Below, piece by piece: positions 1-64,000 of a stretch of 64,000 bases of DNA. Positions within the stretch are counted from its first letter, which is position 1. Each line of letters starts with the position of its first letter. Location: positions 1-64,000 of the forward strand of contig JAGOLX010000025.1 in NCBI GenBank assembly GCA_017993835.1, read 5' to 3'. The stretch comes from Phycisphaerae bacterium. GTDB taxonomy: Bacteria; Planctomycetota; Phycisphaerae; Sedimentisphaerales; Anaerobacaceae. The translations under genes were made by a program, and so were the position numbers. The notes below the pieces were generated by a model. The model searched no databases. It was given only the letters and a program-made list of their open reading frames with translations, and was not told the DNA's origin.

Positions 1-262
1 CAATCGAATGGATTGGTCACCACAAATTCCCTTGCAGGGCGAGGACAGAACGGGTACGAAATGGCAAAGAACACTGGCTGGTTTTGACCCGATCCCCGGT
101 GGCTGGTCTTAACCCGATCCGTGACAGGCCACCGAAGCAGCACAATGCGCAGCCAGCGGTCCTCGGGCCGCTTGCCGTACACGCAGTTGCGACAACAGCG
201 AATGTCCACAGGCCGTGACTCCGGCGGGCGATCCGTCTGCGACTCCAGTTCAGTCGGCTTCA
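1..262 (-). CDS. Small Cys-containing protein, 3' end outside the window
   Basis: The minus-strand frame opens with ATG at 262 and runs off the left edge without a stop. The first ~45 residues look coding: a polar start followed by DIRCCRNCVYGKRPEDRW and LRIVLL, with three closely spaced cysteines. I do not recognise a named family. After residue ~46 the frame enters a near-tandem 21-bp duplication (75-120) and loses that character, so the gene may be interrupted or its tail replaced. No neighbouring gene helps assign a role. Confidence 0.35.
75..120. repeat. Imperfect tandem duplication, 2 x 21 bp
   Basis: Positions 75-95 and 100-120 carry the same 21-bp sequence, beginning TGGCTGG and ending ACCCGATCC, with two differences and a 4-bp spacer. 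It lies inside the small minus-strand frame at the window edge. Confidence 0.75.
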
Positions 263-344
263 TGTGTCTTTGCCCTCCAAAATCGTCAATCACAAATCGC
301 AGATCACCAATCCGAAGGACCACACCGTCCCTCTACCCTTGCCC

Positions 345-474
345 GATGTTGCACGAATTTGTCGAAAATTCTGCGTTTCGCGGAGTGCTGGAATCGCGAT
401 AAGTCCAGGCCGGAACTGGAATAGAAAAAATCTCGCGCGACGAGCGTTTTCCGTTTTCAGATGTTGCACGAATT
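345..474. repeat. Pair of direct 15-bp repeats
   Basis: GATGTTGCACGAATT occurs at 345-359 and again at 460-474, about 115 bp apart, in a stretch without a credible gene. Around 288-316 there is also an AATCACAAATCGCAGATC-like low-complexity string. These look like remnants of interspersed repeats. Confidence 0.6.
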
Positions 475-502
475 GTGCTATTCCTACTTCAATTGCGGAG
501 AT

Positions 503-625
503 TTACCACAGAGGCACGGAGGACACAGAGCGAAGCAGGTGAGAAGGGAAGAAGGTCAGACGCCGGAGGGGCTCGCTTGGCTCTCTGACGCACAACGCGC
601 GCCGCAAGACGCAAGACGACGCGAT
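503..625. repeat. Interspersed repeat of the ACCACAGAGGCACGGAGG type
   Basis: The segment opens with ACCACAGAGGCACGGAGG followed by ACACAGAG, a phrase I know as a dispersed non-coding repeat in many environmental genomes. It continues to about 625. It supplies the false C-terminus of the pseudogene frame to its right. Copy number in this genome cannot be judged from one window. Confidence 0.5.
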
Positions 626-639
626 CCTTGACAGCTCGT

Positions 640-1000
640 CGCTATACGGGTCCGCCGGCAACCGGGACATGTAGCCCGCGGAAACCAACTCGTGCAGACT
701 GGGCGGGAACTCGCCCTTCTCCCGTTTGTATCGGATCAAGGCCAATGTGGTCGCCAAGGCATCCTGCCTGGCTGTACATCAAGCGTGGAATCCGGCCACC
801 GCGGGAGCATTGAACATGACCAGTCTCACCAACGGGTTCTTCCGTGTGATTCCATCCAGGTCCTTCCAGAAGTCCAGCCCGTCTGTTCTTGCCTCGCATG
901 GGCTCATTGAGAGGAATCGACCGCAGTAAGTATATGCCGCCTCGAAATCCTGAGCCGTTCTACCATGCCGAAGGTCCAAGTCTTTCCCTGGCATGGCCGA
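640..1000 (-). pseudogene. Remnant of a planctomycete prepilin/GspG-like C-terminal region, broken by an in-frame TGA
   Basis: In one minus-strand frame the translation reads FWKDLDGITRKNPLVRL, then a TGA at 779-781. It resumes in the same frame with RQDALATTLALIRYKREK and GEFPPSLHELV, ending near LPADPYSD. The pattern ALxxYRxxxGxFPxSLxELV..LPxDPYS is typical of the C-terminal region of planctomycete proteins related to type II secretion pseudopilins. The frame then runs into the interspersed repeat at 503-625. There is no credible N-terminus upstream. A nonsense mutation in a truncated gene is the simplest reading. The right-hand limit is approximate. Confidence 0.5.
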
Positions 1001-1444
1001 GTGGAACCCGCGTAGGCCGCGTGGTCCAGCATCCGGCCGGCATCTTTCATCCGTTCTGCTGCACGCAGGCAAACGCCTGTACAGAGGCTGTGCGCCGTTC
1101 CGACCGATCCTTATTGGGCCTTGGCCGCGACAGGGACCGAAAGCGAGTCTTAAAACGCCCGTCTGCATTTTTTCGACGAAAGTCACCCGGTCGTTCGGCC
1201 GATAGGGAGGAGGGTGATGGTTCGTAAATCCTTGTGGGAAACACAGTAACAGACCTATGTTCAGTAGATTGAAAAAAGACGGGCTTCTGCTGAAGACCAA
1301 GCTCTTCCTCATCCGATGGTATCCGAGCAATCGCTCGTGCCTGCCCAGCGGCAACCACCGACGCCCGCCCCACTTGATGCCCCCGCTGATGGTCCGCAAA
1401 CCCGAGTGGCGCAGATAGCCGACGGTCCCGCATCCCCCCAAACG

Positions 1445-1487
1445 AAAAAGGGCCCGGCTTGCGGTCTGTCCACCGCCGCCGGACCCT
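1445..1487 (-). terminator. Intrinsic terminator after the beta-helix protein
   Basis: Read on the minus strand, AGGGTCCGGC (1487-1478) pairs with GCCGGGCCCT (1458-1449) with one G-T wobble, and a run of five T follows (1449-1445). It lies about 30 bp past the stop of the gene ending at 1519. Confidence 0.75.
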
Positions 1488-1518
1488 CTGTCGGTCCTCC
1501 AAAGATCAGACGACTACA

Positions 1519-3450
1519 CTACGGATAAGGCACAACGTAGACCGTCACCTCCGCCACCTGCACGGTGGACCCTGCGGGCAGCGCCGAGAGGTCCAGGCCG
1601 GCGCCCTGGACCCAGAGCTGAACGGTGATATTCGTGCCCGGTCCCACGATGTTCGGGACGAGCCATCCAGTCCACGTCCCACCGGCGGCCGAGGTCGGCG
1701 TAACCACGCAGGTCAGCTTGCCCTGGAAGTTGAGCGAAATCTGCACATTCGTGTAGCCAACGTACGTGTACGAAGAGGCAGGCACGTTCGGATCGGGCAG
1801 CAGCGTCATGCATCCGGAGCCGAAACAAACGGTCAAGCTGCCGTCGAACCCGCCACTCGATCCACTGGATCCTTCGTAGGCACCCATATCCACGCGGGTG
1901 CCCTGAATCCGAGCCTCGCTGTCCAGGTCCAGCGGGAGATTCTCCAGGACGTCGCTGTCGGCATCGAGATCAAGGATGTCGGCGGGAAGCAAGGCGTTGC
2001 TGCCCGCGTTCAAGGCCGGCGACGTGGACATCAGGCGGTAGTCGCCGTCGATCCACTCGCCCTCGATACTGCGGCCGCCGGGAGAGACGAACTTGGGATT
2101 GCCGCTGATGTTGCCCGTGCCGGTCCAGCCGCCCTGGACATTGCTGTAGGTGACTTGGACGACCGAGGCGTCGTTGCTGCCGATCTCGTCGCCGCCGTTG
2201 TAGACGATGCTGTTCGCAACGCGGACCGCAGTGCCTGCGGAGGAATCCCAACTGAAGTTCGCGATCGCCTGGCCGCCGGGCGAGTCGTTGTCGGCGATCG
2301 TGGAGTTCAGGATCGTCAGGGTCCCGCCGAGATTGTACATGGCGGCCCCGCCGACTGCGTCGGCGTAGTCGGCGGTATTGCCCACGACTCGGCAGTTGTG
2401 CATCGTCACATCGCCCCCGTAGTTCTGGAGGCCGCCGCCGAGCATCAAGGCGCGGTTGCCGATCAGTTGCGTGTTGACCATCCGGATCGGGGCCGCGAGG
2501 TTCATGATGCCGCCGCCCCAGGCGCCGGTGTTGCCCTGGAAGAGACAATTGACGATGTCCAGGGCGCCGCCCGGATTGTAGAGGCCGCCGCCGCAGTGAT
2601 CGGGGTAGCCGCCGTCGGCCCGGCCGGCCGTCACGGTGAAGCCGTCCAGCAGGGCCGTTGGCTCGCCCGCCGGGCCCGTGACGACATGGTAGCTGTTGTC
2701 GTCAACGTTCAGGATACCCCACAGATCGTCGTCGTTCAGGTCGCCGTCCAGGACAGTCTCATAGAGCGAGAAGTCCCGTTTGTCCGGACTGGCGTGTCCA
2801 TATCCGGCGTACCCGCCGCGGACCGTAAGGCCTTCCGCGAGCAGGAACGTGGCGGCGCGGTCGCCCGAGGTGACGCCGGTGCCCTCGTCGGGCTTGTAGA
2901 CCCCCTCGGCCACCAGGACCTCATCGCCGTTTCCCGCGACGGCCAGGGCGTCCTGGAGGGTCAGGAACGCCTTGGTCCACGTTGTGCCGTTGTGCGTCGG
3001 GCCCGGGGCATCCTTGTCCACGTAATAGACCTTCGACGAGTCCTGCACCGTGAAGGTGATGTCCAGGCCGAGGTCCTCGTATGCGGAGACAAGATGCCAT
3101 TCGCCTGCGTCCAGCGGCCCGAATTCGCCTTGCACGCCGCAGACCGGCATGTAGATCATCGGGCATATGCCCGTCGTCGTGCCCTGGAACCACAAGAGAA
3201 TCGTCTTGGTGGCCGGGTCAATCGAGAGTCCCGGCGGCCCGCCCATGGCGTTCTCTGCAACGCACGAATTGGAGTAGACCTTGGTCGGCCCGGCAAACGT
3301 GATGATATCCGAAGAGCCGGGGTCTGTCGGGCTGATGGTCCACCCTCCGGCCGGCGTCGTGCCGAGTGTCCAATCCACACTCTCCGCCTGCGCCGACTGC
3401 CATAGCGGCAGCAGCAGCAGAGCACTGAGGATTATCTTTCTCGCGTTCAT
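1519..3450 (-). CDS. Secreted right-handed beta-helix protein (choice-of-anchor Q type)
   Basis: 643 residues from ATG 3450, chosen because AAGGAA sits six bases upstream and the protein then opens with a clean signal peptide (MNARKIILSALLLLPLWQ, cut near AQA). Residues ~165-520 form a parallel beta-helix: YYVDKDAPG and LQDALAVAGNGDEVLVAEG start the coil, followed by NCLFQGN-, NTQLIGN- and NSTIADN-type rungs. The region closes with the ALNAGSN...DMGAYEG signature seen in polymorphic-outer-membrane-like proteins. The last ~100 residues are a small Cys-containing beta domain. No CTERM sorting signal is present, so it is probably released or held non-covalently. The ligand cannot be told from sequence. 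It is followed by its own terminator and looks monocistronic. Confidence 0.85.
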   Translation of the reverse strand: MNARKIILSALLLLPLWQSAQAESVDWTLGTTPAGGWTISPTDPGSSDIITFAGPTKVYSNSCVAENAMGGPPGLSIDPATKTILLWFQGTTTGICPMIYMPVCGVQGEFGPLDAGEWHLVSAYEDLGLDITFTVQDSSKVYYVDKDAPGPTHNGTTWTKAFLTLQDALAVAGNGDEVLVAEGVYKPDEGTGVTSGDRAATFLLAEGLTVRGGYAGYGHASPDKRDFSLYETVLDGDLNDDDLWGILNVDDNSYHVVTGPAGEPTALLDGFTVTAGRADGGYPDHCGGGLYNPGGALDIVNCLFQGNTGAWGGGIMNLAAPIRMVNTQLIGNRALMLGGGLQNYGGDVTMHNCRVVGNTADYADAVGGAAMYNLGGTLTILNSTIADNDSPGGQAIANFSWDSSAGTAVRVANSIVYNGGDEIGSNDASVVQVTYSNVQGGWTGTGNISGNPKFVSPGGRSIEGEWIDGDYRLMSTSPALNAGSNALLPADILDLDADSDVLENLPLDLDSEARIQGTRVDMGAYEGSSGSSGGFDGSLTVCFGSGCMTLLPDPNVPASSYTYVGYTNVQISLNFQGKLTCVVTPTSAAGGTWTGWLVPNIVGPGTNITVQLWVQGAGLDLSALPAGSTVQVAEVTVYVVPYP

Positions 3451-3750
3451 CTTCCGTTCCTTTCCAAAAGCCCTCGTTGTCCTGGCCGGCATCCGTCGTG
3501 GAGAAGCTGACCCGCCGGAATGAGGCAACCCGACCCGTATCCCATCAAGCTGCCATCCTTAAGGATACCCGCCGGAGCCCGACAGGTCAACCCTAATCTG
3601 AGCCAGGGGCGTGACATACGCCCATCGCAGAGCCCCGGGACCGGTGTCGGACGAAGGGCTCGCGATCTCGGGGTTCGGCAGGGCCGGCATTGACATCCCC
3701 ATCGACGATCTTCCGGAATCCCGGAATCCCGGCGACAGAAAAAAATACGC

Positions 3751-3779
3751 TTGACGCCCTCCGGCGTTCGCGTCATAAT
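3751..3779 (+). promoter_or_regulatory. Sigma70-type promoter of tRNA-Leu
   Basis: TTGACG (3751-3756) and CATAAT (3774-3779) are separated by 17 bp, which puts the start of transcription just before the tRNA at 3794. The remaining 3451-3750 gap holds only short GGAATCCC direct repeats and no gene that I can see. Confidence 0.7.
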
Positions 3780-3793
3780 GCCGGAATGTTCCC

Positions 3794-3877
3794 GCGGATG
3801 TGGCGGAACTGGCAGACGCGCAGGCTTCAGGTGCCTGTGGGCTTACGCCCGTGTAGGTTCGATTCCTATCATCCGCA
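3794..3877 (+). tRNA. tRNA-Leu(CAG)
   Basis: A class II tRNA of 84 nt. GCGGATG (3794-3800) pairs with CATCCGC (3870-3876), and the discriminator base is A. The D-arm TGGCGGAACTGGCAGACGCG is typical of tRNA-Leu. The anticodon stem CAGGC/GCCTG holds the loop TTCAGGT, giving anticodon CAG. The long variable arm GTGGGCTTACGCCCGTG is present, and the T-arm is GTAGG-TTCGATT-CCTAT. CCA is not encoded. Confidence 0.97.
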
Positions 3878-4052
3878 TTTTGACAAATGCAGCGGTGGCA
3901 GCGAGTTGCGCAGGAGGGAGCGTCTTCTCATGGGCTGCATAGATTGCGCGCAAGTCTCTGGGGGCGATGGATAGTTGGACCCGCACAAGGACCGACACAC
4001 GGCAGATCGGGCTGATGTCACGTTTGGATGCGTGAGGAACGCGCGTGGCGCA

Positions 4053-4084
4053 TAAAAAAAAGAAGAGGGCCATCTCTGGCCCTC
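4053..4084 (-). terminator. Strong intrinsic terminator, minus strand
   Basis: GAGGGCC (4084-4078 on the minus strand) pairs with GGCCCTC (4071-4065) around a six-base loop, followed by TTCTTTTTTTT. It lies 190 bp beyond the stop of the TPR gene and presumably ends that transcript. The rest of 3878-4276 shows no gene. Confidence 0.8.
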
Positions 4085-4276
4085 CACAATCGGCTTTGCT
4101 GGGATGGGCGAGAGTCGGTGGGAACTTCGCGCAAGAACCGTCTCGCCGGTCAAAGCCGAGTCATTGACTGTTTGGATCGGATTCCGTGCTGGGAGAGGCG
4201 GACTGCTGCTCGCGTCTCGATTGCCTCGCGAACTCGCACAGACGACATGCCCTCGTGCTGCAGGCGCCCGGGGTGG

Positions 4277-7200
4277 CTACTTCTGGCCGTCGGGTGGCGA
4301 TGCTGCCGGGGCGGCCAGCCCATCGAGCAACCGGTCGATCTCCGACCGCTCCTCCGGGGTAAGGACGTTCTCTTCGCTATCGATCTCCAAGGCCTTCTTC
4401 AGATGCTGTTCTGCCTGCACCGCGTCCTTGAGCTTCACATAGACACGACCGAGCTGGAAGTGCGTCAGGGCCAGTCGTCGAGCATCGGAACCCGGCAGGG
4501 TCAGGATCTCCTCGAAGCAACTCTTGGCCTCCGCGAGACGCCCGGGCATACTCGACAGAATGGTCCCCTTCGTATCCAGCAGGTGCAGATCCCCGGATCG
4601 GATTCGGAGGCCCCGATTCACCAGCTTCAGCGCCTCGTCATAGCGTTGATACTTCTCCTGCAGGATCCACGCAAGATCGTTGAGTGCCTGGGCATCATCG
4701 GGATGCCGTTCGAGCAGTTCCCGGTAGACCCGTTCGGAAGCCTCTGTGTCTCCTGTCTGGTACAGACTGGAAGCGAGACCGCGGTGCAGATCCGCGGAGT
4801 CCGGCCAGAGAGAGACTCCGTGCTGGAACAGCTTGACGCCTTGGCCCCTGAGCTGCGGCGACCCCAACGACACGAGCAAATGCGCCGCATTGCGGACAAT
4901 CGTCATGTCCTGACCCTGGGCGGAGATGTACGCGGACGCAACCTCGTTGAGGTCGTCGAACCGCTTCATCGACACCCACAGGAGGGATCGGCTGTGGACA
5001 ACGGCCTGACTGTTCGGCTCCATTTGCTCCGCCTTGGCGACGACCTGCTGGGCCTTGTCCAAGTTGCCGGCCATGCGATAGAGGTCGGCCAGCGCAATGA
5101 GGGCCGTGATGCTGCGGCCTCCCTCGGCGGTCTGGCAATAGGCTTCCGTTTCCGGAATCGCGGCTTCCGCACGCCCCAGTGCAACCAGGACGTGCACGCG
5201 GGAGAGAACGATCGCCTCCCCCGCCGCCCCCGAGCGCTGGGCCGACTCGACAGCGGCCAGTGCCTGCTCCAGGGCGGTGCGATCCCTGCTGTTCAGAGCC
5301 GCCTGAACGAGCACATCGACCGCGTCGACACGGTTGGGGTCCGCCTGAAGGACCTGGCCGGCCAGCTTGGCCGCCATGGAGGGATAGCCCAGCAACAGCT
5401 CCGCCCTGGCTCGGGCGACCAGCAGCGCCGGGTTGTTGGCGTTCGAAGCCAGCGCGCGAACCGCCAGATCGCAGGCGGCCTGGTATTGCTGCTCCTGCAT
5501 CGCCATGCCGATCAGAGCCAGATGGGCATTGACCATCGTCGGTTCCAGCTTGACGACAGTCTCGCACTTCTCCTTGGCCACAGCGCGAGACTGAGGCGTC
5601 GCCGATGGATCGCTGAGGATCTGCGTGGCCCGAGTCATCAGCAGTTCGATGTCTTGAGGCAGCTTCGCCTCCAACTCCGTGAGGACGTCGAGAGCCTTCT
5701 GCCGGTCCTGCCCCTGGGCCCGCGCAAACAGCAGACGCATCTGACGCCGCTTCAGGAGAACGTCTTCGGGATACGCCTTCAACCCCTCCTCGACAGTCGC
5801 CAGCCCCTGGTCGAGCCTCTCCGTCGAAGCGTAGAAGCCGGCCAGAAGATCGTATCCCGCCCCGGCGCGATCGGCAAATGTAGTCAGCCTGCGATAGTCG
5901 GGTTCGGCGCGTTCGGTCTGGCCTGCTTCGGCCCAATAGACCGCTCGCATCCAGTATGCGTTGAAGTTGTTGTAGTCGGCCACGTAGTCGTCGAGGACCT
6001 TCAGGGCCTCCGTGTCCTTGCCCTGCGCCCTCAGGACCGAGACCCTCACCGCCGTCTGCGCGCGGGAGTCGGGCGCGATGGCCTTGGCCTCATCGAGATA
6101 TCGCATCGCCTCACTCGCGTCCTTCGTTTCCTGGTAGAGGAGCCTCGCCAGTTCCACCCGCGCGTCGGCGTCGCGCTTGTTCGTATCATTCGAGACCCGC
6201 AGCTTGAGATCATCGATGGCCCGCGAGAAATCCCGGGCGCCGACCGCCAGACGGACCTGCCAATTGGCGGCGGTCTGGCGATTCTGGATCTGCCGGAGCA
6301 CGGTCTCGGCCTCCGCATAGCGACCCTGCCGCTCCAGAAGACGGAGCAACAGCTCGCCAACCTGGCCGGCAACCGACGGGTTCTCGACGTTCGCCGCCAG
6401 TGCCTGCCGGTAGACTTCCTCGACCCTTCCCAATTCCCCCTGCTTCTGGTATGCCTCCGCCAGGAGCAGCACGGGCGCCAGCCAGGTGCGGTCCGCGCTG
6501 GTGCAGTACTCGAGCATCGTCACGATGTCCTTGTGCTTCACGGCCGCATCGGGGCCGGACAGCCAGATCGACGCCTGATACAGACGCCACCACAGCCCGC
6601 TCTGCCCCTCGGCCTGACGCAATTCGTCGACGAGCCTCGCGGCCATGCCGGGATCCTCCCGAATCTCGCGAACCCCCAGAAGCAGCAGCCGCGCCTGGAC
6701 CTCCTGCGGATCGCTGGCCAGTTCCTTCAGCAGACTGATTCCTGCAGCCCGGTCTCCATGGGCCAGTTCCAGAACGGCAAGCTTGGCCGAGACGGACTTT
6801 TTGGCCCGATCGTCCGCTGCCACATTGAGCCCTTGCTGAAGACTCCGACGCGCCGAATCATAGTCCTCCTGCATCACATAGAGGTCGGAGAGGGCCACCC
6901 ACGGTTCCGCATCGCCTTCATGGCGTTTGCACGCCGCCTCGCAGACGCTGATCGCATCCTGGACCCGTTTGGCGGCCACGTAGTGACGCACGAGCTGCAT
7001 CTCTGCCCGCAGCGGTTCCTTGCACTCCTCGATGGCCTGCTTCAATTCCCGCTCGGCCTGGTCGGGCTGGCCGAGAGTCGTCGCGATAATCGACTGGAAG
7101 ATGCGTATGTCCACGCGGTCGGGATACTGTTCCCTCAGTTCCGCGAGTTCCGTCGAGAGTTCCTTCAGACGCGATACGTCGGCGCCTTTCCCCGATCCGC

Positions 7201-8788
7201 TGGACCGACTGATGTCGGCCCCGATGCGCAGCAGCCTGCGGCCAAGGTCCGTCGGGTCCGTCGACTCCACTGCCTTGGCGACGTTGAACGCTCTCTCGAA
7301 GTTGCTCGACTGCGCGTATTGTCTTGCCAGTTCCCTTTGGGCCCGCTGATCCTGAGGATTGAGACGAAGGTACTGCTCCCACGCCACGGCCGCCCGCGAG
7401 GCCTGACCGGTGTCGCTGTAGGCCTGTGCCAGCAGGCGCAGCATCTGCGGATCGTTCGGATCGTTCCCGACCACCGGCTGGAGCACATCGATGACCGCGT
7501 ACGGCTTGTTCTCCGCCGCTGCGACCAGGCCCTTGAGCACCGCAATCGCACGCTCCTGCGCTCGGGTCGGCTGCCCCTGCACAGAGCCCACATACTCATC
7601 AAGATAACGACGCGCATCGGCGGTTCTGCCGACGCCGACATAAGCCTGAATGGCGAGAGGGAGCACGAGCGACTTGTACGACTTTCCGTGGTCTGCCAGC
7701 GAGGCCAGCGTCTCATCGGCCAGACTCGCGGCTCGTTCGCCATCCGCCTGGCGCACCGCCAGCTCCCACCCGAGATGGAAACGCCTCACCGACCACTCCA
7801 TGTCGCCAAACAACTCCTCTTTGAGAACATCCTTCGGGAGCTTGTCGGCGGCCTGGAACTGGGCGTCCGCCCGGTCGAGGTCCCCATGGCGGATCCATTC
7901 CTCCGCCAGCACATGGCCGACGCGGGGGTCCTTCGTGCCCAGGCGGTCAGCGGCCTCGAGGTCCTGGCGCGCCAGGGCCCAGAACGCCGCCTTGTCCACC
8001 TCGTTCACATCCGAAGCCATCGCCCGAGTGCGGTGAAACCTCGCCCGATAGACCAGAGCCTCCGCGGACGCCGGAGCGTACGCCACCGCCTTGTTGAGCC
8101 AATCCAAGGGCGTCATAGGACCGGTCGCCCCATCGCCGCCGACGGGAGCTTCGCCAGGGACGGGAGGCTTGGGCGTGTTGGCGTCCGCCGTATTGGCGTC
8201 CGCAGCCAGCACGCACGCACGCACGTACTCGACATGGACGCCGCCAAGACCTTCCAGACGCTGGATGAATGCCTCCAGCGTCTGCCGAGCATCCGCCTGC
8301 TTCTTCAGTTGGATCTGCGTTTCAGCCAGCCACAGCGGTGTCGCGAGGTCGTTGGGGTCCCGCGCCATGCGGGTCCTGGCGACCTTCTCGAACTCATCCA
8401 GCTTGCCGATGGACCGATACAGCTTGGCCAGACGCTCCGAGGCAACGTCGTCCTGCGGGTCCAGCTCCGTGATGCGCCGGCAGGCGGCGATCGCGCCGGT
8501 CAACGCCTGAGCGTCGGGCAATCGCATGGCCATCAGAACGTCGCTGTACTTGCGCAGGATGTCCAGGTCGTCGGGATTGCGGGCCAGGTACGCCCGGAAG
8601 CTCTTCGCAGCCGCCGGCCAGTCCTGCTTGTCGAGAGCCGCCTGCCCGGCCACCCGGGCCTGCTCCGAGAGGAGCCGACGACGAATCTGTCGCGCGAACA
8701 CGAGAGACACCCCGACCGCCGCAACGACCGCGATCAGAATGACCAGCAGCTTGACGTTGACCTTCCCGCTTGTACTTCGATGATACAT
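4277..8788 (-). CDS. Giant membrane-anchored TPR protein (PrsT-like candidate)
   Basis: 1503 residues from ATG 8788. This start has GAGGGA seven bases upstream; an in-frame ATG at 8803 and further upstream extension have no such site. Residues ~13-32 (VKLLVILIAVVAAVGVSLVF) form a single N-terminal membrane anchor without a lipobox. The rest is a continuous superhelix of tetratricopeptide repeats, with units such as WPAAAKSFRAYLARNPDD near the start and ALNDLAWILQEKYQRYDEAL near the end. A family comparison is the PEP-CTERM system TPR protein PrsT, which is a lipoprotein of ~900 residues. This one is larger and lacks the lipid Cys, so equivalence is inference, based on the nearby exosortase, its substrates and the polysaccharide genes. 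Expected role: a periplasmic scaffold for assembly or export. It could also serve an unrelated envelope complex. Confidence 0.85.
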   Translation of the reverse strand: MYHRSTSGKVNVKLLVILIAVVAAVGVSLVFARQIRRRLLSEQARVAGQAALDKQDWPAAAKSFRAYLARNPDDLDILRKYSDVLMAMRLPDAQALTGAIAACRRITELDPQDDVASERLAKLYRSIGKLDEFEKVARTRMARDPNDLATPLWLAETQIQLKKQADARQTLEAFIQRLEGLGGVHVEYVRACVLAADANTADANTPKPPVPGEAPVGGDGATGPMTPLDWLNKAVAYAPASAEALVYRARFHRTRAMASDVNEVDKAAFWALARQDLEAADRLGTKDPRVGHVLAEEWIRHGDLDRADAQFQAADKLPKDVLKEELFGDMEWSVRRFHLGWELAVRQADGERAASLADETLASLADHGKSYKSLVLPLAIQAYVGVGRTADARRYLDEYVGSVQGQPTRAQERAIAVLKGLVAAAENKPYAVIDVLQPVVGNDPNDPQMLRLLAQAYSDTGQASRAAVAWEQYLRLNPQDQRAQRELARQYAQSSNFERAFNVAKAVESTDPTDLGRRLLRIGADISRSSGSGKGADVSRLKELSTELAELREQYPDRVDIRIFQSIIATTLGQPDQAERELKQAIEECKEPLRAEMQLVRHYVAAKRVQDAISVCEAACKRHEGDAEPWVALSDLYVMQEDYDSARRSLQQGLNVAADDRAKKSVSAKLAVLELAHGDRAAGISLLKELASDPQEVQARLLLLGVREIREDPGMAARLVDELRQAEGQSGLWWRLYQASIWLSGPDAAVKHKDIVTMLEYCTSADRTWLAPVLLLAEAYQKQGELGRVEEVYRQALAANVENPSVAGQVGELLLRLLERQGRYAEAETVLRQIQNRQTAANWQVRLAVGARDFSRAIDDLKLRVSNDTNKRDADARVELARLLYQETKDASEAMRYLDEAKAIAPDSRAQTAVRVSVLRAQGKDTEALKVLDDYVADYNNFNAYWMRAVYWAEAGQTERAEPDYRRLTTFADRAGAGYDLLAGFYASTERLDQGLATVEEGLKAYPEDVLLKRRQMRLLFARAQGQDRQKALDVLTELEAKLPQDIELLMTRATQILSDPSATPQSRAVAKEKCETVVKLEPTMVNAHLALIGMAMQEQQYQAACDLAVRALASNANNPALLVARARAELLLGYPSMAAKLAGQVLQADPNRVDAVDVLVQAALNSRDRTALEQALAAVESAQRSGAAGEAIVLSRVHVLVALGRAEAAIPETEAYCQTAEGGRSITALIALADLYRMAGNLDKAQQVVAKAEQMEPNSQAVVHSRSLLWVSMKRFDDLNEVASAYISAQGQDMTIVRNAAHLLVSLGSPQLRGQGVKLFQHGVSLWPDSADLHRGLASSLYQTGDTEASERVYRELLERHPDDAQALNDLAWILQEKYQRYDEALKLVNRGLRIRSGDLHLLDTKGTILSSMPGRLAEAKSCFEEILTLPGSDARRLALTHFQLGRVYVKLKDAVQAEQHLKKALEIDSEENVLTPEERSEIDRLLDGLAAPAASPPDGQK

Positions 8789-9032
8789 CACGCGTTCCCT
8801 CATAAAAACGCCCGCACGGGCCCGATCCACCACGCTACGCAGCAGCCGTTCCAGGTTCCTGCGAGCAATCAGACAATACAGTCCTCCCCGGAGGTCTCGT
8901 TTCCACATACCCCCAGCGATTCACGAGCATTCTACAGCATCCGCCGCTCGAAATCACCAACTTCTTGACACACAGACACGTTGACCTTTCCTGCACGCCG
9001 TGAGACACCCCCGAGAACGTGTGTGAACAAGC

Positions 9033-9176
9033 CGTCGTAGCATGGGCATCTTGCCCATGAGTCGCAGAGCCATCCTGGCCCTGCCAAGACGAGCTTATGG
9101 CTCATCCGGTTCTTGCGTACTTCCCTGTGTGCGACGGGGGCGCTGCCCCCCCCCGCCCCCCGGCATTTGACGCTTT
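9033..9176 (-). repeat. Copy 1 of a ~140 bp dispersed repeat (inverted relative to copy 2)
   Basis: Read on the minus strand it starts near ATGCCGGGGG, passes through GAAGTACGCAAGAACCGG and GATGAGCC, and ends with CTCATGGGCAAGATGCCC. Copy 2 lies on the plus strand at 9547-9690. The outer blocks match closely and the middle is diverged. No open frame covers either copy. Confidence 0.7.
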
Positions 9177-9323
9177 GGGCCAATAGCATGAGCATAAAAA
9201 GGGAACCGACCGGTCAGGCGCCCCGTGTCTGTGAAAAGAAACTGGCCATCGGCTGGTGATGACAAGCGCCGGCCTGCTTGTAGTGTGCCCGTAAGAACCT
9301 GCCCTGAGCCTGTCGAAGGGGCA

Positions 9324-9346
9324 CATCTTCCGGGCCGAGGAAGATG
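9324..9346. repeat. Short palindrome inside the repeat island
   Basis: CATCTTCC (9324-9331) and GGAAGATG (9339-9346) form an 8-bp stem. Just to its left is CCTGAGCCTGTCGAAGGGG, a phrase found as a dispersed repeat in many environmental genomes. The interval 8789-9932 holds no intact gene. It is made of such repeats plus one gene fragment. Confidence 0.6.
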
Positions 9347-9546
9347 ACGCCTCACGGCGTCACTACAAACGGCCTGCCTGCGCACAGGACAGATCCGGAT
9401 CGGAGGGGCTCTGACGCCCGGAAGATCGCGCAGACACGGCGCCCCGCGGCCCGGGTCTGCATTCGCTCGGTGTTCTCCCGGTCATATCACGAGCGAGCCC
9501 ATTCGGTTCCGCCGTCGGCCCCGCACTACCATGCTGCTGGCGTAAA

Positions 9547-9690
9547 GCGAAAAATGCCAGGGGTCCGGGGACGGCGTCCCCGGTCATTGAGCTCTGCATG
9601 ACCCCCGAAGCACGCAAGAACCAGATGAGCCTACCCTATCTTGCGGGCGGGACGCCCGTCATACTCACGGGCAAGATGCCCGTGCCACTT
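9547..9690 (+). repeat. Copy 2 of the ~140 bp dispersed repeat
   Basis: The plus strand carries ATGCCAGGGG, then GAAGCACGCAAGAACCAG and GATGAGCC, and ends with CTCACGGGCAAGATGCCC and GTGCCAC. It matches 9176-9033 read in reverse, so the two copies face each other about 370 bp apart. The terminal palindrome CACGGGCAAGATGCCCGTG recurs alone at 59474-59492. Confidence 0.7.
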
Positions 9691-9695
9691 CTCAT

Positions 9696-9845
9696 ACGGC
9701 GATCGAAGAGGCGAACATCAGGGCGCAGAGGATCATCCTCTCTGGCTCATTCAGCAGGGGAACACAGCGACGGGACAGCGATATCGATCTCGTCGTGATA
9801 TACGCACGCGATGGCGAAGTGGTTTACAGCTCTGCAGCACCCTGA
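9696..9845 (+). pseudogene. Fragment of a minimal nucleotidyltransferase (MNT domain)
   Basis: The frame 9696-9845 reads AQRIILSGSFSRGTQRRD followed by SDIDLVVIYARDGEVVY and a TGA stop. GSxxRG followed by SDIDLVV is the metal-binding nucleotidyltransferase signature of MNT/HEPN-type toxin-antitoxin and KNTase-fold proteins. Only ~49 codons remain. The 5' part is cut off exactly where repeat copy 2 ends, and no start codon or ribosome site is available. It is therefore a relic of a gene that was probably truncated by a repeat or an associated rearrangement. Confidence 0.7.
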
Positions 9846-9856
9846 CGGGACAACAA

Positions 9857-9892
9857 CGCCGGTGAAACCCGACTGGGCGGGTTTCACCGGCG
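9857..9892 (-). terminator. Terminator of the CTERM gene cluster
   Basis: CGCCGGTGAAACCCG (9857-9871) and CGGGTTTCACCGGCG (9878-9892) are perfectly complementary over 15 bp with a six-base loop. On the minus strand a TTGTTGT stretch follows. It lies 41 bp past the last cluster gene (stop at 9933). Confidence 0.8.
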
Positions 9893-9932
9893 AACATCTT
9901 CCATGATCCCGAAGGATCACGCGAGACTTCTC

Positions 9933-10508
9933 CTATACGAGGCTACGCAGCTTCCGGCCCGCGTAACCCAGACCCAGGAAGCCGAGCAACACCGCACCAG
10001 GGAGAGGGACCGGCACGGCCTCGACTTTGTCAATGGCCAGTTGTCCCCAGGTTGCGGCCCATGTCGGGTTAGGATTAGTAATCGTAAGCGTCAACACGGA
10101 GCCGGGAGTGCCACTGAAGGACGTGGTCACCCAGGTTTCGCCCCCGAGGGCATCCGTGTAACTTCCCCAATCTGCCCCGTCAACATCAACAGAGAACGTG
10201 TCGTCTATCAGACCGGCAAGATGCCTTATCTCCACCGACAGTATGTCTGTGGGGTAGGTGATCGTCGCCGTATAGGTGGCGTCACCGCTTGCGTCGTTGC
10301 CCTTCACCATCATGGAGTTGTTGAGACCTATGTCTCCATAGCCCACTCCAGTTGAGGACTCATACTCTCCCCACCCGGACAGGGAGATCGTTGGAGGAGC
10401 CAGATAGGTCGTCCCCCCCGTGAAGTCAACCACGTAGAGGTCGGCCATCGCCGGGGTGGCGAGGAGGGCCAACAGCACTGTCAAACCGCATATCGTTCTT
10501 GTCTTCAT
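9933..10508 (-). CDS. VPxPGAV-CTERM exported protein
   Basis: 191 residues from ATG 10508 (AAAGGTG six bases upstream; the GTG at 10517 is less likely). The signal peptide is MKTRTICGLTVLLALLAT, cut near AMA. The body is a ~140-residue beta-rich domain of the carbohydrate-binding or discoidin-like kind (GWGEYESSTGVGYGDIGLN, then SVEIRHLAGLIDD), with no catalytic motif that I recognise. The C-terminus is a tripartite sorting signal: VPLPGAVLLGFLGLGYAG, then RKLRSLV. By analogy with PEP-CTERM it should be cleaved by an exosortase, and one is encoded ~8 kb upstream on the same strand. This is the last gene of the cluster, directly before a terminator. Confidence 0.85.
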   Translation of the reverse strand: MKTRTICGLTVLLALLATPAMADLYVVDFTGGTTYLAPPTISLSGWGEYESSTGVGYGDIGLNNSMMVKGNDASGDATYTATITYPTDILSVEIRHLAGLIDDTFSVDVDGADWGSYTDALGGETWVTTSFSGTPGSVLTLTITNPNPTWAATWGQLAIDKVEAVPVPLPGAVLLGFLGLGYAGRKLRSLV

Positions 10509-10616
10509 CTTTTTCACCTTTACTCCATTGTCAAGTGGATATTTTTTTTGTGAACAACGTCTTCAAGACTTCAGCAGACTGCCTGCGAAACGAAGTCTTG
10601 GCCTGCCTGGCTCCGA

Positions 10617-11519
10617 TCAACCCAGTCTGCGTCTGCGCAGACGCCAGTTAGCGTACCCTATGCCGATCGTACCCAGCACAACAGCTCCAGGGACCGGGAC
10701 GGGCGCCGGGACTGTAAAGGAAATCTCGCCCTTGAAGGGCGACGCCCACGAACCAGCGGGAGCCCCACTCCAAATACCCCAGCCGGGGTGGAAGGTCCCA
10801 CTAGTATCGTGGAATGACTCCTCGGTCAGTACGAACTTGCAGATGTAGTCCCCATCCGGCAACACAAGCTCTCCCGGTTTCGCCTTTCCGGGAGTAGTGT
10901 AGAGTTCGGACTGGGCATAGATCCCCACCGTAGCCGGGCCGTAGTCGGTGGCATACCACTCCGAAGCCGGATCCGGGTTGAATGTGACATAGGTGATCGG
11001 ACCATCATACGCCGCGGGCATTCCAAACCCATATGTGCCTGTCGTGCCCGTTGAATCGGACGTCCTGAACAGGACGTGGTAGCTGCTATCCGTCACAAAA
11101 CTCGTCGTCGCATTTCCCGACCCGTCAGTCACCAACATCCCGAAGGGCAGATAACCCGTGGTGCCGCTCGTACGCCCCAAGTCTGCAAGCGTCGTGTTCG
11201 TCCAGGCGTCACTTGAACCTTCGAGTTTCAACTGATAGGCGAAATTGGGCTTGAGGCCGGTCGCGGTGACCGTGCCGGTCAACTGGCTTCCAACGACATC
11301 ATAGCTCACACTGACGCTTGCACCAGCATAGTCAGCCGAGCTTGCAGTCATATCGGGCGTACCTTCATACATATTGCCCGCGACGTCTTTCCATCGCTGA
11401 TTGCCGGGCCAAGGCCAGCCGGTATCATAGTCGAGACTCAGATTGCAGATATCAGCCCCTACGGGCGTCACAGTGCCGATCAGAATCACAGCCAAGCAAA
11501 TGACTGAGAACTTCTTCAC
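10617..11519 (-). CDS. VPxPGAV-CTERM exported protein, 300 residues
   Basis: The start is GTG 11519, with the perfect ribosome site AAAGGAGGTGA just upstream; the frame extends to an ATG at 11543 that would place that site inside the gene. The signal peptide VKKFSVICLAVILIGTV ends near VGA. The mature part has two beta regions (SADYAGASVSVSYDV; TSFVTDSSYHVLFR) and near its end KGEISFTV. No enzyme motif is seen. The sorting signal is divergent: VPVPGAVVLGTIGIGYAN followed by WRLRRRRLG, with V for L after PGAV and a Trp in the basic tail. It is the largest CTERM protein of the group. Confidence 0.82.
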   Translation of the reverse strand: MKKFSVICLAVILIGTVTPVGADICNLSLDYDTGWPWPGNQRWKDVAGNMYEGTPDMTASSADYAGASVSVSYDVVGSQLTGTVTATGLKPNFAYQLKLEGSSDAWTNTTLADLGRTSGTTGYLPFGMLVTDGSGNATTSFVTDSSYHVLFRTSDSTGTTGTYGFGMPAAYDGPITYVTFNPDPASEWYATDYGPATVGIYAQSELYTTPGKAKPGELVLPDGDYICKFVLTEESFHDTSGTFHPGWGIWSGAPAGSWASPFKGEISFTVPAPVPVPGAVVLGTIGIGYANWRLRRRRLG

Positions 11520-11647
11520 GTACTCACCTCCTTTCCTCCGCATGCTACAAGCTTCACTGCATGGTGAAACGTGGTGGAGCCGACGCTAACACGCGGCAAC
11601 CACCCATCAGCCGCCTCCGACGGCAGAAGAACCGAAGAGGCAGCTTG

Positions 11648-12244
11648 TCATGTCACACAGGGAGGTCCGCGAGGCGCCACTACGGACGGTGAGAATTGAT
11701 GTATCCGCCAATGGCATGTGATCGTATCCCAGTGGTATTGCGGCGGGAGGTCGAAGTCCCCAGAGCCTGCTTGAAAACAGCAGGCCAACACGGAAGCGGA
11801 GCCAAACCAGTCCGGCGAGCCGGCAAAGCGATGGCCGACCCAGAGGGGATCGCCGTCGCGATGCCAGGCGGGAATGCCGCCCAGCGAAAGCTTCCTCACC
11901 CACGGGGCGGACCTGCACACACCGAAACCGAGCAGCGCGTACAGGCATAGGCTGAGACTGTCCTGCCTATCGACGAGGATGGCGGGCGACCGCGGATCGG
12001 GGACGCCTGTCGCACCCACCTGGATCCTGGGGAGGGATCCGATAGGAATGGCATTCACATCGGCAAGCGTCAGACAGACCGAATTCGACCAGACGCACGC
12101 TCGGTCATCTACACGACGACAGGGAGAAATCGACGGACTCCCCGCGGTCGGCCGGACCATGGGCATCATGTCCGCGCAGACCGGCGACCCGGCGAGCAAC
12201 ATCGCCGTTGTCACGAGGACGACATTCCACCAACCTTCTCTCAT
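11648..12244 (-). CDS. Exported protein of an unrecognised LCLYAL/SAPWV family (copy A3)
   Basis: 198 residues from ATG 12244, with GGCGGGG four bases upstream. The signal peptide ends near VCA-DMM. The core shared with the proteins at 14490 and 16341 is Q-D-S-x-S-LCLYALLGFGVC, then RSAPWVRKLSLG, P-x-W-x-x-DG and a GH(R/S) motif, ending near the C-terminus with W-R-x-x-QFSP and RGPP. Two cysteines in the core are conserved in all three, but the later SPDC cysteine is Trp here. There is no CTERM signal. The LCLYAL segment is hydrophobic enough to insert in a membrane. I know no family for it. Function is unknown; the position among exosortase substrates suggests a partner role (inference). Confidence 0.7.
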   Translation of the reverse strand: MREGWWNVVLVTTAMLLAGSPVCADMMPMVRPTAGSPSISPCRRVDDRACVWSNSVCLTLADVNAIPIGSLPRIQVGATGVPDPRSPAILVDRQDSLSLCLYALLGFGVCRSAPWVRKLSLGGIPAWHRDGDPLWVGHRFAGSPDWFGSASVLACCFQAGSGDFDLPPQYHWDTITCHWRIHQFSPSVVAPRGPPCVT

Positions 12245-12355
12245 TTGTCCCCGCCGATAGACATCACCGCCACCACTCCAAGGAACCGCCGCATCGGAGG
12301 CGGAAACCGGCAGGAATCCTCAGATCGTTGCCGACGAAATCAAGATTATGCCAAC

Positions 12356-13030
12356 TCACGCAGATCTGCGGAGCCTCATGCCCGCATACCCCAGACCGAG
12401 CAGGCCCAGCAAAACCGCCCCGGGGACCGGGACCAGTCTGACTGTCATCGCGGCCAGAGCGAATTCGCCAGCCTCGGGACTGAACACGAGCGCGTCGCCA
12501 GCGTTCAAGACGATTCCACCCAGACTCTGCGTGACTGCGCCATCCGTCCCCCATGCAATATCCTCGAAGCCCAGTAGCTGCCAACTCGTCTCCGTCACTT
12601 GTGATGACGTGCCATACTCGCGAATCACGGATACGACCGCGATCTCTCCCGCCGCCGGACTCGGATCAGGTTTGAATAGCGACCTCAGTTCAACGGAGTC
12701 GATGTAGTATGCCTCAGTGAATACCACATCGATGTGTTCCACGATACCCACGAGGTCCTTATCCACTTCATCCAGTTCGCCCCCCTGGATGCCGAGGCCA
12801 CGAGTGTCTCTCTGCGTGAAGACGCCAGCGCTGCCATTGCGCATGGCATAGGCCATGGCGTCACCAGCGAGTAGAGACAGTTGGCTTACTGCGAGGACGT
12901 TGGTCCCCGCGCCAAATCCGGTCGTGCTGTCCACGTTGTCATAGGGCAACTGGTAGAACTGCACCATGTCCGCTGTCGCGGGTGCGGCGAGACACGCGCC
13001 CGCAACCACAAGGAACAGTACCCGTTTCAT
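12356..13030 (-). CDS. VPxPGAV-CTERM exported protein
   Basis: 224 residues from ATG 13030, close behind AAGGAG. The signal peptide is MKRVLFLVVAGACLAAPA, cut before DMVQF. The body is beta-rich: a jelly-roll-like stretch with HIDVVFTEAYYIDSVELRS and SVIREYG, and near the end GDALVFSPEAGEFALAAM. It ends in VPVPGAVLLGLLGLGYAG and MRLRRSA, the best match to the cluster consensus. The gene to its right ends 48 bp before it. No catalytic signature; probably a surface-displayed matrix protein. Confidence 0.84.
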   Translation of the reverse strand: MKRVLFLVVAGACLAAPATADMVQFYQLPYDNVDSTTGFGAGTNVLAVSQLSLLAGDAMAYAMRNGSAGVFTQRDTRGLGIQGGELDEVDKDLVGIVEHIDVVFTEAYYIDSVELRSLFKPDPSPAAGEIAVVSVIREYGTSSQVTETSWQLLGFEDIAWGTDGAVTQSLGGIVLNAGDALVFSPEAGEFALAAMTVRLVPVPGAVLLGLLGLGYAGMRLRRSA

Positions 13031-13078
13031 AGCTCCTTCTCTCTTTCCCCATCCACTCCCACTCAACACTCCTTTGGC

Positions 13079-13681
13079 TCAGGCGTACCTGCGCAGCTTC
13101 ATCCCGGCGTAACCTAATCCAACAGCGCCCAGCAGGACCGCCGCCGGGACAGGCATATGCACAAAATTGCCATACAAGACCGAGTGATCCAGCCAGGCTG
13201 TCGCCTGACCCAACGGGTTCGAGACGGAGATCTTCACATCCAGGACGCCGTTGTCATTCAGCCAATCGACGTTCATCGCCAGTTCATAGGCGCCGTTGTC
13301 CACCTCGTCCAAGCCCTTCCATGCAGAGCCATCGAAGACGAGGGTCGTGAACTCCCGAAGATCCAGGAGCTTGATCCGGCCCATCGAGTAGTAATCGCTC
13401 AGATCATTCACGAAACTCAGTTCCAGCCATGCCTCCGCGACCCGGCGTTCGTCGGGGACGCCGTAGACAGTCAGGTCGTGCCGATAGGCCAGAGGACTGC
13501 CCTGCGTAATCCTGGTCGCATCCAGATCCCAGCCCAACAGCCGAGGCCATGTGTCAACCGCGATCTGATCGACAAAGCCGTAATCAGTCCCCTGCCAGAG
13601 GTCCGCGGAGGCAGCATTGACTCCCAATACGAAAAGGACAGCCGCCGCAACCATCCCTGTTGCACCGACTCTTCGACTCAT
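13079..13681 (-). CDS. CTERM exported protein with variant PVPAAV signal
   Basis: 200 residues from ATG 13681 (GAGG nine bases upstream; ATG 13690 is also possible). The signal peptide contains GMVAAAVLFVLGVNAASA. The body has a repeated W-x-G-D/W-L-D beta pattern (YSMGRIKLLDLREF; YELAMNVDWLNDNGVLDV), which suggests a beta-sandwich. The sorting signal reads MPVPAAVLLGAVGLGYAG, then MKLRRYA. Ala replaces the Gly that follows the second Pro in the other six substrates, which tests how strict the exosortase is. It lies directly upstream of the 12356 gene with 48 bp between them. Confidence 0.82.
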   Translation of the reverse strand: MSRRVGATGMVAAAVLFVLGVNAASADLWQGTDYGFVDQIAVDTWPRLLGWDLDATRITQGSPLAYRHDLTVYGVPDERRVAEAWLELSFVNDLSDYYSMGRIKLLDLREFTTLVFDGSAWKGLDEVDNGAYELAMNVDWLNDNGVLDVKISVSNPLGQATAWLDHSVLYGNFVHMPVPAAVLLGAVGLGYAGMKLRRYA

Positions 13682-13802
13682 AGCCCACATCCTCAGTCTC
13701 TCCCAACGCTGCTCAGAGAGCCGGACACCCGAAGCCCGATCTCCTACTCGGATAGGCTACGCCCCAAGTCAGTCACGCCATCTGGGGGACACAACACACT
13801 CC

Positions 13803-13835
13803 CTGGCGAAGCCCCTTTCTCAGAGGCTTCGCCAG
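13803..13835 (-). terminator. Hairpin after the 13886 gene
   Basis: CTGGCGAAGCC (13803-13813) and GGCTTCGCCAG (13825-13835) pair perfectly over 11 bp. On the minus strand TGTGTTGTGT follows soon after. The hairpin lies 50 bp beyond the 13886 stop, so it may stop or attenuate transcription within the cluster. Confidence 0.6.
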
Positions 13836-13885
13836 GCCATCTCTTCTCTACTGAGCCCAGGCAGTGACCGCCTTCTACGCGTTCA

Positions 13886-14551
13886 CTACGCGCGTTTCCG
13901 CAGCTTCAGACCGGCAGCGCTCAAGCCAAGGAAGCCGAGCAGCACAGCACCCGGAACAGGAACGCAGACCAACATGTCCTGGGCAACGCTCCCATCCAGA
14001 CCCCACAAGCTCATGACCTTCACAGGGATAGTCCCAAGGTTGTCAGCAAATGGGTCCGTAAACTGTGCCTCCACCATGGCCAGGAATTTTGTGTCATCGG
14101 GTTTGCTGCCTTCTCCTTCCAGGTACCAGATTGTTTGCTGGAGGATCCCCGCATCTGTTGTACGACCTGGGTTATCCCAGGCATATTCTTCGAGTGTCTG
14201 ACCTTGGAACTCATGGTAGAGCCAAGCCGTCCCGAGACTGATGGGATCACCTGTCCCCGGCACGCCACCATACATCGCATTGTCACCAAATGTCACATTA
14301 TACGTGACACCGGGGGAGAAACGTTCGCTATACTCTATACAAAATGTCTGAAAAGAAGGGTCGTGATCTCCGATGTTGCTTGTGCTCTCATCGTAGTACT
14401 TGAGGGGATCCCAACTCCAAAGGATGGGGTGCGCCGTGAACTCACCTCCAATGCCAGAGGAGTATATCGATGTGTACACCTGTACCTGATCAGCCAAGGC
14501 AGGGATGGTCAATAACACACAAATCGCCCCGACAAGCATCCAAGTTCTCAT
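13886..14551 (-). CDS. VPxPGAV-CTERM protein with thioester-domain-like motifs (copy 3)
   Basis: 221 residues from ATG 14551, with AAAGGG upstream. The signal peptide ends at PALA. The mature region shares one architecture with the proteins at 15585 and 17097: GGEFT, then SFQTFCIEYSE, then AWLYHEFQGQTLEEYAW, then LQQTIWYLEGE. The FC-(I/V/L)-E cysteine and the LQ-x-x-IW glutamine are placed as in Cys-Gln thioester (TQXA/TED) adhesion domains, so a reactive internal thioester is a reasonable prediction (inference). The sorting signal is VPVPGAVLLGFLGLSAAG then LKLRKRA. The start overlaps the tail of the preceding gene by about 60 bp. Confidence 0.85.
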   Translation of the reverse strand: MRTWMLVGAICVLLTIPALADQVQVYTSIYSSGIGGEFTAHPILWSWDPLKYYDESTSNIGDHDPSFQTFCIEYSERFSPGVTYNVTFGDNAMYGGVPGTGDPISLGTAWLYHEFQGQTLEEYAWDNPGRTTDAGILQQTIWYLEGEGSKPDDTKFLAMVEAQFTDPFADNLGTIPVKVMSLWGLDGSVAQDMLVCVPVPGAVLLGFLGLSAAGLKLRKRA

Positions 14552-15212
14552 TGTTCGTGCCCTTTACAACCGATTGCTGGTGAACCATACACTGCTTCTC
14601 ACGCAAGGGAGGATTCACTGGGCACGTCGGGGGTCCTCGGGATACGAGTGTCTCGTATGTGAACTGCGACTCTCGCCAGAGGGAGACGATCATCTCCCGG
14701 CGATAATGAGGCGAAGGATCATGGGCGATCTTCCCCGGCTGGATGAAGCAATAGCCCGACGCCACGGTGAGACAGTCGGGTGAGATCGCATGGCTGTGGC
14801 CCACCTGGAAGGGCCCGCCATCGTGATACCAGCCTGGGACAACCCCAAGGGACAGCTTCTTCACCCACGGAGCGGACTTGCACAGTCCCAAGGTGAACAA
14901 GGCATAGAGACACAAGCTGCGGCTGTCCTGCCTATCCGACAGGATAGGGACAGGCCGGGATTCATCGACACCACCGGCGTCCGCCCTTGCGCTTGCCGGA
15001 GGCACGGTGGACAGGAAACCCCAGTCGTCAACGATCGCGGAACAGGCAAGGACGTTCGGGAAGCCCGGAGACTCCGGCTCGGAGACATCGCAGCTCGCCG
15101 TCCGGATTCGCCAGTCAGCGCTCGCCTCGGACATACGCACCATGTCGGCGCAGACCATACGCCCGGCGCTGAGCACCAACACGGTCACCAGGATGGCCTT
15201 CCTCAAGTCCAT
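14490..15212 (-). CDS. Exported protein of the LCLYAL/SAPWV family (copy A2)
   Basis: 240 residues from ATG 15212, with GGAG eight bases upstream. The signal peptide MDLRKAILVTVLVLSAG ends near VCA-DMVRM. The family core is present: SLCLYALFTLGLCKSAPWV, KKLSLG, PGWYHDGGPFQVGHS and ISPDC, with W-R-E-SQF and SRGPP towards the end. Unlike its two relatives it continues ~40 residues past RGPP, and this tail overlaps the start of the 13886 gene in another frame, so the extension may be recent read-through. No catalytic motif and no CTERM signal. It follows a thioester-type CTERM gene, as does copy A1. Confidence 0.72.
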   Translation of the reverse strand: MDLRKAILVTVLVLSAGRMVCADMVRMSEASADWRIRTASCDVSEPESPGFPNVLACSAIVDDWGFLSTVPPASARADAGGVDESRPVPILSDRQDSRSLCLYALFTLGLCKSAPWVKKLSLGVVPGWYHDGGPFQVGHSHAISPDCLTVASGYCFIQPGKIAHDPSPHYRREMIVSLWRESQFTYETLVSRGPPTCPVNPPLREKQCMVHQQSVVKGTNNENLDACRGDLCVIDHPCLG

Positions 15213-15406
15213 TCCTGCCACTCCACGGACAAATCAAATTCCGACGATATTGTCAGGCCGGGCCGCTACCCTGTCAAGGATTACTTCCGAAAATAATTGT
15301 AGTTATTTTATACGATGGCGTGTTTTATCGGGTGATGGTCATCGGGCCCTACAGACGGGATTCCGCCTCGGGCCAAGACCATCCGAGGTATACCCCTGCC
15401 GGATGG

Positions 15407-15452
15407 CGACGAGGAGCGACGACGCTCTTCCGCGTCGGTTCGCTCCTCGTCG
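15407..15452. other. Long hairpin in the 15222-15584 gap
   Basis: CGACGAGGAGCGA (15407-15419) and TCGCTCCTCGTCG (15440-15452) are perfectly complementary over 13 bp with a 20-base loop. No T-run follows on either strand, so it is more likely an RNA stem than an intrinsic terminator. The rest of the 363-bp gap holds an AT-rich patch at 15285-15315, a plausible promoter area for the gene starting at 15212, and no gene. Confidence 0.5.
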
Positions 15453-15584
15453 GAATCGCAGATGCGATAGACGCATTCTGCGATATCAGTGTAAAGTCAT
15501 GTCAGACCATGGCTTACGAGCTGCCCGCACAGGGTTTGTCGCATAGACCATCCGTCCTTGCGAGCTCGCGCCACAGAGCGACCA

Positions 15585-16289
15585 TTACGCCATCTTCCGC
15601 AACCGCCTGCCGGCATAGCCCAAACCCAGCAGACCCAGCAGAACCGCACCGGGAACAGGAACGCAGACAAGCAGGTCCTGGTGCTGATGGCCCAACACTC
15701 CCACGTAGTTCTTGTCCCAGAGATTCATGACTCTGACAGCATACGCACCGTCGTTATCAGCTTTGGCATTCGCGGCTGAGCCGAATTGGCTGATTGCCAG
15801 GGCCGTATATTTATTCTCCGCGCCGTCCTTCTCGCCTTCCAACCACCAGATTGCCTTCTGTAGCAGATCCGCATCATATTTGCGCTCTGCGGTGGTGCCA
15901 TCATAGGCATAATCGAGCGTCCCGTCCTGAAACTGCTTGTACAACCATGCGGTACCAATAGAAAGGGGGTCAGCGCCGCCCACTCCGCCGTAAACAGCAG
16001 AGTCACTTAAGACAACCGCATACTCTGAAGGGTACGCACTAATAGTCTCAAGGCGTTCAAGGCAGAATGTCTGGAATGTACCATCAACTCCGACGTCTTT
16101 CAGGTCTTTGTCGTCAGCATAATATGGCAGAGGATCCCAGCCTGAAGGATTCACTGTGAACTCGCCGCCCAAGCCCGTTTGATATGGCCCGTAATTAGAC
16201 CCCGAATACCCTATCTGAAGCGTCAGATCCGCAAGGGCCGGCGACGCAACAACCGCACACAACACCCCTATGAATAGCAATTTCCTCAT
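15585..16289 (-). CDS. VPxPGAV-CTERM protein with thioester-domain-like motifs (copy 2)
   Basis: 234 residues from ATG 16289 behind AGAGGAG. The signal peptide is MRKLLFIGVLCAVVASPA, cut before DLTLQ. The shared architecture is present: GGEFTVNPSGWDPL, then TFQTFCLERLE, then AWLYKQFQDGTLDYAY, then LLQKAIWWLEGE. The motifs carry the candidate thioester Cys and Gln. It ends VPVPGAVLLGLLGLGYAG, then RRLRKMA. It lies 51 bp after the A1 gene. Expected location: the outer surface, attached after exosortase processing. The thioester assignment rests on motif spacing only. Confidence 0.86.
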   Translation of the reverse strand: MRKLLFIGVLCAVVASPALADLTLQIGYSGSNYGPYQTGLGGEFTVNPSGWDPLPYYADDKDLKDVGVDGTFQTFCLERLETISAYPSEYAVVLSDSAVYGGVGGADPLSIGTAWLYKQFQDGTLDYAYDGTTAERKYDADLLQKAIWWLEGEKDGAENKYTALAISQFGSAANAKADNDGAYAVRVMNLWDKNYVGVLGHQHQDLLVCVPVPGAVLLGLLGLGYAGRRLRKMA

Positions 16290-16340
16290 TTCTATCTCCT
16301 CTTGAGCCTGACTAATAGAAGCGAATGCTTCGACTCGTTC

Positions 16341-16952
16341 TTACGCACAGAGCAATTCCGGAGCCAGGCTCGGCGGACCTCGGGAGGCGAGTCCTACAGG
16401 CGAAAACTGCGATTCCCGCCAAAGGGAGATGATCAACTCCCGGCAGTATGCTGGCCTAGGCGATTGGGCTCCAGGCTCCGCCTGAACAAAGCAGACCAGC
16501 GATGGGCACAGGCAATCTGACGAAAGGACACGCCGGTCGCCGATCTGAAATGGCCCGCCATCATGGTACCAGCCGGGCACAAGACCCCGCGACATCCTCT
16601 TGACCCAAGGGGCGGATTTGCACATGCCCAGACTGACCAGGGCATACAGGCACAGTCCAAGGCTGCCCTGCTTGTCCGCGAGGATCAAGGACGCCACCGG
16701 CGGCTCGCCAGAATCGATAGCCTCCACAGGCATGTCTGGGCTGATGCCGGTGGGCGGGAGTCCCAGGTCGGCACCGAGGCAAAGAATGGATATGTCGAAG
16801 GCACTGGCGACGTGCGGATCGTCGCGATCCCGGATGACCGCCGGCAGCGGAGGCTCGGTGTCCCCCTGGAACACCCGGACCATGTCCGCGCGCACCGCGC
16901 CCGCCGCGACGAGCGCGAAAACCACCGCCAGAATTGTCTTCCTCCCGTTCAT
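16341..16952 (-). CDS. Exported protein of the LCLYAL/SAPWV family (copy A1)
   Basis: 203 residues from ATG 16952, with AAGGG seven bases upstream; the frame is open to 17009 but has no better start. The signal peptide MNGRKTILAVVFALVAAG ends near VRA-DMVRV. The core reads SLGLCLYALVSLGMCKSA, PWVKRMSRG, PGWYHDGGPFQIGDR and LSSDC, and the protein closes with W-R-E-SQFSP, ASRGPP and a short tail. The four core cysteines of A1 and A2 coincide. It sits between two thioester-type CTERM genes. Family, fold and role unknown to me. Confidence 0.72.
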   Translation of the reverse strand: MNGRKTILAVVFALVAAGAVRADMVRVFQGDTEPPLPAVIRDRDDPHVASAFDISILCLGADLGLPPTGISPDMPVEAIDSGEPPVASLILADKQGSLGLCLYALVSLGMCKSAPWVKRMSRGLVPGWYHDGGPFQIGDRRVLSSDCLCPSLVCFVQAEPGAQSPRPAYCRELIISLWRESQFSPVGLASRGPPSLAPELLCA

Positions 16953-17096
16953 CCTTGTGCCCTTCCACGGACACATACCGTTCCTCATGTCCCGGGGCAT
17001 CGCCCGCAAGTACGAGGCGATCCGTCAGATCCATCCGCCTATCATGTACACATGGCGCCGCCGCGTCGCCTGGATGGCCACGCGCCGGCGGTTCTG

Positions 17097-17873
17097 TCAG
17101 TCACACCTGCGACGTAGTCGCAGGCCGGCGTATGCCAATCCCAGCGAGCCCAAGAGGACGGCGCCGGGAACCGGAACGGGAGACAGGTACAGTTGGCTCT
17201 GGAGGACCCCGTACTCCCCTGTCTTCTTGTTGATCCCTTCCAGGTTCAACACCATCACTTTACCAAGGGCGCTCCCTACAGTCGTCCCAGATGCCAGATA
17301 CGCAGTCTCCCACGTGTCGATCAGTGCAAGTTGCGCACCATTCAAGTACACTCCCGTGTACAGATCATCTCCATATGCTCCGTCTACATCCCATTCGGTA
17401 CCTCCTCCCTCGTCCTCCAAGGACCATATGAGCCTCTGAAGAGCACCGGCAGTCTGCACGCGAGTGAGTCCCCCGACGGTTCCCGTGTATGCATAGCCCG
17501 CCAGATTCCCCGTGGCAAACTGCGTATAGAGCCAGGCGACTTCGGGACCGATGTAATCCGGATGGTCCCCACCCCCTCCCTCGATGGCATACTCTTCCAG
17601 AGAGGCATCAAGATTGTCCTCCGGAGGATAAATGTGCTCGCTGAATTCGACACAGAAGGACTGGAACGACGGATCGAAGGCTCCTTGGTCGCGCGCGACG
17701 TCAGCATAGGCGTCCAGACTGAGACTCGTGTCACAGATCGTGTACTCGCCGCCCCACCCACTGTAGCAACCGGTCACGCGCTGCACATCCACCGTGCCGA
17801 CGGAATCCGCGACCGCAGTCCCGGCGGCAATGATCCCAAGGATCATGCTGACGGCTGTCATTCGATTCATCAT
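17097..17873 (-). CDS. VPxPGAV-CTERM protein with thioester-domain-like motifs (copy 1)
   Basis: 258 residues from ATG 17873, with GGAAGGGA upstream. The signal peptide covers MILGIIAAGTAVA. It has the same order of motifs as the 13886 and 15585 proteins: GGEYT, then SFQSFCVEFSEH, then AWLYTQFATGNLAGYAY, then ALQRLIWSLEDEGG. There is a longer insert before the last third. The sorting signal is VPVPGAVLLGSLGLAYAG, then LRLRRRCD. It is the first gene of the cluster after the exosortase gene, from which it is separated by 415 bp, so it may have its own promoter. Confidence 0.85.
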   Translation of the reverse strand: MMNRMTAVSMILGIIAAGTAVADSVGTVDVQRVTGCYSGWGGEYTICDTSLSLDAYADVARDQGAFDPSFQSFCVEFSEHIYPPEDNLDASLEEYAIEGGGGDHPDYIGPEVAWLYTQFATGNLAGYAYTGTVGGLTRVQTAGALQRLIWSLEDEGGGTEWDVDGAYGDDLYTGVYLNGAQLALIDTWETAYLASGTTVGSALGKVMVLNLEGINKKTGEYGVLQSQLYLSPVPVPGAVLLGSLGLAYAGLRLRRRCD

Positions 17874-18288
17874 CGTGTGTTCCCTTCCTTCCCCTACTCT
17901 GCTCTCTCTACTCTACCTATCCGACCCCACCTGAATCGGACCGCTCTCTCTCCTGCGGGCAGACCTATCGCCCGGCAAGAAACCGACATCCTGTCGGCGT
18001 GGCTGGAGATTGTGGACTACCGGCCTCCCACGAAGAGCTGCGAGATTCCCCTACTCCTCATCACCACCGAAGTGGCCGACCTGCCAACCAATCCATTCAT
18101 GCACCTATATACTTTATTAGACCTTGATCGGTGCAACAAGTCAAGTGACAATCAACGTGGAAGGCCGCACCGACCGGACACCCATCTCGCACATGTACAC
18201 CATAAGTCCCTTAATTACAAGCACTTACAGTGCACGCCAGGAGAAGTCATCGAGGCGGCCGAAGAGGGAAGATTTTTCTCCCCGAATG
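17874..18288. other. 415-bp gap between the exosortase gene and its substrate cluster
   Basis: I see no gene here. An AT-rich patch (TATATACTTTATTAG near 18108-18122) could hold a promoter. The small GCACT/AGTGC dyad near 18222-18235 is too short to call. Presumably the gap contains the leader of the cluster transcribed leftward. Confidence 0.4.
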
Positions 18289-19275
18289 TCACGAGGTGCT
18301 TGTGCGTTTTCGCACAACCACCCCGCCGGCGGGCCGCGTTGAACCGCTGTCACGGCCGGACCGGCTCTCGGAGTCAGGGACGATGAGCCTGTCCATCAGC
18401 CAGATCTCGCTGAAGATCAGCGAGACGGCCGCAGGCATCATCACCAGACCCGCGAAATCGTGGAAGAACTTCTCGCCCAGTTCCACGCTGACATACAGCA
18501 TGATCATCGCGGTCAGTGAGATTCGGATGATATTGCAGATCACCGCGATGGGAATGCTCGATGCCAGCACGATTCCCTTCTGCCATCGAGGCCGCTTCAC
18601 CATATAGGCGATGAACGCAGCGACAATGATGAAGGCCGTCAACATGCGAAGGCCGCTGCACGCCTCCGCGACAGCCATGGGGGTATTGTCCCCCAGCATG
18701 ACGACATTGCCCTGCTGAGTCACTCGGGTCCCGAATGCCTCCAGCAGAAAGACCGACCCGGTCGTCGCCAGCCTCTGAAGAGGACCGGCGATAACGTTGT
18801 GAACAGGGGTGGGAAGGGGTACCATGAGGAACAGAAACAGCAATACCCACAACAAACGCCGAAATATCTCCCGGCCCGCCACCATGAGAAGCAGCCCTGC
18901 AATGGTCAGCACGAGCGTGTATGGGTCCCCTGATCCGATCCCGAAGAACAGCGCGAACAAGCGCAGGGACTGCGCCAGCAATACCAGAGCCAGTCCACCA
19001 CTCCAGCAGGGTACCATAGAGTGCCACGTCAGAGTCTTTCTCTCACGCCAGACAAAGAACAAGGCAACCAACGGAACAAGCTGTCCCGCGGAGTAATCCA
19101 TACTCCACTGCCACCGGTTGACGAGAATGTCTATCGTGGACCAATGCGCCCAGGCAGTCGTGCACGCTACAATCAGCACAGGCACGACCTGTGTGACGCG
19201 ATTCGGCCATACACGCTCTTTCGCGAGATCCTGGAGGGAAGACGTGCGCGCGACATGTTGAGACAGTTTTTGCAT
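18289..19275 (-). CDS. Exosortase
   Basis: 328 residues from ATG 19275, which overlaps the TGA of the EpsI gene as ATGA; the longer frame to 19344 would overlap that gene by 70 bp. A multi-pass membrane protein with about eight hydrophobic segments. The exosortase catalytic residues are all visible: Cys206 in AEACSGLR, Arg251 in CNIIRIS and His272 in FFHDFAG. The family is a cysteine transpeptidase-like enzyme that cleaves CTERM signals in the inner membrane and hands the protein on. Its likely substrates are the seven VPVPGAV-tailed proteins encoded downstream. It ends the polysaccharide operon, as is usual for these systems. I cannot assign a numbered XrtX subtype from sequence reading alone. 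Confidence 0.95.
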   Translation of the reverse strand: MQKLSQHVARTSSLQDLAKERVWPNRVTQVVPVLIVACTTAWAHWSTIDILVNRWQWSMDYSAGQLVPLVALFFVWRERKTLTWHSMVPCWSGGLALVLLAQSLRLFALFFGIGSGDPYTLVLTIAGLLLMVAGREIFRRLLWVLLFLFLMVPLPTPVHNVIAGPLQRLATTGSVFLLEAFGTRVTQQGNVVMLGDNTPMAVAEACSGLRMLTAFIIVAAFIAYMVKRPRWQKGIVLASSIPIAVICNIIRISLTAMIMLYVSVELGEKFFHDFAGLVMMPAAVSLIFSEIWLMDRLIVPDSESRSGRDSGSTRPAGGVVVRKRTSTS

Positions 19276-19997
19276 CAATGGTCCCTCGGCTCCCACAGGG
19301 CAGGGGCTGAGTTGGCGTCCACACAGTCCCCGGTCTTTTCGCACTGTTGGGCTATCAGAGGAGCGGAGTCAACCGCGAAATCACAGGCGATCCTCGCCGC
19401 CTCGTCGGCAGACAGAACCTCTGTGACAGAAGTGACAATCTCCACTTGGGCGACATAGCCAATGCGCCAGTGCCGGTATCGCCATTCACGATCCGTCTGG
19501 CAAAAACGTCCATCCACGACGTAGTAGTGCACAACCACGATCTTGGTCGTATTCAGACCGCCTCGCGAAAACTCAATAACAGCGCACGGGAGCACCGCTC
19601 CAGAACCCAGGGACAACTGCCGAAAGGACCGACCTGTGCGAGTCCAGCCCGCTCCGATGTAACACCCTTCAGGCCGATGCGGCAGCATATCGCGCAGTCT
19701 GGTACCACATCCAACATAGAGAGAGACCGACTCGCCGCCGCGCGAGTATCGGCGGTTGATGCATGCATCGGTACCTGTCCTTCGTGCCACAGCCTCGTCG
19801 AGCGGAACATCTTCCCCTGCCCAACCGGCGATCCGCATGGGAATTCCCTCGAGCGCGTCGGGCGCAATCAGAATCGTGCTCGGACGTACTCCCAGCCGGA
19901 TAGCCAGCGTGCGATAGGTCCATCCAAACAGGAGCATCAGGACGCCGGCAATTACAGCAGCCCCACCCGGTCTGTGATACAGGCGTTTTCCTATCAT
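19275..19997 (-). CDS. Exosortase-associated EpsI-like protein (DUF3485)
   Basis: 240 residues from ATG 19997, with AAGGA eight bases upstream. There is one N-terminal membrane segment (VIAGVLMLLFGWTYRTLAI). The periplasmic domain carries the EpsI landmarks GWAGEDVPLD, HRPEGCYIGAGW and VVVHYYVVDG. EpsI domains occur either alone next to exosortases or fused to them, and are thought to work with the exosortase. Here the gene is separate, and its stop codon overlaps the exosortase start, so the two are translationally coupled. The substrate or reaction of the domain is not established. Confidence 0.9.
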   Translation of the reverse strand: MIGKRLYHRPGGAAVIAGVLMLLFGWTYRTLAIRLGVRPSTILIAPDALEGIPMRIAGWAGEDVPLDEAVARRTGTDACINRRYSRGGESVSLYVGCGTRLRDMLPHRPEGCYIGAGWTRTGRSFRQLSLGSGAVLPCAVIEFSRGGLNTTKIVVVHYYVVDGRFCQTDREWRYRHWRIGYVAQVEIVTSVTEVLSADEAARIACDFAVDSAPLIAQQCEKTGDCVDANSAPALWEPRDH

Positions 19998-20087
19998 CAC
20001 ATGGGTCCTTGTTCCAGTAGCACTATGCTTTTCAATCCACCCCAAGAAGAAGCAGAGTGCGAATGTGGCGGCTCCCCGGGCCGGATA

Positions 20088-20774
20088 TCACATAGAAGCA
20101 AAGGTCGCGGAAAGAACCGCCGACTCCGGCTGAGGCAAATCCCGCAGCAACCTCGCATACCGACGGCTTCTGGGGAAGAGAACAACCCAGATCGTCAAGA
20201 GAATCAGGAGCAAATCGAACCCAAGGGATCGGTGCCCCGCATACCATGCCTCGAGTTCACCTTTGTAGGGTGCAATATGCCACTGATAGCACTCTGCGGG
20301 AGGCAGACCCGAGTTGGCGATCAGGGTCTCCTCATTACGGAACATCAGCGAACCAACCCCGCTGAGACCCGGTCGCATCCGGCTGATAGCCGTCTTCACG
20401 CGCTCGTTGTAGCAATCGAAATGCTTCCTTGTCACCGGCCGGGGGCCAATCAGGCTCATATCGCCCTTGAGAACATTGATCAACTGCGGCAATTCGTTGA
20501 TCTTGGTCTTCCTTAGAATCCGTCCGAACGGAAGCACACGCGGATCGTTGCGAACGGTGATATCGCCCGTTCCCATCTTGGGGCTGTCCTTCAGCATGGT
20601 CGCGAACTTCAGTAGGCCAAACGGCCTTCCTCCCAGCCCGATGCGCTCCTGCACATAGAAGATGTAATGTTCTCCCGTGACCTTCAAGATAATCACGACG
20701 GGTATCAGCAACGGAGACAGCACAACCAGAGCACAGAAAGAGAGTGCTACGTCACACAGGCGCTTGACGATCAT
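20088..20774 (-). CDS. Initiating sugar transferase (undecaprenyl-phosphate phosphoglycosyltransferase)
   Basis: 228 residues from ATG 20774, with GAGGATGG upstream. It is the short, monotopic type (PF02397) with one N-terminal hydrophobic segment (ALSFCALVVLSPLLIPVVI). Catalytic-core motifs are visible: ERIGLGGRPFGLLKFATM, RKTKINELPQLINVLKGD and MSLIGPRP. It transfers a sugar phosphate from a nucleotide sugar to undecaprenyl phosphate, the first step of repeat-unit synthesis. The window also encodes a WecA/MraY-like initiator at 44662, so two different initiating enzymes are available. It sits between the dehydratase and EpsI genes in the same operon. Confidence 0.93.
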   Translation of the reverse strand: MIVKRLCDVALSFCALVVLSPLLIPVVIILKVTGEHYIFYVQERIGLGGRPFGLLKFATMLKDSPKMGTGDITVRNDPRVLPFGRILRKTKINELPQLINVLKGDMSLIGPRPVTRKHFDCYNERVKTAISRMRPGLSGVGSLMFRNEETLIANSGLPPAECYQWHIAPYKGELEAWYAGHRSLGFDLLLILLTIWVVLFPRSRRYARLLRDLPQPESAVLSATFASM

Positions 20775-20885
20775 CGAACTACCATCCTCATAGTGCGTGG
20801 GAGAACACGCCGGGTCATCGAAATCCCCCCTATCCCCAGGCGGACATCACCTTGGCATTGTCGACTCGCCAGGTGCCTCTGCCTT

Positions 20886-22082
20886 TCACATCTTGTGGTC
20901 GAGATTCCTGCCCGTCTCCACATGGTGCAGCGTTAGCACAACCTTGGACATGGCACGGACGTACTCTTCTTTTGTGACGTGTAGATCTCTTCTTGCGGTA
21001 CGGCAGAACTCGAGGAACTCGTTGATAGAGCCAGCATTCTCCAACGGCTCTCGCTTGATAATGCCGATCCTCTGGAACCGGTTCAGGTCGAGTTGCTCCC
21101 CTTCGGTATAGAACTCCTCGTATCCCTTCTCCCCTGTCGTGTCAGATTCAAAGAAATAACAAGGCCATCTCTTTTGGGGAATCAGCTCGGCTGCTCGGGA
21201 CTTGGCCTCTTCCTCGGAACTGCATTCCACCGGCTCATAGCCAAGCCTCTCCAATAGGGTCACCGCGATCTGCGCGAAGGTCTTCTCATCCTCGCCCCGG
21301 GTCAGTTTGGGAAAGAACACATCACAATTCTCTCCTAACAGACAGGAAAGCACGCACAACTCCCCCGCTTCCTGATGGGAGATGAAGTAGCGTTTGACGT
21401 CCTTCGGCGCAGAGAGCGGCTGACGCTTCTCTATGCGGCGCAGAAAACCGTACGGCAGGCTTCCGTCTGAGAAGGCTACGTTCGCGAAGCGCGCGGTGGA
21501 AAACGCTTGCTCCCGGGCGTGGGCCAGGAGTACCTGTTCCATGATCATCTTGCTGGCCCCCATCAGGTTCGCCGGGTTGGCGGCCTTGTCCGAGGAGACG
21601 GAGAACACCTTGCGGAACCGGTATGGATTGCCCCGCAGCAAGTCGTGCAGGAAGATCACGTTCGTATCAAGCATCCGCATGAGGCAGTAGATGTTCTTCT
21701 CCGACCGCACATGCTTCACGGCGCAGAGATTCAGCAAGTAATCGAACGGCGGAGAGTCCCGGAAATAGCGGTTGCACTCCACCGACCCAAACCCGATCGG
21801 CATGGTCTCGAACTCGGCCGGCACACGAACCGCGGGGGAGGAACGCAGGTCCCGGACAAGTTCCACCAGGTTATTCTCACTCAGATCGATCAGCGAGAGG
21901 GCCTTGGGGCCAAACCGCAGCACCGTCTTCACCACCGCTGCGCCGATCGACCCAGCCGCCCCAATGATGACGACACGCGCTCCGTCCAACCGCTCTCGCA
22001 ACACATCTTCATTCCCAGCAAAATCCGCCTCGCAGAGCGATTCCTCTCGACCTGTGACTGTCTGTTCGTATGCTACTGCCAT
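20886..22082 (-). CDS. CapD/FlaA1-type nucleotide-sugar 4,6-dehydratase
   Basis: 398 residues from ATG 22082 behind AGGA. The Rossmann motif is VVIIGAAGSIGAAVV. The SDR catalytic Tyr position is Met in ANLMGASKMIMEQ, which is the normal state of the FlaA1/CapD group of UDP-GlcNAc dehydratases. SVSSDKAANP and ARFANVAFSDGSLP are also typical. The last ~110 residues form a distinct C-terminal part. Expected role: preparing a 6-deoxy-HexNAc-type sugar nucleotide for the polymer. The exact substrate and any epimerase activity cannot be read from the sequence. Confidence 0.88.
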   Translation of the reverse strand: MAVAYEQTVTGREESLCEADFAGNEDVLRERLDGARVVIIGAAGSIGAAVVKTVLRFGPKALSLIDLSENNLVELVRDLRSSPAVRVPAEFETMPIGFGSVECNRYFRDSPPFDYLLNLCAVKHVRSEKNIYCLMRMLDTNVIFLHDLLRGNPYRFRKVFSVSSDKAANPANLMGASKMIMEQVLLAHAREQAFSTARFANVAFSDGSLPYGFLRRIEKRQPLSAPKDVKRYFISHQEAGELCVLSCLLGENCDVFFPKLTRGEDEKTFAQIAVTLLERLGYEPVECSSEEEAKSRAAELIPQKRWPCYFFESDTTGEKGYEEFYTEGEQLDLNRFQRIGIIKREPLENAGSINEFLEFCRTARRDLHVTKEEYVRAMSKVVLTLHHVETGRNLDHKM

Positions 22083-22205
22083 GCAATCCTATTCACGCCC
22101 GTCATACTCGCCGCCCATTCCCTCACCTCGGCACACCGACTCTACCCGGGCTTCGTGACGGACTTGATAGACCTGTTCTCTCCGATCTTCGTCTGGCAGC
22201 CTCCC

Positions 22206-23438
22206 CTACCTGTTCGGGCGACCAGAGCCGTGCGCGGTGGCGCGGGCCCCCAGATCTCCCGTTGCGACCCGAACCGTCTGTTCTCCATTCGTGAGGTCCA
22301 AGTACAACCGATAGAGCGACTCCCAAACATCTTCTGGACGGAACTCCTGGAGCACTCGCTCGCGGCCCGCTTGGCCATGTTGGCGTCGCAAGATCGGATC
22401 GTCGAGATACGCCGTAATGGCGTCCGCCAACGCAGTTGCGTGCCGCGGAGGAACCAGCGTGCCTGTCACACCGTCGCGGACCGAATCAACACACCCCGGG
22501 ATACGAGTCGAGACAACAGGCAACGCCATAGCGGCGGCTTCAAGGTTCACAACTGGAAAACCTTCCCGGTAAGAGGGCAATACAAATACGTCCATCCCTG
22601 CAAGATACCGTGCCACGTCCTCGCGCAGTCCGGTTAGGTGGACTCGTCCATCAGTACGAAACAGAGCCTCATCTTCCGCCGACACCGGATCCGTTGCATC
22701 GAAAGGACCGACCAACACAAGATGCAGCATAGGATATCGATCACGTAAGCGACGCCAAGCTGACGCAAGTTCTCGCATGCCCTTGTCCGCGACGATTCGC
22801 CCCACGAAGCCAACAACCTGTGCATCGTGCGGAATTCCATTTTCTTCTCTGACCGCTTGCCTCGCAGCGATACCCCATTCGTACGGTGAGAATGCTTTTC
22901 TCGCGTCGACCCCCGCCACACTTCCGGCGCACAAGACTATTATCTTCTTGGATCCACAGAGTCGCTCCGCCACGATGAAGTCACGTATGGAGGGGCTGTC
23001 ACACCAGATCCGGTCAGCCAGTTTGCACGACAACCACGTAGTGAAATCCAATAGCCGCCGTGGGAAGCCAGTCATGGTTATCTGTCGCACGCCGAAGATC
23101 GAGAGAAGCACGACCTTAACTCCAGCGGCCCGCGCGGCGACCGCGCCGAGCAGCGCCGCCTTGGGCGTGTGTGAATGTACAATGTCCGGTTGTTCCCGCA
23201 TCAATATGCGCCACAAGTGCCACAGACTCACAACGTCCTTGACAGGGCTGATGCGGCGTTCCATACTCACAGGATGCACGGAGATGCCTTCGTGTCGTCC
23301 CACCTCGTCGAGAGATCCCAAGGCGTCACCGGGCGAGGAAATCGCGTGAATCTCGACACCTTTTGACTTGCTAAACCGGATATGTCCACGGTGAAATCGG
23401 AGAGTGAATGGGACCGTTGTGATGTGGATAACTTTCAT
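22206..23438 (-). CDS. Glycosyltransferase, GT4 family
   Basis: 410 residues from ATG 23438 (a GTG at 23450 is possible). GT-B fold: the N-terminal half holds IVHSHTPKAALLGAVAAR, and the C-terminal half holds VGFVGRIVADKGM, then LVLVGPFD, and the donor-binding EGFPVVNLEAAAMALPV. Retaining GT4 enzymes transfer sugars to lipid-linked acceptors at the inner face of the membrane. Its donor is unknown. The gene follows the GT2 gene by 92 bp in the polysaccharide operon. A short Arg-rich tail after residue 385 has no known role. Confidence 0.92.
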   Translation of the reverse strand: MKVIHITTVPFTLRFHRGHIRFSKSKGVEIHAISSPGDALGSLDEVGRHEGISVHPVSMERRISPVKDVVSLWHLWRILMREQPDIVHSHTPKAALLGAVAARAAGVKVVLLSIFGVRQITMTGFPRRLLDFTTWLSCKLADRIWCDSPSIRDFIVAERLCGSKKIIVLCAGSVAGVDARKAFSPYEWGIAARQAVREENGIPHDAQVVGFVGRIVADKGMRELASAWRRLRDRYPMLHLVLVGPFDATDPVSAEDEALFRTDGRVHLTGLREDVARYLAGMDVFVLPSYREGFPVVNLEAAAMALPVVSTRIPGCVDSVRDGVTGTLVPPRHATALADAITAYLDDPILRRQHGQAGRERVLQEFRPEDVWESLYRLYLDLTNGEQTVRVATGDLGARATAHGSGRPNR

Positions 23439-23530
23439 GGATATCACCAACTCCTAGAAGTGAGGCGTATGACATGTGGCCGCAGAGCCGCCCTGATCGC
23501 GTTCACGGACCTCCTCAATCGGCAAGCTAA

Positions 23531-24484
23531 TCAATCAAGGCCGGGTACACGGGTTCGCCGAATCTGGTCTATTTCCGCACACAGGCGGGCTCTCAGATTC
23601 GGACTCTCAACGGCCTGACTCCTTCGATGCAACAGCCATTCCAGCCGGTTCATCGTTGTCAGACACCATACGACCACGGACTTGCCATAGGACTTCGTGA
23701 TGGCAATCCGTTTCCCCAGAGGGCCGTATCGGAGATGTCCATATGTACGGAACAGTTCGCGGTGGACCCGATAGGCCCTCAGACTCTTCGGAAGAGTCAC
23801 GTTGCCATCCTCACGGTAGTAATACAGAGGCTCCGGTATCCGGTCCACGCGCAGGTCCTTCTTCGCACACGCCCGCACCCAAAGTTCCGCGTCCTGTGCC
23901 GTCTGAAGGTACGTATCGTAGGAATTGCGTAGAAACCAAGCCTTTCGACCCAGGATTGCCGCGTGCGTGATCACGCACCCCTTCATTGGAAGGACGTCGT
24001 GAATCGTCACGCCACCCGGAGACGGGTTGCGAATACCGATCGGGCGGCCGTCCTTCGTGATGGAGCACACGCCCGTGCTGACCAAGTCAACCTCAGGATG
24101 GGCAGCCAGGACAGCCATCTCCTTCTCGAACCGCGCTGGGGAAATCAGGTCATCCGCATCCATCCGGCCGATGAAGTCATACCTTGCCTCCGCAGTGATC
24201 TGGTTGAGCCGGTATGGGAGTTTGCGGTTCTCGCCGTCCGAGAGGACACGCACCCGCGGGTCTCTTACAGCCCGCGCGATCTCCAGAGACCGGTCAGTCG
24301 AGCCGTCGTCCACGAGAATCAACTCCCAGTCCTGATACGTCTGGGCAAAGACCGAACGAATCGCGTCCGCCAGGAATTCCTGCGCATTGTAGAACGGTAT
24401 GCCAATCGAGATCGGGGTCATAGTGTGCGTCAAAGGTAGAGACACCCGCAAGGCGGCTGCCATCTGCGGCGTGGCAGTCACCAT
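23531..24484 (-). CDS. Glycosyltransferase, GT2 family
   Basis: 317 residues if it starts at ATG 24484, where ATGGTGA overlaps the stop of the polymerase gene; ATG 24421 (MTPISIGIP) is an equally good start by homology. GT-A features: SIGIPFYNAQEFLADAI, then LILVDDGSTDRSLEI, the DxD site RMDADDLI, and QDAELWVRACAKKDL near the acceptor side. It is cytoplasmic or peripheral, using a nucleotide sugar to extend the repeat unit. The acceptor and linkage are unknown. Confidence 0.9.
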   Translation of the reverse strand: MVTATPQMAAALRVSLPLTHTMTPISIGIPFYNAQEFLADAIRSVFAQTYQDWELILVDDGSTDRSLEIARAVRDPRVRVLSDGENRKLPYRLNQITAEARYDFIGRMDADDLISPARFEKEMAVLAAHPEVDLVSTGVCSITKDGRPIGIRNPSPGGVTIHDVLPMKGCVITHAAILGRKAWFLRNSYDTYLQTAQDAELWVRACAKKDLRVDRIPEPLYYYREDGNVTLPKSLRAYRVHRELFRTYGHLRYGPLGKRIAITKSYGKSVVVWCLTTMNRLEWLLHRRSQAVESPNLRARLCAEIDQIRRTRVPGLD

Positions 24485-25674
24485 CCGAGCCCACCCCATC
24501 GGGCGATTTCCTCGTTGAGTCTGTAGGGGACAAGATTGCCAATCTGCGACAGAAACAGGTAGAAATAGGCGAGGTGTCCCAGCACGATAGGAATCGCTTT
24601 CACGTATAGCCCAGTGCTCGTATGCGGCGGGACTCTGGTGTTCAGGCCGGGATGCACGGACACCGGCAGGAGTCCTTTCTGTCGCGTCCACACAACAGAC
24701 GCGTTCGGCAAGAACTGCGGGGAAGACATCTGCCCACTCTTAAAGACAAGAGGCCACAGGAATACCGACCCGACCTGGAAGTAGAACGCAAATCGAGTCA
24801 GTTCCACATATGCGCCGGATGTCGCAACACCGACGTAAACCGTCGTCCCGAAGATGAGCATGTTCAGAAAGCAATCATAGGCACGGCGATCCTCGCCCAT
24901 TATGGCCGGTTTGAACAGCAAGAAGAAGACGCTGAGCAGCACGTAGAACACGGTCAGCCACCGACCGCCTGTAGCCTCCATCTCAGCGTACATCGAATAT
25001 CGTTCGTTGATGAACACGCCCAAACTGAGAAACACATGGAGAAAACAGACGACAACCCCAGCCCCGACCATTAGTGCAGCAACGTACCAGAATGAGCACT
25101 TGCGCCGGAACACGAAGTACAGCGGGAGGGTCAGAATCGCGGTGCGGTGGAATAGGAACGCGATGGCCACGAAGAGGGCGTACCGCCAAAACCTGCCCGC
25201 AACCAGGCTCGTAAACGCCAGACAATAAACCGCAGCGGCCAGCCCCTGCCGAGCCCCATTGAAGAAGAACGTATAATAGCCCATCGTGATGAAGACAAAC
25301 AGGGAGATGGCCGGATTGACAGACAGTCTATAGATGGTCCACATGTAACAGAAGATGACGACCCCGGCACTCGCAGTCAGAATAGCCCAGTAGTTGTCCG
25401 ATACGGAGCGTGCGGCAAGTTCCAACACGAAATAACCCAACTCGGATCTGCGATCCCATACATCGGCGACCGTACTGACCCTCTCCGCTTCGTAGCCTTT
25501 CGCGTATCCGCCTGTATCGGTTCCCACGGAAGACCCACGCATTCCAGCCACAACGACCATCGTGGTGAAGGCTACCAACATCCACAGCCGAGTTATTTGT
25601 CTGTGTTGTCCCGGCCTCTGAGCCAGACATGCGACGACCGTGACAACAAAGAGACACAGATAGTATGCTTCCAT
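24478..25674 (-). CDS. EpsG-family polysaccharide polymerase (Wzy role)
   Basis: 398 residues from ATG 25674 behind GAGAG. About ten membrane segments. The EpsG-family signatures are clear: GMRGSSVGTDTGGY near residue 44, FFFNGARQGLAAAVYCLAF and LFHRTAILTLPLYF. These proteins polymerise lipid-linked repeat units on the outer face of the membrane and are the functional counterpart of Wzy. Together with the flippase at 31889 and the Wzc-like kinase at 46241 it forms a complete Wzx/Wzy export route. Confidence 0.88.
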   Translation of the reverse strand: MEAYYLCLFVVTVVACLAQRPGQHRQITRLWMLVAFTTMVVVAGMRGSSVGTDTGGYAKGYEAERVSTVADVWDRRSELGYFVLELAARSVSDNYWAILTASAGVVIFCYMWTIYRLSVNPAISLFVFITMGYYTFFFNGARQGLAAAVYCLAFTSLVAGRFWRYALFVAIAFLFHRTAILTLPLYFVFRRKCSFWYVAALMVGAGVVVCFLHVFLSLGVFINERYSMYAEMEATGGRWLTVFYVLLSVFFLLFKPAIMGEDRRAYDCFLNMLIFGTTVYVGVATSGAYVELTRFAFYFQVGSVFLWPLVFKSGQMSSPQFLPNASVVWTRQKGLLPVSVHPGLNTRVPPHTSTGLYVKAIPIVLGHLAYFYLFLSQIGNLVPYRLNEEIARWGGLGW

Positions 25675-25719
25675 CGACTCTCTACCATTCCTATGACTCT
25701 CCGCCAGTGGCTCTCACGA

Positions 25720-26661
25720 CTACACTGCAGGGTCGCGCAATGAGCTTTTCAACGTGAGCATATCGCCAATGCTCTGATCATACTCCTCTGGTAGTATGTG
25801 ACCGCCGGCCCCTCCCGGATAGAATGTCATCTCTCCAAAATACACTCTGTCTTCAATCGTGTAGAGATCCACTCGCACAAAGGCAAATGGCTTCGCGAGT
25901 GCACGCGAACACTCGAGCATGAGACGCAGCGTCTGGGGGCATTCCTGTGCTTCCTTTCGCGAGGCATATGCGTGTGTAAATGGCTGCAGTACCCACGACG
26001 TGTCGTAAATGCTCTGCCGATGATTAGAGAAACGGTCGACGTCTACCTGAATCAGACGGGGCTCTCCATTGAAGCAGAACACCTTGTAGTCTCGTGGGAC
26101 GTCTTCACGTTCATCCAGCAGCAGTTCTTCGCATACTATTCGCGGCTGGATATCTCTATATGCCCATTCGTAGCCGAAATAGTAGTAATTGAGGTGTAGC
26201 CACCGCTCCAGCTTTCGCTTTGCCATCGTAACCTTCAGACTTGCTTTGTCCCGACATATTATGTTGCACCCGCTTCCATGTGTAGCCTTCAGAACAAACC
26301 GCGGAGGCAGCCGCTCAAACGGTATCTCTGACACATGTTGGTATACCCCTAGCAGGGGGATCAGATATTCATCTCCGATCGCGTTGCGTACATACTCTCG
26401 CACCATACACTTGTCCGCACATTGCACCATGAGCGGGTCTCGTGTGTGTAATTTGATCCAGGCGATCTTCTCGTTAAAAGTGCGCGGCTCCTCCATATTC
26501 GGTCTGCGCCCATGCTTCTCCGCGAAATGCCGGCACACCATTTCTCTATCTCCGTACAGCCGGAGAAGCAATGCGTTTCTCGTGACTACATATTTGTGAT
26601 AGGCGGGGCGAACCGCGTTGGTCAGGGAGTGCGGCATAACAAGCTTCATCTTTGCGAACAT
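25720..26661 (-). CDS. TupA-like ATP-grasp protein
   Basis: 313 residues from ATG 26661, with AGGAGG eight bases upstream; the frame extends to 26724 but would overlap the previous gene. It matches the TupA-like ATPgrasp family (PF14305): PRTFNEKIAWIKLHTRD, ADKCMVREYVRNAIG, FVLKATHGSGCNIICRDK, RDYKVFCFNGEPRL and FGEMTFYPGGAGG. TupA itself attaches glutamate to a polysaccharide (teichuronopeptide), so it may add an amino acid to the polymer (inference). Such genes are common in capsule and O-antigen loci. Confidence 0.87.
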   Translation of the reverse strand: MFAKMKLVMPHSLTNAVRPAYHKYVVTRNALLLRLYGDREMVCRHFAEKHGRRPNMEEPRTFNEKIAWIKLHTRDPLMVQCADKCMVREYVRNAIGDEYLIPLLGVYQHVSEIPFERLPPRFVLKATHGSGCNIICRDKASLKVTMAKRKLERWLHLNYYYFGYEWAYRDIQPRIVCEELLLDEREDVPRDYKVFCFNGEPRLIQVDVDRFSNHRQSIYDTSWVLQPFTHAYASRKEAQECPQTLRLMLECSRALAKPFAFVRVDLYTIEDRVYFGEMTFYPGGAGGHILPEEYDQSIGDMLTLKSSLRDPAV

Positions 26662-26686
26662 ATCCGGGACCTCCTGCGCGCCGAGA

Positions 26687-27925
26687 CTACGCACCTGTTC
26701 TGAGTTGTGGCTTGGGCCGGCCACGCTGTTCCATTTCCGGCCGCTCAGTAAGTCGCCGCCGATACAGGCGCAGCAGCGATTCCAGTGACGCGCTGATCGA
26801 AAAACAGCTCTCTTTCACCAAGCCAATCCCATCCTCCGCAGAGATCCGATTCCGAATGCCTGCTTCAAGACGGTCCGCCCACAGGGAAGCCGACGCTCGC
26901 AGTGAAACGGTTGATACACGGGCGGCAAAAGACTCGGTAAACTCCCTCGTAATTGTGTCGGAACACACTGTGAAGCAACCACTTGCAACCGCCTCCAATC
27001 CCACGACTGGCAAACCTTCGTGCAGTGATGGAAGCACATGGACGTCAAAGCCATGAATCATCAACGATGGAACATCGCTACACAGACCTGGCATGCTCAC
27101 CCGATCGTCAAGACCGCGTGCATGGACCATCCGTTCAATATCCCGCCGTAGCGGTCCATCCCCAGCCATATATAGATAGTACCGGGCATCACGCTTGGCA
27201 AGTTCACCAAATACGTCCAGCAAAAAGCCATGGTTCTTGACCGGACTCGGCCCCATGCTTCCGACGTGTCCAACAACAACTGCGTCTTGGGGAATACCAT
27301 GCTTTTTCCGAAAGTCGGAACGTGTCCAATCACTGTGTGCTCGCTCGAACACGTCCAGCGGCACACCACAATATAGCACGCTACATCGCGGGTCTCTCTT
27401 CCAGTACCGGCCCATCAGAGATAACCCCGCGTCATTGCTGCACGCAACAATATCCGTCGCATACTTCAGGAGGCGGTAGCGGTCCACTGTGCGGACGCGT
27501 AGGTACCGAAGCCTCCACTCCCAAGTCAGTCTCTCTCTGATCCATCTGGTGCCATGCGCGTGCGCGATCCGAACAGGTACATCCATCCGAGTTGCTGCTT
27601 TCATCCCGTCCCCCAGAAACTCCGAGCCATGCATGTGGAACACGTCATGCTTGTCGGCTGTGAGGACTTCCTCCAAGCAATGCGATTGTCTCCCCAGGCC
27701 GATGATATTCAGCCTCTTCCCCAGCCGGCTGATCGACGCTCGATGATAGATATGGCACCCGTGACTCCTCGCTTCCTCTTCATACACCCCGCCTGGTCTG
27801 TCCAGGAGAAAGTCGAAATGCAGTCCCGGCGGATGCTCCCGCAGGATGTTCATAAGCCAGGTCTCGATTCCGCCTCTGTTCAGACTGGCAAAGCTATGCA
27901 ACACACGAATCGGACGTTCAATCAT
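26687..27925 (-). CDS. Glycosyltransferase, GT4 family (EpsF-like)
   Basis: 412 residues from ATG 27925, which overlaps the preceding TGA as ATGA. The N-terminal part RVLHSFASLNRGGIETWL and the HMHGSEFLGDGM stretch resemble EpsF-type GT4 enzymes. The C-terminal domain has VVGHVGSMGPSPVKNHGFL, YLYMAGDGPLR and HEGLPVVGLEAVASG. Sugar donor and acceptor are unknown. The coupled start argues that it is made together with the upstream GT2 enzyme. Confidence 0.92.
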   Translation of the reverse strand: MIERPIRVLHSFASLNRGGIETWLMNILREHPPGLHFDFLLDRPGGVYEEEARSHGCHIYHRASISRLGKRLNIIGLGRQSHCLEEVLTADKHDVFHMHGSEFLGDGMKAATRMDVPVRIAHAHGTRWIRERLTWEWRLRYLRVRTVDRYRLLKYATDIVACSNDAGLSLMGRYWKRDPRCSVLYCGVPLDVFERAHSDWTRSDFRKKHGIPQDAVVVGHVGSMGPSPVKNHGFLLDVFGELAKRDARYYLYMAGDGPLRRDIERMVHARGLDDRVSMPGLCSDVPSLMIHGFDVHVLPSLHEGLPVVGLEAVASGCFTVCSDTITREFTESFAARVSTVSLRASASLWADRLEAGIRNRISAEDGIGLVKESCFSISASLESLLRLYRRRLTERPEMEQRGRPKPQLRTGA

Positions 27926-29013
27926 AGAACGGTATGTTCCAATGGAGTCCCGACGCGCCTTGGGTTTCTCCCAGTGCCTGAGTGCGCATGCATTCTTTCC
28001 TTCAGCCTTCTGTAGCACGCCCGAGTGGACAACCACACCGCGCGGCGTACTTTCGCCCCGACGGAGCCACGCAAGGCCATGTAGAAGTCACGGTCTTGCC
28101 ATCGCAGCTTGTTCTCACCACAGATGTAGAACCATTCATCATCACCCAATCGATCTCGAATCATCGCCAACACCTGCCGCTTGAATGGCTCTTCCATAGC
28201 GTCATACAGACTCCTAAAGTGCCCCAACCGCCGCAGCAAGAACACGTCGCGATAGTCTCGATAGAGATCCTTCTGAACCAGCATGTCTTTGATCATGTCG
28301 TAAATAGCGATAGCATCAGCCCGCTTCCAGTCGGTTCGACAGGTTGTCGCCGCCGCGTTGACCCGGTAGTAGTACAGCCGCTCAGGCAATAGGGCCAAGC
28401 CATCAGCCAACGTCAGCAGTCGCCAGTGAACGAACACATCCTCGTAGATTCGGCCTTCGGGGAAGCGGATACCATGCGATCGTAACCATTCCAGCCTCAC
28501 GAGCTTCGTCCAAACCACCCCCATCTGTGCCAGAAGGCTCTTGCGGTCGGATGCTCTCACAGAAGCAAGCAAAGACCCATCGGTGCCTCTGCTGCGAATG
28601 TGGCCGTCCTCTGAACATTCTACATAGTCGTACATGACGACGTCGGCCTGGCTCTGTTCCGCGCATTCATAGGCCATGCGGCACAGGTCGCAGTCCACAT
28701 AATCATCGGAATCCACAAACACCACGTACTTCCCCGTCGCGGCAGCGAGGCCCACATTCCGAGCCACTCCTTGGCCCTCATTTGGCTTGTCAATAATTCG
28801 GATGCGGTTGTTTCGCTCCGCGTATTCTCTCAACACCGCAGGGGAACCATCTGTTGAACCATCATTGACACACACAATCTCCAGTTCACGGAGGCTCTGC
28901 TTCACCAACGAATCGAGACATACACGCAAGTACTGCTCCGTGTTGTACACGGGAACAATCACAGATACCAAAGCCACGCCAGGATTATTCATATCATCCA
29001 TCCGCGTCGTCAT
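27922..29013 (-). CDS. Glycosyltransferase, GT2 family
   Basis: 363 residues from ATG 29013; later in-frame ATGs at 29001 and 28992 are possible because no strong ribosome site marks the first. GT-A motifs: SVIVPVYNTEQYLRVCLD, IVCVNDGSTDGS, VFVDSDDYVDCDLC and GRIYEDVFVHWRLL. The ~120 C-terminal residues are of the EpsJ/WbbL-like helical type. It presumably adds one residue to the repeat unit. The gene begins only 6 bp after the pyruvyl transferase gene. Confidence 0.9.
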   Translation of the reverse strand: MTTRMDDMNNPGVALVSVIVPVYNTEQYLRVCLDSLVKQSLRELEIVCVNDGSTDGSPAVLREYAERNNRIRIIDKPNEGQGVARNVGLAAATGKYVVFVDSDDYVDCDLCRMAYECAEQSQADVVMYDYVECSEDGHIRSRGTDGSLLASVRASDRKSLLAQMGVVWTKLVRLEWLRSHGIRFPEGRIYEDVFVHWRLLTLADGLALLPERLYYYRVNAAATTCRTDWKRADAIAIYDMIKDMLVQKDLYRDYRDVFLLRRLGHFRSLYDAMEEPFKRQVLAMIRDRLGDDEWFYICGENKLRWQDRDFYMALRGSVGAKVRRAVWLSTRACYRRLKERMHAHSGTGRNPRRVGTPLEHTVL

Positions 29014-29019
29014 CGGATG

Positions 29020-30219
29020 TCAACTGCATGTCGCTGATTCCAGCGATTCCCTGAGGTACCGAAGCGAGCTACTTCGCTCCCTCTGCAGGACCACGTCAGC
29101 ACCGGTGTAGTCAAGACTAAAGGGATCTGAAGGAAGTACCCCATGAGACTGAACCAACTGTGCAGTCAAACCGCACAGATTGAGAATACTGTGGATGCGA
29201 CTGGACATCGCCTTGGCCCCAGAGGAACCGGGGCGCTCAAATGTGTAGAACGGTCTCCTGTAGTTGATGGAGAACAATGTTCCGTGAAAGGAGTCCGTGC
29301 AAATACACTCGGCCCGCTTTATCAGTCCCAGGAATTCCGCTGGACCTACATCATGCCGGGGTATTGCATGCGGCACCCTTCCTTCATCCCGTACGCGCGA
29401 GATAAGGACAACGCGCGTCCTTGCTTTCTCCGCCAAGCGATACGCAAATGTCCTGTATTCAGCGCTTTCCCCCAGGTAGTACGCAAGCACATAAGGTTCC
29501 TTGATGCCCGGCTCCACCGCGACCTTGTCCCAGCACTCTTGACTCAATAGGAGAGTCGGGTCCAACACCACACGTGCCTCTCTCCCAGTCATCTCCTTGA
29601 TGAGCCGCGCTCCGTGTATCTCACGTACCGACAGGTGCGGGATTCCACGCAACATGGAAGCCATCTCTTCGCGCAGGTGGCCGGGAATGGAAGGAATCGC
29701 GATACTCGGAGCGTAGGCGACCCGCTTGGACTCCGCAGCAAAGGTGAGGAAGTACGCGCGCTCATTCCATGCTTCGCCGGCCGGTTTACAGATGTAGGGA
29801 TTCCAGATTTGATCACTCCCACACACAAACGCATCATAAGGTGGTGGGCTATCCTCAAGCGATTCGCTCGAAGTGTAGCGTCTCTCGCTCAGCTTGATGT
29901 ACCGCCTGCGAAAGCAGTCGAAGTTCGTCTTGCGCACCCCCACCGACTGATGACCGTGTCGTGGGGGTAGACACACACCATTCCGGATGCACATCGCTGC
30001 ATAATACCCGAAATAATGCAGGTAGACGGGTGTGCGCATCAGCCGTCTCTTCAGCCCTCTAGACACATGTCGGATCAGTGACGGGATACGGGTCGGATCA
30101 AAATCGATCACACGGCACTCATATCCCAGACGCTCCACTGACTCCTGCAGGGCATAGGCGAGCAGTACCCCCCCATGGTTATCAACATAATGGATCGCCA
30201 TAGTTCCTACAGTCTTCAT
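29020..30219 (-). CDS. Polysaccharide pyruvyl transferase family protein
   Basis: 399 residues from ATG 30219, placed 3 bp after the preceding stop (TGA-TCT-ATG). Motifs of PF04230 in order: HYVDNHGGVLLAYALQES at the N-terminus, FVCGSDQIWNPYICKP, VVLDPTLLLSQECWDKV, and near the end CTDSFHGTLFSINYRRPF. Members add a pyruvyl ketal from phosphoenolpyruvate to a sugar, giving the polymer negative charge; some relatives have other roles. The context of glycosyltransferases supports modification of the exopolysaccharide. Confidence 0.9.
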   Translation of the reverse strand: MKTVGTMAIHYVDNHGGVLLAYALQESVERLGYECRVIDFDPTRIPSLIRHVSRGLKRRLMRTPVYLHYFGYYAAMCIRNGVCLPPRHGHQSVGVRKTNFDCFRRRYIKLSERRYTSSESLEDSPPPYDAFVCGSDQIWNPYICKPAGEAWNERAYFLTFAAESKRVAYAPSIAIPSIPGHLREEMASMLRGIPHLSVREIHGARLIKEMTGREARVVLDPTLLLSQECWDKVAVEPGIKEPYVLAYYLGESAEYRTFAYRLAEKARTRVVLISRVRDEGRVPHAIPRHDVGPAEFLGLIKRAECICTDSFHGTLFSINYRRPFYTFERPGSSGAKAMSSRIHSILNLCGLTAQLVQSHGVLPSDPFSLDYTGADVVLQRERSSSLRYLRESLESATCS

Positions 30220-30222
30220 AGA

Positions 30223-30735
30223 TCACTCTGAATCTGAATATGCACGAATACTGCGGGTTGCCTTCGAAACGACGCTCACATGGACATGCGGGGCGAGAAG
30301 CAGGACCAGCGCGCACATTGGGCTGGCGAGGTAAGGGTTCTTCTGGGAGAATCGTTTCATGTGACATGCCCTTACACGAGAAAATTCTCTATGCTGGTGA
30401 TGGCTGCTCAGGATGCAGTCACCCTGCTGCGGTTCTTCGATGATCTTCCCGACCCTCGCTCGAACGCCAGTTAGCTTCATCGATTGGAGGATGTGATCGT
30501 GATTGCCAGCTGCGCGGTCCTCGCAGACGCCGAGGGTCCCACGGCGATTGCACAGTGGACCAAACCGAACGAAGCGTGGCTGTACAGACACCTGGCGCGG
30601 CCGGGCGTCATTCTCCTCAAACGCCGCTTTCAACGTGGCCGTGTCGCCGACAACACCAACCTGGCAATGGTAGAGTACCATACACTCCATGGATCCCCTC
30701 GCCATGCTCGAACATCCTTCTCCCGCATCCCTCAT
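30223..30735 (-). CDS. Uncharacterised protein in the polysaccharide operon
   Basis: 170 residues from ATG 30735. The support is positional: GGGAG lies ten bases upstream and spans the stop of the preceding GT2 gene (30743), and the TGA is only 3 bp before the pyruvyl transferase start. The sequence is rich in Cys, His and Arg (CMVLYHCQVGVVGDTATL; ILQSMKLTGVRARVGKII), with one hydrophobic segment near the end (MCALVLLLAPHVHVSVV). I recognise no domain. It may be a degraded gene whose frame survived, since composition differs from its neighbours. Confidence 0.35.
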   Translation of the reverse strand: MRDAGEGCSSMARGSMECMVLYHCQVGVVGDTATLKAAFEENDARPRQVSVQPRFVRFGPLCNRRGTLGVCEDRAAGNHDHILQSMKLTGVRARVGKIIEEPQQGDCILSSHHQHREFSRVRACHMKRFSQKNPYLASPMCALVLLLAPHVHVSVVSKATRSIRAYSDSE

Positions 30736-30742
30736 TTGTACA

Positions 30743-31885
30743 TCACTCCCTGATTGCACGGCAGCGTTTGCTCTTCACAATTATCTGCGTGTGGAAGTAT
30801 CCCCTGACAGGTCGGCATCCGGGGAAAACAGCAGCGGCCTCTACACGACCTCGCGGGCGCTTCTCTTTCCTCCAATGCACCAATCCCTTGAAGGCAGAAT
30901 AAAGGCGGGGAAAACACGCCGCATGAATTTCTTTTGCGACACTGAACCGAAACATGCACCAGATGATCGGAGAGAGAATCACTCGTCGTGCACAGCGTGA
31001 TTCTGCAAAATAGACGATCAAGTCCTGCATTGCCAACAACCGCCTTATTCTGTGTTCAATCCCCTCGACCTCGCGAAGGTCGGGACCCGCTCTATCTCTC
31101 ATGCTCTGTATGTCAACCAAAGTCTGCAGATAGGTCTCTTGTCGCATCCTCGCGAACTTCACGACGGCCGCTCGCGCGTCCTTCGCAGCCGTGATGCACT
31201 TCTCATGCGATCTGTACTTCACCAAGACGGCACACACAGCAAGAACGCCCGTCAGCAGGCCCGCACGCGCGACAATAGCCCCGTCTTCGATGTTCCGGAT
31301 AATCAAGGGCCCGAACAAAGTAAAGATGCTCCTGTGCAGACAGAAAGTGCATCCCATGAGAACACACCCTTGCCTTCTTCCCGTGTTAGCCATCAATTCT
31401 GTCTTGTCAGTGATGGCCTTGTTCTCTTCCACGGCCACATCCGCAATGGCACGCCCGCCAGCGTCCACCTTGATGTAGCCGCTTGCCATTAAGCTATATT
31501 TCCTGTTGGTTGCCGCCCACGCACACCAGAGAGTCTCCGTGCGTTCCGCAATCGATACATCATCTCCTGCTGCAAGCACAATGAGGTCACCACTAGAGAC
31601 GTCCAGAATCACCCTATTCACGTGGGCGCAGATGCCGAGATTGTTCTCATTACGATTCAGGATGATCTTGTGTGGGCCCTCGTATCTCTGTGCCATTTCC
31701 TTCATGATCTCGAACGTGCGGTCGGTGGAACAGTCGTCGGAGAGAATGATCTCCAGCGGTGAGTACGTCTGTGAGAACGCACCCCTTATAGCCTCTTCGA
31801 TGAACTGCTCCTGATTGTAGGCGAAGAGGGCGAATGTTATTAGGGGTCGATCTTCTATTCCGCGTTCACTCATTGATTCGTTCAT
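30743..31885 (-). CDS. Glycosyltransferase, GT2 family
   Basis: 380 residues from ATG 31885, 3 bp after the flippase stop. GT-A motifs: ITFALFAYNQEQFIEEAI, IILSDDCSTDRTFEIM, NLGICAHVNRVI and LIVLAAGDDVSIAER. The C-terminal third is basic and helical and lacks clear membrane spans. It is one of three GT2 enzymes in the operon. The last ~45 residues (after GLVHWRKEKRPRGR) look poorly conserved and may be a frame extension. Confidence 0.88.
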   Translation of the reverse strand: MNESMSERGIEDRPLITFALFAYNQEQFIEEAIRGAFSQTYSPLEIILSDDCSTDRTFEIMKEMAQRYEGPHKIILNRNENNLGICAHVNRVILDVSSGDLIVLAAGDDVSIAERTETLWCAWAATNRKYSLMASGYIKVDAGGRAIADVAVEENKAITDKTELMANTGRRQGCVLMGCTFCLHRSIFTLFGPLIIRNIEDGAIVARAGLLTGVLAVCAVLVKYRSHEKCITAAKDARAAVVKFARMRQETYLQTLVDIQSMRDRAGPDLREVEGIEHRIRRLLAMQDLIVYFAESRCARRVILSPIIWCMFRFSVAKEIHAACFPRLYSAFKGLVHWRKEKRPRGRVEAAAVFPGCRPVRGYFHTQIIVKSKRCRAIRE

Positions 31886-31888
31886 ACC

Positions 31889-33466
31889 TCATTTGGCAGG
31901 CGTGACGGCTCCGAGCCGAACCAAGAGGGAATTCCAGCTGATTCCGGATTTGTGCGACAGCTGCATCGTGCAGCAATAGGTGATAACGCCCAGGACTGTG
32001 AGGCTGATCCCCCAGTAGACAGCCGGGCTGGTGCCAAGATTACAGATAAGCATCAGTGCTGCCATCACGGCCATCGAAAGAACGACCAGAGTGACGGTGT
32101 GTGGGGTCCATGTCGCCCCTACCAGATGATGCATCAGGCCTAAAACGAATACTGTGTAGACGACATAGAGAGCCATGAACGCAATCCCGGTGCCTGCAAG
32201 GCCCCAAACTGAGGTGAAGCAGTATACGGCAATCACGTGAGCGGCGGCGGCCATCATTACGGTGATGAAGAACAACCGTCCTCTCCCCTTGGCCATGATC
32301 ACAAAGCCCAGCGGCCAGGAAATAACACGGCCGAGGACACCGAGCAGGCACCAGCGGAGGACAGGAATCGCCGCGACAAACGATCCCGCGTAGAAAACCC
32401 GAATGATCAGCGGGGCGAAGACCATCATGGCGGCCAACGGCGGCAAGGCGAGAAGAAGCGACACCTCTGACTGCTCGTTCACCATCTGACTGACCATGGC
32501 ATCGTCTTCGGCGATGGCAGTCAGACGCGGATAGTAGTCTGTGCTCATGGCCGTCAGGACGAAGCCAACGAGAACGCCCGAGAGACCGAAGGCGGCCTGG
32601 TAGATGCCGACCTCTTGGAGGCTGAACTCGCGAAGAAGCAACACGCGGATCAGGTACTCCGACAACGCAGTAACCACGCCCGCCCCCATAAAGGCAAGTC
32701 CCAGGGTGAGCAACCGACGTGCCTCTTCCGTACTGCCGTGCCAGGACAGCGCAATTCTCTTGATGTGTACCCGCCGGGCAAACCACCACGAAGTGCCCAG
32801 AGAGGCTACCGCACACACAATCAGGCTGACGACGATTCCCCGCTGGCCCCAGAAGTAGAAGCAGGGAATGCTGATGATTGTGCCATTGATTGCGCCGATA
32901 ACGCTGATCTTGGCGAGATCAGCAATGCGCCGGGTTCCCCGGAGCACACAAGCCTGCCCGGAGGTAATCGCCGCGAGAAGGATCGTGCCGCCGAGTAACG
33001 CTATGGCTAGGGCGTGTTCGCTGTTGCCGAAGGAGATCCGCGAAATGGGGACACAGAAGATAAGCATGGCCGACAACCCTAGGATCCCGGTTAGCCACAC
33101 CGTTCGACGCAGGGTCAGCACCGTACGGGCGACTCGTTCGTCATTCCCGGTCCCTACCGCCTCTGCGACTTGCCGCACGCCGCTCTGCGAGAGCCCCATA
33201 CCGGAAATGGTCGTGATCAGAGTCACGACCTGCGTGTACATCCCCATCAAACCGACGCCGCTCGGACCGAGTAGGATGGCCACGAACTTCGTCCGGACCA
33301 TCCCAATCAGGATATTGGCGACCGACGCTCCGCCAATCAGCGATGTCGATTTCAGGATGCTGCGGTAGCTGCCGGAAGCAGCATTTCCCTTGCTGATCGC
33401 CTTGGGCGAAGCAATAGCTTGACCTTCCATAGAAATGTCAGTGCGCGTGGCCGTGACAGTGCTCAT
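31889..33466 (-). CDS. Polysaccharide flippase (Wzx, O-antigen translocase type)
   Basis: 525 residues from ATG 33466; ATG 33430 is an alternative. About twelve to fourteen membrane segments starting at SLIGGASVANILIGMVRTK. The stretch KFVAILLGPSGVGLMGMY, followed by GMGLSQSGVRQVAEAVG, is characteristic of the WzxE-like branch of the MOP superfamily. It would flip undecaprenyl-linked repeat units to the outer face for the EpsG-like polymerase. The gene lies between the acyltransferase (31 bp) and a GT2 gene. Confidence 0.92.
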   Translation of the reverse strand: MSTVTATRTDISMEGQAIASPKAISKGNAASGSYRSILKSTSLIGGASVANILIGMVRTKFVAILLGPSGVGLMGMYTQVVTLITTISGMGLSQSGVRQVAEAVGTGNDERVARTVLTLRRTVWLTGILGLSAMLIFCVPISRISFGNSEHALAIALLGGTILLAAITSGQACVLRGTRRIADLAKISVIGAINGTIISIPCFYFWGQRGIVVSLIVCAVASLGTSWWFARRVHIKRIALSWHGSTEEARRLLTLGLAFMGAGVVTALSEYLIRVLLLREFSLQEVGIYQAAFGLSGVLVGFVLTAMSTDYYPRLTAIAEDDAMVSQMVNEQSEVSLLLALPPLAAMMVFAPLIIRVFYAGSFVAAIPVLRWCLLGVLGRVISWPLGFVIMAKGRGRLFFITVMMAAAAHVIAVYCFTSVWGLAGTGIAFMALYVVYTVFVLGLMHHLVGATWTPHTVTLVVLSMAVMAALMLICNLGTSPAVYWGISLTVLGVITYCCTMQLSHKSGISWNSLLVRLGAVTPAK

Positions 33467-33497
33467 GACTTCATGGCTTGAATACCATCAGGCGAGG

Positions 33498-34118
33498 CTA
33501 AACCCTGCCGTCTACTGTACGGATCACTCTGGCCGGGACCCCGGCCGCAACACAGTTGGCCGGGAGAGAGGTTGTCACGATCGAACCCGCTCCCACCACC
33601 GAATTCGCTCCGATCGTTACACCCTTGAGAACCATGACCCGGCTGCCCAGCCAGACATTGTCTCCAATCTCGACAGGCATGTTCGGCCCAGGGCCCCTAT
33701 TACGCAGGATCGGATCGATTTCGTGAAAGTCACAGTCGTAGATGGCCACCGAGTCACCAATCCGACAATCCGTTCCAATTCGAATGCTGCCCATTGCGAC
33801 TAGGGCTGTATTGTTGTTGATGATCGTTCCATCCCCAATAATGATGACTGCATTCGGTCCTCTCGGCTGGACCAGTATTGTGCCGTCACCTTGCCTATGC
33901 GACATCCAATACCCGAGGGATACGTTGTCACCTATGTGCAGCGTTCCCCGGCCCCCACGGATTACCGTGGGCGCGGACAGGCAACCACCTTCTCCCAACG
34001 AAAACTCCTTAAGCCATATCTTGGCTTCGAGGATAAATGACCATCTTCGCAGGCAGCCTCGAACCGTTCTCGACCTCCGTTGTAGTCCGCGAATAACACG
34101 ACAGGCAAGATCCGACAT
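33498..34118 (-). CDS. Hexapeptide-repeat acyltransferase (WcaF/LbH type)
   Basis: 206 residues from ATG 34118, which has GGAGGG six bases upstream; the adjacent ATG at 34121 overlaps the aminotransferase stop as ATGA. A left-handed beta-helix of hexapeptide repeats runs from about residue 60 (LHIGDNVSLGYW) to 195, with VEIGDNVWLGSRVMVLKG and GANSVVGAGSIVTTSLP. The DFHEIDP loop holds the likely catalytic His. It probably O-acetylates a sugar of the polymer. The preceding ~55 basic residues are not part of the helix. Confidence 0.87.
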   Translation of the reverse strand: MSDLACRVIRGLQRRSRTVRGCLRRWSFILEAKIWLKEFSLGEGGCLSAPTVIRGGRGTLHIGDNVSLGYWMSHRQGDGTILVQPRGPNAVIIIGDGTIINNNTALVAMGSIRIGTDCRIGDSVAIYDCDFHEIDPILRNRGPGPNMPVEIGDNVWLGSRVMVLKGVTIGANSVVGAGSIVTTSLPANCVAAGVPARVIRTVDGRV

Positions 34119-35251
34119 CATGCGCCCTCCGGCATCTTGGCATCGTGATCCCCGCACAACTGCCGGAGAACCCCAATCACTTGCGAGCATTGGACACTCT
34201 GCAAGTGCGGCCCCATTGGCAGACTGAGGACGGTCCTGGCCAGGAATTCGGCGATAGGAAAGTCGCCGGCCTTCCAGCCCCTATCCGCGTACGCCTCAGA
34301 CAGGTGTGGAGGAATCGGGTAATGAACCAGTGTCCCAATCTCTCCGGCAGATAGTTGTCGCTGCAGACCATCGCGGTCCTCGTGGCACACCACGAACTGA
34401 TGCCAGACCGACTCAGCCCAGTCAGGGACAAACGGCAGGGTCACATGCGGGCACTCCGCCATGCCGTCACAGTACTGCCTCGCACGCTCGCGTCGCCGTT
34501 CGTTCCATTCATCCAGATACCGCAATTTGACACGGAGAAAGGCTGCCTGTAACTCATCAAGGCGGTTATTGAAACCCCTGATCTTGTTGCGGTACTTGAT
34601 CTCCGATCCGTAATTCCGCAGAACCCGAACTCTCTCGGCGATTTCGGGGTCATTTGTGGTGACTGCACCCGCCTCTCCGAGAGCACCCAGGTTCTTCCCG
34701 GGATAGAAACTGTGTGCCGCGGCATGACCAAGTGAACCGGTTCTTCGCCCCTTGTACTTGGCCCCCTGGGCCTGAGCGTTGTCCTCAATCACGATGAGAC
34801 CTCGCCGTTTGGCGATAGCCATGATGGGATCCATGTCGGCCGGCTGCCCATAGAGATGGACTGGCATGATTGCTCTCGTACGCGAAGTTATGGCTTTTTC
34901 AACGAGCAGAGGATCGACATTGAAAGTCCGAGCATCCGGCTCAACCGGAATGGGCGTCCCACCGGCGTAAGTCACAGCCAGCCACGTGGCGATGTAGGTA
35001 TTCGAAGGAACGACGACTTCGTCTCCCGGGCCGATGTCACAGGCTCGAAGAGCCAAGTGAAGTGCGTCCAATCCATTGGAAACACCCACACAGAACTTCG
35101 TCCCACAGTACTGGGCATATTCCTGTTCGAATGCGGTGGTTTCTTGGCCGAGGACGTACCACCCCGATTCCATGAACCTCAGGTAGGCCACATCCAGCTC
35201 TTCCTTGAGTTCCAGATAGGGGGATTTCATGTCGAGCACTGGAATCTTCAT
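34118..35251 (-). CDS. DegT-type sugar aminotransferase (FdtB/QdtB-like)
   Basis: 377 residues from ATG 35251. A PLP enzyme of the DegT/DnrJ/EryC1 family. The Schiff-base lysine is Lys186 in [18 protein letters not shown], and the cofactor site [11 protein letters not shown] is present. The N-terminus [18 protein letters not shown] is of the FdtB/QdtB/DesV branch, which aminates C3 of dTDP-3-oxo-6-deoxyhexoses. The next gene upstream encodes the matching ketoisomerase and acetyltransferase, so dTDP-Fuc3N or dTDP-Qui3N is the likely product. RmlA and RmlB are not in the window. Confidence 0.92.
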
Positions 35252-35254
35252 AAG

Positions 35255-36178
35255 TCAGGATCTTGCAACATTCAGGAACTCGTCATAGTTGCGAATGTAA
35301 TCGCTTGCGTCATAGGGGTGAGATGCAAAGACCATAAGAATGGCATCGGCGGAGTACTTGTACTGAATTCCCCAGACTAGCGGGGGCAAGTATAGACCCA
35401 ACCAAGGACTGTCGAGCAGGAATTCCTCACGTTGAAGGCCGTCATCTGCAACAACACAAACAGATCCCTTGACGCAAACGAGGAATTGATGGCATTTTCT
35501 GTGAGCATGCTCACCCCGAACGCGAACGTTAGGTACCCCATGAACGAAGAAGACCCTCTGAGGGGGAAAAGGCAAGTCCTTCTCCCATTCCATCACACAC
35601 AGGTTCCCCCTCAGGTCGTTCACATGCGTGAATTCCCTCAGTGTAACGCCTCGAACAGAACAAGACGGCTTCTTCTCCGGTGCCTGCGGTGAGACAGACG
35701 CACGGGACACCGCGTCCATGTATCCGACAATTTGTGCCGGATTACCGGTTACGATGGCGTTGCGAGGCACATTGAGCGTCACGACCGCACCAGCCCCAAT
35801 CATGGCTTTTTCGCCGATTCGCAGCCCGGGCAGAATCGTTGCATTCGCCCCAATAGACGCCCCGCGACAGACGCAGGTCTTCAAAAGCTGACCTGGGCAT
35901 TGTTTGCTGCGGGGGAACTTGTCGTTCGTGAAGGTGGCGTTAGGACCCACAAAGACATCGTCTTCGAGAACGATGCCATCCCAGAGATAGACTCCGCATT
36001 TAATGGTCACACGGTTGCCGATACGCACATCGTTCTCGACGAACACATGGTCACAGATGTTGCAGTCACCACCGATGACGGCGCCTGGGCATATGTGGGT
36101 AAAAGCCCAGATCCGGGTCTTCTCGCCAATCGTGGCACCTTCTTCAATAATGGCCCTGGGGTGGACGAACATCTTCAT
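35255..36178 (-). CDS. Bifunctional N-acetyltransferase/3,4-ketoisomerase (FdtC-FdtA fusion, WxcM-like)
   Basis: 307 residues from ATG 36178, behind AAGGAAGG. Two domains are fused. Residues 1-155 form a left-handed beta-helix acyltransferase (FVHPRAIIEEGATIGEKT; HVFVENDVRIGNRVTIKC; GANATILPGLRIGEKAMI) of the WlbB/FdtC/QdtC kind. Residues ~170-307 are a cupin of the FdtA/QdtA family: RGNLCVMEWEKDLPF, RGEHAHRKCHQFLVCVKG and GLYLPPLVWG. WxcM of Xanthomonas has the same combination. The protein would therefore convert dTDP-4-oxo-6-deoxyglucose to the 3-oxo sugar and later N-acetylate the product of the adjacent aminotransferase. Whether Fuc3NAc or Qui3NAc results is not decidable by eye. Confidence 0.93.
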   Translation of the reverse strand: MKMFVHPRAIIEEGATIGEKTRIWAFTHICPGAVIGGDCNICDHVFVENDVRIGNRVTIKCGVYLWDGIVLEDDVFVGPNATFTNDKFPRSKQCPGQLLKTCVCRGASIGANATILPGLRIGEKAMIGAGAVVTLNVPRNAIVTGNPAQIVGYMDAVSRASVSPQAPEKKPSCSVRGVTLREFTHVNDLRGNLCVMEWEKDLPFPPQRVFFVHGVPNVRVRGEHAHRKCHQFLVCVKGSVCVVADDGLQREEFLLDSPWLGLYLPPLVWGIQYKYSADAILMVFASHPYDASDYIRNYDEFLNVARS

Positions 36179-36194
36179 ACGAACACCGCCTTCC

Positions 36195-37136
36195 TTAGGT
36201 CTTCCACACCATCGAGAGCTTGGGGAATGCCGTACAGCCGATACCCTCCTTGAACTGACACAACCCATAGTTCGGCACCGAGTTCTCAGTCGAGGGCCCT
36301 ACGTCAACATACCTAAACCCCTCGTACCTGTAGTATTTGCATATCTCGAGCGCCAGGCAGTTCATCGTCCCCTTCTCAGCATATTCACGTGTATCACCCC
36401 AAAGAACCACCTGTGCAATCTTCCCTTCTTGGACACGGAATACTATGGCGGCGGCAATGTCCTGGCTGTGGGAGTCTGCTACCAGGAAGACATCCGCCGG
36501 GACAAGAGATACGGTTTCCTTCACCTGTTCCCAGGTCATTCTGATCGGGTAACCGCGTTCCAGTTTGTTGTGTTCAACTATCTGGTATGCCGTACGCAGA
36601 TCGTCGAACACATTACATCGCCGCACTGTCACACCTCTTCCAAAAGCGGTTCTCACAATTCTACGGGCATCGCGAGCGACGTCCGTATAACCCTGATTGT
36701 CCATGGCGTGCAGATCCAACGCATGGTTCACGTCCACACTTGCGATAGTGAACCCTTGTCGAAACAAGGCATTGATCATCTTGGAAATAAACGACGTGTC
36801 ATAGATCAACGGCGGCAAGGTCACCTTGATACCATTGACCCTTCCTCTTGAGCAAGATTTCTGGAGTTCTTCAATAGCCCGTTCGATATAGGGAATTCCT
36901 ATGTCACTTCTGAGGTAGGACAGGCCCCCAAACGGAGCAGAGAATGGCGACAACAGCATGCCGTCTTTCAGCCCGCACACCAGACCCAAGCGATACTTCT
37001 CATCTCTGAAGAGAAAGAAGAGAACATCATCGCATTTGTGTCTATTGAGCAGATTGAACTCTGCCGAATTGAACACATGGTATGGTCGGTGGATAACAGC
37101 GCGGTATTCTTCACTGTCTACTTCAAGAATCTCCAT
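36195..37136 (-). CDS. FemAB/GNAT-like acyltransferase family protein
   Basis: 313 residues from ATG 37136. It has the double-GNAT layout of FemAB-like proteins found in polysaccharide loci: FNSAEFNLLNRHKCDDV, SPFSAPFGGLSYLRSD, then NKLERGYPIRMTWEQV and FLVADSHSQDIAAAIVFR. Members transfer aminoacyl or acyl groups. A likely role is adding an acyl or amino-acid substituent to a sugar nucleotide or repeat unit. It is the first gene of the operon, followed 16 bp later by the fusion enzyme. Substrate unknown. Confidence 0.75.
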   Translation of the reverse strand: MEILEVDSEEYRAVIHRPYHVFNSAEFNLLNRHKCDDVLFFLFRDEKYRLGLVCGLKDGMLLSPFSAPFGGLSYLRSDIGIPYIERAIEELQKSCSRGRVNGIKVTLPPLIYDTSFISKMINALFRQGFTIASVDVNHALDLHAMDNQGYTDVARDARRIVRTAFGRGVTVRRCNVFDDLRTAYQIVEHNKLERGYPIRMTWEQVKETVSLVPADVFLVADSHSQDIAAAIVFRVQEGKIAQVVLWGDTREYAEKGTMNCLALEICKYYRYEGFRYVDVGPSTENSVPNYGLCQFKEGIGCTAFPKLSMVWKT

Positions 37137-38569
37137 TCAACTCTGACCCATCCGCACAACGATTGCTCAGCGGTTCGCTGGCTCCAGGGCTTCAGTCGCA
37201 CACCTACCGTTCCAGCACACCTATCGCACGCATTTCGGTAACCTTGGTGGCTTTGTCCGGCAATCTCTACCCTATCGAAAAGGCTCGATTCATACAGCAC
37301 TGGTCGATCGCAACCTTGAGGTTCTGCCGGATCAGACCGACCTCATACCGATGGGCTCGCCGCGGCCACCAGTAGGCGACGGCGATCTGCTTGTGCGAAG
37401 CGTTCGCTCGATCCTCTGAGGAGAAGCCGGTGTGCACAGTTGCCACGCCACTCATGATTCCATTGCTCGCGTATCGCCCGGCGCGGTCGGGGTTGACGTC
37501 TATCGTGCGAAGCACCCGGGCCAGAAGTCCGGCTCCAGTACAGTACGCCGACGGGGGCTGCTTACGATCAAGCCCGTCGCAAGATGTTCACTTCTCCCGG
37601 GCAGACTCCGTCCCCCTCAGGCGCACCCGCGTGGTATTCCGCGAACATTCCTCCCACGCAAGAGCCACCATTATGGGACACCACCGCCTCAGGCCGGAGC
37701 AGAGATTCCACAAGCACAAACAGTTGTAACCACGCAACTTGACTCGATTCCCAAGCAATGCCTGTTCGCCATCCGTAGCTTCGCACTGCCATCCGTAGGG
37801 TGCCAAATACACCCTCAAACCCTGGCCGATGAACAGCGTCGATCTGCGGTATTATACCACGTTTTCTGCGTACAAGCCAATACGTACAACTACGCATTTC
37901 GTCCGCGTGTTTTCACTCGTGGGACACCCATCACCTGCAACGGCGGAGGTTCGATAAAACCTGATCTTCGACACTACGGCCAAGCCCGTGACCTGGCCGG
38001 ACACCCTCGTCTACCCTGAAACGCTTCGCCGCGACAGCACGAGTTTTTCGCACTCCTTGACCTGGAGTGGAATTCGCCCTTGCCTCAGCGTCGTCCCGCG
38101 CGATATCCCCAGGCGACTCCGCGTGGGTCGCGACGGCTTGCAGAACGCTGTCCAACCTCCACTCCGGTACAGTGTCCGGCCAGAACACCCGATACATCAC
38201 AGGGGCCTCACGAAAGGGATCCCGACGCAACCAGCCATTGTCAAATAACAAATGTCGACCGGAAGAGCATTGGCACGCCTCCGCCGATTACATATACTCT
38301 CATTATAGCACCGAAGTACTCTATAGACGCAATGCCCGGCCATCTTCCAAACGGTGAAAGAAATGTCCACTGTGCAACAAGTTCGTGGCGGCCATCGCAA
38401 TGGCAGCCATGTCGCAGTCGAATGCTCAAGTGGCCTCGAATCGGCACAAGTCCAACGGGGCGTTCCACGGCGCGCATTCGCGTCTGAAATGCACCTGGAA
38501 CGCGGTCAGAACCGCGATAGGGCTGATGTCAGCATAGGAGGCGGCGCCAACCTTCTGGAAAGGACTGAC
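37137..38569. other. 1.4-kb intergenic region upstream of two divergent units
   Basis: No convincing gene on either strand. It separates the polysaccharide operon (leftward) from the giant surface protein (rightward) and must hold both promoters. An AT-rich stretch at 38284-38330 (ATATACTCTCATTATAGC) is a candidate promoter area for the rightward gene. Two minus-strand frames (37267-37515 and 37931-38251) have protein-like composition but lack start sites and known motifs; they may be relics. Confidence 0.5.
37877..37899 (+). promoter_or_regulatory. Candidate regulatory element, copy 1
   Basis: A 23-bp sequence with core GTACAACTACG matches 20 of 23 positions to 49453-49475. Both lie in long non-coding regions in front of rightward genes and beside leftward polysaccharide genes. 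A role as a regulator-binding site is inference. Confidence 0.35.
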
Positions 38570-41500
38570 GTGCGTGCAACATTCCTGGCAGCAGCCATTC
38601 TCCTGTTGTCCTTTGGCGTCGTGGCAACGGCACAACCGGCCACATACGTGAATGTCACCGACTATGGGGCCAGCCCGACCGCCGATGCGGCGACGAACAC
38701 GGCGGCGATCCAGAGCGCGGTTGACTATGCCCGAGGAATCGGCGCGATTGCCTATGTCCCGGCCGGTGCCTATACCGTCGATGCTGTTACGTCTATCGTT
38801 CTGTATGACGGCGCTTCGCTGGAGATGCACGATAACGCCACACTCGTCACATTGCCCAACGACTCAGGGTACGACAGCGGCTTGGGACAGTACCAGGTGC
38901 TCAAGATATCTGGGTCTAACGTCACCGTTCGGGGTGGGGCCATCAAGGGCGACCGGGATGGTCACCAATATCCTATTCCAGGCAACACCTACGAGTTTGG
39001 TATGGGCATTACAGTTGTGCCGCCAGTAGGGATTAACATCAGCAATGTGCTCATTGACAACATGTACATATATGACTGCGTGGGTGACGGCATCCTTTTG
39101 ACCGGGAGGACTGTAGGTCTGTGGGGAAGCTCCAATGTCGTGATCTCGAACTGCCGCATCGAGGATTGCCGAAGGCAGGGGATTTCCATTGTGGTTTCAG
39201 ATGACGCGCATATCTTCGCCTGCAACATCACCGGGACTGGTGTCACCAAATACGGAAAGGCCGGCACAGCCCCGATGGCCGGAATTGATATCGAGAGTGC
39301 GACATCTCCTCGTAATACCATCATTGAGGGCTGTTACTTTTCGGGCAATCTCGGAGGCGGCGTCATTCTGTACAACTGTAACCGATCCATCGTTCGCAAC
39401 AATACCTTTGTTGACAACTGTATCTACTATCAGTACACTTCCGATAGTACAATCTCGGGCAACACGTTTGACAACGCCACACAGTCGGGGATTTTGCAGT
39501 CAACCAATCCGCCTGGTATCACATCGGATGGAGGATACACCGCCGTAGGCATCCGTTACGTCATTATCTCCCAGGCCACTCGGGATTTCACAACCATAGG
39601 GGCGGCCGACAACAATGCCGGTACGGAGTTCGTTGCTGCCGCCCGCGCCGACTTGGGTAAAGGCGACCAGATCAGGCGTATTCCAGAGAATGTCACGATC
39701 ACCGGCAATGTCATAACGTATGCAACAGGCGGCGAAGTCGGCACAGTCGGGATTGGTTCCAATAGCAGCACTCGGAACATCACGATCACCGGTAATACTC
39801 TAAGCGGCAAACCAACATACGGGATTCACGTAGGCACAGCCACTGGGGATGGAGTCATATACGGTGGGGAGGTAGTCACAGGCAACATCCTGACGAATCA
39901 GTCCCAAGCCATCCAATCCGGGGTAGTCACAGGTTCGTCTCTAGGGCTTGAGGGAGCGACTATTTCCAATAATACGATCACCGCCGCGTCCTACCGCGGG
40001 ATCAGTGCGTTAGACATCTCCTCCGGCGGAATGATCAGTGACAACACACTGACCGATTGCGGATATTCGTCGCAGGCCTCGATCTATCTTGTGGCAGGCA
40101 CATGGCAGGTAGAGAACAATACGATTGCTTTTGCCGCTTCGCCCGAGACATCCTACGGGATCTATTGCGGCGAGGAGACAGAACCCAACTTGACCCGTAA
40201 TACGATCACGGGGACCTATAGTAAGGCGGCTATCGCGACACTGGCCGAACCCCACATCGTCGAGAATGATCTGAGCGGTGCGACTTCCAGCAAAGAGATA
40301 TACTATCTCACGCCCACCGGGGATGGAAGCCTTGCGCTGATGGCCCTTGGGACAGTCACTGTTGCCACCGGAAACACCCTGGAGTTCACGGCTGCCGGGA
40401 CTGGCGGCAGCGGCACCAAGACCTACTCTGCCGCAGACCTGCCGGAGGGAGCGACATTTGTCGGGGCCAACTTCACCTGGACCCCGACGGCAGAACAGGT
40501 TGGTTCCTACGAGGTTCCGATCACCGTCCACGATGACCTTACATCCGTGTCGCGGACTATCACTATCAACGTTCACTCGCGATATTCCCTGGATGTAGGC
40601 GTTGAGCATGGACAGGTGACCGTCATCCCGGCACGGAGCTACTACACGATCACCGATACGGCGGTGTCGTTGCAGGCGGTTCCGAATATCGGATACGCAT
40701 TCAGTGGCTGGTCCGGCGATCTCTCCGGAACGACGAATCCGATCACGATTACGATGGACGGCGACAAGTCCGTGGCAGCCAACTTCGCTGAGACTTCTGC
40801 AACGTACGCGCTCAACGTGAGCGCCACAAACGGCACAGTCACCAAGACCCCGGACTACACGAGTTACACGTCCGGACAGACTGTGACGCTACAAGCGACG
40901 CCAAATGCCGGTCATGTGTTCAGCGGCTGGTCGGGCGACGCGTCCGGGACGACAAATCCGACCACGGTCACGATGAACGCCGACAAGTCCGTGACGGCGA
41001 ACTTCGCCGCCAGCACGTACACGCTGAGCGTCAGCGCCATCCACGGCTCCGTGACGAAGAGTCCGGATCAGGCGACGTATACGTACGGCCAGACGGTGAC
41101 CGTGACCGCGGTCGCGAACACGGGCTACACTTTCAGCAGTTGGTCCGGCGATGCGGCGGGGACGGTCGCCTCGACCACGGTCACGATGACTCGCGACAAG
41201 TCGGTGACGGCCAGCTTCACGATCAATACCTATACGCTGACCGTGGCGGCGACTGACGGGACCATAAGCAGGAACCCGAACAAGAGCAGCTACACGCACG
41301 GCGAGACAGTCACGTTGCAGGCGACGCCCGACACGGGGTACAACTTCGTCAATTGGTCGGACGATCTGTCGGGCAGCACGAATCCGACGACCCTGGTGAT
41401 GGACGAGGACAAGTCCGTGACAGCCGCGTTCGCGGCGAACACCTACACCCTGGACACTGCCGCAACGAACGGGTCAGTGACGCGGAGCCCGGACCGGGCC

Positions 41501-44383
41501 AGTTATACATACGGGGAGGTCGTCACGCTAACCGCGGTGGCGGACACAGGCTACAGCTTCAGCGGCTGGTCGGGCGATGCCTCGGGCACGGCGGCCTCCA
41601 CCGTCATTACGATGGATGAGGACAAGTCCGTGACCGCCGGTTTTACGATCAACACCTACACGCTGAGCGTCAGCGCCAGCAATGGCTCGGTGACCAAGAG
41701 CCCGGACCAGGCCACCTACACCTACGGCCAGACCGTCACGCTGACCGCGGTGGTGGCCACCGGCTACAACTTCATGAATTGGGCGGGGGATCTGTCGGGC
41801 AGCACCAATCCGGTTACCGTGGTGATGAACGACGACAAGTCCGTCACGGCTACGTTTGCCGCCAACACATATACTCTGGAAACCACCGCGACGAATGGAT
41901 CGGTGACCCGCAGTCCGGACCAAGCCAGTTACGCCCACGGCACGTCCGTTACGCTGACGGCCGTGGCGAACGCCGGATACAGCTTCGGAGCCTGGTCGGG
42001 CGATGTCTCGGGCACCGTCGCCTCTGCGACGGTCACCATGGACGACAACAAGTCCGTGGCGGCAACCTTCACCGCCAATGCGTATACTCTGGATACCGTT
42101 GCGGCCAATGGCTCGGTCACAAAGAACCCGGACCAGGCCACCTACACCTACGGCCAGACCGTCACGCTGACCGCGGTGGCGGACACGGGCTACAGCTTCA
42201 GCGCGTGGTCGGGCGACGCCTCCGGTACGGTGGCCACCACAACGATCACGATGGACGCCGACAAGTCCGTCGCGGCCACGTTCGAGCGGGACAGCGACGA
42301 TCAGGATCCGCCGGTGCTCCTGAGTTCTTCCCCTGCGGCGAACGCGATCCAGGCCCCGCGGAACTCGATCGTGCTGCTGCACATCGCCGATGCGGGCGAT
42401 GGGGTCGATGCGAACACCGTCAGCATTTCGGTCAACGGCGAGTCCGTGTATGCGGGCAATGTGGCCAGCCATACGAGTAGTTCGGGCGTGTGCCGCCGCG
42501 TGGGCACTCCCGCGGACTACACCTACGCCTATCAGGCGGGCGCCGACTTCGACTACGATGCGACGATCACGGTCACGGTCAACGCCGCCGATCTCGCGGG
42601 TAACGCCATGGCGCAGAAGTCCTACGGCTTCAAGACCGAAATGAGGGCCTTCGGCGCCAATCGCTGCGCCAGTTGGGGGCCCCAGGGTGCGGATCTCGGC
42701 GCTGCGGCCACCGTCTGTGACGCCGACGGGAGCATCTGGGTCGTCTATCATGCCGGTGACGAAGGCTCTCGCGACATCTATGTGTCCGAGCGTGCCGCCG
42801 GTGACGAAGAATTCGGCGACCCGGTTCAGGTGACGACCAACGTCCTGGACCAGTGCAACGCGGACATCGCAGTCGGCACGAACGGCGTGCTCTACGTCGT
42901 CTGGCAGGACAACCGCCGGGGGAACTGGGACCTCTACGCGAGCACGTCCGCGGACGGCGTCACGTGGTCGGCGGCCGTGCGCGTGGCCGACTCCAACGAC
43001 GACGAAATCAATCCTGCGATTGCGGTCGATTCGCAGTCGCCCAATCGCGTATACGTGGCCTGGGAAGACAATCGCGCCGGGAACCAGGACATCTATGTGT
43101 CCCATTCGATCGCCGGCTTCGCCTCGGCCACAGTCCAGGCGGTGACCTCGAATGTCCAGGACCAGACGGATCCCCGCATCGCGGTGGATGGATCGAACAC
43201 GGCCTATGTGGTCTGGACCGACGCCCGGAACCAGTCGAAGGACATCTACGGCGCCGCCTCGAACAGCGGGCCGTGGACGAACGTCCCCATCGTGACGGGC
43301 ACGGGCGTCCAATTCCTGCCCGCCGTCGCGGCCGAGGCAGGCAGTTCTGTGCTTCATCTCGTGTGGGTGAGCGATCTCTCGGGCGACGATGACATCTACT
43401 ATGCGTCCTCGAACGGCCTTCCGGCGACACCGTTGACAGGCGTGAATCTCATCGACGACACATCCCGGACGGACCAGCGGACTCCCGCCATCGCGGTGGC
43501 CGAGGAGGCGGGCGACCTGCGGGTCTTCGTATGCTGGCAAGACGCGAGAAATGCCACCAACACCTCGGACACGGATGTCTATGTCGTCGAGATCCGCGAC
43601 GGCGACGAAACGAACGTCCTCGTGGGCGACAGCGGCACCGGCACGAATCAGCGAGAGCCGGCCATCGGGGTCGACGTTTCCGGCCGGCCGTACGTCCTCT
43701 GGACGGACGATCGAAACGCCGCGGACCAGATCTACTTCGCGGCCAGCACGTTCGTCGACCCGACGCCGCTGGCAGAGCGACTGGTCGCCGCCGCAGTCGG
43801 CGGCACGGTGGGCACAGCCGCGCCGGTCGATGCGGATGACGTCTCGGTCGTGATCCCGGCGGGGGCGGCCCCGTATGACGTGACCGTGACCGTCGCGAGG
43901 ATCGAGGACTTGCAGCCCGGCTCGACAGTGGACGTTCTGCCCTATGAGTTCGGACCCAGCGGAATGCAGTTTGACGTGCCGGTCACAATCACGATCCCGT
44001 ATCTGATCGCCGACTACGGCAGCGACGTGCCGCAACCGTACTGGTATGATTCCCTGACCGGCACGCTGACGCAGGACGGGATCACGAACGTTCAGTACGT
44101 CGCCCTCTCCGCGACGGTCGGCGCCCTGCGTTTCCAGACGACGCACTTCACGCCGTACACCCTGGTCGCCGCGACGACTGATGACGGCGATGGCGACGCG
44201 GATGTCTCTTCGGGCAGCAGCGGTGGCGGCGGAGGCGGCTGCTCGCTGTCCCCTGTGACAGGCCCATGCGGAGCCGCAGAGTTCTTCCTGCCTTTCGTTC
44301 TGTTGGCTCTGGTAGTGATTGGCATTCGACGCAGGGACAGGCGACAGTGCTGGAACTCAGATAGCGGTTCGAAAGGCAACTAG
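38570..44383 (+). CDS. Giant surface protein: beta-helix, eight InlB-like repeats, beta-propeller, Cys-type C-terminal anchor
   Basis: 1937 residues from GTG 38570. This start has AAGGA five bases upstream and begins exactly at a signal peptide (VRATFLAAAILLLSFGVV); the frame is open upstream to 38354. Order of parts: residues ~28-590, a pectate-lyase-like beta-helix opening with YVNVTDYGASPTADAATN; ~595-670, an Ig-like domain; 672-1238, eight ~71-residue repeats of the divergent InlB B type (GYSFSGWSGDASGT...DKSVTA); ~1245-1365, an Ig-like domain; ~1370-1730, a sialidase-like propeller with YVVWQDNRRGNWDLYAS units; ~1730-1865, a ZU5-like domain (VVIPAGAAPYDVTVTVARI). The tail is poly-Gly, then GGGGCSLSPVTG, a membrane segment (FFLPFVLLALVVIGI) and RRRDRRQ. 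This differs from the VPVPGAV signal, so another anchoring route is likely. Confidence 0.9.
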   Translation: MRATFLAAAILLLSFGVVATAQPATYVNVTDYGASPTADAATNTAAIQSAVDYARGIGAIAYVPAGAYTVDAVTSIVLYDGASLEMHDNATLVTLPNDSGYDSGLGQYQVLKISGSNVTVRGGAIKGDRDGHQYPIPGNTYEFGMGITVVPPVGINISNVLIDNMYIYDCVGDGILLTGRTVGLWGSSNVVISNCRIEDCRRQGISIVVSDDAHIFACNITGTGVTKYGKAGTAPMAGIDIESATSPRNTIIEGCYFSGNLGGGVILYNCNRSIVRNNTFVDNCIYYQYTSDSTISGNTFDNATQSGILQSTNPPGITSDGGYTAVGIRYVIISQATRDFTTIGAADNNAGTEFVAAARADLGKGDQIRRIPENVTITGNVITYATGGEVGTVGIGSNSSTRNITITGNTLSGKPTYGIHVGTATGDGVIYGGEVVTGNILTNQSQAIQSGVVTGSSLGLEGATISNNTITAASYRGISALDISSGGMISDNTLTDCGYSSQASIYLVAGTWQVENNTIAFAASPETSYGIYCGEETEPNLTRNTITGTYSKAAIATLAEPHIVENDLSGATSSKEIYYLTPTGDGSLALMALGTVTVATGNTLEFTAAGTGGSGTKTYSAADLPEGATFVGANFTWTPTAEQVGSYEVPITVHDDLTSVSRTITINVHSRYSLDVGVEHGQVTVIPARSYYTITDTAVSLQAVPNIGYAFSGWSGDLSGTTNPITITMDGDKSVAANFAETSATYALNVSATNGTVTKTPDYTSYTSGQTVTLQATPNAGHVFSGWSGDASGTTNPTTVTMNADKSVTANFAASTYTLSVSAIHGSVTKSPDQATYTYGQTVTVTAVANTGYTFSSWSGDAAGTVASTTVTMTRDKSVTASFTINTYTLTVAATDGTISRNPNKSSYTHGETVTLQATPDTGYNFVNWSDDLSGSTNPTTLVMDEDKSVTAAFAANTYTLDTAATNGSVTRSPDRASYTYGEVVTLTAVADTGYSFSGWSGDASGTAASTVITMDEDKSVTAGFTINTYTLSVSASNGSVTKSPDQATYTYGQTVTLTAVVATGYNFMNWAGDLSGSTNPVTVVMNDDKSVTATFAANTYTLETTATNGSVTRSPDQASYAHGTSVTLTAVANAGYSFGAWSGDVSGTVASATVTMDDNKSVAATFTANAYTLDTVAANGSVTKNPDQATYTYGQTVTLTAVADTGYSFSAWSGDASGTVATTTITMDADKSVAATFERDSDDQDPPVLLSSSPAANAIQAPRNSIVLLHIADAGDGVDANTVSISVNGESVYAGNVASHTSSSGVCRRVGTPADYTYAYQAGADFDYDATITVTVNAADLAGNAMAQKSYGFKTEMRAFGANRCASWGPQGADLGAAATVCDADGSIWVVYHAGDEGSRDIYVSERAAGDEEFGDPVQVTTNVLDQCNADIAVGTNGVLYVVWQDNRRGNWDLYASTSADGVTWSAAVRVADSNDDEINPAIAVDSQSPNRVYVAWEDNRAGNQDIYVSHSIAGFASATVQAVTSNVQDQTDPRIAVDGSNTAYVVWTDARNQSKDIYGAASNSGPWTNVPIVTGTGVQFLPAVAAEAGSSVLHLVWVSDLSGDDDIYYASSNGLPATPLTGVNLIDDTSRTDQRTPAIAVAEEAGDLRVFVCWQDARNATNTSDTDVYVVEIRDGDETNVLVGDSGTGTNQREPAIGVDVSGRPYVLWTDDRNAADQIYFAASTFVDPTPLAERLVAAAVGGTVGTAAPVDADDVSVVIPAGAAPYDVTVTVARIEDLQPGSTVDVLPYEFGPSGMQFDVPVTITIPYLIADYGSDVPQPYWYDSLTGTLTQDGITNVQYVALSATVGALRFQTTHFTPYTLVAATTDDGDGDADVSSGSSGGGGGGCSLSPVTGPCGAAEFFLPFVLLALVVIGIRRRDRRQCWNSDSGSKGN
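40583..42283 (+). repeat. Eight tandem ~213-bp repeats encoding InlB-like modules
   Basis: Each unit starts with a YTL/YSL-type strand and ends with DKSV-x-A-x-F. Spacing is about 71 codons. Neighbouring units share long identical nucleotide runs, for example in the ACCTACGGCCAGACCGTCAC block seen in units 6 and 8, which suggests recent unit duplication or conversion. Confidence 0.9.
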
Positions 44384-44661
44384 GTCGATGCCATCTTGAG
44401 GTTCTACATGAAATAGCCAGTGTCATATGGACGGGCCCGGCGGAGTCGCCTTTCCGCCGCCTCGCCAAAGTCGATCACGACTTCCTTACCCGGTAGACTG
44501 TGATCGAGAGGATCTCAAGCAACTTCGGCTCTGCCAGCCGGCGTGATTGAACCGGTTGAATCAACCACGTCCCTGCGATTCGCTTGTCCGTGGGCTCCAG
44601 ACACTATCCAGGCTCCCCGACAGGTCCGTCTGAAGGAGTCGTTTGTCGGGGGGGCTTGCGA

Positions 44662-46158
44662 TCAGGTTGCGTGACCTGCAGCTCGTGCGGTGTTCTCGTC
44701 GATCAGGCGGCCGAAGAGGGTGGCCCGGCGGCCGGCGGCTTCCAGGGAGCCGTTGACGCAGATGGCCACTTCGAGCTGGCGGGAAAGGCCGGGCTCGTGG
44801 CCGTTGCCGTTGCCGTTCGTCAGCGGGATCGTCATCGTCACGATCCGCGTCAGGTCGGGCCTGCCCTCGGGCGAACGCCAGAGTTCCTCGTCCACACGGC
44901 CGTCCTGATGGGTCGTCTGGAGGGCGATCCAGGCGAAATCCATCTTCTTCGCGGCCTCGCAGACGGCCGCCCGCCACTGGTCCGAATCGCGGGCCTGGCG
45001 GAACTGCAACTGCAGGGTCTCGAACGTTCGCCTGTCGTTCCGCTGCTGGCAACTGAAGCTGTATTTTTCCTTGAGGCGACTGACGGTTTCGTGCAGCCGG
45101 ACCACACCGACGACGCGGAATAGCAGGACGATCAGCAGCAGCGTCGCACCGAAGACTACCAACGACGTCAGGCTGTCGCTGGTCATCATCCACAAGCCGA
45201 AACCCGCGGCCAGCAGGGTCGCGCCGTAGATCGCGAAGACCGCGTGGCGATGGGTCAGGCCCATGGCGACGAGCCGATGGTGGAAATGGCTGCGATCGGG
45301 GGCGAAGAGCGAGCGGCGCTCCAGGAACCGCCGGAGCATGGAGAACAGCGTGTCGAAGATCGGGATTCCCAACGTCAGGGCCGGCAGGGCCAAACCGACC
45401 AGCGCTGCCGACTTCGAGACGCACATCACACTGGCCGCGGCAATAGTAAACCCGATGAACAGGCTGCCGCAATCGCCCATGAATATCTTGGCCGGGTTGA
45501 AGTTGAAGAACAGGAAGCCGGACAGGCCGCCCAGCAGCGCCAATGCAAAGAGCGCCATCATGACATCGTTGGCCTGTGCCACACCCGTGTGAATCACGCT
45601 GCCGTGAATCGCGAAGACGGCGATCACGGCACAGGCAATCGCCGCGATGCCGGTGGCCAGCCCGTCGAGACCATCGCTCATGTTCACGGCATTCGTCACC
45701 CCGACAATCCACAAGAGCGTGAGGGGTAAGCCCAGCCACCCCAGATGGATGACGTGGCCCCCGATTCCCACGTTGCCGATCCGCACACCGACCAGGCATA
45801 AGGCTACGGCGCCGAGCAGTTCCACGAGGAACTTGAACCGAGCAGGCATGCCCCGCAGATCGTCGATCAACCCGATCAGGAACACACCCGTGGCCGCCCC
45901 CAGCAGCGTCAGCACCTGAAGCTGGACTTCGCGGAACCGTTGGCCGATGTTGTTGTTCAGGAACAGCAGGGAGACGATCAGACATACGGAGGAAACATAG
46001 ATCGCCACGCCGCCGATCCGCGGGATGGGATGGGTGTGGACGCTCCGGATGCCTGGGAAGTCCACGGCGCCGATCCTCTTGGCCAGCCGGATCACGAGAG
46101 GCGTGATGAACACGGCCAAGTACGCCGAGCCGAAGAAGACGCAGATATAGGTCAGCAT
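44662..46158 (-). CDS. WecA/MraY-like UDP-sugar:undecaprenyl-phosphate sugar-1-P transferase with extra C-terminal domain
   Basis: 498 residues from ATG 46158, with GGAGGGG five bases upstream. About eleven membrane helices. Family motifs: SVHTHPIPRIGGVAIYVS, FLIGLIDDLRGMPARF, TNAVNMSDGLDGLATG, FNPAKIFMGDCGSLFIGF and PDRSHFHHRLVAMGL. After the last helix a coiled segment (HETVSRLKEKYSFSC) leads into a ~120-residue soluble domain (WRAAVCEAAKKMDFAWIALQ ... LEVAICVNGSLEAAGRR), which WecA lacks; its role is unknown. It follows the tyrosine kinase gene by 82 bp and would start lipid-linked sugar synthesis. Confidence 0.92.
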   Translation of the reverse strand: MLTYICVFFGSAYLAVFITPLVIRLAKRIGAVDFPGIRSVHTHPIPRIGGVAIYVSSVCLIVSLLFLNNNIGQRFREVQLQVLTLLGAATGVFLIGLIDDLRGMPARFKFLVELLGAVALCLVGVRIGNVGIGGHVIHLGWLGLPLTLLWIVGVTNAVNMSDGLDGLATGIAAIACAVIAVFAIHGSVIHTGVAQANDVMMALFALALLGGLSGFLFFNFNPAKIFMGDCGSLFIGFTIAAASVMCVSKSAALVGLALPALTLGIPIFDTLFSMLRRFLERRSLFAPDRSHFHHRLVAMGLTHRHAVFAIYGATLLAAGFGLWMMTSDSLTSLVVFGATLLLIVLLFRVVGVVRLHETVSRLKEKYSFSCQQRNDRRTFETLQLQFRQARDSDQWRAAVCEAAKKMDFAWIALQTTHQDGRVDEELWRSPEGRPDLTRIVTMTIPLTNGNGNGHEPGLSRQLEVAICVNGSLEAAGRRATLFGRLIDENTARAAGHAT

Positions 46159-46240
46159 ATATCCCCTCCGTTTCCTCCACCGCAGGCAGGCGTGTCTCTC
46201 ACAGATCCCGCCGTCGCACTTCCGGGTCGGCCCTGACCAC

Positions 46241-48463
46241 CTACTGCTGTTTGTCCACCGGCGGCCCGTCGTCGGCCTGGGGCCCCGCCCCGGACGGCAG
46301 TTCCTTGCGAGCGGCCTTTCGGCCATCTCCGTCATGACCGTTATGATGATAGTAGCTGTAGGCGCCGTAGCCGTAGTGGCTGTATCGACTGTCCCCCTTG
46401 CGGACATCGTTCACCACGGCCCCGACGACCCTGGCGCTGACGGTCAGTAGGGCGTCGCGGGCACGCTGGGTAATCAGACGCGACGACTTCTGGGCCCTGA
46501 GAACCAACAGGGTCAAGCCACACCGAGCGGCGAGAATCTGGGCGTCGGCAACGACCCCGACGGGCGGCGAATCGACGAGAACACGATCGTACCGGCCCTT
46601 GAGCTGTTCGAACACGGCCCAGAACAGGTCGCTGCCCAGCAACTCCGACGGATTCGCGACGATCGTGCCGCACTCCAGGACGTCCAGCCCGGGTACTTCC
46701 GTCGGACGGATGGCCTCGTCCAGTGTCGCCGTCCCGGTCAGGACGTCCACCAGACCCTTGGTGTGCCCCTTCTTGGCGAACACCCGATGCTGCGTGGGTT
46801 TTCGCAGGTCGGCGTCGACGATCAGGGTCTTCTGCCCCGCACGGGCCATGGCGATGCCCAGGTTGCTCACGAGCGTCGTCTTGCCCTCCAGCGGACCGGG
46901 AGACGTGACCAGGAGCGTCTTGGCTTCCTCGCGGACCGTGCCGAAGAACAGGGCGGTCCGGATCGAGCGATAAGCCTCGAACTCGCGAGTGTGCGAAGCG
47001 AGACGCGATCGGGGGCCTCGCCGAATGAGTCCGCGCCGCGGAATCGTCGGCACCGCTCCCAGAATCGGAACGCCCAGAATGGCGGTGATCTCGTCGGCCG
47101 AGCGGACTCGCGGATCTCGCCAGTCCCGCAGGAAGGCCAGCCCCCCGCCCACCATCAGACCCAGCACAAGGCCAACTCCCATGACCCTGGCCGTCTGGGA
47201 GGGCGCTTCGCCCCCCGCCATCGCCTTCTCGAGGACATGAATGCTCACGGCGTCTAACTGCCTGTTGACGTCGATGCTGTTCATCTTGGCCAGGACGCTA
47301 TTGTACAGGTCGTTGGCCATCTGGTATTGACGCTTGGCTATCTCATATTGAGAGTCCTCCGCATTGGCGTCCCGGAGGTTCTTCATTTCGTCGTCGCACA
47401 GCTTCTTGAGCCCCTCGACACGTTTGTCCGCGTCCTCCGCGAGGTCCTTTGCGAACGCGAGTTGCTCCTGCACGAGTTTCGCATCGTACTGCGTGATCTT
47501 GCGAACACACTCCTTCTCGCGGTTCTCCAACAGAGCGACCTGAGACTTCTGCACGGTGCCGACGGCCAACAACTCCTCCAACTGCATGCGCGTCCTCTCC
47601 AGGACCTCCGCCAGACGAATCCGCTCGCGATCTTCCGCGGCAAGCCCCTGGCTCAGAACGTACTGGCGGAATCGGTTCGGGTCCGCTTCGAGCGAAACCA
47701 ACCGATCGTAGTGGGTCCGCTGCTGGATCGCATGCAGGTTGGCGGCAATCAACTCCTGCTCATATCTATCGAGCGTCTGGGAATCCGCACTGCGTTGCGA
47801 GTTGCCCAGGAGACTGATCGGCTTGCCGAAGTCGGCGAGTCGGCGATGCTTGGTATCCAGATCCTTGGCGATTTCCTTCAGTTTGTCGCTGAGACCGTCG
47901 TACAGATTGTCCGTGCTGTCTCGCTTGTTCGCCCGGCGCCAGTTCACGTAGGCCGACACAAAGGCGTTCACGATGGCTGCAGCGCCATTGGGGTCATCCG
48001 AGGACGCGGTCACGTTGATGATGTCGTCCTTCCCCACCCTTGCCGAGAGGCTTTGGAGCACCGCCTGCATGCGATTGGGGTCACTCAGGGCTGGGATCAT
48101 GAGGAGATTCGGGTCCCGGAGGGCCTCGTTGCGTCTCTCCCGGCTTGTGATGATGCTGGCCTGCTGCTGCAGGTAATTGACGGCGGTATCGCCGGGCTGC
48201 GTGATATCCACCCCCTGCATCAGTCGGGGCTTCTCGACGAGGACTCGGGACATAGCCATGTACTCCGTGCCCATGGTCTGGAGATAGAGGAACGCACCTC
48301 CCAGCCCGAGGACGACGGAGACCAGGATGAACCACTTTCCCCGCCAGGCGATCTGAAACAGGCTGTCGCCGGCGGCGACTGGGGGGACCATGGGCGGAAC
48401 ATACGGCACCACACCAGGGTGGATGTTCGCGTTGTCGCCCTGTCCGTAGATGATGTTATTCAT
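46241..48463 (-). CDS. Wzc-like polysaccharide co-polymerase and BY-kinase
   Basis: 740 residues from ATG 48463, with AGGGGG six bases upstream. The N-terminal Wzz domain spans two membrane segments (WFILVSVVLGLGGAFLYLQ and VMGVGLVLGLMVGGGLAFL) and a long coiled coil between. The C-terminal kinase has Walker A LVTSPGPLEGKTTLVSNL, A' TLIVDADLRKPTQH and B RVLVDSPPVGVV. The tail has a tyrosine cluster (YSHYGYGAYSYYHH), the site of autophosphorylation in BY-kinases. Adaptor and kinase are fused as in proteobacterial Wzc. It controls chain length and export of the polymer made by the genes at 20-37 kb. Confidence 0.94.
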   Translation of the reverse strand: MNNIIYGQGDNANIHPGVVPYVPPMVPPVAAGDSLFQIAWRGKWFILVSVVLGLGGAFLYLQTMGTEYMAMSRVLVEKPRLMQGVDITQPGDTAVNYLQQQASIITSRERRNEALRDPNLLMIPALSDPNRMQAVLQSLSARVGKDDIINVTASSDDPNGAAAIVNAFVSAYVNWRRANKRDSTDNLYDGLSDKLKEIAKDLDTKHRRLADFGKPISLLGNSQRSADSQTLDRYEQELIAANLHAIQQRTHYDRLVSLEADPNRFRQYVLSQGLAAEDRERIRLAEVLERTRMQLEELLAVGTVQKSQVALLENREKECVRKITQYDAKLVQEQLAFAKDLAEDADKRVEGLKKLCDDEMKNLRDANAEDSQYEIAKRQYQMANDLYNSVLAKMNSIDVNRQLDAVSIHVLEKAMAGGEAPSQTARVMGVGLVLGLMVGGGLAFLRDWRDPRVRSADEITAILGVPILGAVPTIPRRGLIRRGPRSRLASHTREFEAYRSIRTALFFGTVREEAKTLLVTSPGPLEGKTTLVSNLGIAMARAGQKTLIVDADLRKPTQHRVFAKKGHTKGLVDVLTGTATLDEAIRPTEVPGLDVLECGTIVANPSELLGSDLFWAVFEQLKGRYDRVLVDSPPVGVVADAQILAARCGLTLLVLRAQKSSRLITQRARDALLTVSARVVGAVVNDVRKGDSRYSHYGYGAYSYYHHNGHDGDGRKAARKELPSGAGPQADDGPPVDKQQ

Positions 48464-49627
48464 GCTTGACCCCCTGCCATCCTCCCTCCGAGCCCGTCGC
48501 AACGGTCGGCTACGCCGCTGCCCATCGCCGAACCTGCTCGCGTCGTTCCTCGTCCCTGCAGCGGCCCGCAACGCGACAGGCCTTCGCCTCCCTGTGCATC
48601 ACAGACTCCCCGTCTGTTCCGTCCCTCTTCAGGACGCAACCCTGAGAAGATGTGCTCAGTTTCCCTGAGGTCAGACTCCGTCCCCGTCGGTAACAGCCGA
48701 AGACTCTCGGCTGATATCACTCCGCTGCCTGCATCGCCACAGATACGGGCCATCCATGCAGGAGACCGCATCAAAACACCCTGGCAAAGCACTTCGTCTC
48801 GCATGTGACACTCCATCGCCTGGTTTCAGCGCACCCGCGCACCGCGATGGCCACACGCATTGGCGAAGGCCTTGCCTCTGGGAACTCACGGCGGTCATCG
48901 TGCACGAGGTGCGCCGAAGGCGCTATCGGGGCGCGCACATATCTCGGATATGTGTGCCCACCATCTGCGCGAAGTTCGCCGTGGCCTGCCGTACCCACCA
49001 ACGACGCCGAGTCGTCCCGGATATCCCAGAATCCGAGAGATCGGCTACCCTTGTCACTGTGATGGATGACGCACTGAAAACACTTCTCCCCCAGGTGCCA
49101 GAGTCTGGGGTCCTGATTGTCCATCGAACCGGATCATCGCTGGAAAACCGTGTCACAGCGGTCCGATCCCGGTCCGCAACGTGGTGCGACCTGCCAAACC
49201 GTGCGGCCGACGCACTCATCCAACAAAGGATGCGTACCGTCTGCCCGACGTCGAGCAGACACTACGACACACAGAAAAACCTCCTGACAAGCGCCGCTAC
49301 CCTGCCCGTTCCCAATGGCAGTATTTCCCGCCCTCATGACCTTTCCCTATCCCCTACTCGTACCGGAGCGACGCGGGATCACAGGATGACGAGCCCTTGC
49401 CCCGGCATATGCATCTCAATTTCGTTAGATTGTACCCTCCTCAGCCCAAAAAAGCAATAGGTACAACTACGTATTTTTGGGCGGTCATCAATTCTCGCCA
49501 ATCCACGGACGGGCTTTTTTTCTTGCCTTCATCACAACAAACGCACATCATACGACCTTCAGACAAGGGCCCGACGCCAACCGGGTTCCTTTTCCAGCCC
49601 GAGAACCGATTGTTGTGGAGGTTTTAT
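48464..49627. other. 1.16-kb non-coding region between divergent genes
   Basis: No gene is supported; the longest frame (48756-49460, plus strand) has no ribosome site and no protein-like composition. The region separates the leftward kinase gene from the rightward aldolase gene. A six-bp stem AGCCGA/TCGGCT lies at 48699-48716. I found no known riboswitch consensus. Confidence 0.5.
49453..49475 (+). promoter_or_regulatory. Candidate regulatory element, copy 2
   Basis: It shares 20 of 23 positions with 37877-37899 (core GTACAACTACG, then an AT-rich flank). It lies about 150 bp before the aldolase start. Function is inferred only from the repetition and position. Confidence 0.35.
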
Positions 49628-50422
49628 ATGATAGGCAAAGCGATACGACTGGAGCGAATCATCGACCGTAACTCGCAACGGACGGTCATCATCCCGATGG
49701 ACCACGGGGTTACCGTGGGCCCGATCGAGGGTTTGACGGACATGAGATCGGCGATCAGCCACATGGTCACGGGCGGAGCCAACGCCATTCTGATGCACAA
49801 GGGCATGGTCCGTGCGGGTCACCGCGGCTCCGGACAGGACGTCGGCCTGATCATCCACCTGTCCGCCGGCACCTCCCTGAGCCCCGATCCGAACGCCAAA
49901 GAGCTCGTCTGTACCGTCGAGGAAGCCATCAAGCTGGGCGCCGACGCGGTCTCCATCCACATCAACCTCGGCGCAGAGACCGACAAAGAGATGCTCCGCC
50001 AGTTCGGCCTCGTCAGCGAGCGCTGCACGGAATGGCAAATGCCTCTGGTGGCCATGGTCTACACCCGAGGGTCCAAGATCAAAAATGAATACGACGTGAA
50101 CAATGTCAAGCTCGCCGCCCGCGTCGGTGCGGAACTGGGCGCCGATATTGTGAAAGTAGGGTACACAGGCAGTGCCGAGACTTTCAGACAGGTCGTCGAT
50201 GGGTGCCCGATCCCGGTCGTCATCGCCGGCGGGCCCAAAATGGGCAGCGACGAGGAGATCTTCAAGATGGTCGAGGGCGCCCTGGCGGCCGGCGCCGCAG
50301 GCCTGTCCATCGGCCGTAACGCCTGGCAACACGCAAGGCCCGATAAGATGGTCCGAGCCCTGAGCAAGATGGTACACGAGGACGCCTCTGTCCAGGACGC
50401 CGTCGCCGTCCTGAACGGGTGA
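49628..50422 (+). CDS. Class I aldolase of the FbaB/ADTH-synthase family
   Basis: 264 residues from ATG 49628, with GGAGG six bases upstream. A TIM barrel of the archaeal-type class I aldolase group. [16 protein letters not shown] at residues 21-36 and the probable Schiff-base lysine Lys176 in [11 protein letters not shown] are characteristic; Tyr145 (VAMVYTRG) is the expected proton donor. Within the family the [13 protein letters not shown] form is closest to 2-amino-3,7-dideoxy-threo-hept-6-ulosonate synthase (MJ0400 type), but fructose-bisphosphate aldolase activity cannot be excluded. No other gene of the archaeal aromatic route is in the window. Confidence 0.85.
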
Positions 50423-50468
50423 AGATGTCCAGACCACAGGATTCAGGACTATGCCCAGGGGGACCCCT

Positions 50469-51566
50469 ATGACAGCACACAGGAATTCGCCGTTGCACCC
50501 ATCCCGTATCATCCTGACTGCCCTGCTTGTCTTGGCCGCCCTTGTGGCTACACAGGCCGCTCGGGCTTGCACCGCGTTCCTCCAGGACGGGCTGTTCGCG
50601 GGCAAGAATCTGGACTGGCACATCAATGACGGCCTGCTCATCGCCAACAAGAGAGGCGTCGCCAAGCGTGCTCTGCTGCTGAACCCCACGGAGAAGGCCG
50701 CGGAATGGGTCTCCAAGTACGGCAGCGTCACCCTCAACCAGTACGGGCGGGAGATGCCCAACGGCGGGATGAACGAGGTCGGCCTGGTAGTCGAGACCCT
50801 CATGCTCCCGAACACGCGCAATCCCGCCCCGGACGACCGCCCCGCCGTCACTGCGTGGACTCAGTACCAGTTGGATAACAGCCGAACCGTGGCCGACGTC
50901 ATCGCCAGCGACAAGGCGATTCGTATCTCGCTGGCCATGCCGATGCCGATCCACTTCTTCGTCTGCGACGCCCAGGGCGCCGCCGCGGTCGTCGAATTCA
51001 TCAATGGCAAGCAGGTCGTCCACACAGGCGAACAACTGCTCCACAGACTCATCACGAACGACACGTGCGACAACTCGCTCGCCTACCTCGCCCAGCACGA
51101 GGGTTTCGGCGGGGCCAAGCCCGTCCAGAAGGGTTCGCACAATTCGCTGGACCGGTTTGTCGTTGCCGCCGACCGGCTCAAGATGTACAAAGCCGATGGG
51201 TCGAAGTCATCCGCGATTCAATACGCCTTCGACACGCTGGCCGCGGTCCGACAAGGCGATGCGACGAAGTGGACCATTGTCTACGATCTCAAGGACGTCG
51301 AAATCCACTACAAGACCGACGAGTGCAAGGAAGTCCGGATCGTCCGCCTGAAGGACCTCGACTTCGCTCCGCAGACCCCGGTGCGGATGGTCAGTATCAA
51401 CACGCCGCACACAGGCGTCCTGAACCCGTACTTCGCCAACTACGACCCCGATCTGAACAAGTGGCTGGTCTATTACACCATCCGCCACACGCCCATGCTG
51501 TCTCTGATCCCGGACGTCCTGCTCGAGCAACTCGCACACTACCCGGAAACCACAGTCGCGGAATAG
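50469..51566 (+). CDS. Secreted Ntn hydrolase, choloylglycine hydrolase/penicillin V acylase family
   Basis: 365 residues from ATG 50469, behind AGGGGGA; the frame opens at 50451. The signal peptide (ILTALLVLAALVATQAARA) ends right before Cys34 in ACTAFLQDGLFAGKNLDW, so export exposes the N-terminal nucleophile. GGMNEVGLVVETLMLP matches the family's oxyanion-region stretch, and IHFFVCDAQGAAAVVEF follows. Members hydrolyse linear amides such as bile-salt conjugates, acyl-homoserine lactones or penicillin V; the substrate here is unknown. It follows the aldolase gene by 46 bp, so the two may be co-transcribed. Confidence 0.88.
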   Translation: MTAHRNSPLHPSRIILTALLVLAALVATQAARACTAFLQDGLFAGKNLDWHINDGLLIANKRGVAKRALLLNPTEKAAEWVSKYGSVTLNQYGREMPNGGMNEVGLVVETLMLPNTRNPAPDDRPAVTAWTQYQLDNSRTVADVIASDKAIRISLAMPMPIHFFVCDAQGAAAVVEFINGKQVVHTGEQLLHRLITNDTCDNSLAYLAQHEGFGGAKPVQKGSHNSLDRFVVAADRLKMYKADGSKSSAIQYAFDTLAAVRQGDATKWTIVYDLKDVEIHYKTDECKEVRIVRLKDLDFAPQTPVRMVSINTPHTGVLNPYFANYDPDLNKWLVYYTIRHTPMLSLIPDVLLEQLAHYPETTVAE

Positions 51567-51609
51567 CGAGTCCGCTTGACGACGGCGGGCCCTTGTGAGG
51601 GTACAGGCC

Positions 51610-52086
51610 ATGAAGACATTGATCGTGTACTTCTCGAAATTCGGGAACACCAGGAGGCTCGCCGAGGCGATGGCCGAGGCCTTCAAGCAGGCGGGAGAGG
51701 CTCGCGTCATCGGCATCGATCAGCTTGCCGTTTCCGATCTCGATGGCATCGACCTGGTCGTGATGGGCAGTCCCACCCATGCCTTCAGCGTGCCGAAGGC
51801 GGTCCGCACGGCCCTGGAGAGCCTGCCTCTGGCCATTCTATCGGCCAAATCCGTCGCTGCATTCGACACAACCGTCACGGTTTGGCCATTGCGCCACTGG
51901 AGGGCGTCCCCCAAATTGCTCGCTCACCTGGCCCGCCTGGGAGGCACTCCCGTCGCCAAACCCCGGACGTTTTCCGTCCGGACGAGCAATCCGCAGAAGA
52001 CCGGCGAGATCGACCTGTTGCTCGACGGCGAACTGGAACGCGCTCGCGACTGGGCCAGCACGCTCTGTGGACAATCGAAGACATAG
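51610..52086 (+). CDS. Flavodoxin-fold protein
   Basis: 158 residues from ATG 51610. The FMN phosphate loop is IVYFSKFGNTRRLAEAMA at residues ~4-21. LDGIDLVVMGSPTHAFSV and AAFDTTVTVW line the other flavin loops. Length suits a short-chain flavodoxin or flavodoxin-like reductase partner. The gene begins 43 bp after the amidase stop. The redox partner is unknown. Confidence 0.88.
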   Translation: MKTLIVYFSKFGNTRRLAEAMAEAFKQAGEARVIGIDQLAVSDLDGIDLVVMGSPTHAFSVPKAVRTALESLPLAILSAKSVAAFDTTVTVWPLRHWRASPKLLAHLARLGGTPVAKPRTFSVRTSNPQKTGEIDLLLDGELERARDWASTLCGQSKT

Positions 52087-52146
52087 GCACGATGCAGGTC
52101 CGCACATATCACCCTGCCAAATGCCTGGCGTGAAAGCCCCGGCAGG

Positions 52147-52790
52147 CTCGAGCAGCTCGGCGAAATCGAGGTGTCGCTGGCCGATCAGTCTGTCAAGAAT
52201 GCCTGTGTCTGCGGCCAATTGCGAGTGCGGATCAGGGAATTTCAACCCATCGTCGCGGAGGTGCTGTTCCTGGATATGGAACCCGATGACGAAGGCGAAT
52301 ACGAGCCGCTCGTCGGTTACATCGCCCTGGAACAGGCGGGGATCGCCTTCGAGCAGCGGGACAACTGTTTCGTGTGGATCGAGGACCTGCCGCGGGCGCG
52401 ACAGATGATGCGGGACCTGGAGAAACGCAAATGGGAGCGGTGGCTCAAGGTGCTCTCGGTCCGGGTGAATCCCTTGCTGGGTCCAGACAGCGGACTGGAC
52501 TTGCACCCGTATTACTGGAGCGTCTGCGAGAGCGAGTACGCGACGGATGTGATGTTCCGGGACGCCCCGGCGTTGGCGAAGGTGTATCCGGCGTTGGGGG
52601 ACCATGCGATCCGCAGGAACGCCGTCGGGTTTCAGGCCGAACGACACGCCGGCTGCGGTTGTTGCGGGCGCACGGATTGATCCGCAAGGTCAGCGGCAGC
52701 CGCTATTATCGCGTTACGCCCAAAGGACAGCAGATCATGACGGCGGCCCTGAGGCTGCGTGACGCGGATGTCGCGAAGCTGGTATCCTGA
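52147..52790 (+). pseudogene. Internally deleted remnant of a widespread mobile-type protein
   Basis: From ~52147 one frame reads EIEVSLADQSVKNACVCG, then EYEPLVGYIALEQAGIAF, RKWERWLKVLSVRVNPLL and DLHPYYWSVCESEYATDV, breaking off at YPALGDHAIRR (~52620). The C-terminal part of the same kind of protein then appears in another frame: LRLLRAHGLIRKVSGSRY, YRVTPKGQQIM and ADVAKLVS, ending at the stop at 52790. I recall intact relatives of roughly 450-500 residues scattered in planctomycete genomes, with a central region that is missing here. The 5' end is also lost. The protein's function is unknown to me; a link to mobile elements is inference. Confidence 0.7.
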
Positions 52791-52897
52791 AAATGCTTGC
52801 GAAGAAAACAAGATCTTGCGCCTTTGCAGTGCAGGAATGACAGGGTCGTTGCCGATGGTTTGAGAGAGATTCCCGATGTGTGCCCCTGCTGCCGATT

Positions 52898-52925
52898 GTC
52901 ATTCCCGCGAAAGCGGGAATCCAGA
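52898..52925. repeat. REP-like palindrome
   Basis: ATTCCCGCGAAAGCGGGAAT (52901-52920) has 8-bp arms and a four-base loop, with GTC before and CCAG after. This unit is a common dispersed palindrome in many bacterial genomes. It lies between the pseudogene and the convergent GH4 gene. The rest of 52791-53029 shows no gene. Confidence 0.75.
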
Positions 52926-53029
52926 AACCACGGGACATGATACATCGCGAGGAACGGGCGCGCATGCACCATCGCTGCGAACGCAGGAGATCTTGCTTAA
53001 GTCAAAGACACGCGAGAACCGGATGATCC

Positions 53030-54457
53030 CTACTTCGCCAGTTCCCCGAATCGGTTCGCGATGGCCAGGGCCGGGTCGAGCGGAACATCGACGGGCGCCA
53101 CGTCCCGCGGGATCTTGACAACCGGCCTGGCGACCAGCTTCCTGCCCTTGAACTGCGGCAGCCATTGGCTCTCGGCGTCGAGCATCTCGCGGGTCATCTC
53201 GCGGGCCTCGCGGAGCGTGCAGACCGTCGAGGTCAGCGGGTCCATCGCGATGGCCTGCATCGCGTATTCGGGGTCGCCCGTCAGACCCGCTTCGACCGCC
53301 AGTTGCTGCACGGTGACATTGCTCTGATTAAGCGCGGCGCACTGGATCGGCAGGTCCCCGATCCGCACCGGGTGGAGCCCTCGCGAATCGACGAAGACCG
53401 GCACCTCGACGCAGCAGCCTTGCGGCAGGTTGGTGATGTATCCGTCGTTGCGGACGTTGCCGTTGAGCCGGAACGTGCGTCCCGTCTGGGCGGCCTCCAG
53501 GATGTACGAGCAGTATTCGACGCTGCGGCGCTCGATCTTCCGCGATTCCGTCGCCAGGTAGTCCACGGTCTTGTACTTCTCCGCGAGCATGTTGCAGTAG
53601 TTGAAGTAGGCGCCCGAGGCGCCGCCGAAACCGGGCTGATCGCAGTACAGCTCCAGGGCACGCTTGCTGCTGCGGAACCACGGGACGTACTCCGACAGGT
53701 GCCCGGTGCTCTCAGTCATAAAATACCCGAAGTGCCGCATGACCTCGCAGCGGACCTTCTCGTTGACATAGTACTCGGGCTTCTCGCACCGCTCGCGGAG
53801 GATCGGATACAGGTCCCGCCCGTCGCGCTTGTCCCGCAGGGCCAGGAACCAGGCCATGTGGTTGATCCCGGCGCAGACGAAATCGACCTGGTCTTTGGGC
53901 ACGTCCACATACCGGCTGATCAGGTCCAGCGTCGTTTGCACGCCGTGACAGAGGCCGATGAACTGCACCTTGGCGACCCGCCCGAGCGCCGAGCAGTTCG
54001 CGCCCATCGGGTTGGCGTAGTTCAGCAGAATCGCGTCGGGGCACAGCTCGTTCATGTCCCGCGACATGTCCGCCAGGGCCGGGATCGTCCGCAGGGCGCG
54101 GAAGACACCGCCGGGACCGATGGAGTCCGCGATGCACTGATCGACGCCGTACTTCAGCGGGATCTCGTAGTCCATGCGGAAGGCGTCGACGCCGCCGATC
54201 TGGATCATGTTGATGACGTACTTCGCGCCGTCGAGGGCCTTGCGCCGGTCGAGCGTCGCGGTCACCTTGGCCGGCAGCTTGTTGGCCTTCACGACCTCCT
54301 TGACGAAGGCCTCCATCTTGTCGAGCTTGGGCTTCGTGCGGTTCATCAGGCAGATCTCGACGTCCTGGAGGGCCTCGGTGGCCAGGATGTCCATCGTCAG
54401 CGTCTTGCAGAAGATCAGGCTTCCCGCTCCGATCATCGCGATCTTCGGTCTCGGCAT
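53030..54457 (-). CDS. GH4 family glycosidase (alpha-galactosidase/6-phospho-glycosidase type)
   Basis: 475 residues from ATG 54457. Family 4 enzymes use NAD and a divalent metal in an oxidation-elimination mechanism. The dinucleotide site is KIAMIGAGSLIFCKTL at the N-terminus. The metal ligands are Cys170 (FIGLCHGVQ) and His200 (CAGINHMAWF), and LNYANPMGANCSALGR at 145-160 is the substrate loop. INMIQIGGVDAFRMDYEIP and ADSIGPGGVFRALRTIP support the MelA-like branch, but specificity cannot be fixed. Cytoplasmic. It lies beside carbohydrate-related secreted proteins. Confidence 0.92.
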   Translation of the reverse strand: MPRPKIAMIGAGSLIFCKTLTMDILATEALQDVEICLMNRTKPKLDKMEAFVKEVVKANKLPAKVTATLDRRKALDGAKYVINMIQIGGVDAFRMDYEIPLKYGVDQCIADSIGPGGVFRALRTIPALADMSRDMNELCPDAILLNYANPMGANCSALGRVAKVQFIGLCHGVQTTLDLISRYVDVPKDQVDFVCAGINHMAWFLALRDKRDGRDLYPILRERCEKPEYYVNEKVRCEVMRHFGYFMTESTGHLSEYVPWFRSSKRALELYCDQPGFGGASGAYFNYCNMLAEKYKTVDYLATESRKIERRSVEYCSYILEAAQTGRTFRLNGNVRNDGYITNLPQGCCVEVPVFVDSRGLHPVRIGDLPIQCAALNQSNVTVQQLAVEAGLTGDPEYAMQAIAMDPLTSTVCTLREAREMTREMLDAESQWLPQFKGRKLVARPVVKIPRDVAPVDVPLDPALAIANRFGELAK

Positions 54458-54480
54458 GGCAAAGGGCTCCTCATTGATGG

Positions 54481-54547
54481 TGGATAATTGGTTATTGATG
54501 ATTGAACAGCATCGCGGGTTTTGCCGCGGTTCATCGCCAATTATCCA
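54481..54547. repeat. Inverted repeat between the GH4 and HEAT genes
   Basis: TGGATAATTGG (54481-54491) is the exact complement of CCAATTATCCA (54537-54547). The intervening 45 bp contain GATGATTGAAC and GGTTCATC, a second imperfect inner pairing. It looks like a small dispersed hairpin element filling the gap. Confidence 0.65.
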
Positions 54548-54561
54548 TTATCCATAATCAA

Positions 54562-57500
54562 TCACTTCAACAGGTTCTCGAACAAGTACAATCCGCTCTT
54601 GCCGGGGGCGACGACATCGATATCGCCGTCCGCGTCGACGTCCACGGCCATCGTGTTGATCCCGAATCCGACGGCTCCGCCCTCGTGCAGGACGTGACGC
54701 GCCCAGGTTCTCGATCCCGCGTCGAAATCGTACCAGTATACGCAGCGAGGATCGTTGCCGCCGGGATCGTTGCCGTTGTGGGCGTGGTAGCGTTTTCCGG
54801 TGACCAGTTCGTCCTTGCCGTCGTTGTCGAGGTCGGCCATGAGCATGAAGTGCGGCTGCGACCACGAGTCGTCGATCAGGTGTTTCTCCCACGTTCGCTT
54901 GCCGTCGGCGGATTTCTGTTCGAGCCAGAACACGCCGTAATTGTGGCCCAGGCCCCAGACGATGTCCGAATCGCCATCGCTGTCCGCATCGGACACGAGG
55001 ATCGGGATGCACGCGTAGCCCAGCTCGAACTCGGGCCGCCACTGCCAGCCGTCGGCGGTCTGCTCGAGCCAGCCCTTGGGCGTCACCACGTCGCAGCGGC
55101 CGTCCTTGTTCACGTCGCCTGCGCCGATCCCATGTCCCGCGGCCTCCTGGGGCAGCGGATGCTTCTCCCACCGCACGCCCTGCGGGGCGGACACATCTCG
55201 ACGGAACTCATACCAGGCCGCGGCGGTCATGATGTTGGGCAGGATGTCGAGCTGCCCGTCGCGGTTCATATCGTAGGCCATCGCGGTTTCCATATTGCCC
55301 GGCGCATCGACCTCGTACACCTGCCAGGGCTCGTCGGTCTTGCCTGGATTGCGGACCCAGTAGACCATCTTGTTGTGCCAGGCGGCGCCCGCGGTATCCA
55401 TCCAGCCGTCGCCGTCCACGTCCATCGGCAGATTGGCGAAGTCGTAGAAGTAGTTCCCTTCCTCTTTGATCTCGCGGACGAAGTGCTTCTTCCAGTCGGG
55501 GGCCTCGTACCAGAACCCCCCGGACAGGATGTCCAGCTTGCCGTCGCGATTCACGTCGAGAACGCCCGCAGCCTCGAAGCGAGAATCCGCGTTGATCGTA
55601 TGCAGTCGGAAGCCTTCTCCGACCTTGGGCTCGACCGGCCTGCTCTCCTTGATGCGGACGATCGCGCCCCAGGGCAGGTTGTTCTGCGTCACCTTGAGCA
55701 TCAGCGTATTGAGGCCCTTGTCGAGCGTGACATTCGCGCGGTCCGGTTCGGCCAGGATCGGCCGGGCGGTATTGTTCGAGTGGACGACCTTGCCGTTGAG
55801 CCATGCCTTCACGCCGTCATCGCTGAAGATCTGCAGCGTCACGGTCTTGGTCTCGGCCGACTCGATGCTCGTCCGCAGGTAGGCGACTTTCTGCTCGCCA
55901 CCATTGAGTTCCTTGAGCAGATCCAGGTATGCGGGATGCTGCTCGTACTTCGAGATCGGCATCTTCCGCCACAGGACCTGGGCGTTCGGCACTTCCGGCC
56001 CGAACGCGATGTCGAACAGTTGCGAGTAGTTCTTGCCTTCTTCCGCATACGGCCCGGCCACTTCCCACTCCGTCAAGTAGCTCTGGACCGCGCGGACCTC
56101 GTCGAGAACCTTCTGTGCCCGAGCCTTGGTCGCATCGGCGACGTTGGCCGCGACAATGCGTTCCAGGACAGGACCGACCACCTTGCCGTTGCCGCCATAG
56201 ATCGCCTCGGCAACGGTCACCGCGGCGAGAGCCGCCTCCTGCCCGGCTTCCTTGTCCTGCACGCAAGAAGCAGCCAACTGGAGGGACTCGACCGTCTTGA
56301 CGTTGGCCAGAGAGGCGAAGAGCCGTCTCTTGCCCGCGGCGTTCGGCGCCAGCTCCATTGCAGTCCTGTAGCATGGGACCTTCTCCTGGTCCGGCATGGA
56401 GGTCAGTGTTCCCACGAGATCGATGTATGCGCCCAACGCGCGGACCTGGCAATCCCCGCTGCCCTTGTCCTTCGCGATCCGCAGCAGGTCGGGCAGCGGC
56501 TCGGCGTTCGGCCAGCGGGCAAGCCCGCCGATCGCTGCATACCGAATCTCCGCATCGGAGTCGCTCAGCGACTTGCGCAGGGTCGCCAGGGCCGACGGGT
56601 CGCCGAGTTGCCCCAGGATGCCGATCAGCATCCCCTTGATCCGCACATCCCGGACCGAATCGAGTTTCGCCAGGATGGCCCTCGAAGCCTCCGCACCGGC
56701 GTTCGCCCGCCTGGCGACGCCGAGAACCATATTCTCCAACGGCTTCTGCTCGCCGCTCGTCGCATTGAACAACAGCGCGACCACCGCGCCGATGTCACTC
56801 GCTGCCGCCAGTTCCCGCAGAGCCCGGTACGACGCCATCCGAACGGGCGCCTGGTCGCTCGCGGCCGTCTGCAACAGCGAAGGCGTCGCCTCCGTCGCCC
56901 GGCGATCTGCCAAAGCCTGGATCAGCTCCACGCGCACCGCCGGATCGGCCTGTTTCACACGCGCGATCATCTCGGCGTGGACGCTCTTGCCGCGAAGCAC
57001 CCGGAGGCTCTCTCGAGCAGCCGCCTGCTCCTCGCCGGAGGTCTGCGCCGCACGCTCCGCGAGGAGCACCACGTTCTCCGCACCACCAAGGCTCCCGACC
57101 GCCTGGATTCCGGCGACGCGAACCGATTCCTCCGACGACTTGCACGCCGCCAGGACATCCGCCAGCGAAGCCCGATCCCCTCGGTCCGCCAGCGCATGGA
57201 CAACCGCCACCTGCGCGTCGGCACCGAGCGATTTCCACTGCCGCAGGCACGCTTTCACTACCTCACCATCCCCCGTTTCCCGCACGAGCTGGATAACCGC
57301 CAGACGCAGGGGCTTGTCTTCGCCGGCCATGGCTGCAACGATGAGCTTCGCCCGTCCGGCGTCGTCCGAGAGAGCCTGCCCCCTCCAGGCTGCGACCCGG
57401 ATCGCCAGAGGCGGGTTCCCCTCCAGCACCGCACGGAAGAGCCCCAATGCCTGGGACTTGTTCCCCTGATTGAGATGCGCATCTCCACAGTGCAGGAGCC

Positions 57501-58014
57501 CCCGCCACACGGCTGTGCGGACCTCGGGATCGCGGCTGTCGCGAGCCGCGACCAACGCGGAGGCAGCGGTCGAGTCGCCGATCGCGCCCAGCGCCGAAGC
57601 CGCGGCCATCGCGACGCCCACATCGGCGTCCTTCAACAGCGGAACCAGCAGCACCGTCGCCTGCGCGTCGCGACGGCGGCCGATCGAATCGACCAGGCCT
57701 GCCTTGGTCGCCCCCGTGGTCTTGCCCAGCGCGTCTCGCAGCGCCGCGCCCGCCTCGGGGTACGGCATGCCCTCCAGCGCATACCTCGCGGCGTGACCCA
57801 CCCGTTCGTCGCCCAGCACCGCGGCCAGGGCCGCGACGGACTGCGCGGTGCCGCAGATCCTCAACTGCTGGCAGGCGGCGCATTTCTCCACCGCGCCGGC
57901 ATTGGATCGCAGAACGGCGATACAGTCTTGTTCCTGGGCGGCCCCGCCGGCACAGGCCGCCAACAGCAGAATGAATCCGGCAAACAGCATCTGATTGAAC
58001 ACAACACTCTTCAT
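54562..58014 (-). CDS. Large lipoprotein with HEAT repeats, PA14-like middle and FG-GAP/VCBS propeller
   Basis: 1150 residues from ATG 58014. The N-terminus FAGFILLLAACAGGAAQ has a lipobox with Cys21, so it is probably a lipoprotein. Residues ~60-640 are HEAT-type alpha-solenoid repeats (SVAALAAVLGDERVGHAARY; ATLRKSLSDSDAEIRYAAIG). Residues ~660-800 form a beta-sandwich (VTLQIFSDDGVKAWLNGKVV). Residues ~810-1150 are FG-GAP/VCBS blades with calcium-type DVNRDGKLDIL and DVDADGDIDVV loops. This domain mix is frequent in planctomycetes, and its function is not known; interaction with carbohydrates or partners is inferred. It is followed on the same strand by GH4. Confidence 0.88.
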   Translation of the reverse strand: MKSVVFNQMLFAGFILLLAACAGGAAQEQDCIAVLRSNAGAVEKCAACQQLRICGTAQSVAALAAVLGDERVGHAARYALEGMPYPEAGAALRDALGKTTGATKAGLVDSIGRRRDAQATVLLVPLLKDADVGVAMAAASALGAIGDSTAASALVAARDSRDPEVRTAVWRGLLHCGDAHLNQGNKSQALGLFRAVLEGNPPLAIRVAAWRGQALSDDAGRAKLIVAAMAGEDKPLRLAVIQLVRETGDGEVVKACLRQWKSLGADAQVAVVHALADRGDRASLADVLAACKSSEESVRVAGIQAVGSLGGAENVVLLAERAAQTSGEEQAAARESLRVLRGKSVHAEMIARVKQADPAVRVELIQALADRRATEATPSLLQTAASDQAPVRMASYRALRELAAASDIGAVVALLFNATSGEQKPLENMVLGVARRANAGAEASRAILAKLDSVRDVRIKGMLIGILGQLGDPSALATLRKSLSDSDAEIRYAAIGGLARWPNAEPLPDLLRIAKDKGSGDCQVRALGAYIDLVGTLTSMPDQEKVPCYRTAMELAPNAAGKRRLFASLANVKTVESLQLAASCVQDKEAGQEAALAAVTVAEAIYGGNGKVVGPVLERIVAANVADATKARAQKVLDEVRAVQSYLTEWEVAGPYAEEGKNYSQLFDIAFGPEVPNAQVLWRKMPISKYEQHPAYLDLLKELNGGEQKVAYLRTSIESAETKTVTLQIFSDDGVKAWLNGKVVHSNNTARPILAEPDRANVTLDKGLNTLMLKVTQNNLPWGAIVRIKESRPVEPKVGEGFRLHTINADSRFEAAGVLDVNRDGKLDILSGGFWYEAPDWKKHFVREIKEEGNYFYDFANLPMDVDGDGWMDTAGAAWHNKMVYWVRNPGKTDEPWQVYEVDAPGNMETAMAYDMNRDGQLDILPNIMTAAAWYEFRRDVSAPQGVRWEKHPLPQEAAGHGIGAGDVNKDGRCDVVTPKGWLEQTADGWQWRPEFELGYACIPILVSDADSDGDSDIVWGLGHNYGVFWLEQKSADGKRTWEKHLIDDSWSQPHFMLMADLDNDGKDELVTGKRYHAHNGNDPGGNDPRCVYWYDFDAGSRTWARHVLHEGGAVGFGINTMAVDVDADGDIDVVAPGKSGLYLFENLLK

Positions 58015-58065
58015 GAACCACCTTTCATGCAGCGGATGGCAAATATCCTCGGCGAAGCGTCCTTA

Positions 58066-59376
58066 CTACAGAATCCACGGCGGTCGCGGCGAGTACGAGA
58101 GCAGCCGATTCGCCGTGTCATCCCCCACGAATTGCAGCTTGACCGGATCCCAGCGGAGGTCGCGTTTGAGGGCCAGGGAGATGCCACCGATGAAGATGGC
58201 ATTGATGGTGTACGCGGCGACCTCCGGACAACAGATCGTGGTCTTGCGCGTGCGGACGCAGTCCAGGAAGTTCCCGGAATGGCTGTCCGCGCGGTACACC
58301 CGCTCGTCGTCAGGCCCGAGCGGCTCTCGGAGAATATTCGCCGGATAGGAGACGATGTTGCCGCGATCCACCGCGATGCGGCCTGTCGTACCGACAAAAC
58401 ACGCCCCGCCGTCCGGGCCCACCGGCTCGTTGGGATAGGCTTCGCCATGAACCACGACGCCGTTGGCGTAATGGTAGTCGATTGTGCCGTTGCGGTACTT
58501 CACATCGATCGGCGCCTTGAGATCCGGGTTGACCGTCCACTGGACGATGTCGTAGTGGTGCGGGCTCCAGTTCACGTCGCCGACGAACAGGCCCGACAGC
58601 GTGTGGCCCGCCTCCCCGCCGAACGGCCGCCATGGCAGCGGCCCGAGCCACATATTCCAATCGAACCCCTCCGGCACGGGCACGGACTGGTCCGAGGTCC
58701 ACGCGCTCGGTACGAAGGCGCCGGGCTCGCGGTAAGCATAGACCTCCTTGAGTTGCCCGATCCGCTTGTTGCGGATCCATTCGCACGCCTGTCGGAACTT
58801 GCCGTCGTATTCGGACCGCTGCTGCGTCCCCGCCTGGTAGATCCGTCCATAGGTGCGGGCGGTCTCGACCACCATTTGCGCCTGCTCGACCGTAATCGCG
58901 ACCGGCTTCTCGCAGTAGACGTCCTTGCCCGCTCGCATGGCCAGGATCGACATCGGCGCCGCCCAGTGATACGGCACCGCAAGCAGCATGGCGTCAATGT
59001 CGGGACGTGCGAGGACTTCGCGGAAGTCGTTGTACGCCCTCACGCCGTCGTAGCCGGGCCGGCCGAACCGTTCCGCGTAGATCTGGTTGCACCGCTGCCA
59101 TGCGGGCTCCCGTCGCTCGCGCCGCACGTCGCAAACCGCCAGCACCTGGACATCGTTTCGTGCGATGTATCCTCCCGGCACGTAGGTCCAGGCCCCTCCC
59201 ATGAGGTGGCCGCTCCCCTGGCCACCCAAGCCCACAAAGCCCATGTTCACGCGTTCGCTGGGCGGGACTGCACCTCCGGCCCCCAGGGCCGAGCCCGCGA
59301 CCACGTACGGCATCGCAACGGCGGAGGCCGCAGCCTTCAGAAACTCCCTTCGCGTCGTTCTCATCCGATCGACCAT
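58066..59376 (-). CDS. Tat-exported Gfo/Idh/MocA family oxidoreductase
   Basis: 436 residues from ATG 59376, with GGAG six bases upstream; the frame is open much further but lacks a better start. The Tat signal is TTRREFLKAAASAVAMPY. The NAD(P) fold opens with VNMGFVGLGGQGSGHLMG, and the family signature KDVYCEKPVAITVEQA carries the conserved EKP lysine. YQAGTQQRSEYDGKFRQA and DVNWSPHHYDIVQWTVNP belong to the substrate domain. Periplasmic members act on sugars or polyols, often with tightly bound cofactor. The substrate is unknown. It lies 51 bp before the HEAT lipoprotein gene on the same strand, so joint expression is likely. Confidence 0.92.
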   Translation of the reverse strand: MVDRMRTTRREFLKAAASAVAMPYVVAGSALGAGGAVPPSERVNMGFVGLGGQGSGHLMGGAWTYVPGGYIARNDVQVLAVCDVRRERREPAWQRCNQIYAERFGRPGYDGVRAYNDFREVLARPDIDAMLLAVPYHWAAPMSILAMRAGKDVYCEKPVAITVEQAQMVVETARTYGRIYQAGTQQRSEYDGKFRQACEWIRNKRIGQLKEVYAYREPGAFVPSAWTSDQSVPVPEGFDWNMWLGPLPWRPFGGEAGHTLSGLFVGDVNWSPHHYDIVQWTVNPDLKAPIDVKYRNGTIDYHYANGVVVHGEAYPNEPVGPDGGACFVGTTGRIAVDRGNIVSYPANILREPLGPDDERVYRADSHSGNFLDCVRTRKTTICCPEVAAYTINAIFIGGISLALKRDLRWDPVKLQFVGDDTANRLLSYSPRPPWIL

Positions 59377-59473
59377 AATCAACTCCATTGTCCTGAATCT
59401 GACCATCCCCAGCGGGGAACCGACTGCGACATTGTAGTCTCGGGTCCGCCCGAGATAAAGATACTCCTGCCGA

Positions 59474-59492
59474 CACGGGCAAGATGCCCGTG
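59474..59492. repeat. Solo copy of the dispersed palindrome
   Basis: CACGGGCAAGATGCCCGTG is identical to the palindrome ending repeat copy 2 near 9666-9684 and is one variant away from copy 1. It directly abuts the stop codon of the LamG protein gene and could act as its transcript-end hairpin. Confidence 0.75.
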
Positions 59493-62426
59493 CTACTCGG
59501 CCGGCCGGCCCAGAGAGACGTCGTCGATGTAGACGATTCCCGCGCCGCCGGCAGTGGGCTGGCTGCGATTGCCGACGCCGATGCACATCGTCCGGACCTT
59601 GCTCAGGTTCACGCCCGCCAGGTCGCTGTAGGGGATCGTCCAGGCCCGCCACGTGGGGCGCAGGGCAACGGCCTCGTCGGCGCACACGACCGTGGCGCTG
59701 GCGCCGGTGCTGTCTTCGATCCGCACGTACATCAGCTCGGGCGCGTTGCCCACGGGCTGTTCTGCGCCGATCTCGGCCACCTGCCACTGGCCGGTCACGT
59801 TGCCGGTCATCGAGAGGTTGGAGAACTCGGCCGCTGTGGCGACCGCGGCATTGTGGCTCGTCACCGCCAGACCGATGAGGACATTGTCGGCCATCGAGAT
59901 GTTCACCGGCGAGGCAAACGTGATGTCCGTCCACGTGACGCCATCAGCCGACTGCTGCGCGGTGAAGATGCTGCCCGTCCGAGTCAGCTTCACCCAGTGC
60001 GGCGTCACCACTCCCGTCCCGGCCACGGACACCTGGGACGCATGGTCCATCACGTTGCCGGTCTCCGGACGCTGCTGGAAGGAGTGCCCGTAGTCGGGGG
60101 TCATGCAGACGAGCGCGTGCTTGGAGCCGGGATGGAGGCTCTCGCGGATCATCACGCCCGCCTTGGCCCAGCCGTCGGAGCGAACCTGCGTGTCGACGCG
60201 GGCCACGATCGTGCCGTTGCCGTTGAGGTTCTTGTAGACGTAGCGGAACTCGTCGGCTGTGTCCCAAATGTCGGTGCCCTTTGCGTTCATGATGATCTGG
60301 CCGTCGGAGGTCTGCATGAAGCCGGGCGCGTTGCCTCGCAGGTAGAACACGAGGGCCTCGGCCCCGCCGGCCGTCCAGTTCTGCGCGGTCGCAAACTCCC
60401 ACTCGGCCTCCGCGTAGTAGGGTGAAGTCGCATTGTCGTACTGCAGCGGCATCGATTGACTGCCGTTGTAGACGATTGTCCTCTCGCCGAACGTCCCCTG
60501 GGCGGATTCCTCGTACCCGACGACCGAGCGGGTGCCGTTGGTCCAGCCGTCGATCCACGTGTCGAAGATGCGGTTGTCCTTGTCGTCGTAGCTCTCGAAG
60601 TCCTCGATGACCGTGTACTCCTGGGTCGTGAAGCTCCAGAGCTCGCCTTCGTAGGTGCCGGCGTCGCCGACTTCATCCACTCTCCAGTAGTAGGTGGTCC
60701 CGTAGTTCAGCGATGCGGGCGTATAGCTTCGCTCCGCCTGCGTGGCGGTCGGAACGGTCCCCTCGGCGACGGCCTGGGCATCGACGCCAAAGTACACTTC
60801 GTGCGACTGGGCCTCGCGCCCGGACCGCCAGATCAGGTCGGAGGCCAGGCTGACCTCCGTCGCACCGTCGGCCGGCTCGGGCTCCCGCGCGTGCACGGGC
60901 ACATGGTAGAACCGCACCTCGCTCAGACTGGCCGCCATGGTGTTGCCCCAGGTGGCGTTGATCGTCAGTTTGACGAACTTCGCGGCGACCCCGCCGAAAT
61001 CGACGATGGCGCCGGGCGCACAGGTCGTCGCGCCGCTTGCCTCAACGAATTCGGGCACGTCCGGCAATGCCGTCCAAGTCTGCCCATCCGCGGAATACTC
61101 GATCGTGACGTCCCTGGCCCCGAACTTCATGTAGGCTTCGAACTGGGAGTTGGCGTTCCAGACCCACAGTTTGTCCAGCTTGTACTCCTTGTCGAAGGTA
61201 TACTGAATCCAGGCGGGCACGCCCATGCTCATCCACATCTGTTCGATCTTGTTGGAGTGGAGATCCTCCGCGAGCCCGGAGCCATCGATGGTCCGGACCG
61301 CCGGCGAAGCGGTCTGCTCGCTGGACGCCTTGACCGTCAGACCCTCGATGGGATAAGAGAACGGCTCGACGGTGAAACTCCAGACCCGGCCTGTCGAGAT
61401 GGCCGACGCTGGCGGTGCACTGATTTCGTCGACCCGCCAGTAGTACGTCTGGCCGTATTCGAGGGCGGCAGGCTCAAACGTTGTGGCCGTCTGGCCTTGA
61501 CTGACCAGGACGCCTTTCGGGTTGGCCCGAGTGGCCTCCTTGACGCTGTTGTAGACCGTGCCGAGGTACACGTCCCGCGTCGTCGCGGTCTCCATCGGAC
61601 TCCAGCCCAGGAGGCTGTCGGACGGGATGTCGGCGGCACCGTCGCGCGGGCTCGGATTGGAGGCCTTGTCGCCGATATAGCCGGCCATGATGAGCGGGAT
61701 CTCCTCCGCGGACAGCCCCCGGTTGTAGATGAAGACCTCGTCCATATCGCCCGAGAAGACCTCGTCGTTGCCGCTGTAGGCGGCTCCGCCGCCAGTGACG
61801 CAGCCGATGCCCACGTGCGAGGCCGCACCCGCGGCGTAGAAGGAAAATGCCCCGGACGCCACCTCCTGGCCGTCGAGGTACAGGCGGGCCGTGGTGCCGT
61901 CGAAGGTCGCTGCCACGTGTGCCCAGGTCGCGATGAGCGGACTCAGCGTGTTGCTGGGCGAGACGATCGCCTGGCTGCCCGTCTCGATGCGGAAGGTGCC
62001 GCCGCTCTCCGGCCGGACCTGGAACTGGAACATCGTCGTGTCGGGCCAGGTATCCCGCTTGCCGATCAGACCTTGATACGTGGCGCTGCTGCCGGACCAG
62101 CGAATCCACATCGCCAGAGACAGTTGCCCTGTCCCCTCGGCAGGATTCCAGGTGCCCAGATCGATCCGGGTGTTCGTGGTGCCGTCACAGTTGACTCCGC
62201 CGCCCTGCTGTGCCTGCGAGATCCACTTGATGCCATTGTACAGGGTCCCGTCGTGTCCATTGCCCGACATATCAGTGGCGACGGCGCCCGCTCCTTCATC
62301 CAGGGGGTAGTACCCCACCAGGCCGCTTGTGATGTCGGCGTTCACAACGCCCGCGGCCAGCCCCAAGATCGAAACGAGAGAAACCGCGAGAATGAGCTTC
62401 TGAGAATGACACGCTGGCCTCGACAT
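59493..62426 (-). CDS. Secreted LamG/discoidin/fibronectin-type multidomain protein
   Basis: 977 residues from ATG 62426, with AAGGAGG seven bases upstream. The signal peptide contains KLILAVSLVSILGLAAG. Residues ~35-240 form a LamG-like jelly roll (GLVGYYPLDEGAGAVATD; LSLAMWIRWSG; GDMDEVFIYNRGLS). Two fibronectin-like modules carry the YGQTYYWRVDE and YGTTYYWRVDEV phrase, separated by a discoidin-like domain (IQYTFDKEYKLDKLWVWNA). The last ~350 residues contain a DUF1349-like region (VDTQVRSDGWAKAGVMIR) and an ExeM-like end (GIVYIDDVSLG). It probably binds polysaccharide outside the cell. No anchor motif. Confidence 0.88.
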   Translation of the reverse strand: MSRPACHSQKLILAVSLVSILGLAAGVVNADITSGLVGYYPLDEGAGAVATDMSGNGHDGTLYNGIKWISQAQQGGGVNCDGTTNTRIDLGTWNPAEGTGQLSLAMWIRWSGSSATYQGLIGKRDTWPDTTMFQFQVRPESGGTFRIETGSQAIVSPSNTLSPLIATWAHVAATFDGTTARLYLDGQEVASGAFSFYAAGAASHVGIGCVTGGGAAYSGNDEVFSGDMDEVFIYNRGLSAEEIPLIMAGYIGDKASNPSPRDGAADIPSDSLLGWSPMETATTRDVYLGTVYNSVKEATRANPKGVLVSQGQTATTFEPAALEYGQTYYWRVDEISAPPASAISTGRVWSFTVEPFSYPIEGLTVKASSEQTASPAVRTIDGSGLAEDLHSNKIEQMWMSMGVPAWIQYTFDKEYKLDKLWVWNANSQFEAYMKFGARDVTIEYSADGQTWTALPDVPEFVEASGATTCAPGAIVDFGGVAAKFVKLTINATWGNTMAASLSEVRFYHVPVHAREPEPADGATEVSLASDLIWRSGREAQSHEVYFGVDAQAVAEGTVPTATQAERSYTPASLNYGTTYYWRVDEVGDAGTYEGELWSFTTQEYTVIEDFESYDDKDNRIFDTWIDGWTNGTRSVVGYEESAQGTFGERTIVYNGSQSMPLQYDNATSPYYAEAEWEFATAQNWTAGGAEALVFYLRGNAPGFMQTSDGQIIMNAKGTDIWDTADEFRYVYKNLNGNGTIVARVDTQVRSDGWAKAGVMIRESLHPGSKHALVCMTPDYGHSFQQRPETGNVMDHASQVSVAGTGVVTPHWVKLTRTGSIFTAQQSADGVTWTDITFASPVNISMADNVLIGLAVTSHNAAVATAAEFSNLSMTGNVTGQWQVAEIGAEQPVGNAPELMYVRIEDSTGASATVVCADEAVALRPTWRAWTIPYSDLAGVNLSKVRTMCIGVGNRSQPTAGGAGIVYIDDVSLGRPAE

Positions 62427-62488
62427 GATACATCCTCCTTCACAGAATGCTGCCACTGCTGGACTGACAACTCATCGGATTCACGTTT

Positions 62489-63295
62489 TCACAGGACGGG
62501 TTCGTACCCCAATTCGCCCCAGTAGGCCTGCTGCACGCGGTGCAGATCGCGATTGCCCGGCTGGACGGGGTCCGCGCCGACCTTCATTGAGCCATAGTCT
62601 ATCGTTCGCTGGTCCCTCCATTTCCAGTACTCGCTGCGCCCGTCGGCAAAGGAAAAAGACGTGCCGCCGCCGTGTCGCACCGGGGGCGGGTCCTTGTGGC
62701 GATTGTCCCCCGCCAGGATGCCGGACTGGGTCACCTTGGAGCCCCACCACGACTCGCGGCCGTAGGGGACGCTCCAGCTCGCCAGCGTCGCCCAGCCTTC
62801 GTCGACGAAGACCAGTCGTTCGCCCGACCGGAGGATTCTCGCCCTTTTCTTGACGATGAGTTCCGGCTTGGTGGGCCAGCCGTTCATAGCGTCGACAATC
62901 GCGTAGGTCCGCATCTCCCCGCGAAGCCCGCTCGGACACTGGTAGAGTTTGGCGGTCTTGCAGAACGGGAACAAAGCCCCCTCCTCGATGGCCTGGACCT
63001 GGGCCTCTTCGGAGGTGGCGTCGGAGTAGCCGGCCCAGTGGACCCAGCCGTCCTCCTTCAACGGCACGTTGTTCTCGCCGGCCTTGCCGGTCGAACCGGC
63101 GACGATCTTGTCGTCGTTGTCGTCGGCGTACAGAATCCACGCCATGGTCAGTTGCTTGAGGTTGCTCAGACAGGCGGCCCGCTGCCCCTGCTCCCGAGCC
63201 CGGTGCAGAGCTGGAAGCAGAATCGCCATGAGGATGGCGATGATGGCGATGACGACCAGCAACTCGATCAGAGTGAAGCCCCTGCGCCGATACAT
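62489..63295 (-). CDS. DUF1559-like prepilin-type protein
   Basis: 268 residues from ATG 63295, with AGAGGT upstream. The type IV prepilin leader is [20 protein letters not shown], with Gly before Phe and Glu at +5 as required by prepilin peptidase. It continues [18 protein letters not shown] and [16 protein letters not shown], then the H-x-G-G...FADGR motif near the end ([18 protein letters not shown]). Such pseudopilin-like proteins are greatly expanded in Planctomycetes and Lentisphaerae; their exact role is unknown. It starts 62 bp upstream of the LamG gene and may be co-transcribed. Confidence 0.93.
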
Positions 63296-63416
63296 GGTTT
63301 CACCTCTCCGATTCCACTTGTCGATCCGACCGCGCGCCGCGTGCGTCGCACGCGATGCCCGATGACACTCCGAGCCACTGACAATTGAGACAATATCGTA
63401 TATCGACTGGTTCTCC

Positions 63417-63446
63417 TTGCACGAGTCCACCGTCTTTGTGTATAAT
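63417..63446 (+). promoter_or_regulatory. Sigma70-type promoter of the PAS-AraC gene
   Basis: TTGCAC (63417-63422) and TATAAT (63441-63446) are 18 bp apart, about 48 bp before the ATG at 63494. The leftward prepilin-like gene starts in the same gap. Confidence 0.65.
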
Positions 63447-63493
63447 TTCACCATTGCCGCTGTGGTCCGGCGGGCCCATTATTCGGAAAACCG

Positions 63494-64000
63494 ATGCCGA
63501 ATGCACACGATCCAAGCTTCAAGGTCCGATTGCTCCGACGGCTGACCGCCAACCCCGACCTGTTCCGTCTCTTCGACTCCCTGCCCGACGTCTGCTTCTT
63601 CGCCAAGGACCGCAGGGGCAAGTTCATCATGGGCAATCGCGCGTTCCTCGAGAAGCTGGGCCTGGACCGAGAGGAGGACCTCATCGGCAAAGACGACTTC
63701 GACTTCTTCCCCGCAAGGCTGGTGGAGATTTTCCTCCGCGACGACCAGCGAGTCATCAAGACGGGCGAGCCGCTGATCGACCGCGTCGAGCTGGTCTCCA
63801 ACAGCGAGGGCAGCATCGACTGGCACATCACGACGAAGGTGCCGCTGGTCTCCCGCAACAACTACGCCGTCGGCATCGCGGGCATCACGCGGGATTTCCG
63901 CAGGTCCGGCGAGCGGTGGCGTCCGCACCAGCAGTTCGCCGCAGTCATCGACCACATCGACCAGCACTACAGCCAGCCGATCCAGGTCGAGGAACTGGCC
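63494..64000 (+). CDS. PAS-domain transcriptional regulator, AraC family (5' part only)
   Basis: 169 codons from ATG 63494 run off the right edge with no stop. Residues ~22-125 are a PAS domain: LFDSLPDVCFFAKDRRG, FIMGNRAFLEKLGL, EEDLIGKDDFDFFP and VPLVSRNNYAVGIAGITR. At the edge IDQHYSQPIQVEELA is the start of an AraC-type helix-turn-helix. This arrangement senses a small ligand or redox state and controls nearby genes. Its divergent position suggests that it regulates the prepilin/LamG/oxidoreductase/GH4 group on its left (inference). Confidence 0.85.
   Translation, partial: MPNAHDPSFKVRLLRRLTANPDLFRLFDSLPDVCFFAKDRRGKFIMGNRAFLEKLGLDREEDLIGKDDFDFFPARLVEIFLRDDQRVIKTGEPLIDRVELVSNSEGSIDWHITTKVPLVSRNNYAVGIAGITRDFRRSGERWRPHQQFAAVIDHIDQHYSQPIQVEELA

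Follow-up and report, generated by a model that had tools for sequence, protein, structure and literature searches.

Exosortases are known mostly by sequence; sorting involves the enzyme, EpsI, and the substrates. A system of the exosortase/CTERM kind has already been described, namely the PEP-CTERM/EpsH system with EpsH (TIGR02602), EpsI (TIGR02914), and PrsT (TIGR02917) (Haft et al. 2006, PMC1569441). The window analyzed here, i.e., the whole stretch of 64,000 nucleotides from a Phycisphaerae genome, resembles that system in its EpsH-family exosortase, its EpsI-like gene, its PrsT-related TPR protein, the presence of polysaccharide genes, and sorting signals at the C-terminus that consist of a motif, a helix, and a basic tail. 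However, the sorting motif of the window is VPxPGAV, and its exosortase falls below the cut-offs of all named subtypes. In addition, the window encodes three members of a protein family that is not among the components given in the available part of the 2006 description.

The exosortase locus of the window, all features of which are encoded on the minus strand, lies among polysaccharide genes. Profile scores identify an EpsI-like protein (DUF3485; 19275..20045) upstream of the exosortase (18289..19344), and a giant TPR protein (4277..8908) closes the locus. The exosortase belongs to the EpsH/8TM family, scoring 193 bits with PF09721 (cut-off 25.7) and 142 bits with TIGR02602 (cut-off 105.6), and reaches no named NCBIfam subtype (XrtA, B, C, D, V, W, and others), the best being XrtD with 162.8 of 400 bits, with XrtA at 144 of 208. 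The TPR protein, with 198 bits, fails the 312-bit cut-off of TIGR02917, and is PrsT-like but outside the PrsT family proper. A VPVPGAV-CTERM gene (17097..17873) lies between the exosortase and family member C (16341..16952), which is the first family gene past these two. Directly downstream of C, B, and A are VPVPGAV-CTERM genes at 15585..16289, 13886..14551, and 10617..11543, respectively; the first encodes an ectodomain with a thioester-like Cys/Gln pattern, the second an ectodomain 44% identical to it, and the third an unrelated one. Three further CTERM genes have the motifs VPVPAAV (13079..13690), VPVPGAV (12356..13069), and VPLPGAV (9933..10517). The ectodomains of 13886–14551, 15585–16289, and 17097–17873 have FC(I/L/V)E ... 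LQ(Q/K/R)(A/T/L)IW in common and no Pfam match; this pattern resembles the Cys and Gln motifs of surface-adhesin thioester domains.

An earlier note on this DNA had described three related proteins with shared motifs, and these are real paralogues, B and C being 36–41% identical to A when the ORF translations are aligned along their full length. Member C begins with the ATG at 16952; B (14490..15212) begins with the ATG at 15212, in an ORF that opens with a GTG at 15221; and A (11648..12244), which also has an ATG start, is the most diverged of the three. The elements P-x-W-x-x-DG-x-P and WR-x-x-QF occur in all of them, as claimed. The other two motifs need rewording: LCLYAL-x-x-(L/F)G-x-C(K/R)SAPWV is common to A, B, and C, but the leading SLCLYAL reads GLCLYAL in C; and RGPP is near-terminal in A (3 residues follow) and C (9 follow), whereas in B the frame extends ~45 residues past it, into the beginning of the CTERM gene 13886–14551. 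The similarity is not due to chance, since there are 28 homologous loci in 16 genomes, codons for invariant residues vary freely, and dN/dS is ~0.25–0.55 in the nearest pairs; the last two findings indicate that the constraint acts on the protein. The same genome has a fourth copy on a different contig, where a VPVPGAV-CTERM gene again follows immediately downstream.

The family occurs in a single Phycisphaerae clade. Whole-genome searches recovered its 28 copies from 16 of the 89 genomes in the window's own family-level clade, and the same 16 are the positives among the 161 genomes of the order; they cover seven or more genera. In a phylum sample of 392 genomes, with 8 candidates scored per genome, the window's own genome was the sole positive, and a pattern scan of 84,980 species gave 7 loci, all in Phycisphaerae/Planctomycetota metagenome genomes. 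No copies were found on plasmids. The earlier note took the family to be unrecognized, which agrees with the absence of any above-cut-off Pfam or NCBIfam match for 17 members, no family being reached, even weakly and at chance level, by more than two of them. A sequence search of the PDB likewise gave no relative (two chance matches with E above 1), and no description was found in the literature searched, which left out most subscription journals. Within the libraries searched, neither the family nor the exosortase subsystem marked by it has been described.

All homologues occur in genomes that bear exosortases, rather than widely without them, which the earlier note had named as grounds for refutation. 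Bare exosortase presence says little, however, because 82 of the 89 clade genomes have such enzymes. The family co-occurs with one exosortase class, whose members share 56–66% identity with the enzyme of the window (a partial copy reaches 72%) and which is found in 16 genomes; its boundary is a score gap, full-length copies having at least 325 bits and the partial copy 238, against at most 228 for other exosortases. The family is present in 14 of the 16 genomes with this class versus 2 of the 73 without it (14/2/2/71 genomes; Fisher p = 1.8e-12, a figure inflated by genome relatedness), and the family and exosortase trees are roughly congruent. The two genomes with the family and without the class (G006 and G007) are represented by incomplete assemblies. 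Conversely, one locus of G059 and the exosortase locus of G026 contain this exosortase class with CTERM genes and no adjoining family gene; in the reference genome, where the CTERM profile gives 43 matches in 6.4 Mb, there are four family genes, and most CTERM genes have no family gene beside them, which counts against an accessory function. Thus, the family gene is not strictly needed.

A second exosortase class, of ~670 residues, is common in these genomes (L109:1625-3640, on G000:C90; L110:1240-3243; L111:1278-3491), and exosortase frames of this length are listed in many clade genomes. It looks like a fusion of an N-terminal nucleotidyltransferase with a left-handed hexapeptide repeat (GlmU/RmlA-like) to a C-terminal exosortase; we know of no sugar-nucleotidyltransferase–exosortase fusion that has been described.

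Neighborhoods of up to 20 kb were read around each of the 28 copies, one (L071) being left out because its contig ends right after the family gene. In all 27 loci with a readable neighbor, the next gene is a same-strand VPxPGAV-CTERM gene, even though CTERM genes are sparse, with only 43 profile matches in the 6.4-Mb reference genome. Homologues thus lie beside such genes wherever this could be read, a check the earlier note had proposed. A pattern search finds the directly following CTERM gene in 25 of the 27, the open-frame gap never exceeding 162 bases, and in L087 and L088 the CTERM profile places the tail in the next frame (G484:C424:29773-29850 and G483:C1:1013225-1013311). The order EpsI, exosortase, (CTERM), family gene, CTERM gene(s) recurs in 14 loci; EpsI is seen in 13, the remaining contig beginning inside the exosortase, and the giant TPR gene lies downstream in 10, while three contigs end too early and L088 has no TPR gene within reach. 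Six copies form stand-alone family–CTERM pairs with no exosortase in the stretch (L067, L074, L079, L084, L089, and L090), a count that omits L070, L076, and L082, which are at contig ends. L077, also at a contig end, contains the family gene followed by five CTERM genes and a TPR gene. An internally deleted remnant of a family gene is found at L090:6111-6362, in which the signal peptide and the last part (FWRKSQFTPEVIASRPPP) are retained and the middle is gone; a CTERM gene still lies behind it and a promoter-like site in front. The association of the family with CTERM genes and exosortase is well documented, and the earlier reading of an exported family tied to CTERM genes is borne out overall, neither a known family nor occurrence apart from exosortases having been found.

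The CTERM ectodomains encoded beside the family fall into 17 groups without mutual BLAST matches among the 25 proteins compared, which argues that the common partner of the family is not an ectodomain. Between two genera (G004 and G035), identity is 53% for the paired CTERM proteins and 42% for the family proteins, while copies of the family within these genomes are 63 and 75% identical, the single such case. In both genomes the closest relative is therefore the other copy in the same genome, the pattern expected of a protein tied to a genome-wide partner. These observations also bear on the strongest rival explanation, namely that the family protein is cargo rather than helper. It would then be a structural or matrix component of the extracellular polysaccharide layer that lacks a CTERM signal and is exported and expressed together with the CTERM proteins because they build one surface coat. 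Such a role would suit the signal peptide, the shared operon with genes for surface proteins and a PrsT-like TPR protein, the position of this operon in a polysaccharide locus, the multiple paralogues found per genome, and the moderately fast rate of evolution (dN/dS ~0.4). However, no fixed CTERM partner is kept, the family is linked to a single exosortase class and not to exosortases or polysaccharide loci in general, and conservation is strongest in and after a hydrophobic helix, which is unusual for a soluble matrix protein; we regard cargo as possible but rather unlikely.

At the exosortase locus and in the stand-alone pairs alike, the family gene is promoter-proximal to the VPxPGAV-CTERM genes. 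Just upstream of family genes, TTGACA/TATAAT-like sites score at least 9/12 in 73% and at least 10/12 in 54%, versus 0% at both thresholds for the CTERM genes right behind them and 11% and 2% for shuffles. Near-consensus sigma-70 promoters thus precede family genes and not the following CTERM genes, indicating that the family gene leads the operon and generally opens the transcript. In the window, a clear site is present only at member B (TTGACA-N17-GACAAT, 15249..15277), and C and A are presumably transcribed by read-through. RpoN-type promoters have been reported for some PEP-CTERM genes; none were observed upstream of family genes. Between the exosortase and the CTERM gene 17097–17873 (window positions 17860–18300) lies a promoter-like CTTGACTTG-N16-GTCTAAT, and a similar sequence precedes the family gene in G005, which suggests insertion of this CTERM gene into the space separating the promoter from the family gene. 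A short GGAGTGAxGGGT-like sequence also recurs between the -10 element and the start codon (e.g., L080, L078, L082, and L088); in the examples examined, it lies too far from the start to be a simple ribosome-binding site. Being the first gene after strong promoters, and having invariant residues that reach near the C-terminus (RGPP), the family could have a regulatory or signaling role, as an exported precursor or sensor that controls the expression of CTERM operons through release or readout of its C-terminal part. This is improbable, since ~100 conserved residues are long for a peptide signal and no obvious shared regulator gene lies beside the stand-alone pairs that were read.

The earlier note had seen signal peptides in the three proteins; read from sequence, nearly all members begin with one (charged n-region, hydrophobic h-region, A-x-A-like site before D/G-M), the N-terminal feature also expected of exosortase substrates. 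A lipoprotein was rejected, there being no lipobox at the cleavage site. As in member C, the signal peptide is followed by a variable linker of 55–70 residues, a hydrophobic 15-residue helix (LCLYALxGLGLC), K/R-SAPWVKK, and ~85 conserved residues ending near RGPP. In member B, the helix (SLCLYALFTLGLCKSA region) maps to 14877..14924, according to two low-confidence models and hydrophobicity, with the same segment in other members. AlphaFold2 yielded no usable fold, either for B alone (pLDDT 33) or for 11 sequences (mean pLDDT 46, pTM 0.27), so that the structure prediction proposed earlier contributed only a central segment that is helical in both poor models. The conserved cysteines from which disulfides or a cofactor had been suggested were overstated: the positions hold cysteine in 25, 22, and 19 of 26 sequences, and the sole near-invariant one sits inside the helix, for which reason this was rejected as the main explanation.

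The claim that a sorting signal is lacking holds for the C-terminus, but the central helix is as hydrophobic as the CTERM helices, with a mean best-15 hydropathy of 1.86 versus 1.94 for CTERM tails and 1.22 for the ectodomain background (95th percentile 1.74); its hydrophobic moment is low. This equality, the basic residues behind the helix, and a variable N-terminal part with conservation from the helix onward would fit an unusual exosortase substrate with its helix mid-protein, cleavage before which would free the variable N-terminal 60–70 residues and leave a long C-terminal piece. We consider such a substrate quite unlikely, because a PEP-CTERM-type signal is not present: no P-x-P motif precedes the helix, ~85 conserved residues rather than a short basic tail follow it, and profile comparison with CTERM tails gave no similarity. 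The last result also counts against an accessory role, as does the Hessa scale, on which membrane insertion of the helix would be marginal (sum 2.3 to 8.1).

We tentatively favor an accessory role, in which the three paralogues represent a so far undescribed protein that assists one exosortase subsystem, a plausible reading that falls a little short of probable. Its mechanism is inferred only, since AlphaFold gave no usable fold. The protein would be exported via its signal peptide, and the central helix, as long and as hydrophobic as the CTERM helices and likewise followed by positive charge, may span the inner membrane once; this charge would favor an N-outside, C-inside orientation under the positive-inside rule. 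Made just ahead of the CTERM substrates, the protein might join the exosortase/EpsI machinery in the membrane and help to receive, hold, or hand over these substrates, possibly through its conserved C-terminal 85 residues (WYHDGGPFQIGHS ... SLWRxSQFTP ... RGPP). Three observations (the family is linked to CTERM genes whatever their ectodomain, it is linked to a single exosortase class, and its copies resemble each other within a genome) point to a partner common to the pathway, i.e., exosortase/EpsI or the CTERM tail, and a membrane-anchored accessory is therefore favored, receipt and handover being the conjectural last step. A more specific version, in which the helix mimics the CTERM helix and the protein, made first, loads or holds substrates on one exosortase class as a membrane-anchored escort, is rather doubtful; to our knowledge, no exosortase has an escort-type partner.

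Among named subtypes, the VPLPA-CTERM-specific exosortase XrtD (TIGR04152) scores best with the window's enzyme and has a similar sorting motif; however, the enzyme lies far below its cut-off, and exosortase and EpsI are two genes here. NCBIfam names accessory proteins of exosortase systems, and the family would act like them, being non-catalytic and linked to a single exosortase subtype; all 17 members, however, stay below the cut-off of every NCBIfam model. The family is probably a dedicated, undescribed part of the exosortase sorting system, and it defines an unnamed exosortase subsystem. Its positional association with CTERM genes is complete and its correspondence with one exosortase class nearly one to one, which makes it a concrete, deletable candidate component.
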